NCBI RefSeq assembly: GCF_009650215.1
Contig: NZ_CP045851.1
Span: forward strand, 2,073,001 to 2,137,000
Direction of reading: 5' to 3'
Length of the DNA stretch: 64,000 bases
From: Actinomarinicola tropica
Lineage (GTDB): Bacteria; Actinomycetota; Acidimicrobiia; Acidimicrobiales; SKKL01
Position 1 is the first letter of the stretch; the number at the start of each line of letters is the position of its first letter. Below the pieces are notes generated by a model. That model did no database searches. It saw only the letters and a program-made list of their open reading frames with translations, and was not told where the DNA came from. Made by a program: the position numbers and the translations under genes. Below are positions 1-64,000 of the stretch, piece after piece.

Positions 1-433
1 CACCTTCCCCCTGATCGAGGGGGTCGAGGACGCGCACATCCTCTTCGACATCGTGTTCTTCATCGTCTTGACCTCGGTGCTCGTCCAGGGCACGACGATC
101 CCCTTCGTGGCCCGGCTGCTCGGGGTGGCGAAGCCGATGGAGACCCGCACGCCCTGGCCTCTCGTGGCCGCCGAGGTCAACGATCCCGGGGCAGCGCTGC
201 AGGAGCTCGAGGTCCCCGAGTCCTCGCTCGCCACCGGCCGGTCCATCGTGGAGCTCGGGCTCCCCACTGGCACGATGATCGTGCTCATCGAGCACGACCA
301 GGCCTTCGCCGTCCCCACGGGTGCCACGCGGCTGCGCGAGGGCGATCGGCTGCTCGTCATCGGCTCGGACGAGGGCGTCCAGGTCCTCCGCTCGCTGCTC
401 GAGCCGCTCGACGACCTGGCGGGTGGGTCGTGA
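1..433 (+). CDS. K+/H+ (CPA1-type) antiporter, C-terminal fragment
   Basis: The reading frame is open from the window edge, so this is only the last ~143 residues of a larger gene. It begins in the final membrane helices (a hydrophobic stretch around FFIVLTSVLVQGTTIPFVA) and continues into a cytoplasmic tail of about 85 residues. That tail ends in a TrkA-C/RCK-C-like fold (MIVLIEHDQAFAVPTG, then LREGDRLLVIGSDEGV). This arrangement is typical of NhaP2/CvrA-type potassium/proton antiporters of the inner membrane, where the RCK-C domain senses a ligand. The stop overlaps the GTG of the next gene (GTGA), so the two are probably co-translated. Family assignment is good; ion specificity cannot be read from the fragment. 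Confidence 0.8.
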   Translation, partial: TFPLIEGVEDAHILFDIVFFIVLTSVLVQGTTIPFVARLLGVAKPMETRTPWPLVAAEVNDPGAALQELEVPESSLATGRSIVELGLPTGTMIVLIEHDQAFAVPTGATRLREGDRLLVIGSDEGVQVLRSLLEPLDDLAGGS

Positions 434-1899
434 AGGTCGCCGTCCTCGGTGCGACCGGCTACGTCGGCGGGCGGCTCGTCCCCGAGCTGCTCGCGGCGGG
501 GCACGAGGTCCGTTGCCTGGCTCGTCGTCCCGAGCGGCTCGTCGGCGTGCCGTGGCACGGCGAGGTCGAGGTGGTCACCGCCGACGTCCTCGACCGCGAC
601 TCCCTCGACGACGCCTTCGCCGGCATCGACGTCGTCGTCTACCTCATCCACGCCATGGGGTCGACGGGCGACTTCGCCGACGCGGACCGCCAGGGTGCTC
701 GCCACACCGCCGAGGCCGCGGCGGCAGCCGGCGTGTCCCGCATCGTCTACCTGGGCGGACTCGGCGAGGACGAGGCCGAGGGCCGGCTGTCCCGACACCT
801 CGCCAGCCGGCACGAGGTCGGCGACGTCCTGGCCGCCGGCTCCGTGCCGGTCACCGAGCTGCGGGCCGCGATCATCATCGGGTCCGGATCGGCATCGTTC
901 GAGATGCTGCGCAACCTCGTCGAGGTGCTCCCCGTCATGGTGGTGCCCCGCTGGGTGAGCCGGACCCGGTGCCAGCCGATCGCGATCGCCGACGTGCTCC
1001 ACCACCTCGTCGCGGCGGTCGAGGGGATCGAGGAGGGGTCGCACGTCTACGAGATCGGCGGCCCGGACGTGCTCACGTACCGGGAGATGATGGACCGCTA
1101 CGCGGCGATCGCCGGCCTGCGCCACCGGACGGTCCTCACGGTGCCGTTGCTCACGCCCCGGCTCTCGTCCCACTGGGTCAACCTGGTCACGCCCCTGCCG
1201 TACGGCCTCGCCCGGCCCCTCGTCGACTCCCTCGTGAACGACGTCGTCGTCAGCCCCGAGCGGGACATCCGCAGGGTGGTCGACCACGTGCCGTTCACCC
1301 TCGACGAAGCGATCGAGCGGGCCCTGGCCCGGGTGCAGGACCTCGCGATCACCACCAGCTGGATGGACAGCGCGCCGGGCGGCGCCGCGAGCCCCATGCC
1401 GCAGGACCCGGACTGGGCCGGCGGCACCGTGTACGAGGACCGGCGCGAGGTCGTCACCGACGCCGGCGCCGGGGACGTCTTCGCCGTCGTGTCGGGGATC
1501 GGCGGGCGTCGCGGCTGGTACGTCGCCGGGCCCCTCTGGTCGATCCGCGGCGCCCTCGACAAGCTCGTCGGGGGCGTCGGCATGCGGCGCGGCCGACGAC
1601 ACCCCGACGAGCTGCGCGTCGGCGATGCCCTCGACTTCTTCCGCGTCGAGGCCATCGAGCAGCCGTCGCTCCTCCGCCTGCGCGCCGAGATGAAGGTGCC
1701 CGGGGACGCCTGGCTCGAGTGGCGGATCGACGCGGACGACGAGGGACGCACGCGCCTGTGCCAGCTGGCGCGCTTCCACCCGCGCGGGGTCGCCGGTCGT
1801 GCCTACTGGTGGGGCCTGCTCCCCATCCACGCCGTCATCTGGCAGCGGCTCGCCGAGCGACTCGTCCGCGCCGCCGAGGAGCGCGCCGCCCACCGCTGA
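430..1899 (+). CDS. Atypical SDR NAD(P)-binding protein with DUF2867 domain
   Basis: A protein of 489 residues. The N-terminal half is a Rossmann fold with the nucleotide-binding motif GATGYVGGR at residues 7-15. It resembles atypical (NmrA/YwnB-like) short-chain dehydrogenases: no YxxxK catalytic pair is evident where the active site would be (YLGGLGEDEAEG). The C-terminal ~150 residues (from about EDRREVVTDAG) look like DUF2867, a domain commonly fused to such SDRs. Substrate is unknown. The GTG start overlaps the antiporter stop by 4 nt, suggesting one transcript. The convergent cytidine deaminase gene ends 6 nt away. Confidence 0.85.
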   Translation: MKVAVLGATGYVGGRLVPELLAAGHEVRCLARRPERLVGVPWHGEVEVVTADVLDRDSLDDAFAGIDVVVYLIHAMGSTGDFADADRQGARHTAEAAAAAGVSRIVYLGGLGEDEAEGRLSRHLASRHEVGDVLAAGSVPVTELRAAIIIGSGSASFEMLRNLVEVLPVMVVPRWVSRTRCQPIAIADVLHHLVAAVEGIEEGSHVYEIGGPDVLTYREMMDRYAAIAGLRHRTVLTVPLLTPRLSSHWVNLVTPLPYGLARPLVDSLVNDVVVSPERDIRRVVDHVPFTLDEAIERALARVQDLAITTSWMDSAPGGAASPMPQDPDWAGGTVYEDRREVVTDAGAGDVFAVVSGIGGRRGWYVAGPLWSIRGALDKLVGGVGMRRGRRHPDELRVGDALDFFRVEAIEQPSLLRLRAEMKVPGDAWLEWRIDADDEGRTRLCQLARFHPRGVAGRAYWWGLLPIHAVIWQRLAERLVRAAEERAAHR

Positions 1900-1905
1900 G
1901 CCGGC

Positions 1906-2298
1906 TCACCCCTTCCGGGGCCCACGGGGCAGCAGGTCCCGCAGGGTCGCGGACTCCTCGTCGCCCTCGGGTGTGGCGGCGGTGACCTCGAGGTCCGGTC
2001 CGCCGAGCTCCAGCGCCACCTGGAGGCACGCCCCGCACGGCATCGTGATGCGCCCGTCGGTCCGCGGCGCCACCAGCACGAGGCGCTCGGGGCGGGCGCC
2101 GGCGGCGACGCTCGCGAACAGCGCCGCCCGCTCCGCGCACATCGCGAGCCCGAGCGAGACGTTCTCGACGAGCGCGCCCGTGAGCACCTCGCCGGCGTCG
2201 GTCCGCACCGCGGCGCCCATGCGGAAGCCGGAGTACGGCGCGTAGGCGCGCTCGCGCGCCTGGGCGGCAGCGGCGATCAGCGCGTCGTCGGCAGCCAT
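1906..2298 (-). CDS. cdd: Cytidine deaminase
   Basis: 130 residues, the normal size for homotetrameric cytidine deaminase, which hydrolyses (deoxy)cytidine to (deoxy)uridine in pyrimidine salvage. Visible signatures are AYAPYSGFRMGAA near the N-terminus, ENVSLGLAMCAERAA (first zinc Cys plus the catalytic Glu) and PCGACLQV (the other two zinc Cys). The usual Arg/Gln after PCGAC is Leu-Gln here. Longer upstream starts exist in this frame but are low-complexity Arg-rich readings; the ATG at 2298 overlaps the stop of the upstream gene (ATGA), which decides the start. Confidence 0.93.
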   Translation of the reverse strand: MAADDALIAAAAQARERAYAPYSGFRMGAAVRTDAGEVLTGALVENVSLGLAMCAERAALFASVAAGARPERLVLVAPRTDGRITMPCGACLQVALELGGPDLEVTAATPEGDEESATLRDLLPRGPRKG

Positions 2299-2801
2299 CA
2301 GCCGATCCGGTCCACGCCGTGGTCGCCGGTGTCGCCCTGCCCCGACCCGAGGGCGGCGGTCGCCATCTTCCAGAGGCGCACCAGGCGGTTGTCGGCCGAC
2401 TCCCACCAGGCGAGGGTGTCGACGTGGACGGCCAGGGCCGCCAGCCGCGGATCGTTCGCGCCCTCGAACCAGGCCTCGGCGAAGGGCGTCCACAGCTCGT
2501 CGATGCGCGACCGGTCCTCGACCAGCTCCGCCCGACCGGACGTGGAGAACCAGGTGCCGTCGGACATGTCGTTGCCGCTGATCGACGCCGCCCCTCCCCC
2601 GCGGACCTGCCCGATCCAGTCGGCCGTGCCGTCGACGAGGAACCAGCAGGTCCCCGCGTCGTCGACGTCGAGCACCGTGAGCGGGCGTCCCTCGAGCTGC
2701 GGCAGCGCCGACGAGGTGTCGGCGGTGGTGAGCATCACCACCCGCTGATCGGTCGCCAGCGCCTTCAGGTGCTGGACGGGGTCATGGTCGTGGTCAGCCA
2801 T
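2298..2801 (-). CDS. Pyridoxamine 5'-phosphate oxidase-like (general stress) protein
   Basis: 167 residues from the ATG at 2801. The split-barrel flavin-binding type is suggested by the pattern of a short N-terminal helix (DPVQHLKALATDQRVVMLTT), a strand with CWFLVDGTADWIGQV, then WFSTSGRAELVEDRSRIDELW. The last part resembles the general-stress/PNPOx family 26 proteins that bind FMN or F420 rather than act in vitamin B6 synthesis. The C-terminal region keeps WWESADNRLVRLWKMATAAL, a common ending of that family. It is the first gene of a two-gene unit with cdd (4-nt overlap). Exact substrate is unknown. Confidence 0.8.
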   Translation of the reverse strand: MADHDHDPVQHLKALATDQRVVMLTTADTSSALPQLEGRPLTVLDVDDAGTCWFLVDGTADWIGQVRGGGAASISGNDMSDGTWFSTSGRAELVEDRSRIDELWTPFAEAWFEGANDPRLAALAVHVDTLAWWESADNRLVRLWKMATAALGSGQGDTGDHGVDRIG

Positions 2802-2876
2802 GCGCGGACCCGTACCCGCCGGCACCGGTCCGCGACACCTTCCCGCCGGCGCGCCCCGTCGTGCACACTGGTCGTC

Positions 2877-3188
2877 GTGGATCGCCGACGGATCACCGCC
2901 GAGGACGTCGCCGCCACCGAGGCCCTGGCCGGGTGGACGGTCGACGGCGAGCTGCTGCGCGCCGAGCTGCGCCTCCCGTCCTTCGCCGTCGCCGGCCGGC
3001 TCGTCGCCGCGGTGGCCGAGCTCGCCGATGCCCACGACCACCACCCGGACCTCTCGCTCGCCTACCCGGGCGTCGTGACGGTCGAGCTGACGAGCCACGA
3101 CGTCGGCCACCTCACACCGCGGGACCTCGACCTCGCGACCGAAATCGCCGCCCGCGCCGCGGCGATGGGCGCCGAGCCGGCGTCCTGA
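2877..3188 (+). CDS. 4a-hydroxytetrahydrobiopterin dehydratase (PCD/DCoH family)
   Basis: 103 residues from a GTG at 2877, the usual length of pterin-4a-carbinolamine dehydratase. The family signature is clear: ADAHDHHPDLSLAYPGVVTVEL, where the His cluster forms the active site, followed by LTSHDVGHLTPRDLDLA. The enzyme recycles the pterin cofactor after aromatic amino acid hydroxylation. In bacteria lacking such hydroxylases its role is unclear. It stands alone, divergent from the stress-protein gene (75 nt between starts) and convergent with the HxlR regulator. Confidence 0.88.
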   Translation: MDRRRITAEDVAATEALAGWTVDGELLRAELRLPSFAVAGRLVAAVAELADAHDHHPDLSLAYPGVVTVELTSHDVGHLTPRDLDLATEIAARAAAMGAEPAS

Positions 3189-3198
3189 GCCCCCGCCG

Positions 3199-3900
3199 CT
3201 AGTCGAGGACGGGCACCCGCTCGAGCCGGGCCCGCGTCGCCTCGGCGAAGGAGCTCCACGTGAACCAGCGGGGGACCTCCCGCACCAGCCGGGGCGGACC
3301 GTCGACGGTGATCGCACCATCGGCGACCGCCTCGCCCCACGAGCGGAACCCCTGGAACACCTCGCCGATCACCGGCGTCGAGGTGGTCACGACGACGTCG
3401 ACGTCGAACCCCGGGTGCTGGACGCACACCGACACCTCGCCGCGGTCGAACACCATCCAGAGCACGATCCGCTGCGGCGCGGTGTGGCGCACCTCGAGGA
3501 CGACCCGACCGGCAGGGAGCGCGTCGACGTCGATCTGGCGGTGCATCCACCACATCAGCGTCACCGCGTCGACCTCGTGCGGGCGGATCTCGTCGAAGAG
3601 CCACTCGACGGCCCAACGCCCCATGGCGTCGATGACCGACTCCAGGTCACGACCGGACGGCGAGAGGTGGTACTCCCGCCCTCGTCCGGTGGTGGAGGGC
3701 ACGGTGTCGACGACGCCCTTGCGCTCCAGGTGGCGGAGGCGCTGGGTGAGCAGGGAACGGGAGATCCCGGGCAAGCCGCGCGCGATGTCGTTGAAGCGGG
3801 TGTTGCCCATCAGCAGCTCGCGCATGATGAGCGGCGTCCACCGGTCGGCGATCACCTCGGTCGCGAGCGAGATGGGGCAGAACCGTTCGTAGTCGGGCAC
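3199..3900 (-). CDS. HxlR-family transcriptional regulator with C-terminal SCP2-like domain
   Basis: 233 residues if started at the GTG at 3900 (VPDYERFCPIS). Residues ~5-100 are a winged helix of HxlR type: FCPISLATEVIADRWTPLIMRELL, then ISRSLLTQRLRHLERKGVV as recognition helix and GREYHLSPSGRDL as wing. The remaining ~130 residues look like the SCP2 sterol-carrier-like domain often attached to these regulators, a likely pocket for a hydrophobic ligand. An ATG at 4020 is in frame, but it would place the candidate operator inside the coding region and overlap the divergent gene, so the GTG is preferred. It probably controls the neighbouring acyl-CoA dehydrogenase. Confidence 0.85.
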   Translation of the reverse strand: MPDYERFCPISLATEVIADRWTPLIMRELLMGNTRFNDIARGLPGISRSLLTQRLRHLERKGVVDTVPSTTGRGREYHLSPSGRDLESVIDAMGRWAVEWLFDEIRPHEVDAVTLMWWMHRQIDVDALPAGRVVLEVRHTAPQRIVLWMVFDRGEVSVCVQHPGFDVDVVVTTSTPVIGEVFQGFRSWGEAVADGAITVDGPPRLVREVPRWFTWSSFAEATRARLERVPVLD

Positions 3901-3938
3901 CGGCGGATCGTCGCGCCGCCCGCGCGTCGTGGGTAGTC

Positions 3939-3969
3939 CAGGATCTGTACCGGCCGGGTCCAGATCCTG
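3939..3969. promoter_or_regulatory. Candidate operator between HxlR regulator and acyl-CoA dehydrogenase
   Basis: A perfect 9-bp inverted repeat, CAGGATCTG at 3939-3947 and CAGATCCTG at 3961-3969, separated by 13 bp (centres 22 bp apart, about two helical turns). It lies between the divergent starts at 3900 and 4008. Dyad geometry and position fit a binding site for the dimeric HxlR regulator controlling both genes. Binding is inferred. Confidence 0.6.
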
Positions 3970-4007
3970 CACTAGGTGCGCACGCCGGCGGTTCGTACGT
4001 TCCAGCG

Positions 4008-5168
4008 ATGACACAGACACTGGACCCCACCACCCCCTCGACGGCGAGCGACGACCACCTCACGCTGGCCCGCTCGCTCGGCCCCACCCTCGCCGCCCAC
4101 GCCGCCGTCCACGACGAGGACGGCACCTTCGTCGAGGAGTCCGTCAGCGCCCTGCGCCGGAGCGGTCTCCTCGCCCTGGCCGTCCCGACCGAGCTCGGCG
4201 GTCTCGGCGCCACCGTCGCCGAGGTCGCCGCCGTCCAGCGCGAGCTCGCCCGCCACTGCGGCTCCACCGCACTCGCCACGGCGATGCACCAGCACGTCAC
4301 GTGCTTCACCGCGTGGCGGTGGCGTCGGGGGCTCCCCGGGGCCGAGGCGACCCTGCGTCGCGTCGCCGAGGAGGGCATCCTGCTCGTGTCGACCGGCGGC
4401 GCCGACCTCACCCACCCGCGCGGCGAGGCCCGCCGGGTCGACGGCGGCTACCTGGTGAGCGGGCGGAAGATCTTCGCCAGCCAGTCGTCCGTCGGCACGG
4501 CCATGTCGACGATGTTCGCCGTCGACGACCCCGATGCCGGCCGGCGCGTGCTCAACATGTCGGTGCCGCTCGCGGCCGAGGGCGTCTCCGTGCTCGACAA
4601 CTGGGACAGCCTCGGCATGCGGGGCACAGCCAGCAACGACGTGGTCCTCGAGGACGTCTTCGTGCCCGACGAGCGGGTCCTCGCCGATCGACCCCACGGC
4701 GTGGTCGATCCGCCGCTGCAGGTGATCCTCAGCATCGCCATCCCGATCATCTCCGCCGTCTACCTCGGCGTCGCGGAGGCGGCGGAGCGGGCGGCCATCG
4801 AGGCGGTCACGTCGACACCTCGGGCCGACGATCCGTTCGTCCAGCGCCAGGTCGGGTTGATGGCCCACCACCTGCGCACGGCGACGTGGGCCCTGGACGG
4901 CGCGCTGGGCGCGGTGGGCGACGACCCTGCGCCGTCGGTCGACGTGCTCGACGCCGTGATGGTCGCCAAGCGGACCGTGGCCGAGGCCGCCGTCGCCGTC
5001 TGCGACCTGGCGATGGACGTCGCCGGCGGGTCCGCCTTCTCACGCGGCACGGTGATCGAGCGCTGCTACCGCGACGTCCGGGCCGTCCGCTTCCACCCGT
5101 TCACCCCGGAGCGGTCCCTGCTGCACTCCGGGCGCCTGCGGCTCGGGCTCCCGGTCGACGTGATCTGA
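4008..5168 (+). CDS. Acyl-CoA dehydrogenase family flavoprotein
   Basis: 386 residues, the usual length for FAD-dependent acyl-CoA dehydrogenases. The N-terminal helical domain (LRRSGLLALAVPTELGGLGA), the middle beta domain (SGRKIFASQSSVGTAM, then DNWDSLGMRGTASNDVVLEDV) and the C-terminal four-helix domain (CDLAMDVAGGSAFSRG, then RCYRDVRAVRFHP) are all recognisable. The usual catalytic Glu cannot be assigned confidently by eye. The GTASNDV pattern resembles the DszC/monooxygenase-like subgroup as much as fatty-acid beta-oxidation enzymes, so the reaction is uncertain. It is divergent from the HxlR regulator, with a palindromic site between them. Confidence 0.87.
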   Translation: MTQTLDPTTPSTASDDHLTLARSLGPTLAAHAAVHDEDGTFVEESVSALRRSGLLALAVPTELGGLGATVAEVAAVQRELARHCGSTALATAMHQHVTCFTAWRWRRGLPGAEATLRRVAEEGILLVSTGGADLTHPRGEARRVDGGYLVSGRKIFASQSSVGTAMSTMFAVDDPDAGRRVLNMSVPLAAEGVSVLDNWDSLGMRGTASNDVVLEDVFVPDERVLADRPHGVVDPPLQVILSIAIPIISAVYLGVAEAAERAAIEAVTSTPRADDPFVQRQVGLMAHHLRTATWALDGALGAVGDDPAPSVDVLDAVMVAKRTVAEAAVAVCDLAMDVAGGSAFSRGTVIERCYRDVRAVRFHPFTPERSLLHSGRLRLGLPVDVI

Positions 5169-5244
5169 CGTATCACCCGGGCGGTCGTGCGCTCCTGATC
5201 TCCGGGCGGGACACCCCCGCTCCGGAGCAGCGAAGGAGCCAGCC

Positions 5245-5484
5245 ATGGCCGACACCCTCACCCTGGATCGCGACACGATCATGCGGACCGCCGCCCTCCA
5301 GCGCCCCGTCCGGGTGACCCTCCCCGCTCGGGCCGCCTACGACTTCGACACCTTCGTCAAGGTCCAGCGCGACATCTTCGACCGGCTCGGGCACTCGATG
5401 TGCGTCAGCGGCTTCGACATCCGCTGGGGCTTCGAGGACGACTTCGTCGTCAACGAGAAGCTCGAGATCCTCGTCAGGGGATGA
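5245..5484 (+). CDS. Small single-cysteine protein coupled to a DUF692/MNIO enzyme
   Basis: 79 residues with a good ribosome site (GAAGGAG about 9 nt before the ATG). No known domain recognised. It is mostly charged and polar, with one cysteine at residue 53 in HSMCVSGFDIRWGFEDD. Its stop overlaps the start of the DUF692 gene (ATGA), so the two products are made together. Small proteins beside DUF692 enzymes are often the peptide substrate (as with MbnA/MbnB and TglA/TglH), so this is a candidate precursor with Cys53 as a possible modification site. It could instead be a small partner subunit. Confidence 0.75.
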   Translation: MADTLTLDRDTIMRTAALQRPVRVTLPARAAYDFDTFVKVQRDIFDRLGHSMCVSGFDIRWGFEDDFVVNEKLEILVRG

Positions 5485-6956
5485 CCGTCCTCCCCGAGCG
5501 CGGCGTCGGGGTGATCCACGCCCCCGGCCTCGAGCCGCTCCTCGAGGCCGGGGGCGACCTCATCGACGTCGTCGAGATCGAGCCCCAGACGTTCTGGTTC
5601 GGCGGCGCCACCGTCGGCGACCTGGCCGCACCGGCCCGACGGATGATCGAGGCCGCGGGTCTCGACGAGCGGCCGGCGCTGGTGCACGGCGTCGGCGCAC
5701 CGATCGGCGGGACCATCCCGCCCACGGACGCCGACGTGGCGAATCTGGCCGCCGTCACCGACCTGCTGGACAGCGCGTGGGTCAGCGAGCACCTCAGCTT
5801 CAACCACGTCCACCTCGACGGGTCCGTCGCGGCGACGGGACTGATGCTGCCGCCGGTCCAGACCGACGAGAGCGCGTTGCTCGCTGCGACGTCGATCGCC
5901 TCGGTCCGGGGCGGGCTCGGCCGTCCCTTCGCCTTCGAGACCGGCGTCAACTACCTCGCCCCTCGGCCCGACGAGGTGCCCGACGGCGTGTGGTGGCGGA
6001 CGATCGCCGAGGCTGCCGACTGCGGCATCCTCCTCGACCTGCACAACGTGTGGTGCAACGCCCGCAACGGGCGCCAGGCACTCGACGAGCTGTTCGACGA
6101 CCTGCCGCTCGATCGGGTCTGGGAGATCCACCTCGCCGGCGGCGAGCAGGTGGACGGCATCTGGCTCGACGCCCACTCGGGGCTGGTCGACCCGGAGCTG
6201 CTGGCGATCGCCGCCGACGTCGTGGCCCACCTCCCCTCGCTGCGCGCCATCACCTTCGAGATCGTCCCGGAGTACCTGCTCGCGCGTGACGTCGCCGCCG
6301 GCGACATCCGCTCGATGCTCGAGCAGCTCCACCTGCTCTGGGATGCCCGACGCACCGCGCCGCAGGTCATCGGTGGCGGCGAGCCTCCGCCGGTCGCTCC
6401 CCCCGGCGACCTGGACGGGCTCGCCGCCGCCGAGGTGCGGCTCGCCCGGGCCGTCCTCGACCCCGACGCCGACGCCGAGCCGGGCGTGCGGGTGATGAGC
6501 CGCCTGGTCGACGCCATCCGCCGGGGGCTCACGGTGACGGTGCTGCCGCTGTCGATCCGGCTCGTGCGCCTCACCCGCGGGTCCGACGCCGTCGCGGCGG
6601 CGCTGACCGAGTGCCACCGGCGCCACACCCCCGAGCTGCACGCCGACGCCGAAGCGGCGCACGTCGCCGTCGTCCTGCGCGAGATGTACGGGTCGTCGGT
6701 GGCCCACCTGCACTCGGTGCTCGACTACGAGCTCGCACTCGTCGACCTCGCCCGCACGGGTCGGGCGCGCCCGGTCGCCTTCGCGTGCGATCCGGTCGCC
6801 CTCCTCAGCGCGCTCGGCCGCGGCGAGCTCCCCGACGACCTCTCGATCGGGGCGTTCGAGCTCGACCTCGTCGCCGACGACGCGATCACCGCAGGCTGGG
6901 GGGTTCCTCGCCCGTCCTCCCGGGTATGGCGGCACCCATGGGAGCACCAGTCCTGA
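5481..6956 (+). CDS. DUF692 / MNIO-type multinuclear iron oxygenase with C-terminal extension
   Basis: 491 residues from the ATG at 5481 (overlapping the upstream stop). Residues ~8-285 form the DUF692 TIM barrel. Ordered metal-ligand-type motifs are VHGVGAPIGG, SEHLSF (~101), FETGVNYL (~151), LLDLHNVWCNA (~182), EIHLAGG (~215), DAHSG (~230) and FEIVPEY (~258). Characterised DUF692 enzymes (MbnB, TglH) use a di- or tri-iron centre and oxygen to rearrange cysteine or other residues of ribosomal peptides. A further ~200 residues after the barrel form a helical domain not needed in the minimal enzymes. It may replace the separate substrate-presenting partner. No transporter or leader peptidase is seen nearby. 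Confidence 0.85.
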   Translation: MTVLPERGVGVIHAPGLEPLLEAGGDLIDVVEIEPQTFWFGGATVGDLAAPARRMIEAAGLDERPALVHGVGAPIGGTIPPTDADVANLAAVTDLLDSAWVSEHLSFNHVHLDGSVAATGLMLPPVQTDESALLAATSIASVRGGLGRPFAFETGVNYLAPRPDEVPDGVWWRTIAEAADCGILLDLHNVWCNARNGRQALDELFDDLPLDRVWEIHLAGGEQVDGIWLDAHSGLVDPELLAIAADVVAHLPSLRAITFEIVPEYLLARDVAAGDIRSMLEQLHLLWDARRTAPQVIGGGEPPPVAPPGDLDGLAAAEVRLARAVLDPDADAEPGVRVMSRLVDAIRRGLTVTVLPLSIRLVRLTRGSDAVAAALTECHRRHTPELHADAEAAHVAVVLREMYGSSVAHLHSVLDYELALVDLARTGRARPVAFACDPVALLSALGRGELPDDLSIGAFELDLVADDAITAGWGVPRPSSRVWRHPWEHQS

Positions 6957-8032
6957 ACGGATCGGACCGCAGCCTCGAGGAGCTGGTCGATTCCTGGGAC
7001 GGTGAGGCCACCGTGATGCGGCGGGCGCGCTCGACCGACGCGCTCATCACGATCGGCGTCCACTCCACCGCGCTCGGTCCTGCCGCGGGTGGATGCCGCA
7101 TGCGGACCTATCGCTCGTCCGCAGCTGCTGTCGAGGACGCACACCGACTGGCGACGGCGATGACCTCCAAGCTCGCGGTGTGCGGCCTTCCCTTCGGCGG
7201 CGGCAAGGCCGTCCTCGCCGTCCCGTCGATCCCCGAGGGCGACGCGCGACGCGACCTGCTGCTCGAGCTCGGCGAACTGGTCGAGAGCCTCGGCGGTCTC
7301 TACATCACCGCCCCCGACATGAACACCTCCGACGTCGACATGGACGTCGTCGCCGAGCGGACCTCGCACGTCTTCTGCCGCACCGCCGAGTCCGGGGGGT
7401 GCGGCAACCCCGCGCCCGCCACCGCGGCCGGCGTCGAAGCCGGCCTGCGGGCCGCGATCGCGCACGTCTTCGGCTCCGACGACCTGGACGGCCGGCGCGT
7501 CCTGGTCCAGGGCGTCGGCGCGGTGGGCGAGCGCCTGGCCCGTCGGCTCACCGACGACGGGGCCGACGTCGTCGTCTGCGACATCGACGAGCAGCGCGCC
7601 GACCACCTCGCTCGCCGCATCGGCGTGCGCGCGATCCCCGCGGCGGCCTGGCTCGACGAGGAGTGCGATGTGTTCGCCCCGTGCGCCGCCGGCGGCATCC
7701 TCGACGAGGGGACCATCCCGAGGCTGCGCTGCCGCCTCGTCGCCGGCGCGGCCAACAACCAGCTGCGCGAGCGGGCCGACGCCGACCGCCTCGCGGCGCG
7801 CGGCATCACCTGGGTGCCCGACTACGTCCTCAACTCCGGCGGCGTCCTCAAGGGCGTCGGCATGGAGCTGCTCCACTGGCCGCCCGAGGAGGTCGCCAAC
7901 CGACTCCAACAGGTGGGCGAGGACGTCGCGAGCCTCCTGCGCCGGGCCGACACCGAGGGGCAGACGCCGCTGGCCGTCGCCGAGACGCTGGCCTCCGATC
8001 GCATCGACGCCGCCCGCGCCACGAGGGTCTGA
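6926..8032 (+). CDS. Glu/Leu/Phe/Val dehydrogenase family enzyme (leucine/valine dehydrogenase-like)
   Basis: 368 residues from the ATG at 6926 (a second in-frame ATG at 6938 is equally possible). Size and motifs match octameric leucine/valine dehydrogenases, which oxidatively deaminate branched-chain amino acids with NAD+. The sequence shows GPAAGGCRMR, the catalytic-Lys region TSKLAVCGLPFGGGKAVL, the active-site Asp in TAPDMNTSDVDMD, GNPAPATAAGV at the domain hinge, and VQGVGAVGERLARRL as nucleotide-binding turn. The start overlaps the end of the MNIO gene by 19-31 nt, so it may share its transcript. Preferred substrate cannot be decided from the sequence. Confidence 0.9.
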   Translation: MAAPMGAPVLNGSDRSLEELVDSWDGEATVMRRARSTDALITIGVHSTALGPAAGGCRMRTYRSSAAAVEDAHRLATAMTSKLAVCGLPFGGGKAVLAVPSIPEGDARRDLLLELGELVESLGGLYITAPDMNTSDVDMDVVAERTSHVFCRTAESGGCGNPAPATAAGVEAGLRAAIAHVFGSDDLDGRRVLVQGVGAVGERLARRLTDDGADVVVCDIDEQRADHLARRIGVRAIPAAAWLDEECDVFAPCAAGGILDEGTIPRLRCRLVAGAANNQLRERADADRLAARGITWVPDYVLNSGGVLKGVGMELLHWPPEEVANRLQQVGEDVASLLRRADTEGQTPLAVAETLASDRIDAARATRV

Positions 8033-8040
8033 GCACTCCG

Positions 8041-8985
8041 ATGTCGCGGGCCACCGACTCCACCACCCCCGTCCCCCGCTGTTCGCTCCTCGCCGTCGCC
8101 AGCGCCCTCGCCGTCCTCGTGGTCGGTGTGCTCCGGCCCGGGGCGCTGCTCTTCCTCTCGATCATCATGGTGTCGGTCGTGGCCCACGAGGCCGGCCACT
8201 TCTGGGTCGCGCGGCACGTCGGCATGCGGCCCACCGAGTTCTTCGCCGGGATGGGCCCCACGCTGTGGTCGCGGCGGAGCCCACGCGGCGTCGACTGGGG
8301 CGTGAAGGCCTTCCCCGTCGGCGGCTTCGTGACCATCCCGGGCATGACGAGCTCCGCCGTCGTCGACCCCGAGCTCGAGCCGTACACCTACCGAGCGGCC
8401 ACCACGTGGCGCCGCCTGGCCACGATCCTCGCCGGGCCGGCGGTCAACCTCCTGATCGCCGCAGGGCTCTTCGCCCTCGTCGCTCGGATCGGGTACGTCG
8501 GCTCCGACGGCACCCGCTCGGGTGCGGGCCTGCTCGACGCCGTGCGCTTCGGCCGTGACGCCACCTGGGGCGTCATCACCTCGACGCTGTGGTCGCTCGG
8601 CGAGCTGGTGATGACCGTCCCGAACTACGTCGCCGACCTGTTCGCCAACACCAGCCCCGACACCCGCTTCCTCTCCCCCGTCGGCGCCACCCGGCTCACC
8701 GAGCAGGCCGCCGCCGACGACGTCGTCACGGTCATCGCGTTCGCCGCGGTGCTCAACGCCTCGCTCGGTGTGTTCAACCTGCTGCCGCTCGTGCCGCTCG
8801 ACGGCGGCCACGCCCTCATCGCCGTCACCGAGAAGGGCCTGACGGTGCTGCGCCGCCGGCCGGTCACGTTCGACGCCAACCGCCTCACCCCGCTGGCGGT
8901 CGGTGTGATCGGGGCACTCGTGGCGCTGACGGCCACCTCGCTCTGGCTCGACATCGCCCACCCGGCGGCGAACCCGTTCAGCTGA
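8041..8985 (+). CDS. M50 family site-2-protease-like membrane metalloprotease
   Basis: 314 residues with about four membrane segments. The zinc motif HEAGH lies in the second segment (SVVAHEAGHFWVAR) and the third ligand region is LLPLVPLDGGH near the C-terminus; both are needed for intramembrane proteolysis. The region between, where RseP/Rip1 carry PDZ domains, is too short (about 60 residues) to hold one, so substrate selection may differ from classical Rip1. It starts 8 nt after the dehydrogenase stop. The physiological substrate (for example an anti-sigma factor) is unknown. Confidence 0.88.
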   Translation: MSRATDSTTPVPRCSLLAVASALAVLVVGVLRPGALLFLSIIMVSVVAHEAGHFWVARHVGMRPTEFFAGMGPTLWSRRSPRGVDWGVKAFPVGGFVTIPGMTSSAVVDPELEPYTYRAATTWRRLATILAGPAVNLLIAAGLFALVARIGYVGSDGTRSGAGLLDAVRFGRDATWGVITSTLWSLGELVMTVPNYVADLFANTSPDTRFLSPVGATRLTEQAAADDVVTVIAFAAVLNASLGVFNLLPLVPLDGGHALIAVTEKGLTVLRRRPVTFDANRLTPLAVGVIGALVALTATSLWLDIAHPAANPFS

Positions 8986-9080
8986 CTGCAGCTGCGCTGC
9001 CGACGGATGTGACGATCGACCCTGTCCCCACGGGCTCGCCGAGCGAACGCTGGACGCGTCCACCGTGGGAGGGAGGGGCC

Positions 9081-9296
9081 ATGACGGTTCGAACCGCACG
9101 AGACGAGATGCGCTCGGCGATCCTCTGGTTCGTCGGCGCGGTGATCATGCTCATCGCCATGCTCGGCATGTGGTGGCTGGTCGAGGAGACCAACGAGGAG
9201 GGCACGCACGACGCCGAGCTGCTGCCGTTCTTCGCGCTGATCCCGCTCGCGATCGCGATGTACCACCTCGCACGCTCCCGCCTCCACCACAGCTGA
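9081..9296 (+). CDS. Small two-helix membrane protein
   Basis: 71 residues preceded by a strong purine-rich ribosome site (GGGAGGGAGGGG just upstream of the ATG). Two hydrophobic helices, residues ~13-34 (ILWFVGAVIMLIAMLGMWWL) and ~49-63 (FFALIPLAIAMYHLA), flank an acidic loop EETNEEGTHDAE. No known family recognised. It is 95 nt downstream of the M50 protease and may be transcribed with it. Confidence 0.6.
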   Translation: MTVRTARDEMRSAILWFVGAVIMLIAMLGMWWLVEETNEEGTHDAELLPFFALIPLAIAMYHLARSRLHHS

Positions 9297-9402
9297 GAGG
9301 CGCCGGCCGCGGATCTCCGCCGGGGCACGGTCAGGCCTGGACGGATCGATTGGCCCAGCCGGCCAGCGGCCGGGTGGTGTCGACCTTCGGCACTGGCAGG
9401 GC

Positions 9403-9906
9403 TTGGCATGGAGAGAGACGCTGGGCTCGGAAACTCGCGAAGGAGGGCGCGATGACCGTTGCGCTGCATGCCACGGACTCGGCAAGGTGCCGCCCCCGGT
9501 GTCGCAGGATCGGTGCGCCATCTGCCATCGCACCGGGTGCCACCACGTGCAGCCGGTGCGATACGTCGTGTGCACGAGCTGCCAAGGCCGCGGCCGCACG
9601 CCTGAGGCGCACGCCGGCGCTGCGACCGAGGCGATCGACCAGAGACGTGCCGAGGTCCCGACGGCCCTGCTCGCCGCCGACCAACGAGTGGGGAGCGCCG
9701 AGCGCGTGCTCAACGCGGCACGGCGCTCGATGGGCGAGGCCATCGTCGCCATACGAGATGCGACGACAGGCGACGACCCGCTCGCGGTGGCTGCCGAGCG
9801 GATCCTCGACTGCTGGGAGGACCACCAGCGCGCCTTGGACGCCTACCTCCATGCGGTCCGATCCGAGGTGCAGATCTACGCCGAGCGCTTCATCGCCGAC
9901 CGCTAG
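9403..9906 (+). CDS. DnaJ-like zinc-finger protein of unknown function
   Basis: 167 residues if read from a TTG at 9403. Three Cys-rich repeats of DnaJ type lie in the first third: CAACHGLG, CAICHRTGC and CTSCQGRG (CxxCxGxG-like), probably binding zinc. The rest is a helical, charged region. A well-placed Shine-Dalgarno (AAGGAGG) with ATG at 9452 exists but opens a different, implausible frame, so the true start is uncertain or a frame error lies near 9450. It is the last host gene before the mobile element. Function unknown. Confidence 0.55.
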   Translation: MAWRETLGSETREGGRDDRCAACHGLGKVPPPVSQDRCAICHRTGCHHVQPVRYVVCTSCQGRGRTPEAHAGAATEAIDQRRAEVPTALLAADQRVGSAERVLNAARRSMGEAIVAIRDATTGDDPLAVAAERILDCWEDHQRALDAYLHAVRSEVQIYAERFIADR

Positions 9907-9978
9907 GTCGTGAGTCGCGCGTCGAGTCCGGGCTCCTGGTCGCGCCACGAGACCGAGCGACCGCCGCCGAAAACTGCG

Positions 9979-10004
9979 CTGACCAGCACTTTCGTGCTGG
10001 TCAG
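9979..10004 (-). terminator. Orphaned terminator of tRNA-Leu
   Basis: An 11-bp perfect stem (CTGACCAGCAC / GTGCTGGTCAG) with loop GAAA on the minus strand, followed after a few bases by TTTT. It sits 2 nt from the left copy of the 24-bp repeat, exactly where the 3' flank of tRNA-Leu would have been before integration. It therefore looks like the original terminator of that tRNA gene, now 16 kb away. Confidence 0.7.
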
Positions 10005-10005
10005 A

Positions 10006-10029
10006 TCGTGTCGGAGGGGGGACTTGAAC
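10006..10029. repeat. Left attachment site (attL), 24-bp direct repeat
   Basis: Identical over 24 bases to 26465-26488 and in the same orientation. It contains the last 21 nt of tRNA-Leu(GAG) (acceptor 3' strand, T-stem 3' strand and T-loop, read on the minus strand), but no other tRNA sequence follows. Such a displaced tRNA 3' fragment is the classic scar of tyrosine-integrase insertion. Confidence 0.88.
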
Positions 10030-10328
10030 GCCGCCCTCAGCGGTGACGCTGCGTCCCATTGCGTGCGCGTCCGTGCAGGTCAGAGCCGGTTTTCGTCGGG
10101 GCCTCGTGCCAATGGGTCCCACCGGGTACCAGGCCGTACCACCCCGTTTTCAGGGGTTTCGCGGACATCCTGATGACAAGCGAGCGGGTGTGTCGACCGT
10201 CGGGGAGGGGCCGGAGCCGGCGGTGTCGGACACGGGAGCACGCGCCCGGCGCGCGACTTCAGTGCGCGCAACCGGCGTGCTCTTCCTTCCGACACCTCGA
10301 CCTTGTCCTCACTTGTCATCACTTGTCA
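10030..10328. other. Left attachment-arm region, no gene seen
   Basis: About 300 bp without a convincing reading frame, inside the element next to attL. It holds a GATGACAAGC motif at 10172-10181, and GCAGGTCAG at 10075-10083, which recurs in opposite orientation at 26449-26457 near attR. This pattern suits the left arm of an integrase attachment site. Confidence 0.45.
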
Positions 10329-10340
10329 TCACTTGTCATC
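10301..10340 (-). repeat. Tandem 10-bp repeats, candidate integrase arm sites
   Basis: Three exact copies of a 10-mer (ACTTGTCATC on the plus strand, GATGACAAGT on the minus) at 10311-10340, with a degenerate fourth copy at 10301-10310. They overlap the stop codon of the doc gene. Related GATGACAA motifs occur at 10172 and at 26400 and 26411 beside attR, hence the suggestion of integrase arm-type binding sites. Confidence 0.5.
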
Positions 10341-10730
10341 AGGCGCTGGCGGCTCGACGTGCTGACGCAGCCACTCCGCGACCGCAGCTTCGTCGAGCTC
10401 ACCGGCCGCCACTCCGAGCATCAGGCTCACGGCGTGGTCGGTACCGACTTCGAGGCGATGGCCGTTGAGGGCGAGGAAGATGGTGAGCGACTGCCAGGCG
10501 AGGCGCTTGTTGCCGTCGGGAAGCGGATGGTTCCGTGCGATGCGGACGGCGAGCACGGCGGCCTTCTCGACGATCGAGGGGTAGAACTCCTCGTCGCCGA
10601 AGCCGGCTTGGGGCGCATGGAGCGCCGAGTCCAACAGATCGACCCGTGCGGCGCGCGACAGCGTCCGGGCGTCGATCCCGGTGACGGCCTCCGCGATCAA
10701 GAGCGCTTCCGCCAAGCTCAGGTACCTCAC
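10329..10730 (-). CDS. doc: Doc/Fic-type toxin
   Basis: 133 residues from a GTG. The Fic active-site motif is NHPLPDGNKRLAW near residue 67, matching HxFx(D/E)xNKR of Doc toxins, which phosphorylate elongation factor Tu (or AMPylate in other Fic proteins). The Phe of the motif is Leu here, and Gly replaces the Ala of DANKR. The start overlaps the upstream antitoxin stop by 4 nt (GTGA), the usual toxin-antitoxin layout. It probably stabilises the mobile element. Confidence 0.85.
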   Translation of the reverse strand: MRYLSLAEALLIAEAVTGIDARTLSRAARVDLLDSALHAPQAGFGDEEFYPSIVEKAAVLAVRIARNHPLPDGNKRLAWQSLTIFLALNGHRLEVGTDHAVSLMLGVAAGELDEAAVAEWLRQHVEPPAPDDK

Positions 10731-10939
10731 TCGGCGAGGCGGTCGAGGATCTCCTTGTCCCGCTCGACGAGGGTGTGCAGCAGGGTCATGAACTCTTCGT
10801 CCTGGCGCACCCGGTCGACCTCGGCCTGCAGCGCGTCGAGGATCACCTGGTTGACGCTGACCCCCCGAGCGCGGGCGACCACCTCAGCGGTGTCTGCCAA
10901 GTCCTCGGGGAGCCGAACGGTCGTCGCCTTGCGCGTCAT
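10727..10939 (-). CDS. Ribbon-helix-helix antitoxin for Doc
   Basis: 70 residues. The N-terminus (KATTVRLPEDLADTAEVVARARGVSVNQVILDAL) is a ribbon-helix-helix DNA-binding fold: one strand TVRLP followed by two helices. The C-terminal half is a charged helix that likely binds the toxin. Such pairs autoregulate their promoter. A short palindrome-like ATGACGTCAT lies directly at the start (10937-10946) and could be part of the operator. Confidence 0.82.
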   Translation of the reverse strand: MTRKATTVRLPEDLADTAEVVARARGVSVNQVILDALQAEVDRVRQDEEFMTLLHTLVERDKEILDRLAE

Positions 10940-11071
10940 GACGTCATGATACCGGATCGAAAGGTCCGTGCTCTGACGTGCCGTCAGCAGTAGTTGGGCC
11001 GGATCCTTCGGCTCACCTGAGGATCTCGACCCCGCCCATCCCCGCGCGGGTCGGGCGTTGGGCGAGCGGTC

Positions 11072-11269
11072 CTACTTCGTCTGAATCAGGAACTGCTCGC
11101 GGGTGAGCAGCGGAGCCGATGGGTCTTCGTCGAGGCGTCGCAGTGATGCCGCGAGGTAGGCGCGGAGCCCGGGATCGGCGAGACCCTGCTCGGCTTCGTG
11201 CCAGGACCGATCAAGCGCCTGCTGCCGCTTCAGCTGCTCAGCGCTGAGGTCTTCCCGACGGAGTGCCAC
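11072..11269 (-). CDS. Small hypothetical helical protein
   Basis: 65 residues from a GTG at 11269 (a longer start at 11326 would give 84). Charged helices: LSAEQLKRQQALDRSWHEAEQGL and LRAYLAASLRRLDEDP. No family recognised. The stop of the next small gene upstream lies 61 nt away; the two may form a unit, perhaps a second addiction pair, but nothing in the sequences proves this. Confidence 0.5.
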   Translation of the reverse strand: MALRREDLSAEQLKRQQALDRSWHEAEQGLADPGLRAYLAASLRRLDEDPSAPLLTREQFLIQTK

Positions 11270-11330
11270 GCCGCCACGGTACCGGCCGCATCCCGGCAGC
11301 GAGTCTGATCTCGCCGCCTGTCGCACCAGA

Positions 11331-11516
11331 TCAAGCCGAGCGCTCGGCGGTCTCCCTCTCCTGCCTCAGCTCGTCGAGGAACTCGAGGACCGCCTCGGCA
11401 CTGTCCAGCCGTCGGCCGTCGTTGGTGATCGACACGTCATCATCCGTTGCGGGGCCGCCGCCAGCGACGAGTCCTGTCGCCTCACCCGGGCCGTAGGCAC
11501 GTCTCGCCGGAGCCAT
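11331..11516 (-). CDS. Small hypothetical protein
   Basis: 61 residues from the ATG at 11516. A Gly-rich N-terminus is followed by DDDVSITNDGRRLDSAEAVL and an acidic/basic helix EFLDELRQERETAERSA. Codon pattern and coherent C-terminus suggest a real gene, but no family is recognised. It is upstream of and parallel to the 65-residue gene. Confidence 0.45.
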   Translation of the reverse strand: MAPARRAYGPGEATGLVAGGGPATDDDVSITNDGRRLDSAEAVLEFLDELRQERETAERSA

Positions 11517-11586
11517 CGAACTCGAGGGTACCCGTGCCCAGGACACCTCACCGGACGAAGGCTTCAGCCACGGCTGTCCATGCCGC

Positions 11587-12144
11587 TCAGCGAACCGCCT
11601 GGAGATGGGCGTTGACGAGTGCCACGTCGAAGGCAGTTGCATCAACCGGGCGACCGACCCACCCACTCAGGTGCTCGTGCTCCTCGTGCGTGGGGTCGGC
11701 GAGCACGGCGAGGAGGTGCTCGTAGCCCCACGATCCGCCGACGTCCTCGGGCGGGCAGGCGTTGGCCCCGTCGAGGCAGACGGCGGACTTCAAGCCCTTC
11801 GGCATCCTCCACACGCGGTGGACGGTGATCTCGTGCTCCCACGAGTCGCCGAAGTCGTACTCATAGGTGAAGCGGTCGTTCGACCCGATGGCGGTGCCGA
11901 CGGTGAAGTCCTTCTCCTGCAGTTCGCCGTCCGGGTACTCGTCGAACTGCATCCCGTAGCGCTCGCCACCGATCTCGAAGGCGTGGAGGTGGGAGTCCTC
12001 CCACCCCATCGCCGCCTGGAACATGCGGTGCAGCTTGTCGAGGCGAACGCTCCCCGGAACGAGGAGCCGGCGCCACACCCGAGGCTGGACCTCGCACAGC
12101 TCGATTGTGCAGTCGACGACGGGTTGCCCAGGCGGGGTCGGCAT
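11587..12144 (-). CDS. Plasmid pRiA4b ORF-3-like protein
   Basis: 185 residues, a full-length match to the plasmid pRiA4b ORF-3 family. Typical motifs are IELCEVQPRVWRRLLVPGSVRLDKLH, AMGWEDSHLHAFEI, then FTYEYDFGDSWEHEITV and a C-terminal CPPEDVGGSWGYE. The family is common on plasmids and genomic islands, and its biochemical role is not established. The ATG lies 104 nt upstream of the divergent gene at 12249. Confidence 0.85.
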   Translation of the reverse strand: MPTPPGQPVVDCTIELCEVQPRVWRRLLVPGSVRLDKLHRMFQAAMGWEDSHLHAFEIGGERYGMQFDEYPDGELQEKDFTVGTAIGSNDRFTYEYDFGDSWEHEITVHRVWRMPKGLKSAVCLDGANACPPEDVGGSWGYEHLLAVLADPTHEEHEHLSGWVGRPVDATAFDVALVNAHLQAVR

Positions 12145-12248
12145 GGCACCGACGCTAGATCGACTTCAGCGCTCCTCAGGTACAGAGCCGAGCGATCGTG
12201 TCACTCGGCCTGGTTACCTTCGGGCGACGCCATCCCGAGGAGGTCGCC

Positions 12249-12617
12249 ATGCCGAGTCCAGAGTTGATCGCAGCCTTCGACGCCGCGAACGAACGCCACA
12301 CCGCCGCAGTCGCCGAGTTCGTCCCGTTGCTCATCGAGATGGCGCTCGCCACCGTGGCCGATGTGCTCCCGGGCGCCGACGCACTCGAGACGGACGGCGA
12401 GATGAATGAGGACTGGGCCTTCACGCTGCGGATCCAGCGGGTGGTCGATGTCCACGGCGACCTCCTCTACGACGCCGGCGTTGGTCACGACGACTCCGAG
12501 GTCGAGTCCACGATCGACGACGTCGGAGTCGACTACCTCGACCTGCTCCTCGATCTCACCGGCGAGAACTACCTCGGGCGGAAGACGATCTCACGGGTCG
12601 ACGCGAGCGGGTCCTGA
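12249..12617 (+). CDS. Hypothetical acidic protein
   Basis: 122 residues; the ATG at 12249 is preceded by a strong GAGGAGG. An acidic protein with an N-terminal helix (ELIAAFDAANERHTAAVAEFVPLLIEMA) and strand-rich middle (WAFTLRIQRVVDVHGDLLYDAG). No family recognised. Its last 27 nt overlap the end of the convergent gene on the other strand. Confidence 0.6.
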   Translation: MPSPELIAAFDAANERHTAAVAEFVPLLIEMALATVADVLPGADALETDGEMNEDWAFTLRIQRVVDVHGDLLYDAGVGHDDSEVESTIDDVGVDYLDLLLDLTGENYLGRKTISRVDASGS

Positions 12618-12884
12618 CGCCCGCAACTCGCGCAATGCGAGCAGACGAAGGCGGTCGGCCAACTCCCGGCACCGTTCGATCGCGGAGATGGTCTCCTGCT
12701 CCTCATCGTTCGGTGCGGGCCGCTGCTCCCATAGCGACTCGTCATCGTTCGGGAGGATGACGGCGCCGGAGTGCCTCCAGGCTTGATCGCTCAGCTGCCA
12801 GTACTCGTGGCTGTCCAACGCTTCGATGAGGAGCGAAATGTCGGCGTTCGTGAGCGGCACCTCGTGACGATCGGAGTGGGCCAT
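12591..12884 (-). CDS. Hypothetical protein
   Basis: 97 residues from the ATG at 12884. An N-terminal helix pair (LTNADISLLIEALDSHEYWQLSD) and a C-terminal charged helix (EEQETISAIERCRELADRLRLLA). No family recognised. It lies tail-to-tail with the preceding gene, with a 27-nt overlap of coding ends, and is divergent from the large helicase gene. Confidence 0.5.
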   Translation of the reverse strand: MAHSDRHEVPLTNADISLLIEALDSHEYWQLSDQAWRHSGAVILPNDDESLWEQRPAPNDEEQETISAIERCRELADRLRLLALRELRASGPARVDP

Positions 12885-12985
12885 AACCTCATGCTCTCGA
12901 GTCCGCATGCGCCGCGCCACCCTCCGCTCGCTCCGAGCGGGCCAGATGGCTCGGGTCATTCGTCGCCTTGGGCCACAATCGAGGG

Positions 12986-15900
12986 ATGGAGGGAGCGGGG
13001 CCGGACGATCTACAGCCAGGGCTGTACGACACGGTTCTCAGTGAGTCGCTCGCTGAGCAGATCGATGGCCTCGACGCCCGGCGACTACGCGCGCAGCTCG
13101 CCGGGGTAGAGCCAGCCGAACTACCCGACCGGATCGCGGAGATCATCGCCGGATGGGCCCGGGATGTGGTCGAGGCCGCCTCGTCGGCGGACCGTCACGA
13201 CACGGCGGTTGCACTGGCCAGCAGCGTGCTGGATCTGCTCGTCGAGCGCCACGGGGCCGCTGCCGATGATCGGTCGCGGCTGAAGCCCGGCCTGCAGCGC
13301 CTCCTCGCCGTCGAACCGTTGGCGCCCACCGGCGAGCCCGTGTCCATCCCGCGCCCACTCACGCCGCTGCGCGACACCGTGTTGATGACGAACGCCCGTG
13401 ACCAACCGACCGTCGGTCGGGAGATCGTGGCGGAGATCGAGTCAGCCGATCGCATCGACCTCGTACTGGCCTTCATCCGCTGGACAGGTGTGCGTGACCT
13501 ACTGCCATCACTCCGTCGGCACACAGGTGCCGGCAAGCCGTTGCGGGTGATCACCACCACCTACACCGGCAGCACCGAGTTACGGGCGCTCCAGGCGCTC
13601 GCCGACGTCGGCGCCGAGGTGAAGGTCTCCTACGACACAGCCAGCACGCGGCTCCACGCCAAGGCGTGGTGCTTCCACCGGGCCACCGGGTTCTCCACGG
13701 TCTACATCGGATCGTCCAACCTCACGTTCTCGGCGCAGGTCACCGGACGGGAGTGGAACGTCCGGGCCTCCGAGCGCCGCAACTCCGACCTGATCGAGAC
13801 CTTCGACAGGGTCTTCGAGACCTACTGGGCCGATCCGCACTTCGAGCCCTTCGACGCTGCGCAGTTCGCCGAGGCTACCGCTCGGGAAGTCGACGATTCG
13901 ATCGCCACGCCCTTCACCATCGAGCCCTACCCGTTCCAGCGTCAGATCCTCGAGCAACTCGAAGTGGAACGCCGCCGTGGCCGGAACCACAACCTTATCG
14001 TCGCCGCCACGGGCACAGGCAAGACCGTGGTCGCCGCCCTCGACTACAGGCGGCTCCGAAGCCGGCTCGACCGGTCCCGGCTCCTGTTCGTCGCCCATCG
14101 CAAGGAAATCCTGGAGAACTCGCGGACCACGTTCCGCCATGTGCTGCAGGACGGAAGCTTCGGCGAGCTCTGGGTCGGCGGCCAGAAGCCACAGCACTGG
14201 GACCACGTCTTCGCTTCGATCCAGTCACTGTCCGCTGGTGACCTCGAAGCGCTCGACCCCGAGCAGTTCGACGTGGTGATCGTGGACGAGTTCCACCACG
14301 CCGCCGCGACCACCTACTCGACGCTGCTCGACCACCTCGGGCCGGCGCATCTCCTCGGTCTGACCGCGACGCCCGAGCGGACCGATGCCCTCGACATCCT
14401 CCGGTGGTTCGACGGTCGCATGGCCGTCGAACTGCGACTGTGGGACGCCCTGGAGCAGGACCTGCTCTCGCCGTTCCACTACTACGGCATCCACGACGGC
14501 ACCGACCTCCGCCACGTCACCTGGCGGCGAGGCCGCGGCTACGACACCGCCGAGCTGACCAACGTCTACACCGGCGACGACCTGTGGGTCGGCAAGGTCC
14601 TCGCTGCAGTCCGCGACAAGGTGGGCGACCCTCAGTCCATGCGGGCCCTCGGCTTCGGCGTGAGCATCGCCCACTGCGAGTTCCTCGCCGATCGCTTCAA
14701 CCGAGCCGGCATCACCGCCCGCGCCGTATCTGCCAACAGCCCCACCAGCGAACGCGACGATGCCCTCCGGGCACTCGCGTCGGGCGATGTCCAGATCCTG
14801 TTCTCGGTCGACCTGTTCAACGAGGGCATCGACGTCCCCGCCATTGACGTCGTGCTCATGCTCCGACCCACCGAGAGCGCGACCGTGTTTCTCCAACAGC
14901 TCGGTCGCGGCCTACGACGCAGCCACGGCAAGGACGTCCTCACCGTCCTCGACTTCGTCGGCCACCAGACCAAGACGTTCCGCTTCGACCTTCGCTACCG
15001 CCGCATGCTCGGCCGGACCCGTCGAGAGATCGAGCGCGACGTCGACGAGGACTTCCCCTACCTCCCCGCCGGCTGCCAGGTGAAGCTCGACCCCGTTGCC
15101 AAGAAGATCGTCCTCGACAACATCCGCACCGCCCTCCCCACCCGATGGCCCGAACGAGTACGCGAGCTACGGGAACTCGGTGATGTACCCCTCTCGACCT
15201 ACCTCCACGAGACGGGCCTCGAGCTCGACGACGTCTACCAGGGCGACCGCTCCTTCACCGAGATGCGCCGAGCCGCAGGGCTTCTTGCGACTCCTGCGTC
15301 TGGCGGCGAGGGCCGCCTCAGCCGGGGCGTAGGACGGCTGCTGCACGTGGACGACCTGGACCGAATCGAGACATACGGAGCGCTGCTCAGCGGCCAGGAG
15401 CCGGTCAGCGAGCCCGACCTCGATGAACGGCAGATCCGGCAACTCAACGGCTTGCTGCTGACCTTGCTCGGTCCCAAGAAGGGCGAGTTCTCGTCCCTCG
15501 ACGGCGCCGCCCGGCACCTCTGGTCACACGACGCCATTCGCGCCGAACTGCTACAGCTGCTGCCACTCCTCGATGGCCAGGTGCGCCATCTGCACGCGCC
15601 GCTTGGGGTCCTGCAACCGGTGCCGCTCCAACTCCATGCCACCTACACGCTCAAGGAGGCCATGGCAGGGTTCGGCGCCGCGACGGTGCCCGCTCCGAAC
15701 GACATCCGTGAGGGCGTCTTCTGGCACGAGCCCAGCCAGACGGACCTCTTCTTCATCACGCTGGAGAAGACCGAGAAGCACTACTCACCAACCACCCGCT
15801 ACCGGGACTACGCCATCAGCGACCGGCTGTTCCATTGGGAATCGCAGTCAACCACTTCAGAGGCGAGTACCCCAGGCCAGCGCTACATCAACCAAGAGGC

Positions 15901-16093
15901 GCGGGGCACGAACGTGGTGCTGTTCGTCCGCTCCAGCCGCAAAGACGTCCAGGGGCGCACGCGGCCGTATTTCTGCGCTGGTCGAGCGCGCTACGTCGAG
16001 CACCGATCGGAACGTCCGATGCAGATCACCTGGGAGTTGCATGACCCACTCCCTGGTGACGTCTTCAGCGCCTTTCGTGCCGCCGTCGCCTGA
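12986..16093 (+). CDS. PLD nuclease-SF2 helicase-DUF3427 fusion protein
   Basis: About 1035 residues (ATG at 12986; a TTG at 12968 is also in frame). Order of domains: an N-terminal ~130-residue region; a phospholipase-D-like nuclease with one HxK motif, RLHAKAWCFHR at ~220, followed by YIGSSNLTFSA; a superfamily-2 helicase with Walker A ATGTGKT (~341), DEFHHA (~433), TATPERTD and motif VI QLGRGLRR; then a DUF3427-type C-terminal half. This architecture recurs in genomic islands and probably cuts and unwinds DNA, plausibly in phage or plasmid defence. No partner gene is adjacent, so it may act alone. Confidence 0.88.
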   Translation: MEGAGPDDLQPGLYDTVLSESLAEQIDGLDARRLRAQLAGVEPAELPDRIAEIIAGWARDVVEAASSADRHDTAVALASSVLDLLVERHGAAADDRSRLKPGLQRLLAVEPLAPTGEPVSIPRPLTPLRDTVLMTNARDQPTVGREIVAEIESADRIDLVLAFIRWTGVRDLLPSLRRHTGAGKPLRVITTTYTGSTELRALQALADVGAEVKVSYDTASTRLHAKAWCFHRATGFSTVYIGSSNLTFSAQVTGREWNVRASERRNSDLIETFDRVFETYWADPHFEPFDAAQFAEATAREVDDSIATPFTIEPYPFQRQILEQLEVERRRGRNHNLIVAATGTGKTVVAALDYRRLRSRLDRSRLLFVAHRKEILENSRTTFRHVLQDGSFGELWVGGQKPQHWDHVFASIQSLSAGDLEALDPEQFDVVIVDEFHHAAATTYSTLLDHLGPAHLLGLTATPERTDALDILRWFDGRMAVELRLWDALEQDLLSPFHYYGIHDGTDLRHVTWRRGRGYDTAELTNVYTGDDLWVGKVLAAVRDKVGDPQSMRALGFGVSIAHCEFLADRFNRAGITARAVSANSPTSERDDALRALASGDVQILFSVDLFNEGIDVPAIDVVLMLRPTESATVFLQQLGRGLRRSHGKDVLTVLDFVGHQTKTFRFDLRYRRMLGRTRREIERDVDEDFPYLPAGCQVKLDPVAKKIVLDNIRTALPTRWPERVRELRELGDVPLSTYLHETGLELDDVYQGDRSFTEMRRAAGLLATPASGGEGRLSRGVGRLLHVDDLDRIETYGALLSGQEPVSEPDLDERQIRQLNGLLLTLLGPKKGEFSSLDGAARHLWSHDAIRAELLQLLPLLDGQVRHLHAPLGVLQPVPLQLHATYTLKEAMAGFGAATVPAPNDIREGVFWHEPSQTDLFFITLEKTEKHYSPTTRYRDYAISDRLFHWESQSTTSEASTPGQRYINQEARGTNVVLFVRSSRKDVQGRTRPYFCAGRARYVEHRSERPMQITWELHDPLPGDVFSAFRAAVA

Positions 16094-16114
16094 TGCGACT
16101 GGGCGGTGCAGAGG

Positions 16115-19100
16115 TCACAGCGAGAGGCCTGGAGCGTCACGATCGAGGCTCCGTCGTGGCAGCTCGACGACCTCCCCGAGCGCGGCGATCGCTCGGTTGG
16201 CGGCGTAGTAGGTGACCTCGTGGTCGGCCTGGCCGACCAGCGGGAGCGATCCGACGAGCGTGGTCTCGGGGAGATCCCAGAGGGCACGGTGTTGGGCGAC
16301 GCGCCCTGCGGCCGCGACCCATCGCTCGCGTGCAGCCGGATCATTGGGTACGGGACCGAGGCGGGCGACGAGGAGCGGCGTCGGCTGGTCTGCGGCCGAC
16401 ATGCCTCGGGCGCGGGCGTCGGCCTCGATCGCCTGCTCGACGCGCTCGGGTTCGCCACGCCGTACCGCCCCGTCGAGACGAACGGTCTGCTCACGAGCGG
16501 AACGAGCGGCCTCGACCTCGTTGGGCAGCTCGCTGAGCTCGGTCTCCATCTCGTCGATCTGTCCCGGTAGCACCCGGACCTCGCGCTTCGCGTTCTCGAT
16601 CGCCGAGCGATGGTGTCGACGGTGGAGGGGGCGGTCGTGCTCGCCGAGTGTCCGTGTCGCATCGGCGAGACAGGCTCGGGCACGCCGGATCTGGTCGCGC
16701 AGTACCTCCTTGCGACCGGCGAGGTCAGCGAGCGCTCGGTCGTGGTCGCGGAGTCGCCAACTGATCCGCTCGGCCGATGCGCAATGAGACGCTGCTCGAC
16801 CGACGAGAGCTCGTAGCTCTCGCTCGGGGAGCGGCGCCGACGGGATGGCATGCCGCGGTCGAATCGCGTTGTCCCGGTGGCCGTCGCCGCGGCTGGCCCG
16901 CGACTTGGGTCGGTCGAGGCGCAGCGCGTTCGCGGGCTGGTCGATCCAGGTCCGGGCGACGGCTTCGGCAATGACCTCGGCGGCGGTGCGCTCGTCGTTC
17001 AGCACGACGAAGGCCTCGTTCGTAGTGCGGCCACGGGTGAGCGGGACGTAGATGCCGCTGGTGCCGGTGGGTCCGTCGAGGAACAGGAAGCTGCGGTCGA
17101 CGGTGCGGCCCTGGGTGGCGTGGCTGGTCTCGGCGTAGGCCAGCTCGACGTGAGCGGCGACGTAGTCAGCGGGTAGGGCGACCCGGCCGGTGCGACCGGC
17201 GACGGTGAGACCGCCGTCGTCGTGGACGGCCTCGACGGCCCAGTGGTCGCGGTTCTTGACCATGTGGGCCTGGTCGGTGAGCAATGTCCGGTCGTTGCGA
17301 CGGGTGGCGACCAGGTCACCGGCGAACGCCCGACTGGTGCCGACCTTCACCGAGCGGCTGCGGAGGTCGATCTCACCGGTAGCGATCCGCTCGTGCTGAG
17401 CCAGCTCGTTGAGCACGTCGACGCCGGCCCGGGTGGGGGCCATCATCGCCGCGGTCTCGCCGGCCTCCGTGGCGCGTCGCCAAGCTGCGACGGTGGCCTT
17501 GGCCATCTGGCGGCCGGTGCCGCCGTGGAGGCGGTCGTGGTGGTCGTAGAGGGCGACGACGTCGGTGTCCCCGCGGCGGAGGCGGAGGCTGGCGTCTCGT
17601 TCCCAGGACGCGTCGAAGCGGTGGACCCGGTCGAGTTCGACGGCGCCGATGGTGTCGACCAGGTAGCCGAACATTCCGGAGCGGCCGACGGCGGAGAACT
17701 GCATCGGATCGCCGACGAGGGCGAGTCGCCAGTCGCGGCGGTCGGCCAGGTCGATCAGCTCGGCCAGACGCGGTGTGGGCACCATCGCGGCCTCGTCGAC
17801 GACGACCGTGGTGCCAACAGGGAGGTCGTAGCGGTGCTGGGGTGGGCGGTCGAGGCGGTGCTCAACGAGCAGCTTGTCGAGGGTGTCGGCGTCGATCCCG
17901 GTGTCGACTGCGAGCACCTCGGCCGCTGCCGCGGATGGTGCGACCCCGAAGCACGGCCGGCCCCGGTCCTGGAGGTGAGCGACAGCGGGGCGCATGGCAG
18001 TGGTCTTGCCGGTGCCGGCCGGACCGACGACCAGGACCAGGCGCCGCTCCCCCGCCACCACCCCAGCCGCGTGCTGCTGGACTGCGGACAGCGCGTCGCC
18101 GCCGTCGAGGTCGTGGACGTCACTGCCGCCCTCCACCGCCCACCGCTGGGTGAGGTCGAGGATGTGCTCCTCCTCGTCGAGGATGGAGGGGTGGTGAGGA
18201 TCCGGTCGAGCGCTCCCTCGGTGACCGGCCGTCCGTCGTCGCGGACGGGAACGTGGTCGGGGACGGTCTGCGAGATGTCGACGCTGAGCGCGTCCTCGAC
18301 GTGCGACGCGAGGCGCTGGGCGCGCTCGACGATCTCGCCAGCGGTCCCACCGAGTCGGGTCGGCAGGGCGGCGGCGATCTCGCGGGTGATCTCGGCCGGG
18401 CGCCACACGGACTGGGTGTCTCGCAGCGAGGACAGGGCGGCCATCACCGTGTCCCGATCGGTGACGGCGTCGCCCTCGATCGGCCGGGTCCGACCGGTGA
18501 CCCGGTCGAGGTAGCGCTCGGGTGAATAGCCGAGGGCGTCGAGTTGGTCGTGCCAGTCCTGGTGGAGGTCGGCCGCATCGGCGCTGGCCTTGGTGGGTCG
18601 GCTGTCGGTCGCTGCCTCCCGTTCGATGCGCCAGCGCTCCCGAGGGCTCGGGCGACGGCCGAGGTCGTCGACGAACCGCTCGGTCTTCTCGTCGATACGG
18701 CGGGTCATCTGCTTGGTGCGCTGGGAGAAGGCGTCGAGGACCTCCTCGGGAGAGTCGGCCATCTCGGCCTGGCCGTTCTCGACGTCGTTCCAACGCACGC
18801 CGAGCCGACCGGTCAGCTCGGCTCGGAGCCCGGCGGCGTAGAGGGCCGAGACGGTGCGCTGGTCGTGCTTCAGGGTGCGGGCGTCGAGCGCCAGCCATCG
18901 ACCGTCGGGGGCCATCACCCGGTTGACGATGACGAGGTGGGTGTGGACCTGGGGGTCGTGCGCTCGGCTGGTGTGCTGACGAAAGGCGGCGGCGATCAGG
19001 CCGTCGGCATCGACGGTCCAGATCTCCCCGTCGACGCGGTACCGGCAGTGGGCGTGGTCCTCGATCCAACCGAATGCCGCGGCGACGGCTGCGTCGTGCG

Positions 19101-19452
19101 CGTCGAGGACCTCGTTGCGGACGCGTTCGTCGCCGATGGCGAACAGGACGGACACCGACTTCGGCGCCGAGCAGGTGACGTCGAAGCCTCGGACGGTGCG
19201 TTCGTGGTGGCTGGTGCCGAGCAGGGCGCCGTCGATCGGGTCCCGCCCGTCCATGAGCGCGAGGAAGTGGTCGTCGTCAACCTCGCCCGCCAGCCCCAGC
19301 GCCTCGGCACCCAGGCCGAGCCACTGGCCAGGCGGCTCGTCGCCGTCGAGGTAGTAGCCGCCGGGAACGTCGACGTAGTAGGCGCCGGCGTCGGGGCCCT
19401 TGAGCGTGGTCACCCGGGCGGTCACGGCCGCCTCCCGCACGAGCTCGTGCAC
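16115..19452 (-). pseudogene. MobF (TrwC/TraA-type) relaxase-helicase, one frame break
   Basis: Read across two frames this is a ~1100-residue conjugative relaxase. The N-terminal part (from 19452, or GTG 19425) has the tyrosine cluster GAYYVDVPGGYY, EPPGQWLGLGAEALGL, and the three-His metal site HDPQVHTHLVIVNRV. After the frame change comes the helicase: VVGPAGTGKTTAM (Walker A), VVVDEAAMV, GDPMQFSAVG and YAETSHATQGRTVD. The N-terminal frame is left near 18188-18191, where a run of four C (minus strand) would restore one protein if it were five. So either a single-base deletion, a sequencing error or, less likely, a programmed -1 shift. The enzyme nicks oriT and unwinds the transferred strand. 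Confidence 0.85.
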
Positions 19453-19511
19453 TCGTCTGTCGATCGGTGCGACGTTGGCGCCGCGGTGGTGCGGTTCACG
19501 GCGTCGCTCCT

Positions 19512-19967
19512 TCAGCAGGAGGGGTCGGCGTGGGTGACGGAGATGCCGGTGCCGTCGAGGTGGAGCACGTAGGACGGCGGGTCCATCGGTCCGGTCGACG
19601 GGAGAGCGTCGAGGACGCCGGATCGGCGGAGCTGGCGGAGGCGACGGTGGGCGCTGTCCTTGGACAAGAACCCGAGCTGCTCGGCCACGCCCCGGGTGCT
19701 GGCCCGCGCCACGAGTCGGCCGTCGATCACCTCAGCCCGAACCGCCAGCACGTGCAGCACGGCCAAGGCGTCCGGTCCGTGCTCGCTCAGGAACGCATGA
19801 GCTTCGGGGTAGCGGTGCTCGACGACCACCTCGCCCGGCACCAACGCGGGGGTGGGCTCGGGACCGGACGGTCGAGCCACGCTCGGTCGGCGTACCCGCG
19901 GGCGCGTCGAACGCCGCGCCGGCAGCTCGACGTCGAGGCCCAGGAGAGGGAGCTGTTCGGCGGGCAT
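19512..19967 (-). CDS. Winged-helix protein upstream of the relaxase
   Basis: 151 residues. After a basic N-terminal segment, residues ~55-120 look like a winged helix: DALAVLHVLAVRAEV, then STRGVAEQLGFLSKDSAHRRLRQLRRSGVL. The C-terminus SYVLHLDGTGISV forms the wing or a following strand. Its stop is about 60 nt upstream of the relaxase start, so the two are probably co-transcribed. A role as relaxase accessory or regulator of transfer is inferred from position only. Confidence 0.7.
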   Translation of the reverse strand: MPAEQLPLLGLDVELPARRSTRPRVRRPSVARPSGPEPTPALVPGEVVVEHRYPEAHAFLSEHGPDALAVLHVLAVRAEVIDGRLVARASTRGVAEQLGFLSKDSAHRRLRQLRRSGVLDALPSTGPMDPPSYVLHLDGTGISVTHADPSC

Positions 19968-20060
19968 GGCGACCTCCGGACGGGCGCGGAGATCCCGTCA
20001 CATAGGTAGGCCCCTGAGCAGGCCGGATCTCGCGCAGAAATTTGAGGTTCCTGCCGAATT

Positions 20061-20092
20061 CGTGTCCCCGATGTGCGACACGGGCTCGTGTC
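20061..20092. repeat. Alternating inverted repeats upstream of the integrase
   Basis: Three 6-bp elements in alternating orientation: CGTGTC at 20061-20066, GACACG at 20077-20082, CGTGTC at 20087-20092. They lie in the 281-bp gene-free space between the winged-helix gene and the integrase. A regulator site, an oriT component or an accessory integrase site are all possible. Confidence 0.35.
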
Positions 20093-20248
20093 GGTGGTGG
20101 GACTGGTCAGATCGACCGCACGGCGCGACGATGGCGACCGCACCCGCCAGGCCGCTCGGCCGGTGGGCCCCTCGTGACGGGGGTTCGTCCGTCGCCTTCC
20201 CAGCGCTTCGACCGACGGGGTCGGAGCTGTCCCCTTCGGGAGACGACG

Positions 20249-21612
20249 ATGGCCGCGAGCCGCAACAACGTCCGCAAGCGCGGATCGACCTGGACCTACT
20301 ACCTCTACGTCACCGACGGCGCCGGCGAGCGTCGGCAGAAGTCCAAGGGCGGGTTCGCCACCCGCAAGGAGGCGGAGACTGCCAGGGTCGAAGCCCTCGC
20401 TGCGCTCTCGAACGGCAACTGGGTGCAGCCCGACCGGCTCACCGTCGCCGAGTTTCTCACCGACGAGTGGCTACCGACCCAGCGCCCGCCGACCCTCGAG
20501 GAGAGCACCTACGCCAGCTACGCCCGGAACATCCGGCTCCACGTCGTCCCCTACGTCGGCGCCATCCGGCTCCAGCAGCTCACGCCGATGGACCTCAACG
20601 CCCTCTACCGGACGCTCCTCGACTCCGGCCGGCGACCGCCGGGCTCACCGGTCCGGCGGCACGATCCCGCCGTGCTCGACCTCATCGCCCGACTCAAGGG
20701 GGAGGGCCACACGTGGCAACAGGTGGCCGACACCGTCGCTGAGCAGTTCCCCGGCCTCGCTGGAATCACCCGCCACGCCGTCGCCTCGGCTCACCGTCGA
20801 GCCCAGGAGCCGAAGCCCGCTCCGAAGGATCCCGGGCTGAGCAACCGGATGGTCCGCTACGTCCACACGATCATCCACGCTGCACTGCGCGACGCCCTGC
20901 GCTGGAACCGCGTCACCCGCAACGTCGCTGCGGTGGCCACTCCCCCGCCGCAGGCATCGACCCGACGGGGTCGCCACACGACATGGACCGGCGAGCAGCT
21001 CGGCCGGTTCCTCGACTTCGTCTCCGACAGCCCCTACCTGCCGGCGTGGCTGTTCCTGGCCACCTGCGGCTCACGCCGCGGCGAGGTCCTCGGCTGAAGT
21101 GGGACGACGTCGACCTCGATGCGGCCACGGCGATCATCTCCCGCCAGGTGGCCATGGTCGACCATCGCATCGTGGTGAAGGACCTCCCGAAGACGAAGGG
21201 CGGTCACACGATCTCGCTCGACCCGGGCACCGTCGAGATGCTCGCCAACTACCGCGAGCGCCAGGCGGCGATCAAGCGCCTCCTCGGCGGCGGCTACCGC
21301 GACGACGGCTGGATCTTCACTCGCCCCGACGGCACGCCGATCCACCCCGAGCGGTTCAGCCGCGAGTTCCTCCGCAAGCAGGAGGCCTACAACAAGGCCC
21401 ACCCCGACGAGCCGCTCCCGCGGCTAAAGCTCCACGGCCTCCGCCACACGTGGGCAACCCTCGCCCTGGAGGAGGGTAGCGACATCCACGTCGTGAGCGA
21501 CCGCCTCGACCACAGCAGCACCCACATCACGAGCCAGATCTACACGCACGTGACGAGGCCGATGCAGTCGGACGCGGCCGACCGCGTCGCGGCAAGGATC
21601 TTTGGTCGATGA
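20249..21612 (+). pseudogene. Tyrosine integrase, one frame break
   Basis: A ~453-residue phage-type integrase read in two frames. The first (20249-21097) has the N-terminal arm-binding domain (KRGSTWTYYLYVTDG), a core-binding domain and the first catalytic Arg (CGSRRGEVLG), then stops at a TGA. The second frame resumes at once with LKWDDVDLD and holds HGLRHTW and the nucleophile SQIYTHV (Tyr). One missing C near 21092-21096 would join them. Between core-binding helices sits an extra ~45-residue helix-turn-helix-like insert (LIARLKGEGHTWQQVADTV to VASAHRRA). It is the likely enzyme for insertion at tRNA-Leu; if the break is real the element cannot now excise by itself. Confidence 0.85.
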
Positions 21613-21694
21613 CCTGGCTACTCACGAGCAGGTACTGAGCCCGACAGAGGAGCGCTCGCGCCCAGCCGCGAGTGACCGCGCCTACCGTGGCCAG

Positions 21695-22678
21695 ATGACC
21701 GGCACGTCATCGACCTGGGTGGAGTTTCCCGAGTTCCGTCAGTACGAGGCGACCCGGCAGCAGGCCAACAACGCGATGATGGCCCTCCTTGCGGGGTCGA
21801 AGCTTGCAGCCCACACGCTTCAGCTCACAAGCGGCTCTCGCCAGCTCCTCCCTGAGATCTTCCCCGGGGTCGAACACATCAGCTACTTCAACCTTCGGAC
21901 CGACGCAGCGACGCAGCTACTCCTCGATACCGGTCACCACCTCGGCGCTGTTGCCGTGCCGTACGCGTTGGCCGTCCACGAGGACTTCGTCATGACCGTG
22001 CTGGAGATGCTCGACACGATGGGCCGCGTCAGGAGAGCGCCTGGGACCAACAGCGACCTCACGAAGAACCGCGTCAGGGCATGGAACATGCACGAGGCCG
22101 TCTACCTGACCCTTGGACAACCCGTTCCGGCCAGGGGCTCGGCGGAGGTCGCGCTGGAGCACTTCCACCTCCTCAGGGAGATGCGGAACGCGCATATCCA
22201 TTCTGGTGGGTCGATCTCCTCGGAGCTGCAAGACCAAGTGACCGATATCAGCGCTCCAGCAGAAGCCGAATGGCACCGGGTCGCGAGGCGAGCGCCGGCC
22301 GATGTGATCGCGATGCCGAGACTCCGCTTCACGACTTTCGACATCTTCGCTGCGTTCGGAGCCACCAAGGCTCTCGGCCGCACCATCAACACGCTGCTCC
22401 GGGATGGCCTGACACCGACCGAGTGGGCAGAAATCTGCAGATCCGACTACTCGGCTGTCTCGTCGAAGAGCGCCGGAAGCGACCAGTGGATCCGCGGGCT
22501 CCTGGGACACGGCACCGCCTTCTACGGAACCACGTCGATGACCCAGACAGACCTGCTGGATGCTGCCATCGCAGCCGGGCAGTGGACCGCAGGGCGCAGC
22601 TTCGCCCCTCGTCGCAGCCAGCGGAACGCACGGCGGACGCGAGACCCCGGTTCCCTACACGAAGGGGGCGGCGTATGA
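21695..22678 (+). CDS. Hypothetical protein with HEPN-like RNxxxH motif
   Basis: 327 residues from the ATG at 21695. Mostly alpha-helical by residue pattern. The segment LLREMRNAHIHSGG (near residue 165) contains R-N-x3-H, the signature of HEPN ribonuclease domains, and is preceded by a helix (VALEHFHLLREM) as expected in that fold. HEPN nucleases in defence and toxin systems often cut tRNA or mRNA. The motif alone is weak evidence, and no other domain is recognised. It is convergent with the permuted tRNA-like sequence, whose low-coordinate end is 7 nt beyond the stop. Confidence 0.6.
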   Translation: MTGTSSTWVEFPEFRQYEATRQQANNAMMALLAGSKLAAHTLQLTSGSRQLLPEIFPGVEHISYFNLRTDAATQLLLDTGHHLGAVAVPYALAVHEDFVMTVLEMLDTMGRVRRAPGTNSDLTKNRVRAWNMHEAVYLTLGQPVPARGSAEVALEHFHLLREMRNAHIHSGGSISSELQDQVTDISAPAEAEWHRVARRAPADVIAMPRLRFTTFDIFAAFGATKALGRTINTLLRDGLTPTEWAEICRSDYSAVSSKSAGSDQWIRGLLGHGTAFYGTTSMTQTDLLDAAIAAGQWTAGRSFAPRRSQRNARRTRDPGSLHEGGGV

Positions 22679-22685
22679 CGCGAGG

Positions 22686-22756
22686 AAATTGGTGCTCTTC
22701 CCATTGAGCTACACCACACGGGGTGGTGCCAGGACTCGAACCTGGGTCTCCAATTT
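22686..22756 (-). ncRNA. Circularly permuted tRNA-like RNA
   Basis: Read on the minus strand, this 71-nt sequence folds into all tRNA helices with canonical pairs, but in rotated order. First the 3' half: anticodon-stem strand AAATTGG (22756-22750), variable AGAC, T-arm CCAGG-TTCGAGT-CCTGG (22745-22729), acceptor strand CACCAC (22728-22723). Then a 5-nt loop CCCGT, and the 5' half: acceptor strand GTGGTG (22717-22712), TA as U8-A9, D-arm GCTC-AATGGGAA-GAGC, then A and CCAATTT (22692-22686). The T-loop UUCGA, D-loop GG, U8 and a 4-nt variable region are all standard, so an L-shaped fold is expected. The anticodon cannot be assigned, because the loop is replaced by the flanks. No CCA is encoded. 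It lies downstream of the helicase gene on the same strand. Confidence 0.7.
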
Positions 22757-22760
22757 TTGC

Positions 22761-22805
22761 GAACGGCCCCGGTCTCGCTCCGGCCGAGGTCTCACCTCGC
22801 CGTTC
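22761..22805 (-). ncRNA. Three-way-junction hairpin preceding the tRNA-like RNA
   Basis: On the minus strand a 7-bp stem (GAACGGC at 22805-22799 with GCCGTTC at 22767-22761) encloses two small hairpins: GAGGT-GAG-ACCTC and CCGG-AGCGAGA-CCGG. It ends 4 nt before the tRNA-like sequence. It may be part of one larger RNA, a processing or termination signal for the upstream operon, or fortuitous pairing in GC-rich DNA. Confidence 0.45.
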
Positions 22806-22907
22806 TCTAGCCCCCGAAGTGTAGCTGCGGGATCGAGGTGGCCCACCAGCTTCACGCCAGGGATCGCGGACACCGCTCGCAGAGGGCGGACACCCAGCCC
22901 ACCCAGC

Positions 22908-24545
22908 TCAGCGGGCGTCGATCACTTGGTCTACCTCAGCCTCGATGAGCCCGAACCACCGGCTTGGGTCGCGTCGGCGGTTCTCGCCTTGCCAGTTGGG
23001 GACGAGTTCGCAGGTGGCGACGACGAGCTGCTCTCGCGCTCGCGAGGCCATCACGTGCAACACGGCGAGCTCCGCGTCGAGGTCTTCGGCACGTCCGGAC
23101 TTCATCGCTCGGTAGTGAGGAAGGAACGCTTCCTCCAGACCGACGATGATCACGCGATCGAACTGCTGACCCTTACCGACGTGGCCGTTCAGCAGGTGCA
23201 GCCCAGGACCGACTGGGTCCTCCGGGCTCGATGAGATGCGGATCCCGCTGACAATGTCGGCAAGGGACATCTCAACGACGAGCTCACCAATCGTGTCGAA
23301 TACCTCGTTCAGCTCATCCTGCGAGTCGAGGTCCAAGTCGTCGATGTCGACGTAGCAGCGAAGGTAGAGGTCCTCGACTGCCTCACCTCTGTCGAGAGCG
23401 GGATCAACCAAGGGAAGGTGCCGAACGAGCAGCTCGACGATTGACGGCCTGTGCGCAGGGAAGTCCCAAATCTCGGCGAGAAGTCCCCTCCGCTGGATCT
23501 CCTCATCCACCCACTTGCGCCGTCCCTTGGCCCGCGCAATCACGCCGACGCTCAGTGCTGGGTCCTCATCCATCCAGTCCTCGACGGTGGCCGCGACCCA
23601 ATCGGCCTCCTGGCGAGCATCCTTGGTCCGAAGGGAGACCAGGCGCCCGCGCCCTTCCCATTCGTCCTCGGACGCGGCACGCACGTCCTGCCCACCGAGG
23701 GCCTTGCTGAGAGCGCTCACAGCACGGAGCACCGGTGGGCTCGACCGGTACGAGGCTGTCAGCTCGATCTCACAAGCGTCACGCCCGCGTATTCGCTCGA
23801 CGACGAGGTCTGGTTGGGCACCGGCGAAGCCATAGATCCCCTGCGCCGCGTCGCCGGCCCACAGTGTCCGGCCAGGCGCAATCGGTGACGCAAGGTCGAA
23901 CTGGGCCAAGGACAGGTCCTGGACCTCGTCGACTACCACCACCGCGAATCGCTCGCGGTAGAGGGACACAACGCGGGGCTCCCCCAGGACGAGCAGCCCG
24001 AGTCGGATCAGGTCGTTGAAGTCACGCCGGCCTGCCTCGCGGATGCGTTGCTCGTACGCGAGCGCCGCGCCCATGCCGTAGTCGTCGAGCCTCTCGATCA
24101 CCGTGTCATCGTCGTAGGCACCGAGTTTGCAGGAGCGCAGTACCCGCTGGAGCTCTTCCTCTTCGCATTCGTACTCGCGGCAGATCGCCCTTGTGGTCGT
24201 CGCCTGCCAGCCGCGCTGCGGCGCGATTTCTAGCGGGTCGAGGCCGATCGATGTGCAGTGGTGCTGGTGGAGGTGAAAGGCCCAACCGTGGAAGTTCGTG
24301 ACCGTGGCCCATCGCCACCACCGCGGTCCTAGCTCCCGCCGGAGCCGGGATCGGAGGTTGGCCTTTGCCTTGTTGGAGAATGTCAGGCCGAGCGCCCGGC
24401 GCGGAGGCAGCAGTTCACCGCGCTCGACCAGCACTCGGAGCCATCGCGCAATGCCCTCGGTCTTTCCGCAGCCCGGCGGCGCGGTCAACAGGGTCTCAGC
24501 GATGGGGTGGCTGACGTACCAATCCGGCTTCCCTGCGTTAGGCAT
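22908..24545 (-). CDS. UvrD/Rep-type helicase, GajB-like
   Basis: 545 residues from the ATG at 24545, which overlaps the stop of the upstream OLD nuclease gene by 8 nt (translation coupling decides this start). Superfamily-1 motifs: Walker A APPGCGKTEG (~22-31), Ia LTFSNKAKANLRSRL, motif II VVVVDEVQDLS, motif III WAGDAAQGIYGFAGA, motif IV ASYRSSPPVLRAV, and a C-terminal HVGKGQQFDRVIIVG. The short length and pairing with an OLD nuclease match Gabija GajB, which works with GajA against phage. It could instead belong to another OLD-helicase system. The tRNA-like RNA follows ~150 nt after the stop. Confidence 0.82.
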   Translation of the reverse strand: MPNAGKPDWYVSHPIAETLLTAPPGCGKTEGIARWLRVLVERGELLPPRRALGLTFSNKAKANLRSRLRRELGPRWWRWATVTNFHGWAFHLHQHHCTSIGLDPLEIAPQRGWQATTTRAICREYECEEEELQRVLRSCKLGAYDDDTVIERLDDYGMGAALAYEQRIREAGRRDFNDLIRLGLLVLGEPRVVSLYRERFAVVVVDEVQDLSLAQFDLASPIAPGRTLWAGDAAQGIYGFAGAQPDLVVERIRGRDACEIELTASYRSSPPVLRAVSALSKALGGQDVRAASEDEWEGRGRLVSLRTKDARQEADWVAATVEDWMDEDPALSVGVIARAKGRRKWVDEEIQRRGLLAEIWDFPAHRPSIVELLVRHLPLVDPALDRGEAVEDLYLRCYVDIDDLDLDSQDELNEVFDTIGELVVEMSLADIVSGIRISSSPEDPVGPGLHLLNGHVGKGQQFDRVIIVGLEEAFLPHYRAMKSGRAEDLDAELAVLHVMASRAREQLVVATCELVPNWQGENRRRDPSRWFGLIEAEVDQVIDAR

Positions 24546-26172
24546 TCTGCGCTGCCTCGACGGCATCCTCGATCACCTGCAGAAGCGGGCGAAGCGAGCG
24601 AGCTGCCGGCTCGGTCAACGCGGCGGCCAAGGCAACAGCCACGCGCACCTTGTTGCGTTTCCGACCACACCAGGCCAGATAGTCGTCGGGATCGATTAGC
24701 GAAGCAGAGCTCGCGCCGCACCCCTTCACGACGTGCTCCTCCTCGTAGTGACCGGACTCCACCAGCAGTGCGAGATGGTCACCGACCCCGAGGCCCGCAA
24801 CGCATTCCCCCTCTAGATCAGGTCTGGCGACCTGGAAGCGGTGCGATGCGATGTCGGCCTCAGCGACGCCCAATGCTGACGCCACGTCGCCGGCCTCTGC
24901 CTCGTCGACCAATCCGGCCAAGGGCACGCCGAAACCATCGGTCCCGAAGAGGCGGATCGACGGCCCGAATGCACCAGACCCCCCGAGCTCCATGACGAAG
25001 ATCCCGAGCCGGTCGAGGTCGTACCCACACGCCCTCGCGACTGCTTCGATCAGCACTCGGTCCGCGATCCCCTCAACGAGGATGGCCGCCCTGCTTGTCA
25101 CGGGCTCAAGGGTTGCGGCGGTCCACCAGTGCTCGGCCAGCTTTGGCTCGTCGGCGAAGGGATGGCTCTCAAGCTGTCGCGGAGCACGTCCCGGCACGAA
25201 GGCCACGACGTCGAGCGGAGAGAATCGCTCGAGGACGGCTGGCGAGTGCGTGGCTACGACTCGCTGGCCCGCGGCGCCGTTTAGCCGACGCGCAAGCTGC
25301 GCCTGTGCTCGCGGGTGGAGGTGAATCTCCGGTTCGTCGACAGCGATGATCGATGCGGTCCCTCTCGTCAGGAGCTGGACCGCGACCGTTGACATGGCGC
25401 GCACGCCGTCGCTCTGCTGACGGAGTGACCGCTTGCGACCATCCGCGTCCTGCAGGTGCAGGTCGACGTCAGCCAGCGGGTCCACCTCGTCGGCATTCGG
25501 GAGTCGGAGCACAACGTCCTCTTCGGCGACCGATCGCGGGAGGAGCCCGGCAAGGGCCTGGGCGATCTCCCCCCGAAGGGAGCCGAGCGCGTCGGCTGAG
25601 TCAATGACGCCGTGCAACGCTGTCACGGCATCGCGGATCTCCTCCTCCGAGTCACCGAGGTCGATCCCGCCGAGGAGCACCCGGACGGCTGATCGCCGGT
25701 TGGGACCCAGCTCGCGATCAGGCGAACGGCCGGCGGGAAGATACGCCCATCCGATCCACTGGAGCTGCTCGTACGTTGCCCTGAGTGGCAGGCCGGGCTT
25801 GAGGAACCCGCGTTCGATGACCACCTCCTCGCTCCCTGGTTCGGCACGCACGACGAGACGAAGCGTCAGGGTCGGGTCCTCTTCGGGGTCGCTCGGAACC
25901 AGGATCTGATCTGCAAACGCGGCCTGCTCATCGGTGCTGAACTCGACAAACACGACCGTCACCTCGGCCGGCAGCGATGCGTCTCGCAGTACCTCGAGAT
26001 CGAGGGACCCGTAGAGCTGTGCTTGGGAGCCGGAGAGGACGGCGTCGAGCAATCCGAGCAGCGAGGTCTTGCCGCACTCGTTCGGTCCGACGAGCACGAG
26101 GTGGTTGTGTACCTCGATGTCGAGGTCAGGAACCGCCCGATGGTTGGCAACCTTGATGCTCTTGATCCGCAC
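24538..26172 (-). CDS. OLD-family ATPase/TOPRIM nuclease, GajA-like
   Basis: 544 residues. N-terminal ABC-type ATPase: Walker A GPNECGKT at 29-36, signature-like QQSDGVRAMS, Walker B IIAVDEPEIHLHP and switch VATHSPAVL. C-terminal TOPRIM nuclease: ILVEGIADRVLIEAVA (Glu, ~368) followed by GIFVMELGGSGAFGP and LAGLVDEAEAGD. Where most TOPRIM domains have DxD, this reads DEAE, a possible variant. Class 2 OLD proteins with a downstream UvrD helicase define Gabija, in which GajA nicks DNA when nucleotides are depleted. It is the first gene of the operon. The ~290 nt upstream, to the att site, carry no gene. Confidence 0.82.
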   Translation of the reverse strand: MRIKSIKVANHRAVPDLDIEVHNHLVLVGPNECGKTSLLGLLDAVLSGSQAQLYGSLDLEVLRDASLPAEVTVVFVEFSTDEQAAFADQILVPSDPEEDPTLTLRLVVRAEPGSEEVVIERGFLKPGLPLRATYEQLQWIGWAYLPAGRSPDRELGPNRRSAVRVLLGGIDLGDSEEEIRDAVTALHGVIDSADALGSLRGEIAQALAGLLPRSVAEEDVVLRLPNADEVDPLADVDLHLQDADGRKRSLRQQSDGVRAMSTVAVQLLTRGTASIIAVDEPEIHLHPRAQAQLARRLNGAAGQRVVATHSPAVLERFSPLDVVAFVPGRAPRQLESHPFADEPKLAEHWWTAATLEPVTSRAAILVEGIADRVLIEAVARACGYDLDRLGIFVMELGGSGAFGPSIRLFGTDGFGVPLAGLVDEAEAGDVASALGVAEADIASHRFQVARPDLEGECVAGLGVGDHLALLVESGHYEEEHVVKGCGASSASLIDPDDYLAWCGRKRNKVRVAVALAAALTEPAARSLRPLLQVIEDAVEAAQNA

Positions 26173-26399
26173 GGGCCTCTACTTCGCTCAGTCCGGGTGG
26201 CGAGGTGTAGACGAACCTGTCGGATGGGCGGCGCCGGGGGTTGTCGACCATGTCAACCGCGCTGGCCGCCAAGCGGCGCTCCACCGTCGGGCGCGTTCGC
26301 AACCTGACCGGGATTGCGGCTGGCGTCCCGACGCACCGGCTCTCCAAGCGCTGGGCCGGAGTTCCACCGCCACCCACTCCGCCGTGTCCTGGTCCGGGT

Positions 26400-26457
26400 G
26401 ATGACAAATCGCTGACAAACGGACCCTCCAGCCGTTCCGCCGTATCCCCTGACCTGC
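26400..26457 (+). promoter_or_regulatory. Right attachment arm: candidate integrase sites
   Basis: GATGACAAAT at 26400-26409 and GCTGACAAAC at 26411-26420 resemble the GATGACAAGT repeats near attL, and CTGACCTGC at 26449-26457 is the reverse of a motif at 10075-10083. They lie 8-65 bp from attR. The same region (26173-26464) holds no gene and should also contain the promoter of the OLD nuclease operon. Confidence 0.45.
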
Positions 26458-26464
26458 GGGTTTG

Positions 26465-26488
26465 TCGTGTCGGAGGGGGGACTTGAAC
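26465..26488. repeat. Right attachment site (attR), 24-bp direct repeat
   Basis: Second copy of the sequence at 10006-10029, here continuous with the rest of an intact tRNA-Leu gene. The repeat covers the 3' 21 nt of the tRNA plus 3 nt beyond. The element therefore restored the tRNA 3' end on insertion. Confidence 0.88.
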
Positions 26489-26551
26489 CCCCACGTCCTT
26501 TCGGACACTAGCCCCTCAAGCTAGCGCGTCTGCCTATTCCGCCACTCCGAC
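26468..26551 (-). tRNA. tRNA-Leu (anticodon GAG)
   Basis: 84 nt with a long variable arm, as in leucine tRNAs. Acceptor stem GTCGGAG / CTCCGAC with discriminator A; anticodon stem CTAGC / GCTAG around the loop TTGAGGG, giving anticodon GAG (codons CUC/CUU). T-loop TTCAAGT. CCA is not encoded. Its 3' end forms the attR of the adjacent element, so its original downstream terminator now lies at 9979-10004. Confidence 0.95.
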
Positions 26552-26653
26552 GTGGCCTCTCCGGTTGCCCGGCGAGACGTGCACTCTAGCGCCTCCCCGC
26601 CGACCCCACGAAACTCCGGCGGGGTTGTCGAGCCGACGCGGACCTCGGTCCGG

Positions 26654-26890
26654 TCAGTCGATGGTGAGCGCCAACCCGAACGTGCTCAGGGCGAAGATCA
26701 GCGACGCGAACACGGTGAGCCGGTCGAGGTTCTTCTCCACCACCGTCGAGCCGGCTGCCGTGGCACCGAGACCACCACCGAACATGTCCGACAGGCCGCC
26801 GCCCTTCCCCGAGTGGAGGAGGACGAGCACGATGAGCGCCAGGCTCACGAGCACGTGGACGACGGCGATGATGGCGGTGAGGACGGACAC
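26654..26890 (-). CDS. secG: Protein translocase subunit SecG
   Basis: 78 residues with two membrane helices (residues ~3-24 and ~58-76) and the conserved loop LHSGKGGGLSDMFGG, diagnostic of SecG, the small partner of SecYE in the export channel. The gene is usually directly behind tpiA in actinobacteria; here an oligopeptide transporter operon lies between them. The tRNA-Leu gene follows 103 nt downstream in the same direction. Confidence 0.92.
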   Translation of the reverse strand: MSVLTAIIAVVHVLVSLALIVLVLLHSGKGGGLSDMFGGGLGATAAGSTVVEKNLDRLTVFASLIFALSTFGLALTID

Positions 26891-26950
26891 GGAAGCTCCA
26901 GGACGAGTGCGAGACGGCCCCGTGGGGGACCGTGCGAGGCTATCAGCCGC

Positions 26951-27982
26951 TCAGACCACGTCGGCGGTCTCGGCGTAGTGGCAGGCGACGGGGTGGCCCT
27001 GCCCCCGGTCGATGAGCGCCGGGGTCTCCTCGGCGCACTTCTCGGTCGCCTTCCAGCAGCGGGTGCGGAACCGGCACCCCGACGGTGGGTTGGTCGGGCT
27101 CGGCACGTCGCCCTCGAGCACGATGCGCCGCCGGCGCCGCTCCACCGAAGGGTCGGGCACCGGCACCGCGGACAGCAGCGCCTGGGTGTAGGGGTGCGAC
27201 GGCCGCTCGTAGATGTCGTTGCGGTCGCCGATCTCCATGATCTGGCCCAGGTACATCACCGCCACCCGGTCGGAGATGTGGCGCACGACGGAGAGGTCGT
27301 GGGCGATGAACAGGTAGCTCAGCCCGAGCCGCTCCTGGAGCTCGACCAGGAGGTTCACGACGCCGGCCTGGATCGACACGTCGAGCGCCGACACCGGCTC
27401 GTCGAGCACCAGCACCTTCGGCTCCAGGGCCAGCGCCCGGGCGATGCCGATGCGCTGGCGCTGCCCGCCCGAGAACTCGTGGGGATAGCGGTTGGCGTGC
27501 TCGGGGTTCAGGCCGACCAGCTCGATGAGGTCGGCGACCCGCTTGCGGCCGTCGCGGTCCCACAAGCCGTGGATCTTCAGCGGCTCGGCCACGATCTCGC
27601 TCACCGGCATGCGGGGGTCGAGCGAGGCGTACGGGTCCTGGAAGACGATCTGGATCTCCTTGCGGAGCTCACGCATCTCCCGGCTGCCCATCTCGGTGAT
27701 CTCCCGCCCCTCGAACCGCACCGACCCCGAGGTCGGCTCGATCAGGCGCAGGAGGCACCGGCCGGTGGTCGACTTGCCACAGCCGGACTCGCCGACGAGC
27801 CCCAACGTCTCGCCCTCGGCGATGTCGAACGAGATGTCCGACACGGCGTGGACGTGGCCGACCGTGCGACGCAGCACGCCGCCGCCCCGCACCGGGAACT
27901 CCTTCACCAGGTTGCGCACCGAGAGGATCGCCTCGGCGCGCTCCGGCAGCGCCTGCTCGGCGCCGGTGGCGGTGTCGGTCAT
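26951..27982 (-). CDS. oppF: Oligopeptide/dipeptide ABC transporter ATP-binding protein (OppF-like)
   Basis: 343 residues from the ATG at 27982 (ATGA overlap with the upstream gene). Nucleotide-binding domain: Walker [10 protein letters not shown], signature [14 protein letters not shown], Walker B VLVLDEP and switch His in IAHDLSVV. The C-terminal oligopeptide-type extension has the family Cys pattern [14 protein letters not shown], a possible iron-sulfur or zinc site. With OppD it forms the heterodimeric motor of the peptide importer. Last gene of the five-gene operon. Confidence 0.92.
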
Positions 27983-29112
27983 CGTCCCAGCTCCGTGGCG
28001 TCGGTCGGCAGGTGCTCGGTGGCGACGTCCTCGTCGTAGCCGGGCAGGTCGCGGTCGACGTTGTCGTGCCCGGCGATGAAGATCGTCGAGTCCATGCCGG
28101 GCTCGGCGAGCCGCTCGGCGTAGTGGCAGGCGGCGAGGTGCCCGTCGCCCATGTCCCGCAGCGGCGGCTCCTCCACCCGGCACCGGTCGGTGGCGAGCGG
28201 GCAGCGCGGCGCGAACGGGCACCCCGGCAGCGGGTTCACCATCGACGGCGGGGAGCCGGCGATCGGCGTGAGCGGCTTGCGCTCCCCCACGTCGACCCGG
28301 GGCAGCGAGCCGAGCAGGCCGAGCGTGTAGGGCATGCGGGGCGAGGCGTACACCTGGTCGATCGTGCCGATCTCAACCGGGCGGCCGGCGTACATCACGA
28401 GCACCCGGTCGGCCATCGAGGCCACGACGCCGAGGTCGTGGGTGATGAGCACGAAGGCGGCCTTCGACCGCTCCTTCTGCTCGATCAGCGTCTCGAGGAT
28501 CTGCGCCTGCACGGTGACGTCGAGCGCCGTGGTCGGCTCGTCGGCGATCACGACCGCCGGCTCGTTGGCCATCGCCATCGCGATCATCGCCCGCTGGCGC
28601 ATGCCGCCCGAGAACTCGTGCGGGTAGGACCGGGCCCGCTGGTCCGGCTGGGGGATGCCGACCCGGGCGAGGGTGGCGACGGCCTCCTCGCGCGCCTCCT
28701 TCTTGGTGACGTCGCGGTGGGCCAGGATCGACTCGGCGATCTGCTCCCCGACCCGGTGGACGGGGTTGAGGCTCGTCATCGGGTCCTGGAAGATCATCGA
28801 GATCGTCTTGCCGCGCACGGCGTTGATGTCCCGGCGGCGCTGGTTGAGCAGCTCCTGGCCCTCGAGGCGCGCCGAGCCACGCACCGTGGCGGTGCGAGGC
28901 AGCAACCCCATGATCGCCAGCGACGTGACGGACTTGCCCGAGCCGGACTCGCCGACGATGCCGAGCACCTCGCCACGGCGCAGGACGTAGGACACGCCCC
29001 GCACGGCGTGCAGCGTGCCGTCCTCGGTGCGGAAGTCGACCTCGAGGTCCTCGACCTCGAGCACGTGGTCGTGGTCGGTGAACACCGGCTCCGGCGGCCC
29101 GACCGACCTCAT
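27979..29112 (-). CDS. oppD: Oligopeptide/dipeptide ABC transporter ATP-binding protein (OppD-like)
   Basis: 377 residues from the ATG at 29112, which overlaps the OppC stop (ATGA). Walker [10 protein letters not shown], signature [14 protein letters not shown], Walker [13 protein letters not shown], switch ITHDLGVV, and the C-terminal Cys motif [14 protein letters not shown] typical of OppD/DppD. An additional acidic tail of ~40 residues follows ([20 protein letters not shown]), longer than usual. Pairs with OppF. Confidence 0.92.
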
Positions 29113-30116
29113 GCCCGCACCCGCGTCTGCTTCGGGTCGAAGGCGTCGCGCAGGCCGTCGCCGATGAAGTTCACGCAGAGGACGATCACGATGATCACGA
29201 GCCCCGGGAAGTAGAAGAGCCACGGCCGGGTCTGGGCCGCGGTCTGCCCGTCGGCCACGAGCCGGCCGAGGGAGGTGTCGGGCACCCGGACACCGAGGCC
29301 CAGGTAGGAGAGCGTCGTCTCGATGAGGATCGCGGCGGCCATGGTGAGCGTGGCGGCCACGATGATCGAACCGACGATGTTCGGGAGGATGTGGCGCAGG
29401 ATGATGCGCCGGTCCTTCGCCCCCGCCGCACGAGCGGCCTCGATGTACTCCTTCTCCCGCACCGAGAGCACCTCGGCCCGGACGATGCGGGCGATCTGGG
29501 TCCACACCAGGGCGGCGATGATGACCGCCAGCCAGAACCAGCCGCCGCCACCGCCACCGACCACCCGGCGGGACAGCACGAGCAGCACCGCGAGGCTCGG
29601 GATGGTGAGCACGAGGTCGACGAGCCGCATGAGCAGCGAGTCGACGAACCCGCGGTAGAAGCCGGCGATGGCGCCGATCGCGACGCCGAAGGTCGTCGAG
29701 AAGAAGGCGACCAGCAGCATGATCTGGACCGACTTCTGCGCACCACGCAGCACCATGGCGAGGACGTCGTGGCCGACGCCGTCGGTGCCCATCGGGTGCT
29801 GCCAGGTCGGGCCGGTCGAGTAGTTGTCGGTGATCTCGTCGTAGGAGTAGGTCCAGAACCGGCCGCCGACGAGCGACCCGACGACGATGAGGAAGAGGAT
29901 GACCGCCGCGGCCACCGCCAGGCGGTGGCGCATGAAGCGGCGCAGGATCATCCGCCACTCGGAGCGGGCCTGGATGGTGAACTCGCCGGCGACCTGGCCC
30001 GACGCCGGGACGCCCGGGTCCTCGGCCGCAGGCACGTCGGCCTGGGGCGCGACGCCGACGCCCGGAGGCCCCGGTGTGCGCTCCTCGGGGAGCTCGGTGT
30101 CCTGGTCGTCAGTCAA
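29109..30116 (-). CDS. oppC: Oligopeptide ABC transporter permease (OppC-like)
   Basis: 335 residues. A long, acidic, Pro-rich N-terminal tail (~45 residues) precedes the OppC N-terminal segment (SEWRMILRRFMRHRLAVAAA) and the binding-protein-dependent permease core with about six helices. The EAA coupling loop is EAARAAGAKDRRIILRHILPN. The start lies 8 nt inside the end of oppB, so the genes are translationally coupled. It forms the channel with OppB. Confidence 0.92.
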   Translation of the reverse strand: MTDDQDTELPEERTPGPPGVGVAPQADVPAAEDPGVPASGQVAGEFTIQARSEWRMILRRFMRHRLAVAAAVILFLIVVGSLVGGRFWTYSYDEITDNYSTGPTWQHPMGTDGVGHDVLAMVLRGAQKSVQIMLLVAFFSTTFGVAIGAIAGFYRGFVDSLLMRLVDLVLTIPSLAVLLVLSRRVVGGGGGGWFWLAVIIAALVWTQIARIVRAEVLSVREKEYIEAARAAGAKDRRIILRHILPNIVGSIIVAATLTMAAAILIETTLSYLGLGVRVPDTSLGRLVADGQTAAQTRPWLFYFPGLVIIVIVLCVNFIGDGLRDAFDPKQTRVRA

Positions 30117-31098
30117 GGCGGATCCTCGGGTCGAGCAGGGCGTACAGCACGTCGGCGAGCAGGTTGAACACGACGACGACGATGGCGGTCACGAGCAGCC
30201 ACGCCTGGACGACGTTGACGTCGGCCGCGGTGACCGCGTCGATCAACAGGGTGCCCATCCCCCGCCAGTTGAACACCCGCTCGGTGACGATGGCCCCGCC
30301 GATCACCGCCGAGAAGTCGAGGGCGACCACCGTGGTGACCGGTATCAAGGCGTTGCGCAAGGCGTGCTTGCGGATGACCTGGCTGCGGGGGATGCCCTTG
30401 GCCTCGGCCGTGCGCACGTAGTCGCTGTTCAGCGTCTCGAGCATCGACGAGCGGGTGTAGCGGCTGTACGCCGCGAAGCTCACGAGGATGAGCGTCAGCG
30501 CCGGCAGGAACGTGTGACCGGCGATGTCGCCGATGCGGGCCATGAAGCTGCCGTTGAAGGTGGCCGACTGCGACCCGACGGTGGCGATCCAGCGGCTGAA
30601 CCCCCACCCCTCGAGCACGTTGTTCAGGCGGATGGCGGCGAACTCCTTCAGGAGCACCGCCAGCCAGAAGACCGGCAGCGAGTAGAAGAGGAACGCGGCG
30701 AAGGTCGACGAGTAGTCGAACCACGAGTACTGGCGCACGGCGGAGATGACACCGGCGATCAGTGCCAGCACGACGGCGATGAAGATGGCGACGATCACCA
30801 GGCGGAGGGTCGTGCCGAGGGCGCGGGTGAGCTGGGGCGCGACGTCGCTCCCCTGGTTGTCCTCGCCGAAGTCACCTTGCACGGCGTTTCCGAGCCAGAT
30901 GCCGTAGCGCTCGAACAGGGGCTTGTCGAGGTTGAGCTCACGCTCGCGGGCCTCGATCACCTCCTCGGAGATGCGCGGGTTGAGGCGCAGCTCCTCGAGC
31001 GGGTCGGCGGCGGACGCGACCAGCAGGAAGACGATGAACGACGACGCGAGGACGAGCGGGATCGAGACGGCGAGGCGCCGGACGATGAACGCGATCAC
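30109..31098 (-). CDS. oppB: Oligopeptide ABC transporter permease (OppB-like)
   Basis: 329 residues beginning MIAFIVRRLAVSIPLVLASS, the characteristic OppB/DppB N-terminus, followed by a periplasmic region and five more helices. The coupling loop is RTAEAKGIPRSQVIRKHALRN, and GGAIVTERVFNWRGMG is the usual conserved stretch. Located between the binding protein gene and oppC. Confidence 0.92.
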   Translation of the reverse strand: MIAFIVRRLAVSIPLVLASSFIVFLLVASAADPLEELRLNPRISEEVIEARERELNLDKPLFERYGIWLGNAVQGDFGEDNQGSDVAPQLTRALGTTLRLVIVAIFIAVVLALIAGVISAVRQYSWFDYSSTFAAFLFYSLPVFWLAVLLKEFAAIRLNNVLEGWGFSRWIATVGSQSATFNGSFMARIGDIAGHTFLPALTLILVSFAAYSRYTRSSMLETLNSDYVRTAEAKGIPRSQVIRKHALRNALIPVTTVVALDFSAVIGGAIVTERVFNWRGMGTLLIDAVTAADVNVVQAWLLVTAIVVVVFNLLADVLYALLDPRIRLD

Positions 31099-31163
31099 AG
31101 GGTCAGTAGAGCACGGCGGGGCGGGGGCACGACGGCCCCCGCCCCGCTACGCACAGCTGGTCG

Positions 31164-32867
31164 CTACTGGATCGTCCAGGTGGGGGCGTTCCAGGTCGGA
31201 CCCTGGTACCCGTTGTACTGGACGCCCGAGACGTCGTCGGTCCACATGATGATCTCGGGGTTCTGGAACAGCGGGAGGGTCGGGAGATCCTCCCAGAGGA
31301 TGGTGTCGACCTGGTTGTACAGGTCGACACGGGCGTCCTCGTCGAGGGTCACGTCGGCCTCGGCGAGCAGCGAATCGACCTCCTCGTTGCTGTACTTGGC
31401 GAAGTTCTGGCCCTCGCCCGAGGTGTACAGCGAACGCTGGGAGCCGAGGGTCAGGCCACCGGTCCAGCCGAAGAGGGCGATGTCGAAGTTGCCCTCGTCG
31501 AGGAAGTTGAAGTCCGGCTGCGGCGCGAGCTCGATCTCGAAGCCCACGGCGGACAGCTGGTCCTGGATGAGCTGGGCGGTCTGCTCACGGCGCGGGTTCG
31601 GGTCACGCCAGGTGATCCGCAGCGACAGGCGCTGGCCGTCCTTCTCGTAGACGCCGTCGGAACCCTCGGTCCAGCCAGCGGACTCGAGCGCCTCACGGGC
31701 GGCGTCCTGGTCCTGGGTGGCGAACTCGCCGGCGTTGTCGACGTAGTTGGCGCCGCCGGGGAAGAACACGCGGTTGTTCAGGACCTCGACCTCGTCGGAG
31801 AACTGGCCGGGGATGCGCTCGACGATGCCGGCGCGGTCGAGACCGAGGGCGATCGCCTGACGGACCTCGAGCTCGGCGAGGATCGGGTTCTCGAGGTTGA
31901 AGTCGAGGTGCTCCCAGAAGGTGCCGAAGCCGATCTCGAACTCGGCGTTGTCGATGCCCTCCACCTGCTGGAGGAGGTCGAGCTGGGCCTGCGGGAAGCC
32001 ACCGTTGATCTCACCGTTGGCCAGGGCCTGCGGCTGCTGGGCGGCGTCGGTGATGAACGGGAAGACGAGGCGCTCGGTGGCGGCGGGCTCACCGAAGTAG
32101 TCCTCGTTGCGCACGAGCACGACGCTCTGGCCCTGGTCGTAGGACTCGACCAGGTACGGGCCGCCGGAGATGACCTCGGCGGGGTCGAGGTTCTCGGGCT
32201 TGAACGACTCGGTCCAGGCCACGGCGGGGTCGCCGTCACCGGCGGCCTCGAAGGCGTGGCGGGGGAACACGTAGTCGAACAGCGCACGCCAGTCGGCGTA
32301 GGGCTCGGTGAAGGTGACCGTGACGGTCTTGCCGTCCTCGGAGCCCTCGACGCTCTCGATCAGCTCGTAGCCGTTGGTGCCGGCCGGGGCGTACGCGCTC
32401 TCGGCGTCGCGCTGGGCCTCCCACATGAAGGCGAAGTCGTCGGCCGTGATCGGCTCGCCGTCGCTCCAGTTGGCGTCGGGATTGATCTCGTAGGTGACCA
32501 CCTGCGGGTCCTCGCTCGTCAGCTCGATGCTGGTGACGAGGTCCTCGTTCTGCACGAGCTCACCGTCGGTGCCGCCGTAGATGGCGCCCGGCCAGACGAG
32601 GCTCATGATGTACTGCGTCCACGCTGCGTTGTCGGCAGCGGTCAGCCAGTTGAGGTTGGTCGGCTCCTGCTCGGCGGCGAAGACGATCTCGGTGCCCGAG
32701 GTCGGGCCCCCCTCGCCGTCCTCTCCCTCGGCCTCGGTGGTCTCGGTGTCGGTGTCGCCGCCGGCGTCGCCGCCGTCGTCGTCATCGTCACCGCCGCACG
32801 CCGCGGCGATCAGGGTGAAGCTGAGCAGCAGGGCCAAGAGCTTCCAGAGGGCTCGATGACTGCGCAC
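31164..32867 (-). CDS. oppA: Oligopeptide-binding lipoprotein (OppA-like)
   Basis: 567 residues. N-terminal lipoprotein signal: basic start, hydrophobic core LLALLLSFTLI and lipobox IAAACGG with Cys24 as the lipid anchor. A long acidic Gly/Asp/Glu-rich linker follows, then a family-5 solute-binding domain (SGTEIVFAAEQEPTNLNWL onward, with YEINPDANWSDGEPITADDF). It delivers peptides to OppBCDF. First gene of the operon; the 231-nt space up to tpiA must carry its promoter. Substrate could also be another oligomeric solute. Confidence 0.9.
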   Translation of the reverse strand: MRSHRALWKLLALLLSFTLIAAACGGDDDDDGGDAGGDTDTETTEAEGEDGEGGPTSGTEIVFAAEQEPTNLNWLTAADNAAWTQYIMSLVWPGAIYGGTDGELVQNEDLVTSIELTSEDPQVVTYEINPDANWSDGEPITADDFAFMWEAQRDAESAYAPAGTNGYELIESVEGSEDGKTVTVTFTEPYADWRALFDYVFPRHAFEAAGDGDPAVAWTESFKPENLDPAEVISGGPYLVESYDQGQSVVLVRNEDYFGEPAATERLVFPFITDAAQQPQALANGEINGGFPQAQLDLLQQVEGIDNAEFEIGFGTFWEHLDFNLENPILAELEVRQAIALGLDRAGIVERIPGQFSDEVEVLNNRVFFPGGANYVDNAGEFATQDQDAAREALESAGWTEGSDGVYEKDGQRLSLRITWRDPNPRREQTAQLIQDQLSAVGFEIELAPQPDFNFLDEGNFDIALFGWTGGLTLGSQRSLYTSGEGQNFAKYSNEEVDSLLAEADVTLDEDARVDLYNQVDTILWEDLPTLPLFQNPEIIMWTDDVSGVQYNGYQGPTWNAPTWTIQ

Positions 32868-33063
32868 GTAGTCGTTCTCCTTGGAACAGGGACATGGATC
32901 CGGTGCCGAACCGCCGGGCGCGCCCGTGATCGACCGAGCGGACGATCGGGGCGAGCCTGGGGAGCTCGTGCCGGGGTGTTGGTGCTGCGGCGCCGGGACC
33001 CCCGCCGGAATCCCAACTCGTGAGACGGTACCAGAACGTCGGCCGGTGGTCGTCCCGTCGCGC

Positions 33064-33097
33064 CGCGTCGTTCGTACGGCGTTAACCGAACGACGCG
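33064..33097. terminator. Hairpin behind tpiA / ahead of oppA
   Basis: An 11-bp perfect inverted repeat, CGCGTCGTTCG at 33064-33074 and CGAACGACGCG at 33087-33097, with a 12-nt loop. It begins 1 nt after the tpiA stop. It most likely terminates the gap-pgk-tpiA transcript, although no U-run follows; an operator for the opp operon is the alternative. Confidence 0.5.
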
Positions 33098-33098
33098 C

Positions 33099-33884
33099 TC
33101 AGCTGTCGCCGTGGCGCCACTGGACGATGCGGGCGAAGTCGTCAGCATCGAGGCTCGCGCCGCCGACGAGCGCTCCGTCGATGTCGGGCTGGGCCATCAG
33201 CTCGGCGGCGTTGCCCGGCTTCACCGACCCGCCGTACTGGATGCGCACGGCCTCGGCGGCGTCGCCCCCGGCGACCTCCCGCACCGTCGCCCGCACGAGG
33301 GCGCACGTGGCCTGGGCGTCGTCGGGCGTGGCCGTGCGGCCGGTGCCGATCGCCCAGATCGGCTCGTACGCGATCACCATCGCGCCGACCTGCTCGGCCT
33401 TCAGCCCCGCCAACCCGGCCCGCACCTGGCCGGACACCTTGTCCTCGGTGCCGCCGGCCTCGCGCTCCTCGAGGGTCTCCCCCACGCAGAGGATCGGGGT
33501 CATCTCGCTCTTCACGATCGCCCGCACCTTCTGGTTGACGACGTCGTCGGTCTCGCCGAACAGCTCACGGCGCTCGGAGTGGCCGGCGATCACGTAGGTG
33601 ACGTCGAGCTTGGCGAGCATCGGGGGGGCCACCTCGCCGGTGAACGCGCCCTTCTCCTCCCAGTGGCAGTTCTGGGCGCCGAGGGCGACGGGGATCTCCT
33701 CGCTCTGCAGGAGGGTCTGGATGGAGCGGAGGTCGGTGAACGGCGGGTGCACGGACACGTCGACGGCCTCGTAGTCGTCCTTCGTGAGGCGGTACGCCAG
33801 CTTCTGGACCGTCTGGATGGCCTCGAAGTGGTTGTGGTGCATCTTCCAGTTGCCACTGATGAGCGGCTTCCTGGGCTCAGGCAT
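33099..33884 (-). CDS. tpiA: Triosephosphate isomerase
   Basis: 261 residues, normal length. Glycolytic interconversion of dihydroxyacetone phosphate and glyceraldehyde 3-phosphate. Diagnostic residues: Asn/Lys in SGNWKMH (residues 10-16), catalytic His in IAGHSERRELFGE, catalytic Glu in VIAYEPIWAIGTG, and the phosphate loop IQYGGSVKPGNA. The start overlaps the end of pgk by 8 nt. Confidence 0.96.
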   Translation of the reverse strand: MPEPRKPLISGNWKMHHNHFEAIQTVQKLAYRLTKDDYEAVDVSVHPPFTDLRSIQTLLQSEEIPVALGAQNCHWEEKGAFTGEVAPPMLAKLDVTYVIAGHSERRELFGETDDVVNQKVRAIVKSEMTPILCVGETLEEREAGGTEDKVSGQVRAGLAGLKAEQVGAMVIAYEPIWAIGTGRTATPDDAQATCALVRATVREVAGGDAAEAVRIQYGGSVKPGNAAELMAQPDIDGALVGGASLDADDFARIVQWRHGDS

Positions 33885-34998
33885 TCGGGGCTCCCCTCAG
33901 GGCCTCCAGGCCCGGCAGGTCGCCCTGCTCGAGCAGCTCGAGCGACGCACCGCCGCCCGTCGAGATGTGGTCGATGTCACCTGCGAGCCCGAACTCGGCG
34001 ACCGCGGCGGCCGAATCCCCGCCACCGACGACCGTGAAGCCCTTGGCGTCGGCGACGGCCTGGGCCACGTGGCGGGTGCCGGCGGCGAAGCGCGGGTCCT
34101 CGAAGACGCCCATCGGGCCGTTCCAGAAGATCGTCCGGGCCTCGGCGATGACGTCGCCGAACTCGGCGGCGGTGCCGGGACCGATGTCGAGGCCCATCCA
34201 CCCGTCCGGGAGGCTCGTGCCCGCCTGGCGGACCTCTCCCCCGGCGTCGGGATCGCCGATCTTGCCGCCCGGGCCCAAGGCCGTGATGTCGGACGGCAGG
34301 TGGATCTTGCCCGACTCGAGGAGCCGCCGGCAGGTGTCGACCTGGTCCTCCTCGAGGAGGGACGAGCCCACCGACCGGCCCTGCGCGGCGAGGAACGTGA
34401 AGCACATCCCCCCACCGATGAGCAGGGTGTCGACGACGCCCATCAGCGCCTCGATCACCCCGAGCTTGTCGGAGACCTTCGATCCGCCGAGGATGGCGAC
34501 GAACGGCCGCTTGGGCTGCTCGCGCAGGCCGCCGAGGATCTCGACCTCCTTCGCGAGCAGCCGCCCCGCCGCCGAGGGCAGGAAGCGCGGCGGACCGACG
34601 ATCGACGCGTGGGCCCGGTGCGAGGCGCCGAAGGCGTCGTTCACGTAGAGGTCCTGGCCCTCGATCAGCCTCTGGACGAACGCCGGGTCGTCGGACGTCT
34701 CGCCCGGGTCGAACCGCAGGTTCTCGAGCAGCTCGACGCCGGGTGCGAGCTCGGCGAGCCGGGCCCGCACCGGCGCGACCGAGTACTGCGGATCCGGCGC
34801 GCCCTTGGGACGGCCCAGGTGGGTGCAGGCGGTGACCTGCGCCCCGTGCTCCTGCAGGAACTGAATGGTGGGCAGCGCGGCACGGATGCGCAGGTCGTCG
34901 GCGATCTCGCCGTCGCGCAGCGGGACGTTGAAGTCGGCGCGGAGGAGCACCCGGCGACCGTCCAGGTCGCCGAGGTCCTCCAGTCGGGGGACGCTCAC
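33877..34998 (-). CDS. pgk: Phosphoglycerate kinase
   Basis: 373 residues, slightly shorter than the usual ~390-400. Glycolytic ATP formation from 1,3-bisphosphoglycerate. Motifs: RRVLLRADFNVPL (N-terminal signature), HLGRPKGAPDPQYS, LENLRFDPGE, YVNDAFGASHRAHAS, GGSKVSDKLGVI and the nucleotide site FWNGPMGVFE with VVGGGDSAAAV. It lies 10 nt behind gap and overlaps tpiA; one operon. Confidence 0.96.
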   Translation of the reverse strand: MSVPRLEDLGDLDGRRVLLRADFNVPLRDGEIADDLRIRAALPTIQFLQEHGAQVTACTHLGRPKGAPDPQYSVAPVRARLAELAPGVELLENLRFDPGETSDDPAFVQRLIEGQDLYVNDAFGASHRAHASIVGPPRFLPSAAGRLLAKEVEILGGLREQPKRPFVAILGGSKVSDKLGVIEALMGVVDTLLIGGGMCFTFLAAQGRSVGSSLLEEDQVDTCRRLLESGKIHLPSDITALGPGGKIGDPDAGGEVRQAGTSLPDGWMGLDIGPGTAAEFGDVIAEARTIFWNGPMGVFEDPRFAAGTRHVAQAVADAKGFTVVGGGDSAAAVAEFGLAGDIDHISTGGGASLELLEQGDLPGLEALRGAPNA

Positions 34999-35008
34999 GG
35001 TCGCCCGA

Positions 35009-36055
<1,047 letters not shown>

Positions 36056-36064
36056 CTATCCGAC

Positions 36065-36083
36065 CACGTCGCGTGACGACGTG
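36065..36083. terminator. Short hairpin between rapZ and gap
   Basis: CACGTCG / CGACGTG, a 7-bp stem with loop CGTGA, in the 81-nt space between the rapZ stop and the gap start. It could be a weak terminator for rapZ or an operator in the gap promoter. Confidence 0.3.
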
Positions 36084-36103
36084 CCAACGCGTCGGCCGGT
36101 GGG

Positions 36104-36958
36104 TCAGCGGTCGATGTCGCGGTGCGACACCGTGGGTGCGTGGCCGTGAGCGGCGAGGCGCTCGGCCATGGCCTCGGCCAGGGCGACCGATCGGTGCCGA
36201 CCCCCGGTGCAGCCGAACGCCACGGTGAGGTACGACTTTCCCTCCCGCACGAACGCCGGGAGGACGAGCTCGAAGAGGTCGTCGAGGCGGGCCATGAACT
36301 CGGCGGTCTGCGGCTGCTCCATGACGTAGTCGCGCACCGGGGCGTCGAGCCCGCTCAACGGGCGCAGCTCGTCCACCCAGTGCGGGTTGGGCAGGAAGCG
36401 GCAGTCGATCACCATGTCGACGTCGAGCGGGAGCCCGTTCTTGTACCCGAACGAGATCACCTGGGTTCGCATGAGCGAACCGGGGTCGATCTCGGCGGCG
36501 AAGAGGTCGACGAGGCGCTCCCGGAGCTGGTGCACGTTGAGGTCCGATGTGTCGACGACCACGTCGGCCTCGGCCTTCACCGGGTCGAGCAGCGTGCGCT
36601 CGCGCTCGATGGCGTCGGCGAGACCCAGCTCGTCGCCGAGCGGGTGACGGCGCCGCGTGCCCTCGTAGCGACGGACGAGGACCTCGGTGGTGGCCTCCAG
36701 GAACAGGATGCGCACGGGCGTGTGACCGGCCCGCACCTGCCGCAGGGCCGGGAGCACCTCGTCGAACCCCGGGCCGGTGCCGACGGCGAGCGCCACCTTC
36801 TCGTACTCGCCACCCGGCGTGGAGGCCAGCTCGGCGACCTTCGGGATGAGCTGCGGCGGGAGGTTGTCGATGACGAACCAGGCCATGTCCTCGAGGTGGT
36901 TCGCGGCCTCGGACCGCCCGGCGCCGGAGAGCCCGGCGATGACGATGAACTCGCTCAC
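36104..36958 (-). CDS. rapZ: RNase adapter/nucleotide-binding protein RapZ
   Basis: 284 residues from the GTG at 36958. Walker A-like IAGLSGAGRSEAAN at the N-terminus, LFLEATTEVLVRRYEGTRRRHPL in the middle, and the highly conserved C-terminal GCTGGRHRSVALAE. In proteobacteria RapZ steers RNase E on a small RNA; in actinobacteria the same protein (YvcJ-like) binds nucleotides and its role is less clear. Longer upstream starts in this frame are Arg-rich and overlap the methyltransferase gene, so they were rejected. Confidence 0.93.
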   Translation of the reverse strand: MSEFIVIAGLSGAGRSEAANHLEDMAWFVIDNLPPQLIPKVAELASTPGGEYEKVALAVGTGPGFDEVLPALRQVRAGHTPVRILFLEATTEVLVRRYEGTRRRHPLGDELGLADAIERERTLLDPVKAEADVVVDTSDLNVHQLRERLVDLFAAEIDPGSLMRTQVISFGYKNGLPLDVDMVIDCRFLPNPHWVDELRPLSGLDAPVRDYVMEQPQTAEFMARLDDLFELVLPAFVREGKSYLTVAFGCTGGRHRSVALAEAMAERLAAHGHAPTVSHRDIDR

Positions 36959-37008
36959 GTGTCCTGCCTGCACCTCGCTGGGCTCACGTGCCCGACCGTA
37001 GTGGCCGC

Positions 37009-37746
37009 TCAGTCCGATCGTCGGCACCGCAGCAGGAGCAGGCGCGGGATCGTCGCGGCCGCCTCGTACTCCGACGCTCGTGCGAGGAACCCCGGCGGAG
37101 GCGCGGGCTCCTCCATCCGTGTGAGCACGAGCCCCGCGTCCGCGAGCGCGTTGACGTACCGGCTGAGCGGCCGGTGGATGAAGGGGATGAAGACGTCCTT
37201 CTCCACCTCCTCCACCGATTCGTCCTCGACGAGGTAGGGACCGATCCTCCAGTACTGCTCGGGCGGGTCGAGGATCTGGTCGTCGATCCAGCCGCTGCCC
37301 GGGGTCTGGAGCAGCGGGTGGTTGAGGAAGAACAGGAACCGCCCGCCCGGTCGGAGCACCCGCGCGACCTCGGCGATGGCGTCGTCCACGTCGACGATGT
37401 GCTCGAACACCAGGCAGGCCACCGCGGTGTCGAAGCTGGCGTCCGCGAAGGGCAGCGCGGCCGCACCGGCGCGGGCGTAGACCGGGCCGCCTCCACGCCG
37501 CTCGGCCTCGACGACCTGCGCCCATGTGGGATCGACGCCGACGACCCGCCGCGCTCCCCCTCGCACGGCAAGGCGGGCGATCTGGCCCTCTCCGCACCCG
37601 ATGTCGAGCACGTCGACGGCCCCGGCCATGTGCTCCGCCGCCAGGGGCAAGATCTGTTCCTCGTACTCCGGGTCGGCGCCCTCGGAGAAGCCGTCCTGCC
37701 ACCAGCCGGCGTGGGCCTCCCAGAGGTCCTCGTCGTGCTCAGCCAC
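37009..37746 (-). CDS. Class I SAM-dependent methyltransferase
   Basis: 245 residues from a GTG. Motif I VLDIGCGEGQIARLA (~46-60), acidic ribose-binding end of strand 2 GVDPTW, ALPFADASFDTAVACLVFEH and VARVLRPGGRFLFFLNHP, as in UbiE/methyltransf_11 enzymes. Substrate unknown. The start overlaps the end of the thioesterase gene by 8 nt, so the pair is likely one operon. Confidence 0.87.
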   Translation of the reverse strand: MAEHDEDLWEAHAGWWQDGFSEGADPEYEEQILPLAAEHMAGAVDVLDIGCGEGQIARLAVRGGARRVVGVDPTWAQVVEAERRGGGPVYARAGAAALPFADASFDTAVACLVFEHIVDVDDAIAEVARVLRPGGRFLFFLNHPLLQTPGSGWIDDQILDPPEQYWRIGPYLVEDESVEEVEKDVFIPFIHRPLSRYVNALADAGLVLTRMEEPAPPPGFLARASEYEAAATIPRLLLLRCRRSD

Positions 37747-38533
37747 GGATCCTCACGATCGTGGACTGGCTGGCGGTGCCGAGCAGGGTGCCGTCCTCGG
37801 CCCACTGGTGCACGAGGCCGTGGGCGAACCCGTTGGCGATGGCGTGGATGCGGATGTCGAGCAGAATCCACTCGGTGGGCACCGGACGGGCGATGCGGAT
37901 GGTGTTGTCGAGGCTGTTGCCGCCGGCGTCGCGGGCGAGCGTGGCGCCGATGCCCCCGGGGACGAAGTCACCGAGAACGCCGAGGGTGGCCGCGCTCGTG
38001 TCGACGCCGGCGGGCATGCGAACCCACAGGGCGGATCGACCGTCGACGGTCGCGTCCAGGTGGGACCCGTCGGCCCGGAGCGCGACTCGCTCCTCGAGCC
38101 GGCTCATGATCCAGTCACCCTCCATGTGGCGGTGACGAGTACGTCGGGGGCAGTCGTCCGGCGGTTCAACGTCGGGGCGCGTGGCCCACTGGCCGGACGC
38201 CTCGACGTCGCGCTCCCCCAGGGCGGCGTTGACCGTCAAGATCTCGGTGTCGCCGACGTGCGCCACCGCACGGGCCTGGGTGACCGACCGGCCGGCGGCG
38301 GCGACTCGCACGTCGATGTCCACGATCGACGGCGGCTGGGCGTAGGACAGGTACTGGGCCGTGGCCCAGATGAGCGGACGACCCGTGGTGCCTTCGAGGG
38401 CGGCGATCGCTGCGCCGAGCCCGCACCCCCCGAAGAGGAAGTTCCCCGGCGTGCTGATGCCGGGCGTGACGGGGAGGATCCAGCGGTTGGGGTTGTGCGT
38501 GGGTTCGAGGCCCAGCCACTCACGAGCGTCCAT
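37739..38533 (-). CDS. TesB-like acyl-CoA thioesterase (double hotdog)
   Basis: 264 residues from the ATG at 38533. Two hotdog-type halves: GNFLFGGCGLGAAIAALE with ATAQYLSYAQPPSIVDIDV in the first, and PGGIGATLARDAGGNSLDNTIRI with FAHGLVHQWAEDGTLLGTASQ in the second. The latter is the thioesterase-family 'action' strand pattern with Asp/Thr/Gln. Likely hydrolyses acyl-CoA or a related thioester. Divergent from the membrane-protein operon (56 nt between starts). Confidence 0.82.
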   Translation of the reverse strand: MDAREWLGLEPTHNPNRWILPVTPGISTPGNFLFGGCGLGAAIAALEGTTGRPLIWATAQYLSYAQPPSIVDIDVRVAAAGRSVTQARAVAHVGDTEILTVNAALGERDVEASGQWATRPDVEPPDDCPRRTRHRHMEGDWIMSRLEERVALRADGSHLDATVDGRSALWVRMPAGVDTSAATLGVLGDFVPGGIGATLARDAGGNSLDNTIRIARPVPTEWILLDIRIHAIANGFAHGLVHQWAEDGTLLGTASQSTIVRIRG

Positions 38534-38589
38534 CGGGACCCGATCGTACGGCCCGTTCAGGACTGCCCCGTACGTGCCGATGGAGCACC

Positions 38590-38964
38590 GTGAGGAGCAC
38601 CGGGCAGACGATCGGCGATCCGCTCGAGGCCGCGCATCGATCCCTCCCGCCACGCTGGCGCGTCGCTCTGACCGCAGCGATCCTCGCCATCGCCGTCGGT
38701 CCAGCGGTCCTCCACATCACCGATGCCGGTCCAGAGAAGCTCAGATGGCGGATGTACGCCGACGCGGCGCACCTGAACATCCGATACGAGACGATCGACG
38801 GGGCCGGTGGCGTCCACACCATCGACCTCGACCGACTCGACCGCTGGACGGCCGCGCAGCACCGAGGCCCCGATCTCCCCCGGACCCTCTGCCGCCAGGT
38901 CGCCGGCGCGGCCGCCGTTCGGCGGATCGTCGGCGATCGCATCGAGGAGGTCTGGGAGTGCTGA
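38590..38964 (+). CDS. Hypothetical membrane-anchored protein
   Basis: 124 residues from a GTG. One membrane helix (residues ~26-43, ALTAAILAIAVGPAVLHI), then a soluble domain of ~80 residues beginning LRWRMYADAAHLNIRYE. No family recognised. It is the first of four genes joined by GTGA/ATGA overlaps. Its soluble part resembles in style the third gene's soluble domain, suggesting related extracytoplasmic subunits. Confidence 0.65.
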   Translation: MRSTGQTIGDPLEAAHRSLPPRWRVALTAAILAIAVGPAVLHITDAGPEKLRWRMYADAAHLNIRYETIDGAGGVHTIDLDRLDRWTAAQHRGPDLPRTLCRQVAGAAAVRRIVGDRIEEVWEC

Positions 38965-39668
38965 CCGCTCGCCGCCGATCGTCCCAGCTCCTCGGGGCTG
39001 CGGTCGCTCTCAAGGGGATCGCCTGGGTCGGAAGCCACCCGGCGAGCGCAGCGTGCTTCATCCTGCTCGGCCTCATCATCGCGGTCCGTCGACACGTGCG
39101 CGCGGCTGCGGCGATGGCCAGCGCCCTCGCGTGGATCATCACCATCGAAGGGCAGGACGCGTCCCATCACCTCGCTCTCATGGCGCTGCTGACGGGCTAC
39201 CTGGCCCTCGCCGGCGACCCTGGGGACGCCGACGTGCTCCAGCCGACCGAGATCCTGCACATGGTCCAGATCTCGAGCGTCTACCTCTACGGCGCCCTGT
39301 GGAAGCTCAACCCGGAGTTCCTGTCCGGTTCGGTGGTCGGCGTCGAATGGGAGCTCTCCTGGTTGTTCGGGCCCAGTGGTGCGCCACCGGCGCTCACTGC
39401 TGCGGCGGCGATCGCCACGATCGTGGCCGAGCTCTTCATCGCGCTGACCCTGTGGCTCGCACGCCTGCCACTCGTCGTGACCGGTGCTGCGATGCTCGCC
39501 ATCCACGGAGGCATGGTGCTCACCATCGGGATGGACCCGGCCACGACCCTCGAGCTGCTGGCCTTCGGCGCGATGACCGCCTCGGCCCTGCCCTTCTTCG
39601 CAACACTGCGGCCGCGCCGCGGCAGTCCGTCGATCCGGACCTCGATCTCGATCCGCACCAGCTCATGA
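38958..39668 (+). CDS. HTTM-like multi-pass membrane protein
   Basis: 236 residues from a GTG that overlaps the upstream gene by 7 nt. About six hydrophobic helices. The segment MVQISSVYLYGALWKLNPEF resembles the HTTM (horizontally transferred transmembrane) domain, related to vitamin-K-dependent carboxylase membrane cores. Catalytic residues cannot be assigned. Part of a four-gene operon of unknown role. Confidence 0.6.
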   Translation: MLTARRRSSQLLGAAVALKGIAWVGSHPASAACFILLGLIIAVRRHVRAAAAMASALAWIITIEGQDASHHLALMALLTGYLALAGDPGDADVLQPTEILHMVQISSVYLYGALWKLNPEFLSGSVVGVEWELSWLFGPSGAPPALTAAAAIATIVAELFIALTLWLARLPLVVTGAAMLAIHGGMVLTIGMDPATTLELLAFGAMTASALPFFATLRPRRGSPSIRTSISIRTSS

Positions 39669-40099
39669 GCCATACCAGTCGCCCCCGGCGCGACCTCGCG
39701 CTCTCCCTGCTCGTGCCGCTCCTGCTCAGCACCGTTGCGCTGACCCAGATCGCTCGGGCGCACGTCCTCGACCAGTCACCCTGGTCGGGCGCGGGCTTCG
39801 GCATGTTCGCTCAGATCGACGGCGAGACCACGCGCACAGTGCGCGGCTGGATCGTCGAAGACGGCGCGACGACGGCGGTGCCGATCCCAGCCGACCTCGA
39901 GCGGGCTGCGTTCGAGCTCGCCGTCGTGCCGACCGAGGAACGAGCCGACGAGCTCGCCCGGCGCTGGCGTCGACAGATCGGTGCGCCCGAGTCGGCATCG
40001 ATGCGCGTCGAGGTCTGGGGGTTGACCGTCGAGGACAGCGACGGTGACCACCTCGGCCTGGCGACCGAGCGGATGCTCGCCGTCGAGGCGAACCCGTGA
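39665..40099 (+). CDS. Hypothetical single-pass membrane protein
   Basis: 144 residues, ATG overlapping the previous stop. One membrane helix near the N-terminus (LALSLLVPLLLSTVALTQIA), then a soluble domain including SGAGFGMFAQIDGETTRTVRGW. The phrase GFGMFA next to an HTTM gene is often found in partner proteins of such membrane enzymes. Function unknown. Confidence 0.65.
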   Translation: MSHTSRPRRDLALSLLVPLLLSTVALTQIARAHVLDQSPWSGAGFGMFAQIDGETTRTVRGWIVEDGATTAVPIPADLERAAFELAVVPTEERADELARRWRRQIGAPESASMRVEVWGLTVEDSDGDHLGLATERMLAVEANP

Positions 40100-40971
40100 C
40101 GACCACCACCCGGGCGTCGCTCATCCCTCGGCCGCGCGAGCTCCTCGCCGGCCCCACCGCAGACCTCCTCTGCACGCTCACCCTCGTCGTCGTGGTGCTC
40201 AACACCGACGAGGACCCTGCGGTGTTCCTCCTCGCCGTCGGCGGCCTCGTCGTCGGGCTGCTGCGACCGGCCTGGGCGCGTCACCCCGCGTGGTGGCTCG
40301 CCGTCGGGGCGGTTCTCGCCCTGCGGCAGATCACCGCCTGGGAGGGCGTCGACAACCACGTGGTCGTCACCACCTACTGGTGCCTCGCACTCGGCGTCTG
40401 CCTGCTCGCGTCCGACCCGACCCGCGCCATCGGTCGCTCTGCACGGCTCCTCATCGGGCTCGTGTTCGGCTTCGCTGTGGCGTGGAAGATCATGAGCCCT
40501 GACTTCCTCAACGGGGACTTCTTCCGCTACACGCTGCTCGCGGACGAACGGTTCGAGTTCGTGACCCGGCACCTCGGCGGCGTCAGCACCACCGCCTACG
40601 AGCGCAATCAAGCCGAGCTTGCGTCCTTGCACGCGGCGGCTCCCGATGCGCGCACCGCCCAGCTGGACCTCGGCCCCCGCGTCAGCACGATGGCGGTGGC
40701 GATGACCTGGTTCGCAGTCGTCACCGAGAGCGCCATCGCCGCCACCCACCTCGCGCCGCTACCTCCGGCCCGGACGTGGTGGCGTCCCGCGACCCTCCTC
40801 TTCTTCTGCGCCGGCACGTACCTCGTCGTCCCGGTGGGCGGGTTCGGCTGCCTCCTCGTGACGATGGCCCTGGCCGACAGCACGCTCGCCCGCCGGTGGC
40901 GCGCTGCGCTGCTGTGGCTGTTCGCAGGCCTGGTCCTCTACGGACCGCTCTGGCGGGTTGCGTTCGGTTGA
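40096..40971 (+). CDS. Multi-pass membrane protein, HTTM-related
   Basis: 291 residues from a GTG overlapping the upstream stop. Roughly seven hydrophobic helices; LLIGLVFGFAVAWKIMSPDFLNG corresponds to the YxxAxxKxxxxF region of the second gene, so the two membrane proteins are probably homologous. A luminal loop of ~60 residues follows. Its end overlaps the convergent uvrC by 34 nt. Function unknown. Confidence 0.65.
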   Translation: MTTTTRASLIPRPRELLAGPTADLLCTLTLVVVVLNTDEDPAVFLLAVGGLVVGLLRPAWARHPAWWLAVGAVLALRQITAWEGVDNHVVVTTYWCLALGVCLLASDPTRAIGRSARLLIGLVFGFAVAWKIMSPDFLNGDFFRYTLLADERFEFVTRHLGGVSTTAYERNQAELASLHAAAPDARTAQLDLGPRVSTMAVAMTWFAVVTESAIAATHLAPLPPARTWWRPATLLFFCAGTYLVVPVGGFGCLLVTMALADSTLARRWRAALLWLFAGLVLYGPLWRVAFG

Positions 40972-42842
40972 GCACCGGACGCCGGTGGCCCGTGGACCTT
41001 CTCGTAGATCGCGTCGGCGACGGCGTCGGGTAGCCAGGACAAGCCCCTCAGGGTGTCGAGCGACGCCCGCTTCACCGCCGTGACGCCGCCCAACTCCTTG
41101 ACGAGCCGCTTCTTGCGGGTCGGACCGAGACCGGGGATGTCGTCGAGCACGGATCTGGTCATCCTCCTCCCACGCAGCTGGCGGTGGTAGGTGATGGCGA
41201 AGCGGTGGCTCTCGTCGCGGATCCGCTGGAGGAGGTAGAGCGCCTCTGACTGGCGCGGCAGGCGCACCGGGTCGGGCTGGCCAGGGAGGAAGACCTCCTC
41301 GAACTGCTTGGCCAGCGAGGCCACCGGGATCTCGTCGTCCAGGCCGAGCTCCTGGAGCACCCGGACGGCGACGTTCAGCTGGCCCTTGCCGCCGTCGACG
41401 ACGAGGAGGTTCGGCGGGTAGCTGAACCGGCCCTCCCGCTCCGAGACCGGCGTCTCCCGCTCCTGCAGGTAGTTGCGGAAGCGGCGGGTGAGGACCTCCT
41501 CCATGGCCGCGAAGTCGTCGTTGCCGGCCACGTCGCGGATCTTGAACCGCCGGTACTCGCTCTTCTTCGGGAGGCCGTCCTCGACGACGACCATCGAGCC
41601 CACGTAGTCGGTGCCCTGGATGTGGCTCATGTCGAAGCACTCGATGCGCAGCGGCGCCTCGGGCAGGCCGAGCTGCTCCTGCAGCTCGTTCAGGGCCTGG
41701 GCCCGCGCGTTGTGGTCCGACGCGCGGCGCAGCCGGTGCCGGACGAGCTCCTCGGAGGCGTTGCGTGTGACGGTCTCGAGCAGGGTGCGCTTGTCGCCCC
41801 GCTGGGGCACCCGGACCTGGACCTTCGAGCCGCGCAGCTCGCACAGCCACCGCTCGTAGAGGTCGTCGTCCTCGGAAGGGGTGGGCACGAGCACCACCTT
41901 CGGGAAGCCGAGCGGCGGGTAGTCGTAGTAGAGCCCCTCGAGCACGTTCCCGACGAGCTCCTCGGCGGTGAGGTCCTCCACCTTGTCGATGACGAACCCC
42001 TTGCGCCCGACGACCCGGCCGCCACGGACGAAGAACACCTGCACCGCGGCCTCGAGCTCGTCGTCGGCGATGCCGATCACGTCGAGGTCCTCGCTGCGGT
42101 CGGCGACCATCTGCTGCTTCTCGATGGCCTTGCGGACGCTGCCGAGGCGGTCCCGCAGGCGCGCCGCCAGCTCGAACTCGAGCTCGCCCGCCGCGTCCCG
42201 CATCTGGGCCTCGAGATCCCTCACGACCTCGTCGGTGTCGCCGTCGAGGAACCGGCTGAGCTCCTCGACCAGCTCGTCGTAGCGCTCCTTCGAGACCGCA
42301 TCGACGCAGGGGGCGGAGCACTTCTCGATGTGGCCGAGGAGGCAGGGGCGCCCGATGCGTTCGTGGTGCCTGAACTTGTTGTCGGAGCACGTGCGGATCG
42401 GGAACGTGCGCAGGAGCAGGTCGAGCGTCTCGCGGATGGCGTAGGCGTGGCCGTAGGGGCCCCAGTAGCGCACGCCCTTGCGCTTCGACCCCCGCATGAC
42501 CATGGCGCGGGGCCAGTCATCCGACATCGTGATGGCGAGGAACGGGTAGCTCTTGTCGTCCACCAGGCGGACGTTGAAGCGGGGCCGGTGCTCCTTGATG
42601 AGGTTGTACTCGAGCATGAGGGCCTCGACGTCGTTGCGGACCTGGATCCACTCGACGGTCTCGGCCGTGGCGACCATCTGCGCCGTGCGCGGCGGGAGGT
42701 TGCGGGGGTTCTGGAAGTAGTTCGAGAGCCGCTGGCGCAGCGACTTGGCCTTGCCGACGTAGATCACGCGGCCGTGTGCGTCCTTGAACTGGTAGGACCC
42801 GGGCGAGTCGGGGATCGTGCCGGCCGGCGGTCGTTGCACCAC
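40938..42842 (-). CDS. uvrC: Excinuclease ABC subunit C
   Basis: 634 residues, complete. GIY-YIG nuclease (GSYQFKDAHGRVIYVGKAKSL), Cys-containing linker (CLLGHIEKCSAPC), UVR motif region, C-terminal RNase-H-like nuclease (IECFDMSHIQGTDYVGSMV, then LLVVDGGKGQLNVAV) and helix-hairpin-helix end (LDDIPGLGPTRKKRLV). It makes both incisions around UvrAB-bound DNA damage. An SOS box lies just upstream of its GTG start. Confidence 0.96.
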   Translation of the reverse strand: MVQRPPAGTIPDSPGSYQFKDAHGRVIYVGKAKSLRQRLSNYFQNPRNLPPRTAQMVATAETVEWIQVRNDVEALMLEYNLIKEHRPRFNVRLVDDKSYPFLAITMSDDWPRAMVMRGSKRKGVRYWGPYGHAYAIRETLDLLLRTFPIRTCSDNKFRHHERIGRPCLLGHIEKCSAPCVDAVSKERYDELVEELSRFLDGDTDEVVRDLEAQMRDAAGELEFELAARLRDRLGSVRKAIEKQQMVADRSEDLDVIGIADDELEAAVQVFFVRGGRVVGRKGFVIDKVEDLTAEELVGNVLEGLYYDYPPLGFPKVVLVPTPSEDDDLYERWLCELRGSKVQVRVPQRGDKRTLLETVTRNASEELVRHRLRRASDHNARAQALNELQEQLGLPEAPLRIECFDMSHIQGTDYVGSMVVVEDGLPKKSEYRRFKIRDVAGNDDFAAMEEVLTRRFRNYLQERETPVSEREGRFSYPPNLLVVDGGKGQLNVAVRVLQELGLDDEIPVASLAKQFEEVFLPGQPDPVRLPRQSEALYLLQRIRDESHRFAITYHRQLRGRRMTRSVLDDIPGLGPTRKKRLVKELGGVTAVKRASLDTLRGLSWLPDAVADAIYEKVHGPPASGAQPNATRQSGP

Positions 42843-42855
42843 ACCCCGAGGCTAG

Positions 42856-42869
42856 CGAACGGTTGTTCG
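42856..42869. promoter_or_regulatory. LexA (SOS) box upstream of uvrC
   Basis: CGAAC-GGTT-GTTCG, a perfect match to the actinobacterial/Gram-positive SOS consensus CGAAC-N4-GTTCG. It lies 14-27 nt before the uvrC start in the 41-nt gap behind the upstream gene. LexA repression of uvrC is inferred. Confidence 0.75.
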
Positions 42870-42883
42870 GCCGCGGACCTGCC

Positions 42884-43627
42884 TCAGCCCGTCGCCGACC
42901 CGGCGTGGAAGTGGACGAGCACGGCCGCGCCCCAGCGATGCAGGTGGCCCATCGTCGTGTGGAGCAGCAGCAGCGCACCGACGAGCTCGAGCGACTCCTC
43001 GACCGCCGTGCCGAGCACGTAGCGATAGGTGTCGTCGCCGATCGTCGAGGCGGTGTGGGCGTTCAGTGCCTCGACCCCGACCGCACCTCCGAAGTAGGTG
43101 GCCGCCACGGCGACGAGACGCGCCCGGAGCCAGGGATCGAGCCGCAGGACGAACGGCGTGTAGGCCGCCACGACAGCCACGGCGAACGGGATCCCGACGG
43201 CCAACCAGTTGTAGCCACCGGAGAACCCGAAGATCTGGACGTCGACGACCGCAGCTGCGTACTCGTGGAACGTCGCCACCTCGTCCATCGAGAAGACGAG
43301 CACCAGAGCTGCGAGGACCGCCCACCGGCGACGGTCCGCGGTCGACGGCGCGGCCGAGGCCATGATCGCGAGCAGGGGCACCGACGCGAACAGGGCCACG
43401 GAGGAGAACCACGTCGGCAGGGACTGGTCGGTGTGCAGCTCGAACCGTGCGCCGAGGTCCGCGGCGTCGGTGACGACGTCCGACGTCAGCCGGATCACGC
43501 TCACGAGCGTCCCCGCCACCACCAGGGCGAGCGCGAAGCGTCCGAGCACACCGATCACGCGGTCGAGATCGATCACCACCCGGTGGGCCGGCGCGGCCGG
43601 CGTGGCGTCCGGCGACTGCGGTCGCAT
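42884..43627 (-). CDS. Hypothetical multi-pass membrane protein
   Basis: 247 residues from the ATG at 43627. Six or so hydrophobic segments, including FALALVVAGTLVSVI, WAVLAALVLVFSMDEVATFHE and LAVGIPFAVAVVAAYTPFVL. The motif FSMDEVATFHEY and the late VEESLELVGALLLLH give conserved acidic/His residues within helices, suggesting a metal- or proton-handling membrane enzyme, but no family name is assigned. It sits directly upstream of uvrC. Confidence 0.65.
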   Translation of the reverse strand: MRPQSPDATPAAPAHRVVIDLDRVIGVLGRFALALVVAGTLVSVIRLTSDVVTDAADLGARFELHTDQSLPTWFSSVALFASVPLLAIMASAAPSTADRRRWAVLAALVLVFSMDEVATFHEYAAAVVDVQIFGFSGGYNWLAVGIPFAVAVVAAYTPFVLRLDPWLRARLVAVAATYFGGAVGVEALNAHTASTIGDDTYRYVLGTAVEESLELVGALLLLHTTMGHLHRWGAAVLVHFHAGSATG

Positions 43628-43815
43628 CCACACCCATCGACGGCTGAAGCGCAGAGTCAAGCCATCGACGCCCTCAACGTGGACCCGCCTACACTCGAAC
43701 CCGAGCTGGCCTGGACTCCAGCACATCAGCTCCGTGACCGACATCCCCGTGGCGTGGCGACCAGGCTGCCCCCACCGGTCTCAAGCGGAGCTCCAAGGGG
43801 AAGGTTCCCGCCCAC

Positions 43816-44910
43816 ATGCTGCGAATCCAGAACCGCCTACCGGACCGCTACCTCGACGCGACGCCTGAGCACCTCGACGAGTGGATCGGCGCTGCGAAGG
43901 CGACGCTCGGCGACCGGGTGTTCGTCCTCGGCCACCACTACCAGCGCGACGAGGTCATGCGGTGGGCCGACGCCCGCGGCGACTCGTTCCGCCTCTCGGT
44001 GCTCGCCCAGGAGCGGCCCGAGGCCGACTACATCGTCTTCTGCGGCGTGCACTTCATGGCCGAGTCCGCCGACATCCTCACCGCCGACCACCAGCAGGTC
44101 GTCCTCCCCGATCTGAACGCCGGCTGCTCGATGGCCGACATGGCCGACATCGACGAGGTCACCGAGGCGTGGGAGTCCCTCGCCGACGTCGTCGACATCG
44201 AGCGGGTGGTCCCGATCACCTACATGAACTCCTCGGCCGCGCTCAAGGCGTTCGTGGGCGAGCACGGCGGCGCCGTGTGCACCTCCACCAACGCCAAGGC
44301 CGTGCTCGAGTGGGCTCTGGCCAAGGGCGACAAGGTCCTCTTCTTCCCCGACCAGCACCTCGGCCGCAACAGCGGCTACGCCATGGGCTACACCGAGGAC
44401 GACATGCGGGTGTGGAACCCGCGCCTCGAGCTCGGGGGCCTCACCGAGGCCGATTGCAAGGACGCCACGCTCCTGCTCTGGAAGGGGCACTGCTCGGTGC
44501 ACCAGCGGTTCCGTCCGGAGCACGTCGAGGCGTTCCGGGCCGAGCACCCGGACGGCATCGTCGTGGCGCACCCCGAGTGCGCCCGTGAGGTCTGCGAGCT
44601 CGCCGATCAGGTCGGTTCGACCGACTACATCATCCGAGCGATCGAGGCGGCGCCGCCCGGCTCGACGATCGCCGTCGGCACCGAGATCCACCTCGTCAAC
44701 CGGCTCAACGAGGAGACCCCGGACAAGACGGTCCTCTCCCTGGACCCTCTCGTCTGCCCGTGCTCGACGATGTTCCGCATCGACGCGCCGCACCTGGCGT
44801 GGGTGCTCGAGTCCCTCGTCGAGGGCCGGGTCGTCAACCAGATCACAGTCGACCCCGAGACGACGACGTGGGCCAAGGTGGCGCTCGAGCGAATGCTCGC
44901 CATCACCTAG
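43816..44910 (+). CDS. nadA: Quinolinate synthase A
   Basis: 364 residues. Condenses iminoaspartate with dihydroxyacetone phosphate to quinolinate for NAD synthesis. The 4Fe-4S cluster Cys lie in FCGVHFMAE, HPECARE and CPCSTMF, with substrate residues in GHHYQRDEV and TYMNSSAALKAF. nadB and nadC are not in this window, so the pathway is completed elsewhere. Stands alone between an unrelated membrane gene and the polysaccharide operon. Confidence 0.95.
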   Translation: MLRIQNRLPDRYLDATPEHLDEWIGAAKATLGDRVFVLGHHYQRDEVMRWADARGDSFRLSVLAQERPEADYIVFCGVHFMAESADILTADHQQVVLPDLNAGCSMADMADIDEVTEAWESLADVVDIERVVPITYMNSSAALKAFVGEHGGAVCTSTNAKAVLEWALAKGDKVLFFPDQHLGRNSGYAMGYTEDDMRVWNPRLELGGLTEADCKDATLLLWKGHCSVHQRFRPEHVEAFRAEHPDGIVVAHPECAREVCELADQVGSTDYIIRAIEAAPPGSTIAVGTEIHLVNRLNEETPDKTVLSLDPLVCPCSTMFRIDAPHLAWVLESLVEGRVVNQITVDPETTTWAKVALERMLAIT

Positions 44911-44922
44911 ATCGGCTCGATG

Positions 44923-45687
44923 TCAGCCACGTCCCTGCCGGCGGCCCGCGGCATCGGCCAGATCCTTCCTCGCGTACATCTGCGACCCTCCGGACGTCAT
45001 GAGGTGGACGTAGGCGTTAGATGCGAGGAGCTCCCTCACCGCAGCGCTACCGCCGAACTCGGTGTTGTTCTCGAAGCAGACCACGCCGAGGTCGAACCGA
45101 TCGAGGTCGATCGCCGCCAGGAGCAGCTCGTCGAGCCCTTCGACGTCGATGTTCAGGAGATCGACCCGGCCGTGTGCCTCCATCGCTCCATTCAGGAGGT
45201 CCGTGACGGCGATGGCCGGCACCGACTCACGTGTGAACGGCAGCCCGGTGCGCGCCGATTGCTCCACCGCGTCCTCGTGGGAGACGGTGTCGATCTCGGA
45301 CCAGAGGCGGGCGAACCGGTAGAAGTCGACCTCCGAGGTCGAGGAATCCGGGACCACGGCGCCGACGATTCCCGTGCACCCTCGACGGCGCTCGCACAAC
45401 CTGACCTTCTCCGGGTCCACGTCCACCACGACTCCACTCCAGCCGCGCTGCGACAGCAGGTGGGTGTTCGACAACCAGCGAGGGTGGAAGGCACCAATGT
45501 CGACGTAGACCCCAGCGCGGATCCCTGCGTTCTCGAAGAACGATGTCAGCACCAGGTCTTCGCCATATTGCGAGTAGGAACGCCGCGCAGGCACGAGGAA
45601 GCCGGCGGCGGCGCCGATCGAGCGCGACACTCGCGGCGGCATGGTCCTGAGGGTCGCACGTTCGATGAATCGGGTCACCTTCGACAT
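44923..45687 (-). CDS. FkbM-family methyltransferase
   Basis: 254 residues. SQYGEDLVLTSFF followed by YVDIGAFHPRWLSNTHLL (SAM motif I), GVVVDVDPEK, and LLNIDVEGLDELLLAAI are the usual FkbM features. These enzymes O-methylate sugars of surface polysaccharides or other glycosides. It is the last of four co-directed polysaccharide genes, 5 nt behind the flippase-like gene. Confidence 0.87.
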   Translation of the reverse strand: MSKVTRFIERATLRTMPPRVSRSIGAAAGFLVPARRSYSQYGEDLVLTSFFENAGIRAGVYVDIGAFHPRWLSNTHLLSQRGWSGVVVDVDPEKVRLCERRRGCTGIVGAVVPDSSTSEVDFYRFARLWSEIDTVSHEDAVEQSARTGLPFTRESVPAIAVTDLLNGAMEAHGRVDLLNIDVEGLDELLLAAIDLDRFDLGVVCFENNTEFGGSAAVRELLASNAYVHLMTSGGSQMYARKDLADAAGRRQGRG

Positions 45688-45692
45688 GGCCC

Positions 45693-46934
45693 TCAGCGTT
45701 CCACAGGAGACCGGGAGTCCGGACCCGGTGCAGCGTCACCTCGGACCCGGCCAAGTGCGCCAAACGACGCGACCAGCGTGGCGAACTCAACCCCCGCCAT
45801 GCCAAGGGCAGCGGACCTGGCTCCGCCATGTGCCGCGCCGAGCCCAGCTGCGATCACCAGAGCAGCACCCGAGCCGATCCGGAGCAGGAAGGCCGTGCCA
45901 GTTCGCTGGAGGGATCGAAGACCCAGGAACGGCGCCAGCGCGGCTGCAGCAGCGACGTGGTAGAGCCCGACAGCACCGATCAGCGGCTCGGCGGACACCC
46001 ACGCTGCTCCGAGCGCCGACTCCCCGAGTCGAGACGGCGCGAGCAGGACGAGGCCCAGCCAGGAGGAAGCGGCAACTGCCAGGACGACTGAGGTGCCCGC
46101 CACCGCCGAGCGCACCTGCGGCGCAGATCGCGCTGGCGCGCCGTAGAGAAACATCGGAGCTGCGGCGAGGGTCATGATCGTGACGGGGCCCATTGTGACC
46201 TGTGCAGCGCGGAACCCTCCGCCATCCTCCAGCCCGCTCGCAGCGATGACCACGACGAGCGCCAATGCCCGGAAGCCGGCACTTCCAGCCACGTCGCCCA
46301 ACAGCGGCCCCCAGGTGGGCCGGTCCTCGCGGAGCCACGTGCTCACGCCTCTGATCGCCGGTCGAACGCCGATGAGGACGATGACGGTCGCAGGGACGAG
46401 GCCGGCGAACCATGCGGCCAGCAGCAGCGTGGCGCCTCCCCCTGCCGCTTCCACAGCGACGAGGCCGACCACCGACACCGCTAGCCACGTCAGGTCCGAC
46501 GCGAACGCGAGGAAGGGACGCCCCTCGCCGAATCGCACGTAGCGGCCGGTGTCGTGGAGGAGCAACAGCGGCGCCCACAGTCCCGCCACCGCCACGGTCG
46601 TGCCGTGCGCCGGGATCAGTGCGGCTGCCACGAGCGTGAGCGCACCGAGCGCCACGCCGGTCGCCAGAGCGCCACCGAGCGCCACCGGAGACCGTCGCGG
46701 GTCTCGCCGGCCCCGCACCTCCGACAAGACGAGGAGCGCTTCGCCCCACGTGCCGCGTGCAACGACGATGCCGACCGGGATAAGCGTGAAGAGAAGAGCG
46801 ACGACGCCGAAGGACTCCGGGTCCAGCCACCGGCCGATGAGCGCCAGGCCGATCATGTTGGTGAGGCTCGACACGGCCTGATCGGCCAGACCCCATCCGA
46901 TCCGCTGGACCCTGCCCGACGTCGACGTCGTCAC
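45693..46934 (-). CDS. Wzx-type polysaccharide flippase-like membrane protein
   Basis: 413 residues from the GTG at 46934, which overlaps the glycosyltransferase stop (GTGA). About 12 hydrophobic helices; the N-terminus GRVQRIGWGLADQAVSSLTNMIGLALIGRWLDPESFG is the pattern of MATE/Wzx-type lipid-linked oligosaccharide exporters. It would move the repeat unit built by the sugar transferase and GT2 enzymes across the membrane. Alternative: another MOP-superfamily transporter. Confidence 0.78.
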   Translation of the reverse strand: MTTSTSGRVQRIGWGLADQAVSSLTNMIGLALIGRWLDPESFGVVALLFTLIPVGIVVARGTWGEALLVLSEVRGRRDPRRSPVALGGALATGVALGALTLVAAALIPAHGTTVAVAGLWAPLLLLHDTGRYVRFGEGRPFLAFASDLTWLAVSVVGLVAVEAAGGGATLLLAAWFAGLVPATVIVLIGVRPAIRGVSTWLREDRPTWGPLLGDVAGSAGFRALALVVVIAASGLEDGGGFRAAQVTMGPVTIMTLAAAPMFLYGAPARSAPQVRSAVAGTSVVLAVAASSWLGLVLLAPSRLGESALGAAWVSAEPLIGAVGLYHVAAAAALAPFLGLRSLQRTGTAFLLRIGSGAALVIAAGLGAAHGGARSAALGMAGVEFATLVASFGALGRVRGDAAPGPDSRSPVER

Positions 46935-47902
46935 CGGCGGGCACAGCCTCGGACGACGCCCACGAGCCACGCGCCGTCGGCCACCAACGTGGCGACCACG
47001 GCCACCGCGCGCTCTTGCCCGGACGCAGGCGACGAAGAACCGACCTCGTCCACGACGAGCAGCCCCGCAACCGCGAGTGCACCAGCGGGGGCCAACCCCT
47101 TGCGCCGCACGACAGCCACCAGCCCGACGCCCAGCAAGAGCGGACCCGCCAGCAGAAGGGCGTGGCGCGGCGCGAACGTCCCGCCGCTCCGCCAGATCGT
47201 TCCCTTGGCGCGACCGAAGGCCGCGTACTGACGAGCGAGGGCGCGCAGGGTCCGACGCGGGAGGTAGTCGGCGGTCAGCGTGGGGTCGAACCAGACCTGG
47301 AGGCCCTCAGCCCGCAGCGTCTGGTTCAGCCGGTAGTCCTGGTTCTGTGCCGGACGTACGGGCCAGCCGCCGACCCGCTCGAGGTCGCTCCGGCGGAAGG
47401 CGCCCATCCACACCGTGTCGACCGCGCCCGGCGTGTCGCTCCGGCGGTACCGCGCCAAGCCGGTCGTGTAGCGGTTGGAGAGAGCACGGACGATCCCTCG
47501 CTCCTCCAAGGTCGCACCGGGACGGGCCACAGGTCGCTGTCCCCCTCCGACCACGCCGATGCGTCGGTCGTCGAGGTGTTCCCTGCACCGACGCAGGTGA
47601 CCCGATGTGATGCGGGAGCGGGCGTCGACGCGGACGATCAGGCGACCCCGTGCCCGGCTCAGCCCCCGGTTCAGCGCCGTGGCGGCGGTGCGATCCGGGT
47701 TCTCGAGCACCTCGATGCCGAGCCCGTTCGCCGCGGCCTCCGCCCGGGCGGCCTCCACGGTTCCGTCGTCGCTCTCGCCGTCGACGAGGAGCACCTCGAA
47801 CTCCGAGCGAGCGACGTCCTGGGCGGCGATCGCGGCGATGCAGTCCCCGATGTCGGCAGCCTCGTTCCGGCAGGGGACGATGACCGTGATGTCCGGGGTC
47901 AT
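46931..47902 (-). CDS. Glycosyltransferase family 2
   Basis: 323 residues from the ATG at 47902. GT-A fold: DITVIVPCRNEAADIGDCI, acidic LLVDGESDDGT, VRVDARSRI (DxD-like) and QNQDYRLNQTLRAEG as acceptor/base region. Two C-terminal membrane helices (LLLAGPLLLGVGLVAVV and later) attach it to the membrane, as in succinoglycan-type enzymes. ATGA overlap with the upstream sugar transferase. Confidence 0.87.
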   Translation of the reverse strand: MTPDITVIVPCRNEAADIGDCIAAIAAQDVARSEFEVLLVDGESDDGTVEAARAEAAANGLGIEVLENPDRTAATALNRGLSRARGRLIVRVDARSRITSGHLRRCREHLDDRRIGVVGGGQRPVARPGATLEERGIVRALSNRYTTGLARYRRSDTPGAVDTVWMGAFRRSDLERVGGWPVRPAQNQDYRLNQTLRAEGLQVWFDPTLTADYLPRRTLRALARQYAAFGRAKGTIWRSGGTFAPRHALLLAGPLLLGVGLVAVVRRKGLAPAGALAVAGLLVVDEVGSSSPASGQERAVAVVATLVADGAWLVGVVRGCARR

Positions 47903-49221
47903 CGCCCACCGCCGGTTCCGAGGTGCCGGAGGGTGCGGCCCACGATCTGGGCATCGAGCGCCAGGCTCTGGTGGCGCAGGTAGAAGAACTCGTACTGGAG
48001 CTTCTGGAGCGCGTCCAGCGTGTCGCTCGCGTAGCCGTACTTCACCTGGGCCCACCCCGTCAGCCCGGGCCGCACCAGGTGGCGGACGCCGTAGAACGGC
48101 AGCTTCTCCTCGAGCTCGCGGACGTAGCGTGCCTGCTCGGGCCGCGGGCCGACGAGCGAGAGATCGCCACGGAGGATGTTGACGATCTGCGGCAGCTCGT
48201 CGATGTGGGAGCGGCGCAGCCACCCACCGAACGTCGTCACACGAGCATCGTCAACCGATGTCCACTCCCCCTGTGTCGTCCCTGGTCGCATCGTGCGGAA
48301 CTTGAGGATGGTGAACGGCTGTCCGCCCTTGCCGATCCGCTCCTGCCGGAACATCAATGGACCGCGGTTGGCGACGAGGTTGCCGACGAGCACGACCGGC
48401 GTGACGACGAGCAGCACGATCGTGCCGAACACGCCCGCGACGACATCGACCACCCGCTTCATGCGGGCATAGCGGGCACGGTGGAGCTCGCCGATGTCGA
48501 ACAGCAGGGAGACACGCTCCAGCTCGGTGAGCGGCAGCTTGCCGAGCCAGTCCTCGTAGAACATCGACAGGGTGCGCACACGCACGCCGCGTTCGTGGAC
48601 GTGCGCGGCCTGGGCCACGATGTCCACCTCGGCCTGGGCGGCGACGTCGAGGACCAGGACGTTCGCCCCGATGGCCTCGACGCGGGCCGCGAGCGGCGCC
48701 CCGCCCGATCGATCGAGAGCCTCGTCGACCAGCATGGCCGCCAGCAGCACCGCGGGACGCTCGACCGATCCGTGGAGGTCGCCCTGCAGCTGGAGCGCCT
48801 CGGCCCGCCCACCGACGAAGAGGACCCGATCACGGCTCGCGACCCGACGACGTCCCGACGCCCCCAGGAGCCCGAGTCCGGTCAGCACCGGGATCAGCAC
48901 GAGCGCCGAGCCGAACACGACGAACCGAGGGAGCAGCGCGTCGCCGAGCAGCAGCTGAGCGAGCGAGACGAACGCCACGCTGGCGCCGACGGCGACGACG
49001 GCAGCGACGATCGCCTGGCGACGCCCGTCGACCAACGAGGGCAGCCCCACGGCGTACGCCGACACCCAGGTCACGAGAGCCATCCCGATGGCCCAGATCA
49101 CGCGACTCGACGACGTGAAGTCGTAGGGGTCGGGCGCGACCCACGCAGCGTGGATCTTGCTGAGTGCGAAGATCACACCTGGGATGGCGACCGCCACGGC
49201 GAGCCGCGTCACGCGCATCAC
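47899..49221 (-). CDS. Polyprenyl-phosphate sugar-1-phosphate transferase (exopolysaccharide initiator)
   Basis: 440 residues. Four or so N-terminal helices, a CoA-binding-like middle (RRVASRDRVLFVGGRAEAL), then the catalytic Bac_transf domain: hydrophobic helix VVDVVAGVFGTIVLLVVTPVV, FRQERIGKGGQPFTILKFRTM, LRRSHIDELPQIVNILRGD and LVGPRPEQARYVRELE. It loads the first sugar phosphate onto undecaprenyl phosphate, starting the repeat unit. First gene of the four-gene polysaccharide operon. Confidence 0.9.
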   Translation of the reverse strand: MMRVTRLAVAVAIPGVIFALSKIHAAWVAPDPYDFTSSSRVIWAIGMALVTWVSAYAVGLPSLVDGRRQAIVAAVVAVGASVAFVSLAQLLLGDALLPRFVVFGSALVLIPVLTGLGLLGASGRRRVASRDRVLFVGGRAEALQLQGDLHGSVERPAVLLAAMLVDEALDRSGGAPLAARVEAIGANVLVLDVAAQAEVDIVAQAAHVHERGVRVRTLSMFYEDWLGKLPLTELERVSLLFDIGELHRARYARMKRVVDVVAGVFGTIVLLVVTPVVLVGNLVANRGPLMFRQERIGKGGQPFTILKFRTMRPGTTQGEWTSVDDARVTTFGGWLRRSHIDELPQIVNILRGDLSLVGPRPEQARYVRELEEKLPFYGVRHLVRPGLTGWAQVKYGYASDTLDALQKLQYEFFYLRHQSLALDAQIVGRTLRHLGTGGGR

Positions 49222-49317
49222 GACGTCACCTCGTCGCCGCCGACCAACACCTCAGCATGATGGCTCCATCGGCACGCGGCGAAGACGATCAAGCTGTTGT
49301 CGAGCGCGCTTGCCCCC

Positions 49318-52152
<2,835 letters not shown>

Positions 52153-52183
52153 CGGGTCAGGCTACCAACCGCGCCAACCCGAT

Positions 52184-52197
52184 CGAACGGATGTTCG
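52184..52197. promoter_or_regulatory. LexA (SOS) box upstream of uvrA
   Basis: CGAAC-GGAT-GTTCG, perfect to the consensus CGAAC-N4-GTTCG, in the 77-nt space upstream of uvrA. Damage-induced expression of uvrA is inferred. Confidence 0.78.
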
Positions 52198-52229
52198 TCA
52201 CACCTCAGATCGGCGGTGGCAGCGCCACA

Positions 52230-53942
52230 TCAGGGATCGGGACGGAGTCGGGTCACGGTCCAGTTCCCCCAGACGACCTCGGCCCGGTCGGCGTCGAACG
52301 CGCCCGTCGACGTGGTGTAGGCCCCGAGCTCCCCTGGCGTCACGACGAGTACCTCGTTCACGCCGACGTCAGCGGCCTCGTCGAAGAATTGGTCGAGGTC
52401 GTCGGGCGGCACGAACAGCCACCGAGCGTCGTCGAGGTGGTCCCAGGCGAGTCGGGGGACGAGCGCGGCCACCGAGACCAGGACCGGTCGATCGTCGTCC
52501 GACAGCACCGCGGCCGCATCGACCACCCCGGACACGACCGCGTCGGTGCGCTCGTGCGCCGCCTGCAGCGACGAGACGGCGACGAACCCGAGAGCGAGGG
52601 GGACGACGAGGAGCGCTCCGGCCACCAGCCGTCGCCCCTCGGGCGCCGTGCGCCGGACGAGATCCTGTGCCGCGATGACGATCGACGGCGCCACGAGAGC
52701 GAGGCCGAGCGCGAAGTACCGGCCACCCCACTCCGCCGTCCCGCCACGTTCGTACTGGGTGGCCAGAACGCCGAGCGCGTAGAGCGCAGCGGTGGCGAGC
52801 AGCACGCGCTGTGCGGGATCGGCCACGAGGCTGCGCCACGACGCGAACACGAGCACGAGCAGGGGGAAGGCCACGAGGAGTCCCGGGACCACCGAGGTCG
52901 GGGCAGATGCTGCTCCGCCCACCGCGAGCACCGCCGCGGCCCCGGCCAGGATCCGGATCCGACCTGGATCCGGCGCTGCAGCACGCGACAGCAGCGCGAG
53001 CACGAGCAGCACGACAGGCACCGCGAGCAGCAGGGCGGAACCGATGCCGATCTCACCCGAGACAGGACGCAGCCAGGTGTTGACGAGGCCGTTGACCCGA
53101 CTGGTGAGCAGGTTCCCCTGCGAGCGGATGACGAACACCTCGACCCCGTCCGCGCCGAGGACCCACTGGCTGAGTCGCCCGTCGAGCACGTAGGCCCCGA
53201 CGGATCCCACAGCGGCCGCTGCACCGACGACGACCCGACGGGCGACGGCGACATCACCCCGGCCGAGCACCACCGCGACGGCGAGCGCAGGACCGAGGAA
53301 GATCGCCTCCGTGCGCCACAGCGTGGCGAGGCCCAGCGCACCGGCCGCGAGCAGCGTCGGCATCAAGGGACGTGACGACTCCACGGCCCGGAGAGCCGCG
53401 ATCACACCCCACACGACCGCCGCCGCAGCCAGCGAGTGCGCGATGACCAGGTAGGCGTCGAACAAGAGAGGCGATCCCACGCCGATCAGCCACAAGGTCG
53501 GGACCTCGGCGGCGGGACGCATCGAACGCGCCAGGACGGCCGCACCCACTGCCGTCACGATCGTCCCGAGGACGGATGCCACCACCATGCCGGTGGTCCC
53601 AGCCACGTCCCGGAACGGCAGCATCGTGATCGGGTACGACGGATGCTTGACGTAGGAGGCCGCACCATCCTCCACCACGACGGGGAACTCGAGCGGGAAC
53701 CACTCCCCCGTGGGGTCGACCTCCGGGAGCGGGTGCGGGCGGATCCAGGTCCCCTCATCGGCCAGGACCTCCACCTGGGCGATCACCGCGCCTTCGTCGG
53801 CGCTGTAGGACACGGTCGGATCGACGACGAGCATGCCGACCCCGAGGACCAGGGCCAGGGCCAGGACGTGCACAGCCAGTTGGGCCCGACGCACGAAGCG
53901 CCGCTGTCCGGGATCCGGATGTGAGGTGGTGGTCGCCGTCAC
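52230..53942 (-). CDS. Membrane glycosyltransferase-like protein (GT-C type)
   Basis: 570 residues with about 11 hydrophobic helices. The large first loop after helix 1 starts [20 protein letters not shown], placing acidic residues where GT-C enzymes (ArnT/PMT-like) hold their catalytic Asp. The C-terminal ~100 residues are soluble ([19 protein letters not shown]). Probably uses a polyprenyl-linked sugar in envelope glycan assembly. It lies between uvrB and uvrA, on the same strand, with spacers of 46 and 77 nt. Confidence 0.72.
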
Positions 53943-53988
53943 CCGCTTCTGATCGGCAGCGTCGCCCGATCGTCAAGCGGCCTGTCGG

Positions 53989-56013
53989 TCACACCACCTC
54001 CCTCAGCTCGCGCTTGAGCTCCTTGATCTCGTCGCGCAGCCGCGCCGCGTACTCGAACCGCAAGTCGGCGGAGGCCTCCTGCATCTCCTCCTCCAGGGTG
54101 CGGATGAGCCGCTCGAGCTCCTCGTGCGGCAGGTCGGCGAGCTCGGAGCGGACCTTCTCGGCCTCGCCCGGGCGGCGCCGGCGGCGGTCCTTGTCGGGCA
54201 CCGGGGCGGACTCCGCCGGCCGCAGGTAGGCGAGGATGTCGGTGACCGCCTTGCGGATGGTCTGCGGATCGATCCCGTGCTCCTGGTTGTAGGCCGTCTG
54301 CACCGCCCGCCGACGGTTCGTCTCCGAGATGGCCCGCTGCATGGAGTCGGTGATCGTGTCGGCGTACATGATCACCTGGCCGTCGACGTTGCGGGCGGCG
54401 CGCCCGATCGTCTGGATGAGCGACGTCTCGGAGCGTAGGAAACCCTCCTTGTCGGCGTCGAGGATGGTCACGAGGGAGACCTCGGGCAGGTCGAGGCCCT
54501 CACGGAGGAGGTTGATGCCGACGAGCACGTCGAACTCGCCGAGGCGAAGGTCCCGGAGGATCTCGATGCGCTGGATCGTGTCGACCTCGCTGTGGAGGTA
54601 CCGGACACGCACGCCGAGCTCCAGGAGGTAGTCGGTGAGGTCCTCGGCCATCTTCTTGGTGAGCGTGGTGACGAGCACGCGGCCGTCGGAGGCGATGACC
54701 CGGTTGATGTTGTCGATGAGGTCGTCGATCTGACCCTTGGTGGGCTTGACCACGACCTCGGGGTCGACCAGGCCCGTCGGGCGGACGATCTGCTCCACCA
54801 CCTGGGTGGAGTGCTCCAGCTCGTAGGGGCCGGGCGTGGCGGAGAGGAAGACGCACTGGCCGATGCGGGTGATGAACTCCTCGAACCGCAGCGGGCGGTT
54901 GTCGGCGGCCGACGGCAGGCGGAAACCGTGCTCGATGAGGGTGGACTTGCGGCTGCGGTCGCCCTCGTACTGGCCGTGGAGCTGAGGGACGGTGACGTGG
55001 CTCTCGTCGAGGACGACGAGGAAGTCCTTCGGGAAGAAGTCGAGCAACGTGTGCGGCGGCTCGCCGGGTGAGCGGCCGTCGATCGGGGCCGAGTAGTTCT
55101 CGATGCCGTTGCAGAAGCCGACCTCCTGCATCATCTCGAGGTCGTACTGGGTGCGCATGCGCAGCCGCTGGGCCTCGAGGAGCTTGCCCTCGCGCTCGAA
55201 CTGGGCGAGCCGCTCCTGGAGCTCGGCCTCGATGCGGACGATGGCGCGCTGCATGCGCTCCTCCCCCGCCACGTAGTGGGTGGCCGGGAAGACGATGAGC
55301 TCGTCGAGGGTGCCGACGCGCTCGCCGGTGAGCGGGTCGACGACGGTGATGGCCTCGACCTCGTCGCCGAACAGCTCGACCCGGACCGCCGTCTCCTCGT
55401 AGGCGGGGTGGATCTCGATCGTGTCGCCACGCACGCGGAACTTGCCGCGCACCAGGTTCATGTCGTTGCGCTCGTACTGCATGTCGACGAGCTGGCGGAG
55501 GATCGACCGCTGGTCGTGCTCCTCCCCCACCCGCACCACGAGCAGCTTGTCGCGGTACTCCTCGGGGGAGCCGAGGCCGTAGATGCACGACACCGAGGCC
55601 ACGACGATGACGTCGCGCCGGGTGAGCAGCGCCGAGGTGGCCGAGTGGCGCAGGCGGTCGATCTCGTCGTTCACCGACGAGTCCTTCTCGATGTACGTGT
55701 CGCTCGAGGGCATGTAGGCCTCGGGCTGGTAGTAGTCGTAGTAGCTGACGAAGTACTCGACCCGGTTCTCGGGGAAGAACTCCCGGAACTCGCTCGCCAG
55801 CTGGGCCGCCAGCGACTTGTTGGGCGCGATGACGAGCGTGGGCCGTTGCACCTGCTCGATGGTCCAGGCGATCGTCGCGCTCTTGCCCGACCCGGTGATG
55901 CCGAGGAGCGTCTGGAACCGCTGCCCGGTGTTGACGCCCTCGGCCAGCTGCTCGATGGCCTTGGGCTGGTCGCCGGCGGGTTCGAACTCGGACACCATCT
56001 TGAACGGGGGCAC
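53989..56013 (-). CDS. uvrB: Excinuclease ABC subunit B
   Basis: 674 residues, complete. Walker [14 protein letters not shown], beta-hairpin region [23 protein letters not shown], DExx [14 protein letters not shown], motif [14 protein letters not shown] and the C-terminal UVR motif ([20 protein letters not shown]) that binds UvrC. No CGAAC-N4-GTTCG box is seen in the 30 nt before its start, unlike uvrA and uvrC; it may be read from the coaE promoter. Confidence 0.97.
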
Positions 56014-56043
56014 GGCCCGATCGTACCGAGGGGCTGTGACAGC

Positions 56044-56649
56044 TCAGCCGGGGGTGGGCTGCTCCAACGCGGTGAGCCACTCCCAGCACCGCGCCACCTC
56101 GGCGTCGAGCTGCGCCAGGTCGCCGCCGTTGTCGACCACGAAGTCGGCGAGCGCCCGCCGCTCCTCCCGGCTGATCTGCGCGGCGATCCGGGCCCGGGCG
56201 TCGGCCTCGGAGAACCCTCGGTGGCGCACCAGGCGCTCGACGGCGATGTCGACCGGCGTGTCGACGACGATCACGTGGCCCAGGCCGTCGCGACGCTCGT
56301 TGAGCAGCGGGATGTCCATCACGACCACGCGATCGGTGCCGGCGTGCTCGCCGATGCGCCGGGCCATCTCGGCGTTGACCAAGGGGTGCACGAGAGCGTT
56401 CAGATCCGTGCGGGCCGCCTCGTCGTTGAACACGATGTCGGCGACCGCCTGGCGGTCCAGGTGCCCGTCGTGGGTGAGGATCCCGTCACCGAAGCGCTCG
56501 ACCATGGCGTCGAGCACGGCACCGCCCGGTTCCTGCAGCTCGCGGACGATGGCATCGGCGTCGACGAGCACCGCGCCGCGCGCGACGAGCCGCTCGGCCA
56601 CCGACGACTTGCCCGACCCGATGCCTCCGGTCAGCCCGACCACCAACAT
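56044..56649 (-). CDS. coaE: Dephospho-CoA kinase
   Basis: 201 residues. Last step of coenzyme A synthesis. P-loop LTGGIGSGKSSVAERL, DADAIVRELQEPGG, HPLVNAEMARRI, and the lid VDTPVDIAVERLVRHRGFSEADARARI. It lies 30 nt upstream of uvrB on the same strand, a pairing common in actinobacteria (coaE-uvrB). Confidence 0.95.
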   Translation of the reverse strand: MLVVGLTGGIGSGKSSVAERLVARGAVLVDADAIVRELQEPGGAVLDAMVERFGDGILTHDGHLDRQAVADIVFNDEAARTDLNALVHPLVNAEMARRIGEHAGTDRVVVMDIPLLNERRDGLGHVIVVDTPVDIAVERLVRHRGFSEADARARIAAQISREERRALADFVVDNGGDLAQLDAEVARCWEWLTALEQPTPG

Positions 56650-56737
56650 GACGTGCGAAGCTACCAGTCACGCATCAGCGAGCTGCCGTTCAAGTCTGCT
56701 TGACACCTGCCGATCAGAGAGGAGGCGGAGTACCCCG

Positions 56738-58558
56738 ATGGGCGGCACGACCTCCAGGAAGTCGATGAGCGTCACCAGCGAGCGTCCCGGCGACGTCGCC
56801 GAAGAGAACGGAGCCACGGCCCCGAACGGCGTCGCCGCGCGCCCCGGTCGCCTCCTGACCGCTCGTCTGCGCAACGCCGGCGGCATCGACGAGAACGTCG
56901 ACGTCCTCGCCGCCAGCGCCCTGGGTGGCGACATCGACCGCCTGCGCCCGTTCGCCCCGGCGATCCTCGCCATCCGCTGGGCCACCACGATCGCCTGCCT
57001 GGCCCTCGCCGCCGGTCCCTTCCTCGACCGCGACTACACGATCGTGGCGTGGACGATCGTCGTGCTCTCCTACACGGCGTTCCGCACCGTCACGCCCATC
57101 CGCTACGTCGGCGACACCCGCAGCCTGCTCGAGGTCCTCGCGGAGGTGGGCCTCCTCACCCTCGCGGTGGCCGCCACCGGGTACTGGACGTCGCCCTACG
57201 TGGTGAGCCTCATCACCGCGATCATGATCGCCGGGTTCGCCCGCGGCTTCGGCTTCGCCCTGCGGATCAGCGTCGTCGCGGTCCTCGCCGTCGCCCTCCC
57301 CGACATGGCCCGCGAGGACTTCGTCTGGGAGTCCGACGGCGCGATCACGCTCCAGTGGGCCGTGATCCTCATGATGGTCTCGGTCATCGCCGGCTACGCA
57401 CGCCGCATCTCCGGCGAGGCCGACCGCCAGCACTCCCTGGCGCTCGACCGCCTGGGACGGCTCGCGGACGCCAACGCCCTGCTCTTCTCGCTCCACCGGG
57501 TCGCCCAGACCCTGCCCAACTCGCTCGACTACGACGAGGTCCTCGACTCGACGATCCAGCGGCTCCGGGGGCTGATGGACTTCGACGCCGTCGCCATCCT
57601 CATCGCCGACGAGACCGACGCCAGCTGGCACGTCGCCCGCCGCGAAGGCCTCCGCCTGAGCGAGCGGGTCGAGCTCGCCCAGCTGCCCTCGGTCCTGCGC
57701 ACCACCGCCGAGCGACGCGAGCTCGTCGTGCGCAACGAGCTGCTCAACAACAACCCCGGCCTCGCCCCGTCAATGGGCTCAGGGGTCTACGCCCCGCTCA
57801 GCGCCCGTGGGTCGCTGATCGGGCTCATCAGCCTGGAGCACAAGGACGAGCGGCACTTCACCCAGCGCGACGTCGAGCTGATCAACGGCTTCGTCGAGCC
57901 CGTGGCCCTCGCCATCGACAACGCCCGGTGGTTCACCCGCCTCCGCACCGTGGGCGCCGACGAGGAGCGCACCCGCATCGCCCGGGAGCTCCACGACCGC
58001 ATCGGCCAGTCGCTGGCCTACCTGGCCTTCGAGCTCGACCGGATCGTGTCGGCCCAGGGCCGGGGCGACGACATCCGTCCGTCGCTCGACCAGCTGCGCG
58101 ACGACGTCCGTGGCGTCATCGGCGAGGTGCGCGACACCCTCTACGACCTCCGCACCGACGTCTCGGACAACCAGGACCTCGCCGACACGCTCGACCAGTT
58201 CATCCAGCGCCTGAAGGACCGCACGGGCCTCGAGATCGCGCTGTACGCCGACCGCGGCCCCCGTCTCCCCATCCTCCAGGAGCGGGAGATGTGGCGCATC
58301 GCCCAGGAGGCGCTCACCAACGTGGAGCGCCACGCCAAGGCCAGCCGGGTGCGCGTGCTCTGGCGCTGCAACGGCCAGGCCGCCGCCCTCGAGATCGCCG
58401 ACGACGGAGCCGGGTTCCCGGTCGGTCGCGCCGGCCGCATGGACTCCTACGGGATCATGGGCATGCGCGAGCGGGCCGCGAGCATCGGCGCGACCCTCGA
58501 CGTACTGTCGGAACCGGGCAAGGGCACCCGGGTCCGCTGCTACCTGGCCCCGACATGA
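56738..58558 (+). CDS. Membrane sensor histidine kinase with GAF domain (NarX/DesK type)
   Basis: 606 residues from the ATG at 56738 (purine-rich GGAGGCGGAG upstream). About six membrane helices (~75-215), then a GAF domain (DYDEVLDSTIQRLRGLMDFDAVAILI to EPVALAIDNARWF), HisKA_3 dimerisation helix with the phospho-accepting His in ELHDRIGQSLAYL (~419), and HATPase (EALTNVERHAKA, DDGAGFP, GIMGMRERA). It should phosphorylate the response regulator encoded 19 nt downstream. Signal unknown. Confidence 0.9.
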   Translation: MGGTTSRKSMSVTSERPGDVAEENGATAPNGVAARPGRLLTARLRNAGGIDENVDVLAASALGGDIDRLRPFAPAILAIRWATTIACLALAAGPFLDRDYTIVAWTIVVLSYTAFRTVTPIRYVGDTRSLLEVLAEVGLLTLAVAATGYWTSPYVVSLITAIMIAGFARGFGFALRISVVAVLAVALPDMAREDFVWESDGAITLQWAVILMMVSVIAGYARRISGEADRQHSLALDRLGRLADANALLFSLHRVAQTLPNSLDYDEVLDSTIQRLRGLMDFDAVAILIADETDASWHVARREGLRLSERVELAQLPSVLRTTAERRELVVRNELLNNNPGLAPSMGSGVYAPLSARGSLIGLISLEHKDERHFTQRDVELINGFVEPVALAIDNARWFTRLRTVGADEERTRIARELHDRIGQSLAYLAFELDRIVSAQGRGDDIRPSLDQLRDDVRGVIGEVRDTLYDLRTDVSDNQDLADTLDQFIQRLKDRTGLEIALYADRGPRLPILQEREMWRIAQEALTNVERHAKASRVRVLWRCNGQAAALEIADDGAGFPVGRAGRMDSYGIMGMRERAASIGATLDVLSEPGKGTRVRCYLAPT

Positions 58559-58577
58559 CCACCAGATGGGAGATGGT

Positions 58578-59225
58578 GTGAGCATCCGACTCATGCTGGC
58601 CGACGACCACCGCATGCTCCGAGAGGGGCTCCGTCGCTCGATGACCGAGCACGGCTTCGATGTCGTGGGCGAGGCGTCAGACGGCGCCGAGGCGGTGGAC
58701 ATGGCCGGCGAGCTGCGACCCGACGTCATCTTGATGGACGTCACGATGCCCGAGCTCGACGGCGTCGAGGCCACACGCCTGGTGAAGGCGGCCAACCCGG
58801 CGGTCCGCGTCATCATGCTGACGATGCACGCCGACCAGGAGGTCCTCGCCGCGGCGATCCGCTCCGGCGCGTCGGGCTACCTGGTCAAGGACTGCTCCAC
58901 CGAGGAGATCGCCGACGCCATCCGCTCGGCGGTGTCCGGTGAGACGACCCTCTCCCCCGCCCTCGCCGCCTCGATGCTCGACGAGGTCCGCCGCCTCGAC
59001 GCGCCCCACGAGGCCGAGGAGGACCGCATCGTCACGAAGCGTGAGGAAGAGGTCCTCCAGCTCATCGCCGACGGCTGCTCCACGCCCGAGGTCGCCGAGC
59101 GGCTCTACATCAGCCAGAAGACGGTGAAGAACCACCTGGCCAGCATCTACCAGAAGCTCGACGCCCGGGATCGGACCCAGGCGGTCCTGCAGGCGGTGCG
59201 CATGGGCATCGTGTCACTGGACTGA
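58578..59225 (+). CDS. NarL/FixJ-family response regulator
   Basis: 215 residues from the GTG at 58578 (an ATG 12 nt earlier is also in frame, but GGGAG lies at a good distance from the GTG). Receiver domain with acidic pair D9-D10, phospho-accepting D54 (LMDVTMPELDG) and K in GYLVKDCS. C-terminal LuxR-type helix-turn-helix: REEEVLQLIADGCSTPEVAERLYISQKTVKNHL. Forms a two-component pair with the upstream kinase and may control the pilin genes just downstream. Confidence 0.92.
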   Translation: MSIRLMLADDHRMLREGLRRSMTEHGFDVVGEASDGAEAVDMAGELRPDVILMDVTMPELDGVEATRLVKAANPAVRVIMLTMHADQEVLAAAIRSGASGYLVKDCSTEEIADAIRSAVSGETTLSPALAASMLDEVRRLDAPHEAEEDRIVTKREEEVLQLIADGCSTPEVAERLYISQKTVKNHLASIYQKLDARDRTQAVLQAVRMGIVSLD

Positions 59226-59283
59226 CGCTCTGCGTGGTCGAAATAGGCCGAATTCCCTATTCATGATCCGCCGGGATCCGCCG

Positions 59284-59335
59284 ATGGTTACTGCGACAGA
59301 AGGAATTGGTCCCCCGCAGTGGGGTCCGGTAACCA
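59284..59335 (+). promoter_or_regulatory. Structured leader before the first Flp pilin
   Basis: In the 130-nt space before the pilin ATG, TGGTTAC (59285-59291) pairs with GTAACCA (59329-59335), enclosing a second stem GGTCCCC / GGGGTCC with one T-T mismatch. The nested hairpin ends 20 nt before the start codon and its AAAGGGAG ribosome site. It may stabilise or regulate the pilin mRNA; no known riboswitch was matched. Confidence 0.4.
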
Positions 59336-59355
59336 ACCAAAGGGAGTCCAACCCC

Positions 59356-59550
59356 ATGCTGAACCAGTTCAACGTGCTCGTGTCGTGGATCAAGGCCCGC
59401 ATCAACGATGAGCGTGGCGCCTCGCTCGTGGAGTACGCCCTCCTCGTGGCCCTCATCGCCGTCGTCTGCATCGCCGCGGTGACCTTCCTCGGCGAGACCG
59501 CCAGCACCCAGCTCTCGAACGTCGGCACCGCCATCGACGGCGCCAACTGA
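59356..59550 (+). CDS. Flp-family type IVb pilin
   Basis: 64 residues. The prepilin peptidase site and pilin helix RGASLVEYALLVALIAVVCI carry the Gly-x4-Glu-Tyr pattern of Flp pilins; cleavage is expected after the Gly. The mature pilin is only ~42 residues, C-terminal FLGETASTQLSNVGTAIDGAN. It builds Tad adhesion pili with the TadB/TadC proteins on the other strand. The first in-frame ATG with a ribosome site is at 59356. Confidence 0.92.
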   Translation: MLNQFNVLVSWIKARINDERGASLVEYALLVALIAVVCIAAVTFLGETASTQLSNVGTAIDGAN

Positions 59551-59573
59551 TCGAGCTTCATCACGCTGCAGTG

Positions 59574-59606
59574 GCGCCGGGTCGGGATCAGCTCCCGGCC
59601 CGGCGC
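59574..59606 (+). terminator. Strong hairpin between the two pilin genes
   Basis: 14-bp stem (arms 59574-59587 and 59593-59606, one U-G pair) with loop TCAGC, followed by TTCT. It lies between the pilin stop and the second pilin's GGGAAGGAG. It probably stops or attenuates the transcript after the first pilin, or protects its mRNA 3' end, so that the first pilin is made in excess. Confidence 0.6.
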
Positions 59607-59638
59607 TTCTGCTGTACGGCTTCGGGAAGGAGACCGAC

Positions 59639-59833
59639 GTGAGCACACACAGCTCGTCCGACCAGTCCCCGGCCAGCCACCTCGACGACTCCGAGCGCGG
59701 TGCCTCCCTCGTGGAGTACGCCCTGCTCGTCGCTCTGATCGCCGTGGTCTGCATCGGCGCAGTCGCCTTCCTCGGCGAGACCACGGGCCGCGACCTCTCG
59801 GAATCGACGAGCCAGATGTTCCTGTCCGGCTGA
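59639..59833 (+). CDS. Second Flp-family type IVb pilin
   Basis: 64 residues from a GTG with a close ribosome site (GGGAAGGAG). The segment ERGASLVEYALLVALIAVVC is nearly identical to that of the first pilin, but the N-terminal leader (STHSSSDQSPASHLDDS) and C-terminal tail (ETTGRDLSESTSQMFLSG) differ. A recent tandem duplication with diverged ends; possibly a minor pilin. Confidence 0.9.
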   Translation: MSTHSSSDQSPASHLDDSERGASLVEYALLVALIAVVCIGAVAFLGETTGRDLSESTSQMFLSG

Positions 59834-59851
59834 ACCGGCGAACCCGCAGAT

Positions 59852-59888
59852 GCGTCGAGGCCCCGGAGGTGCTCCGGGGCCTCGACGC
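59852..59888. terminator. Bidirectional terminator after the pilin genes
   Basis: Perfect 16-bp stem (59852-59867 with 59873-59888), loop GGTGC, in the 80-nt space between the convergent second pilin and the membrane protein gene. No long U-run on either side. Confidence 0.75.
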
Positions 59889-59913
59889 GTCCGGGCTCAG
59901 GACGTACGCGGGC

Positions 59914-61404
59914 CTAGGACCCGCTCCCCACCTCGCTGTCGACCCGGCGGAAGATCCTCCAGCCCGTGGTGCCATCCGAGGCCGCCACGGACCCTTCGAG
60001 GAGCGGCACGGGATCGTCCGCCGTCCACTGATCCGACGCCATCAGGACGTCGGCAACCGACGTCTCGAGCTCCCAGATGACGACATCGATGGCGTACTCG
60101 TCGAGGATCGCGAGGACGTCCCGACCGCCGTGGAGTCGAATCATCTCCTCGAAGGTCTCCACGCTGTAGAAGTCGAAGCGATCGTCGAAGAAGACGGTGC
60201 CGTTCGGACCGTGACGGTACTCGAGGTAGTTGCCCACCCGGTCCCGATAGGCGACGCGGACGTCGTGGGCCGGGAGGATCCCCTCCTCCTCGAGGGCGAG
60301 GATCTCCGCTATGGGGTAGCCCGTCAGGTCCAGCTGGTCCCCTCGCGGCATCCCGAGAGCCAGCACCAGCACACCTGCGGCGCCGATCGCCACGAGCGCA
60401 CGCCCGAAGTTCCCGCGGTCACGGACCTGCAGCTGCCCGAGGCTCGGTGCACCGCAGGCGAGGAGCGGCGTGAGGACCAACGCCGCGACAGGGACGTTGC
60501 GCGCACCCAACATCGCTGCGGCGACGAAGACCACCGCCGGCACGACGCGCTCCCACCTCCGGCAGCGGCTGGCGGCGAGGACGGCGAGGAGCAGCTGCGC
60601 GAGGAAGAACCGGGACGCCCATTCGGAGAAGTCGGGTGAGCGCCACTCCGAGACCGCCTGGAGCGGTTCGCTGCGCTCGAGCAGGGTGACGGGGAACACG
60701 AGGATCCGACCGGCCACGGGCGATGCGAGCCCGCCCACGAGCGTCCCGAGGACGGCCCAGCCGGTCACCCTGGTGAGGCGCCCGAGCTCCCCGCCGTCCA
60801 GGCGACGTCCGACGAGGAGCGTCCCCAGCAGCACGAGGCCGAGCGGGAAGGAGCCGTGGCTGTTGACCCAGACCCACATGACCGGGACGACCGCCCACAC
60901 CGGTCCGCGCTCGCTCAGGAACCAGAGCAGACCGAAGCAGACGAGACCGAACATCAGGGGCCGCTCCACCCAGAAGGAGGCGCCGACGACCACCCCGACG
61001 GCCGCGACCAGGAACCTGCCGATGGCTGTCGGGGCCTCTCGACCCAGCCACCACGTCACGAGCGCCACACCGATGGCGAGCACCATGTGGAGCACGCGGA
61101 CGGACCACAGGCCGGCCGACTCGTCGAGGGCGGCGTAGATCAGCGAGACGAGCCAGGACTGGACGGTCCACGGGTCGCCCACGCCGTGGAACGTGTACGG
61201 ATCGACGCTCGGCACGGCACCGGTGTCGAGGATGATCCGACCGGTGGCGAGGTGGGTGAAGAAGCTGTTGTCAGCGAGCTGGGCTGCGCCGAAGTAGGCG
61301 GCGACCGCCATGAGGACCGCCGCGAGACCCCAGCCCAGCGTGAGGCCGCCCTCGCTCGCGACGCCATCCGTCGCGGCGTCCGCGCTGCCGCCCGCCTCGT
61401 CCAC
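59914..61404 (-). CDS. Multi-pass membrane protein, GT-C-like
   Basis: 496 residues from the GTG at 61404, which lies 8 nt behind the TadC stop. About ten hydrophobic helices. The first loop reads FFTHLATGRIILDTGAVPSVDPYTFHGVGDPW, a pattern of GT-C membrane proteins of unknown specificity. A soluble C-terminal region (VFFDDRFDFYSVETFEEMI) follows. Its position behind tadC suggests pilus or envelope glycosylation, but that is inferred. Confidence 0.7.
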   Translation of the reverse strand: MDEAGGSADAATDGVASEGGLTLGWGLAAVLMAVAAYFGAAQLADNSFFTHLATGRIILDTGAVPSVDPYTFHGVGDPWTVQSWLVSLIYAALDESAGLWSVRVLHMVLAIGVALVTWWLGREAPTAIGRFLVAAVGVVVGASFWVERPLMFGLVCFGLLWFLSERGPVWAVVPVMWVWVNSHGSFPLGLVLLGTLLVGRRLDGGELGRLTRVTGWAVLGTLVGGLASPVAGRILVFPVTLLERSEPLQAVSEWRSPDFSEWASRFFLAQLLLAVLAASRCRRWERVVPAVVFVAAAMLGARNVPVAALVLTPLLACGAPSLGQLQVRDRGNFGRALVAIGAAGVLVLALGMPRGDQLDLTGYPIAEILALEEEGILPAHDVRVAYRDRVGNYLEYRHGPNGTVFFDDRFDFYSVETFEEMIRLHGGRDVLAILDEYAIDVVIWELETSVADVLMASDQWTADDPVPLLEGSVAASDGTTGWRIFRRVDSEVGSGS

Positions 61405-61412
61405 GGCGCCGG

Positions 61413-62348
61413 TCAGCTGAAGCTCTCGCGGATGTTGATGATGGCGGGGCCCAGCACGACGACGAACAGCGCCGGGAAGACGCAGAACACCATCGGCACC
61501 ATCATCTTCACCGGTGCCTTCTGGGCTCGCTCTTGGGCCAGCTGGCGGCGCTTGATGCGCATCTCGTCGGCCTGGGACCGCAGGACCCGGCCGATCGACA
61601 CGCCGAAGGTGTCGGCCTGGAGGATCGAGAGCACGAACGACCGGATCTCCGGCACGTCCGTGCGCTCCTCGAGCGCGCGCATGGCGTCGGCGCGGCTGGA
61701 GCCGGCTCGCACCTCGCCCAGCATCCGGGAGAACTCGTCGGACAGGGCCCCGGGCACCGACTGCACGACCCGATCGATGGCCTGCTCGAAGCCCAGGCCG
61801 GCCTCGACCGAGATCACGAGGATGTCCATGATGTCGGGTAGCTGGCGCCGCAGCTCGTACTGGCGGGCCTCGACGTTGCGGTTGAGGATGGCGTCGGGCC
61901 CGGCGATGAGCGCGAAGGCAGCGAAGCCGAAGACCGCGTGCTGCATCATCCCGTCCATCCCGAGCGGGTTGACCAGGTACCACACGACGAACACGACGGG
62001 CACGAGGGCCACGGTGATGACGCGCACGGCGAGGAAGCGATCGGCAGCGTCGGGACCAGCCTTGCCGGACCTGATGAGCTTCTGCTTCACCTGATCGACG
62101 TAGCCGACGGGCGTGAAGCGCCGTCCCAGGCCGGTCAGGCCCTGGAGGACGGGCTTGATCGCCCGGTCCGAGAGCGGGTTGAGCAGCTCCTGGTCGCGGA
62201 CGTTCTCGACCTCGTAGCCGTCGAGCTGCCGGAGCGAGTCGCGGACGACCGATCGGTCCTCGGCCTGAGAGAGGAAGAAGTAGATGGCGAGACCGATCGC
62301 GACACCGATCCCGATGACGACCAGCTCGAGGGGCAGGTCAGATGTCAA
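61413..62348 (-). CDS. tadC: TadC-like type II/IV secretion inner-membrane protein
   Basis: 311 residues, with T2SSF domain: helix pairs at ~110-150 and at the C-terminus, and SVEAGLGFEQAIDRVVQSVPGALSDEF as family motif, then LEERTDVPEIRSFVLSILQADTFG and RRQLAQERAQKAPVKMMVPMV. Together with TadB it forms the inner-membrane platform of the Flp pilus. The start overlaps the TadB stop by 11 nt. Confidence 0.87.
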   Translation of the reverse strand: MTSDLPLELVVIGIGVAIGLAIYFFLSQAEDRSVVRDSLRQLDGYEVENVRDQELLNPLSDRAIKPVLQGLTGLGRRFTPVGYVDQVKQKLIRSGKAGPDAADRFLAVRVITVALVPVVFVVWYLVNPLGMDGMMQHAVFGFAAFALIAGPDAILNRNVEARQYELRRQLPDIMDILVISVEAGLGFEQAIDRVVQSVPGALSDEFSRMLGEVRAGSSRADAMRALEERTDVPEIRSFVLSILQADTFGVSIGRVLRSQADEMRIKRRQLAQERAQKAPVKMMVPMVFCVFPALFVVVLGPAIINIRESFS

Positions 62349-64000
62349 CCTCGATCACCTTCTTCATCCAGTAGAAGCCGACGCCGGCGAGGATGATCGC
62401 CCCACCGAGCAGGAAGTTGCCGAGCCGCGTGTCGAACAGCGCGGAGATGTAGTCACGGTTCAGCATCCACATCGCGATGCCGAGCCCGATCGGGAGGAGC
62501 CCGAGCACGATGGCGCTGATCTTGCCCTCGGCGGTGAGCGCCGCGACGTCACGGCGGAGCCGCTCGCGCTGGGTCATCGTGTCGGCCACGGTCAGGAGGA
62601 GCTCCGCGAGGTTGCCGCCGACCTCCCGCTGGATGCGGATGGCCATGACCGCCCACGCGAAGTCGCCGCTGTCCATGCGCTCCGCCGAGGCCTCGAGCGA
62701 CTCCTCGAGGGGCCGACCGAGACGAGATTCGGTGACGACCCGTCGGAGCTCCTGACCCATCGGCTCAGAGACCTCACGGGACACCGCCTCGACGCCCTGC
62801 ATGAGGGAGTAGCCGGCCCGCAGCGTGCCGGACAGCAGCTGGAGGGTGTCCGGCAGCTGCGACTCGAACGCCTTCTGGCGACGGGAGGCGAGGAAGTTGA
62901 CCACCGCCGGCGGGATGAGGATGCCGATCAGCACCACGACCACCGCACCGAGCAGGTTCCTCGTCAGCACGAGGGCGAGCAGGAGGAGGAGACCGACGCC
63001 GGCGGCGTAGAAGAACAGGGCCTCGGCAGCGCGGAGGGGCAGGTTCGCCCGCTCGAGCATGGCCTCGATCTTGGCCAGCAGGCCCTGGCGCTCGGCGAAG
63101 CCCTCGGTGAGGCTGACCGCTCGCTGGATGAACGCGGTCTTCGCGAGGGAGCTGTCGCCCTCGTCGTCGTACGGCGAGGGGGCGGCGGGTTCGGTGTACT
63201 GCTCGAGCACGGCGTCGAGGCTGCCGGCATCGGGAGTCAGCAGCGACACCACGGCGTAGATCGCGAGCGCCACTGCGAGCAGGACGAGCCCGATGCCGAT
63301 CAGCAAGCCGTTGTCCCTCAGGAAGCCCACGCCGCCGGGTTCGCTCGCAGTCACCGGACGTAGGTTCGCGGCCCCCTCGGCGACGCCGCCGCTGACGAAC
63401 GACACCGAGGTCGACGCATCGGCCACGTCCAGCTCCAGGTCGACCGGACCGGTGCCCTCTGCCGAGGCGTAGGTGAGCACGTGGTTGTCGGCGACGACGG
63501 CTGCGTAGCCCTCGAGCACGTCGGCGATGGCCGACGGGCTCTCCTGGGCGGTGTAGATGCCACCGGTGGCATCGGTGAGGCTGCGCAGCGTGCCGCCGTC
63601 GACGCCTCGGTTCTCGAGGCCGAGCGTGTACAGCGTCGCCCGCGACGTGACGAGTGCGCCGCGGGCACGACTCCCGGTGACCGTCGACGAGGTGATCGGG
63701 CCACCCGCGACCAAGATGATCTCGCGCTGGCGGCCTTCGCCCGTGGCGACGAGGTCGGACGCTGTGACGACGCCGTTGAGCAGCGAGCTGCCGCCGCTCG
63801 GGGCCAGGTTCTCGACCGCCGCGAGCAGCCGCTCCCGATCCGTCGTGAGCCGCTGCACCACCCGAGCGGCGTTCCCACCGAACGAGACCAGCCCGATGGT
63901 CTGGCCCTCCGGGGCGTCGCGGATGATCGCGGACACCGCCTCGCGCGTCTGGACGAGCGCGCCGCCGGCGTCCATCGCCTCGGAGGTGTCCACCGCGATG
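62338..64000 (-). CDS. tadB: vWA domain-TadB fusion (N-terminus outside window)
   Basis: The frame is open to the window edge, so the N-terminus is missing; at least 554 residues are visible. First a von Willebrand A domain with the MIDAS start AVDTSEAM at the edge and GGSSLLNG further on. Then a linker and membrane helix (LLIGIGLVLLAVALAIYAVVSLL), and finally a TadB-type T2SSF domain (LPDTLQLLSGTLRAGYSLMQGVEAV, then AIRIQREVGGNLAELL) with flanking helices. Fusing vWA to TadB on one chain is unusual; separate vWA proteins are common in tad loci. Confidence 0.85.
   Translation of the reverse strand, partial: IAVDTSEAMDAGGALVQTREAVSAIIRDAPEGQTIGLVSFGGNAARVVQRLTTDRERLLAAVENLAPSGGSSLLNGVVTASDLVATGEGRQREIILVAGGPITSSTVTGSRARGALVTSRATLYTLGLENRGVDGGTLRSLTDATGGIYTAQESPSAIADVLEGYAAVVADNHVLTYASAEGTGPVDLELDVADASTSVSFVSGGVAEGAANLRPVTASEPGGVGFLRDNGLLIGIGLVLLAVALAIYAVVSLLTPDAGSLDAVLEQYTEPAAPSPYDDEGDSSLAKTAFIQRAVSLTEGFAERQGLLAKIEAMLERANLPLRAAEALFFYAAGVGLLLLLALVLTRNLLGAVVVVLIGILIPPAVVNFLASRRQKAFESQLPDTLQLLSGTLRAGYSLMQGVEAVSREVSEPMGQELRRVVTESRLGRPLEESLEASAERMDSGDFAWAVMAIRIQREVGGNLAELLLTVADTMTQRERLRRDVAALTAEGKISAIVLGLLPIGLGIAMWMLNRDYISALFDTRLGNFLLGGAIILAGVGFYWMKKVIEVDI

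Follow-up and report, generated by a model that had tools for sequence, protein, structure and literature searches.

The MNIO (DUF692) enzymes form a large family with few known substrates. In the bufferin (BufA-BufB-BufC) and oxazolin (HvfA-HvfB-HvfC) systems, the precursors have Sec signal peptides and several Cys residues, the DUF2063-RRE partner has a separate gene of its own, and a DoxX gene is often present (PMC12452194). In the TglHI (3-thiaglutamate) system, the partner TglI is likewise encoded by a separate gene and consists of a helical N-terminal domain and an RRE-like C-terminal domain (PMC10880893), and a Cys has to be attached to the C-terminus of the substrate TglA. Natural precedents for fusion are provided by MovX (Vibrio methanobactin-like), which carries a C-terminal RRE, and ChrH, which carries an extra domain (PMC13419390); these single-chain MNIOs have other substrates and other neighbours. 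In the adjamnio families, signal-less Cys proteins are encoded directly before MNIOs that have PME-type 2 partners, and the representatives named in the main text of Antoine et al. 2025 come from other bacterial groups; that text also mentions MNIO-nitroreductase fusions and names no fusion of an MNIO to its partner (PMC12452194).

A locus that resembles each of these systems in part was found in the 64,000-nucleotide stretch of DNA analysed here (the window), and its features are as follows.

5233 to 5238, plus strand: AAGGAG, resembling a ribosome-binding site, 6 bases before the ATG of the small ORF (read directly from the sequence)
5245 to 5484, plus strand: gene for a small protein of 79 aa, the presumed substrate or precursor (ORF, and homologues adjoining the enzyme in four other genomes)
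5401 to 5403, plus strand: TGC codon for Cys53, the presumed modification site (sequence and an invariant alignment column)
5481 to 5484, plus strand: ATGA overlap of the small-gene stop and the enzyme start, consistent with translational coupling (sequence)
5481 to 6956, plus strand: MNIO (DUF692) enzyme of 491 aa with a fused C-terminal domain (PF05114, AF2 model, fold match to TglH)
5481 to 6356, plus strand: TIM-barrel MNIO domain, residues 1-292, with the iron-ligand residues (comparison with the TglH ligands in PMC10880893, homologues, predicted fold)
6414 to 6878, plus strand: likely fused partner-like domain, about residues 312-466 (secondary structure, pLDDT, matches of profile A5)

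As in the bufferin and oxazolin systems, the precursor gene lies directly before the MNIO gene, Cys is the presumed target and a partner function appears to be present, but the small protein shows no sign of a signal peptide and has one Cys, the partner is apparently fused and there is no DoxX. TglI is a separate gene product whereas the partner-like domain here is part of the enzyme, and Cys53 is internal and genetically encoded, unlike the Cys added to TglA. Unlike MovX, the fused part apparently includes a DUF2063-like helical region and not only an RRE. The small domain may already be among the adjamnio families of Antoine et al. 2025, a comparison made with the main text of that paper only. 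The locus is probably a minimal MNIO cassette, made up of a substrate and a holoenzyme with its partner fused on, in which Cys53 would be oxidised, possibly to a 5-thiooxazole, and the product kept in the cell.

The pair was present in five genomes, the window's own and those designated G063, G290, G251 and G719, which belong to five different genera and families, and each of them has the small gene immediately before the enzyme gene on the same strand. In the sample from the same order (198 genomes), the small protein was found only in the window's genome and G063, and the full-length enzyme in the same two, with five others carrying only distant MNIOs. When 396 genomes of the phylum were searched, the small-protein profile gave real matches in G000, G290 and G251, and the enzyme profile gave full-length matches (>740 bits) in exactly these three, all other MNIOs scoring <117 bits and matching in the barrel only. 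The chance of both features falling in the same three of 396 genomes, if independent, is about 1e-7, a figure that serves only as a guide because the genomes are related. The pair in G719 was found in addition to these. None of 28 other MNIO loci had a clear copy of the small domain, and the cassette is missing from another genome of the window's genus. The phylum was sampled, not exhaustively, and the scan of other phyla used only the single sequence from the window; over this range the cassette is rare and patchy in distribution.

The 4-base overlap recurs as NTGA in G290 and G063; G251 shares it, as CTGA, provided that its enzyme starts at CTG, and in G719 a gap of about 34 bases separates the two genes. 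Co-divergence of the five pairs was not significant in a Mantel test (11/120 permutations). All other neighbours differ between the five genomes, and the flanking acyl-CoA dehydrogenase and ELFV dehydrogenase genes were not counted as parts of the cassette for this reason. Leader removal and export genes are usual, not universal, in RiPP clusters. A short precursor gene co-conserved beside a modifying enzyme, by which such clusters are recognised, was found in 5/5 genomes, and no conserved peptidase or transporter was noticed around the five loci, as judged from ORF translations. An earlier sequence-only reading of this DNA had proposed a translationally coupled two-gene MNIO system, and the ATGA overlap at 5481-5484, the strict association of the pair and the PF05114 match described below all bear this out. 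That reading had named two findings that would count against it, a small protein not conserved beside the enzyme and a Cys53 that is not conserved; the small protein was conserved there in all five genomes found, and Cys53 was invariant in all seven domain copies.

Translation of the enzyme begins at 5481, the longer reading frame from 5400 to 6956 taking in an upstream extension, and the enzyme is the only MNIO in the window's own genome. It matched PF05114 (MbnB_TglH_ChrH) over residues 55-253 with an E value of 2e-35 and 122.8 bits (Pfam gathering cut-off 25). Scores against characterised NCBIfam subfamilies were all below the curated cut-offs, the best being the Bufferin maturase BufB (equivalog NF050167) with 100.8 bits against a cut-off of 310, followed by HvfB (70.2) and ApyH (69.5). 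The iron ligands of TglH are H71, H107, E151, D184 and H216 together with N187, D229 and H231 (PMC10880893), and their counterparts here are H69, H104, E153, D186 and H217 together with N189, D230 and H232, all eight of which are invariant in the five enzyme homologues, in agreement with the metal-ligand motifs noted from the sequence alone. E260 is likely, from an alignment that is loose at this point, to be the equivalent of TglH E258. TglH, HS_1138 and MbnB are the nearest solved structures both by sequence and by the fold of the AF2 model of the enzyme (mean pLDDT 78.5). The model was closest in fold to TglH (8hi7_B; Z 29.3, rmsd 2.7, 276 residues aligned), MbnB (7dz9_B) gave Z 25.9, and the next, unrelated folds were sugar epimerases at Z about 17. 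As the profile, the ligand set and the predicted TIM-barrel fold all fit, the product of 5481-6956 is an MNIO.

The C-terminal domain is modelled by AF2 as six helices (residues 312-426) followed by a beta-alpha-beta unit (430-463), an arrangement that may correspond to the two domains of the TglHI partner. The full-length fold search was uninformative on this domain because the barrel fills the match list. A profile of the domain (A5) was searched against 922 stop-to-stop ORFs from the 28 other MNIO loci, and the best three matches, though individually weak (E 0.0024, 0.021 and 0.27), were each the ORF immediately after an MNIO, a position held by only 57 of the 922 ORFs, so that the chance expectation for all three is about (57/922)^3. 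One of them is a bona fide DUF2063 partner (E 1.3e-21) from a Paraburkholderia cluster in which a DUF2282 (bufferin) gene is present as well. A three-gene MNIO operon in G029 (L006, 1193-3098) encodes an 80-aa CxxC protein (GCVPCGRLSF), an MNIO and a separate partner-like protein, and the last of these aligned with A5 with an hhalign probability of 82.8 over 153 columns. The similarity between the CxxC protein and the window's small protein is marginal (hhalign 31.7%), and this operon may be an unfused, distantly related version of the window's pair.

Taken together, the individually weak partner matches make it likely that the C-terminal ~170 residues are an MNIO partner fused to the enzyme, an identity that is supported but not proven. 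It is unlikely that the small protein is the substrate of a barrel that acts without a partner while the C-terminal domain has a separate function. No match to Pfam, and no DUF2063 signature, was found for any of the five C-terminal domains, nor did the domain match any PDB sequence, and ChrH provides an example of an extra domain of unknown function (PMC13419390), all of which would suit such a separate function; against it stands the placement of the top three of the 922 ORFs directly after MNIO genes, one of them encoding a DUF2063 protein. The enzyme had been credited from sequence with a C-terminal domain of ~200 residues and the locus with no leader peptidase, transporter or separate partner protein. 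The extra domain is present, with a partner-like part of ~170 residues, and no conserved peptidase or transporter was noticed in the ORF translations around the five loci, while the statement on the partner has to be revised, the partner being apparently within the enzyme itself.

The small ORF is, on comparative sequence grounds, a real gene, because four further genomes encode domains 26-51% identical to its product beside the same enzyme. Scanned against Pfam, NCBIfam and PADLOC, the small protein had no match, and comparison with PDB sequences gave nothing significant. The AF2 model is weak (pLDDT 63), with the order helix, strand, helix (34-48), a low-confidence loop (54-57) and two strands, and its best match in a fold search against the PDB had a Z of 3.1; no fold was assigned on account of these two values. 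In this low-confidence model, residues 54-57, directly after Cys53, are the least certain stretch of the domain.

Cys53 is the sole Cys of the 79-aa protein and lies in the context L-G-H-x-x-C-x-S-G-F-D-I. Only one small domain is present in the window's own genome, and G251 and G719 each encode two tandem copies in one protein, giving seven copies in the five genomes. G49, C53 and G56 are invariant in all seven, and the conserved loop reads L-G-[CH]-x2-C-x-[S/T]-G-x-D-I; three copies, the window's among them, have His in place of the first Cys of LGCxxC. Conservation does not extend to the residues before the domain, hence no sign of a leader peptide was seen. The linker between the two tandem domains of G251 (L053, 9874-9910) carries DASLNPQPLPPKD, and the string NPQPLPP was not found in the set of papers searched.

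If the small protein is the substrate, the changed residue could also be one other than Cys53, with the enzyme hydroxylating or cleaving at, for example, D58 and Cys53 only anchoring the protein to the iron or binding a metal. In other systems, the targets of MNIOs include Asp, Asn, Phe and homocitrulline (PMC13174530), and D58-I59 is kept in six of the seven copies, but one copy has N-P in its place, only G49, C53 and G56 are invariant and the best subfamily score is that of the Cys-modifying BufB, so that a target other than Cys53 appears improbable. Alternatively, the small protein could serve as an accessory, carrier or regulatory subunit, with the real substrate, be it another protein, a peptide or an amino acid in free form, located elsewhere. 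This would suit a small protein that is possibly a folded domain and not a leader-core peptide of the usual type, and an MNIO that acts on a Cys added to the scaffold peptide TglA is known (PMC10880893). The alternative deserves little credence, as the partner role is apparently filled by the fused C-terminus and what is then missing is a substrate, the pair has no other conserved gene around it, and the Cys is invariant in a domain that is tandem-duplicated as in some known substrates (PMC12452194).

In the favoured reading, the small protein is the substrate and Cys53 the probable site of oxidation. The diiron centre of MbnBC is mixed-valent, and its ferric iron is bound by the Cys thiolate of the substrate. 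HvfBC depends on its partner to attain the active mixed-valent Fe state, and a fusion of HvfB to HvfC made by engineering is highly active (PMC13419390). Extended to the window, this analogy would make the enzyme a holoenzyme complete in one chain, the iron-dependent MNIO barrel together with the C-terminal partner domain, with Cys53 as its target. This partner domain, which is predicted to be helical and DUF2063/PME-like with a short RRE-like beta-alpha-beta end, would position the 79-aa cytosolic protein and may help the iron cluster to reach its active state. The conserved loop with Cys53, which follows the central helix, would be presented to the Fe centre, where the Cys53 thiolate may bind iron and O2 would drive its oxidation, possibly with loss of four electrons to give a 5-thiooxazole, as happens in the BufB/HvfB group.

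The 5-thiooxazole is a first guess and not a conclusion, as BufB gave the best subfamily score though one far below the cut-off, and Cys chemistry is not guaranteed, because both BufB and HvfB scores are far below their cut-offs and MNIOs also modify other residues. The known thiooxazole cases involve exported peptides with several Cys residues, whereas here there is a single Cys in a protein that is possibly folded. As neither a signal peptide nor a conserved peptidase or transporter was seen, it is suggested that the modified protein stays inside the cell, perhaps for metal binding or redox. We infer the substrate role of the small protein, together with the chemistry at Cys53, the product and its cellular function, from these comparisons; the earlier proposal of a small Cys protein as a probable substrate kept as a modified protein thus gains support and stays putative.

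A more specific version, in which a partner-fused MNIO oxidises the single Cys of a folded cytosolic protein without leader, proteolysis or export and the modified Cys acts as a cofactor or metal site built into the protein, is put forward tentatively; if true, this MNIO would be a protein-maturation enzyme and not a peptide natural-product enzyme. The cassette would reduce an MNIO system to two genes, a matched substrate and an enzyme with its partner built in, and the natural fusion parallels the laboratory-made HvfBC fusion, which was built to obtain active enzyme. It also lends itself to two questions, namely what the partner does to tune the iron cluster, and whether the reach of MNIOs extends from peptides to the maturation of folded proteins.

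Further candidates for the small protein were examined and set aside. A scan of genome contigs gave one match, in Granulicella (68% over residues 5-27), and no MNIO gene was noticed in the stretch read. Weak matches of profile A1 in G553 and G496 were to ribbon-helix-helix-like ORFs lacking the Cys motif, the match in G386 contained internal stops, and that in G988 was to an ORF apparently opposite a J-domain-like gene, as judged by eye, with no MNIO. A tblastn search of plasmids with four versions of the small protein, and a search of viral contigs for the small protein, found none.

Downstream of the cassette, the ELFV-type amino acid dehydrogenase gene (6938-8032, plus strand) begins with an overlap of about 19 bases with the end of the enzyme gene, and was not seen beside the pair in the other four genomes; its best NCBIfam match was the tryptophan dehydrogenase ScyB, with 242.6 bits against a cut-off of 600. 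A Fic/Doc-type ORF (10329-10939, minus strand; PF02661, E 7e-10) is overlapped just upstream by a ribbon-helix-helix ORF, and the two are likely to be a toxin-antitoxin pair. A large helicase encoded at 12968-16093 (plus strand) is made up of a PLD-like nuclease N-terminus, a ResIII helicase and DUF3427, and is a possible defence-type protein.
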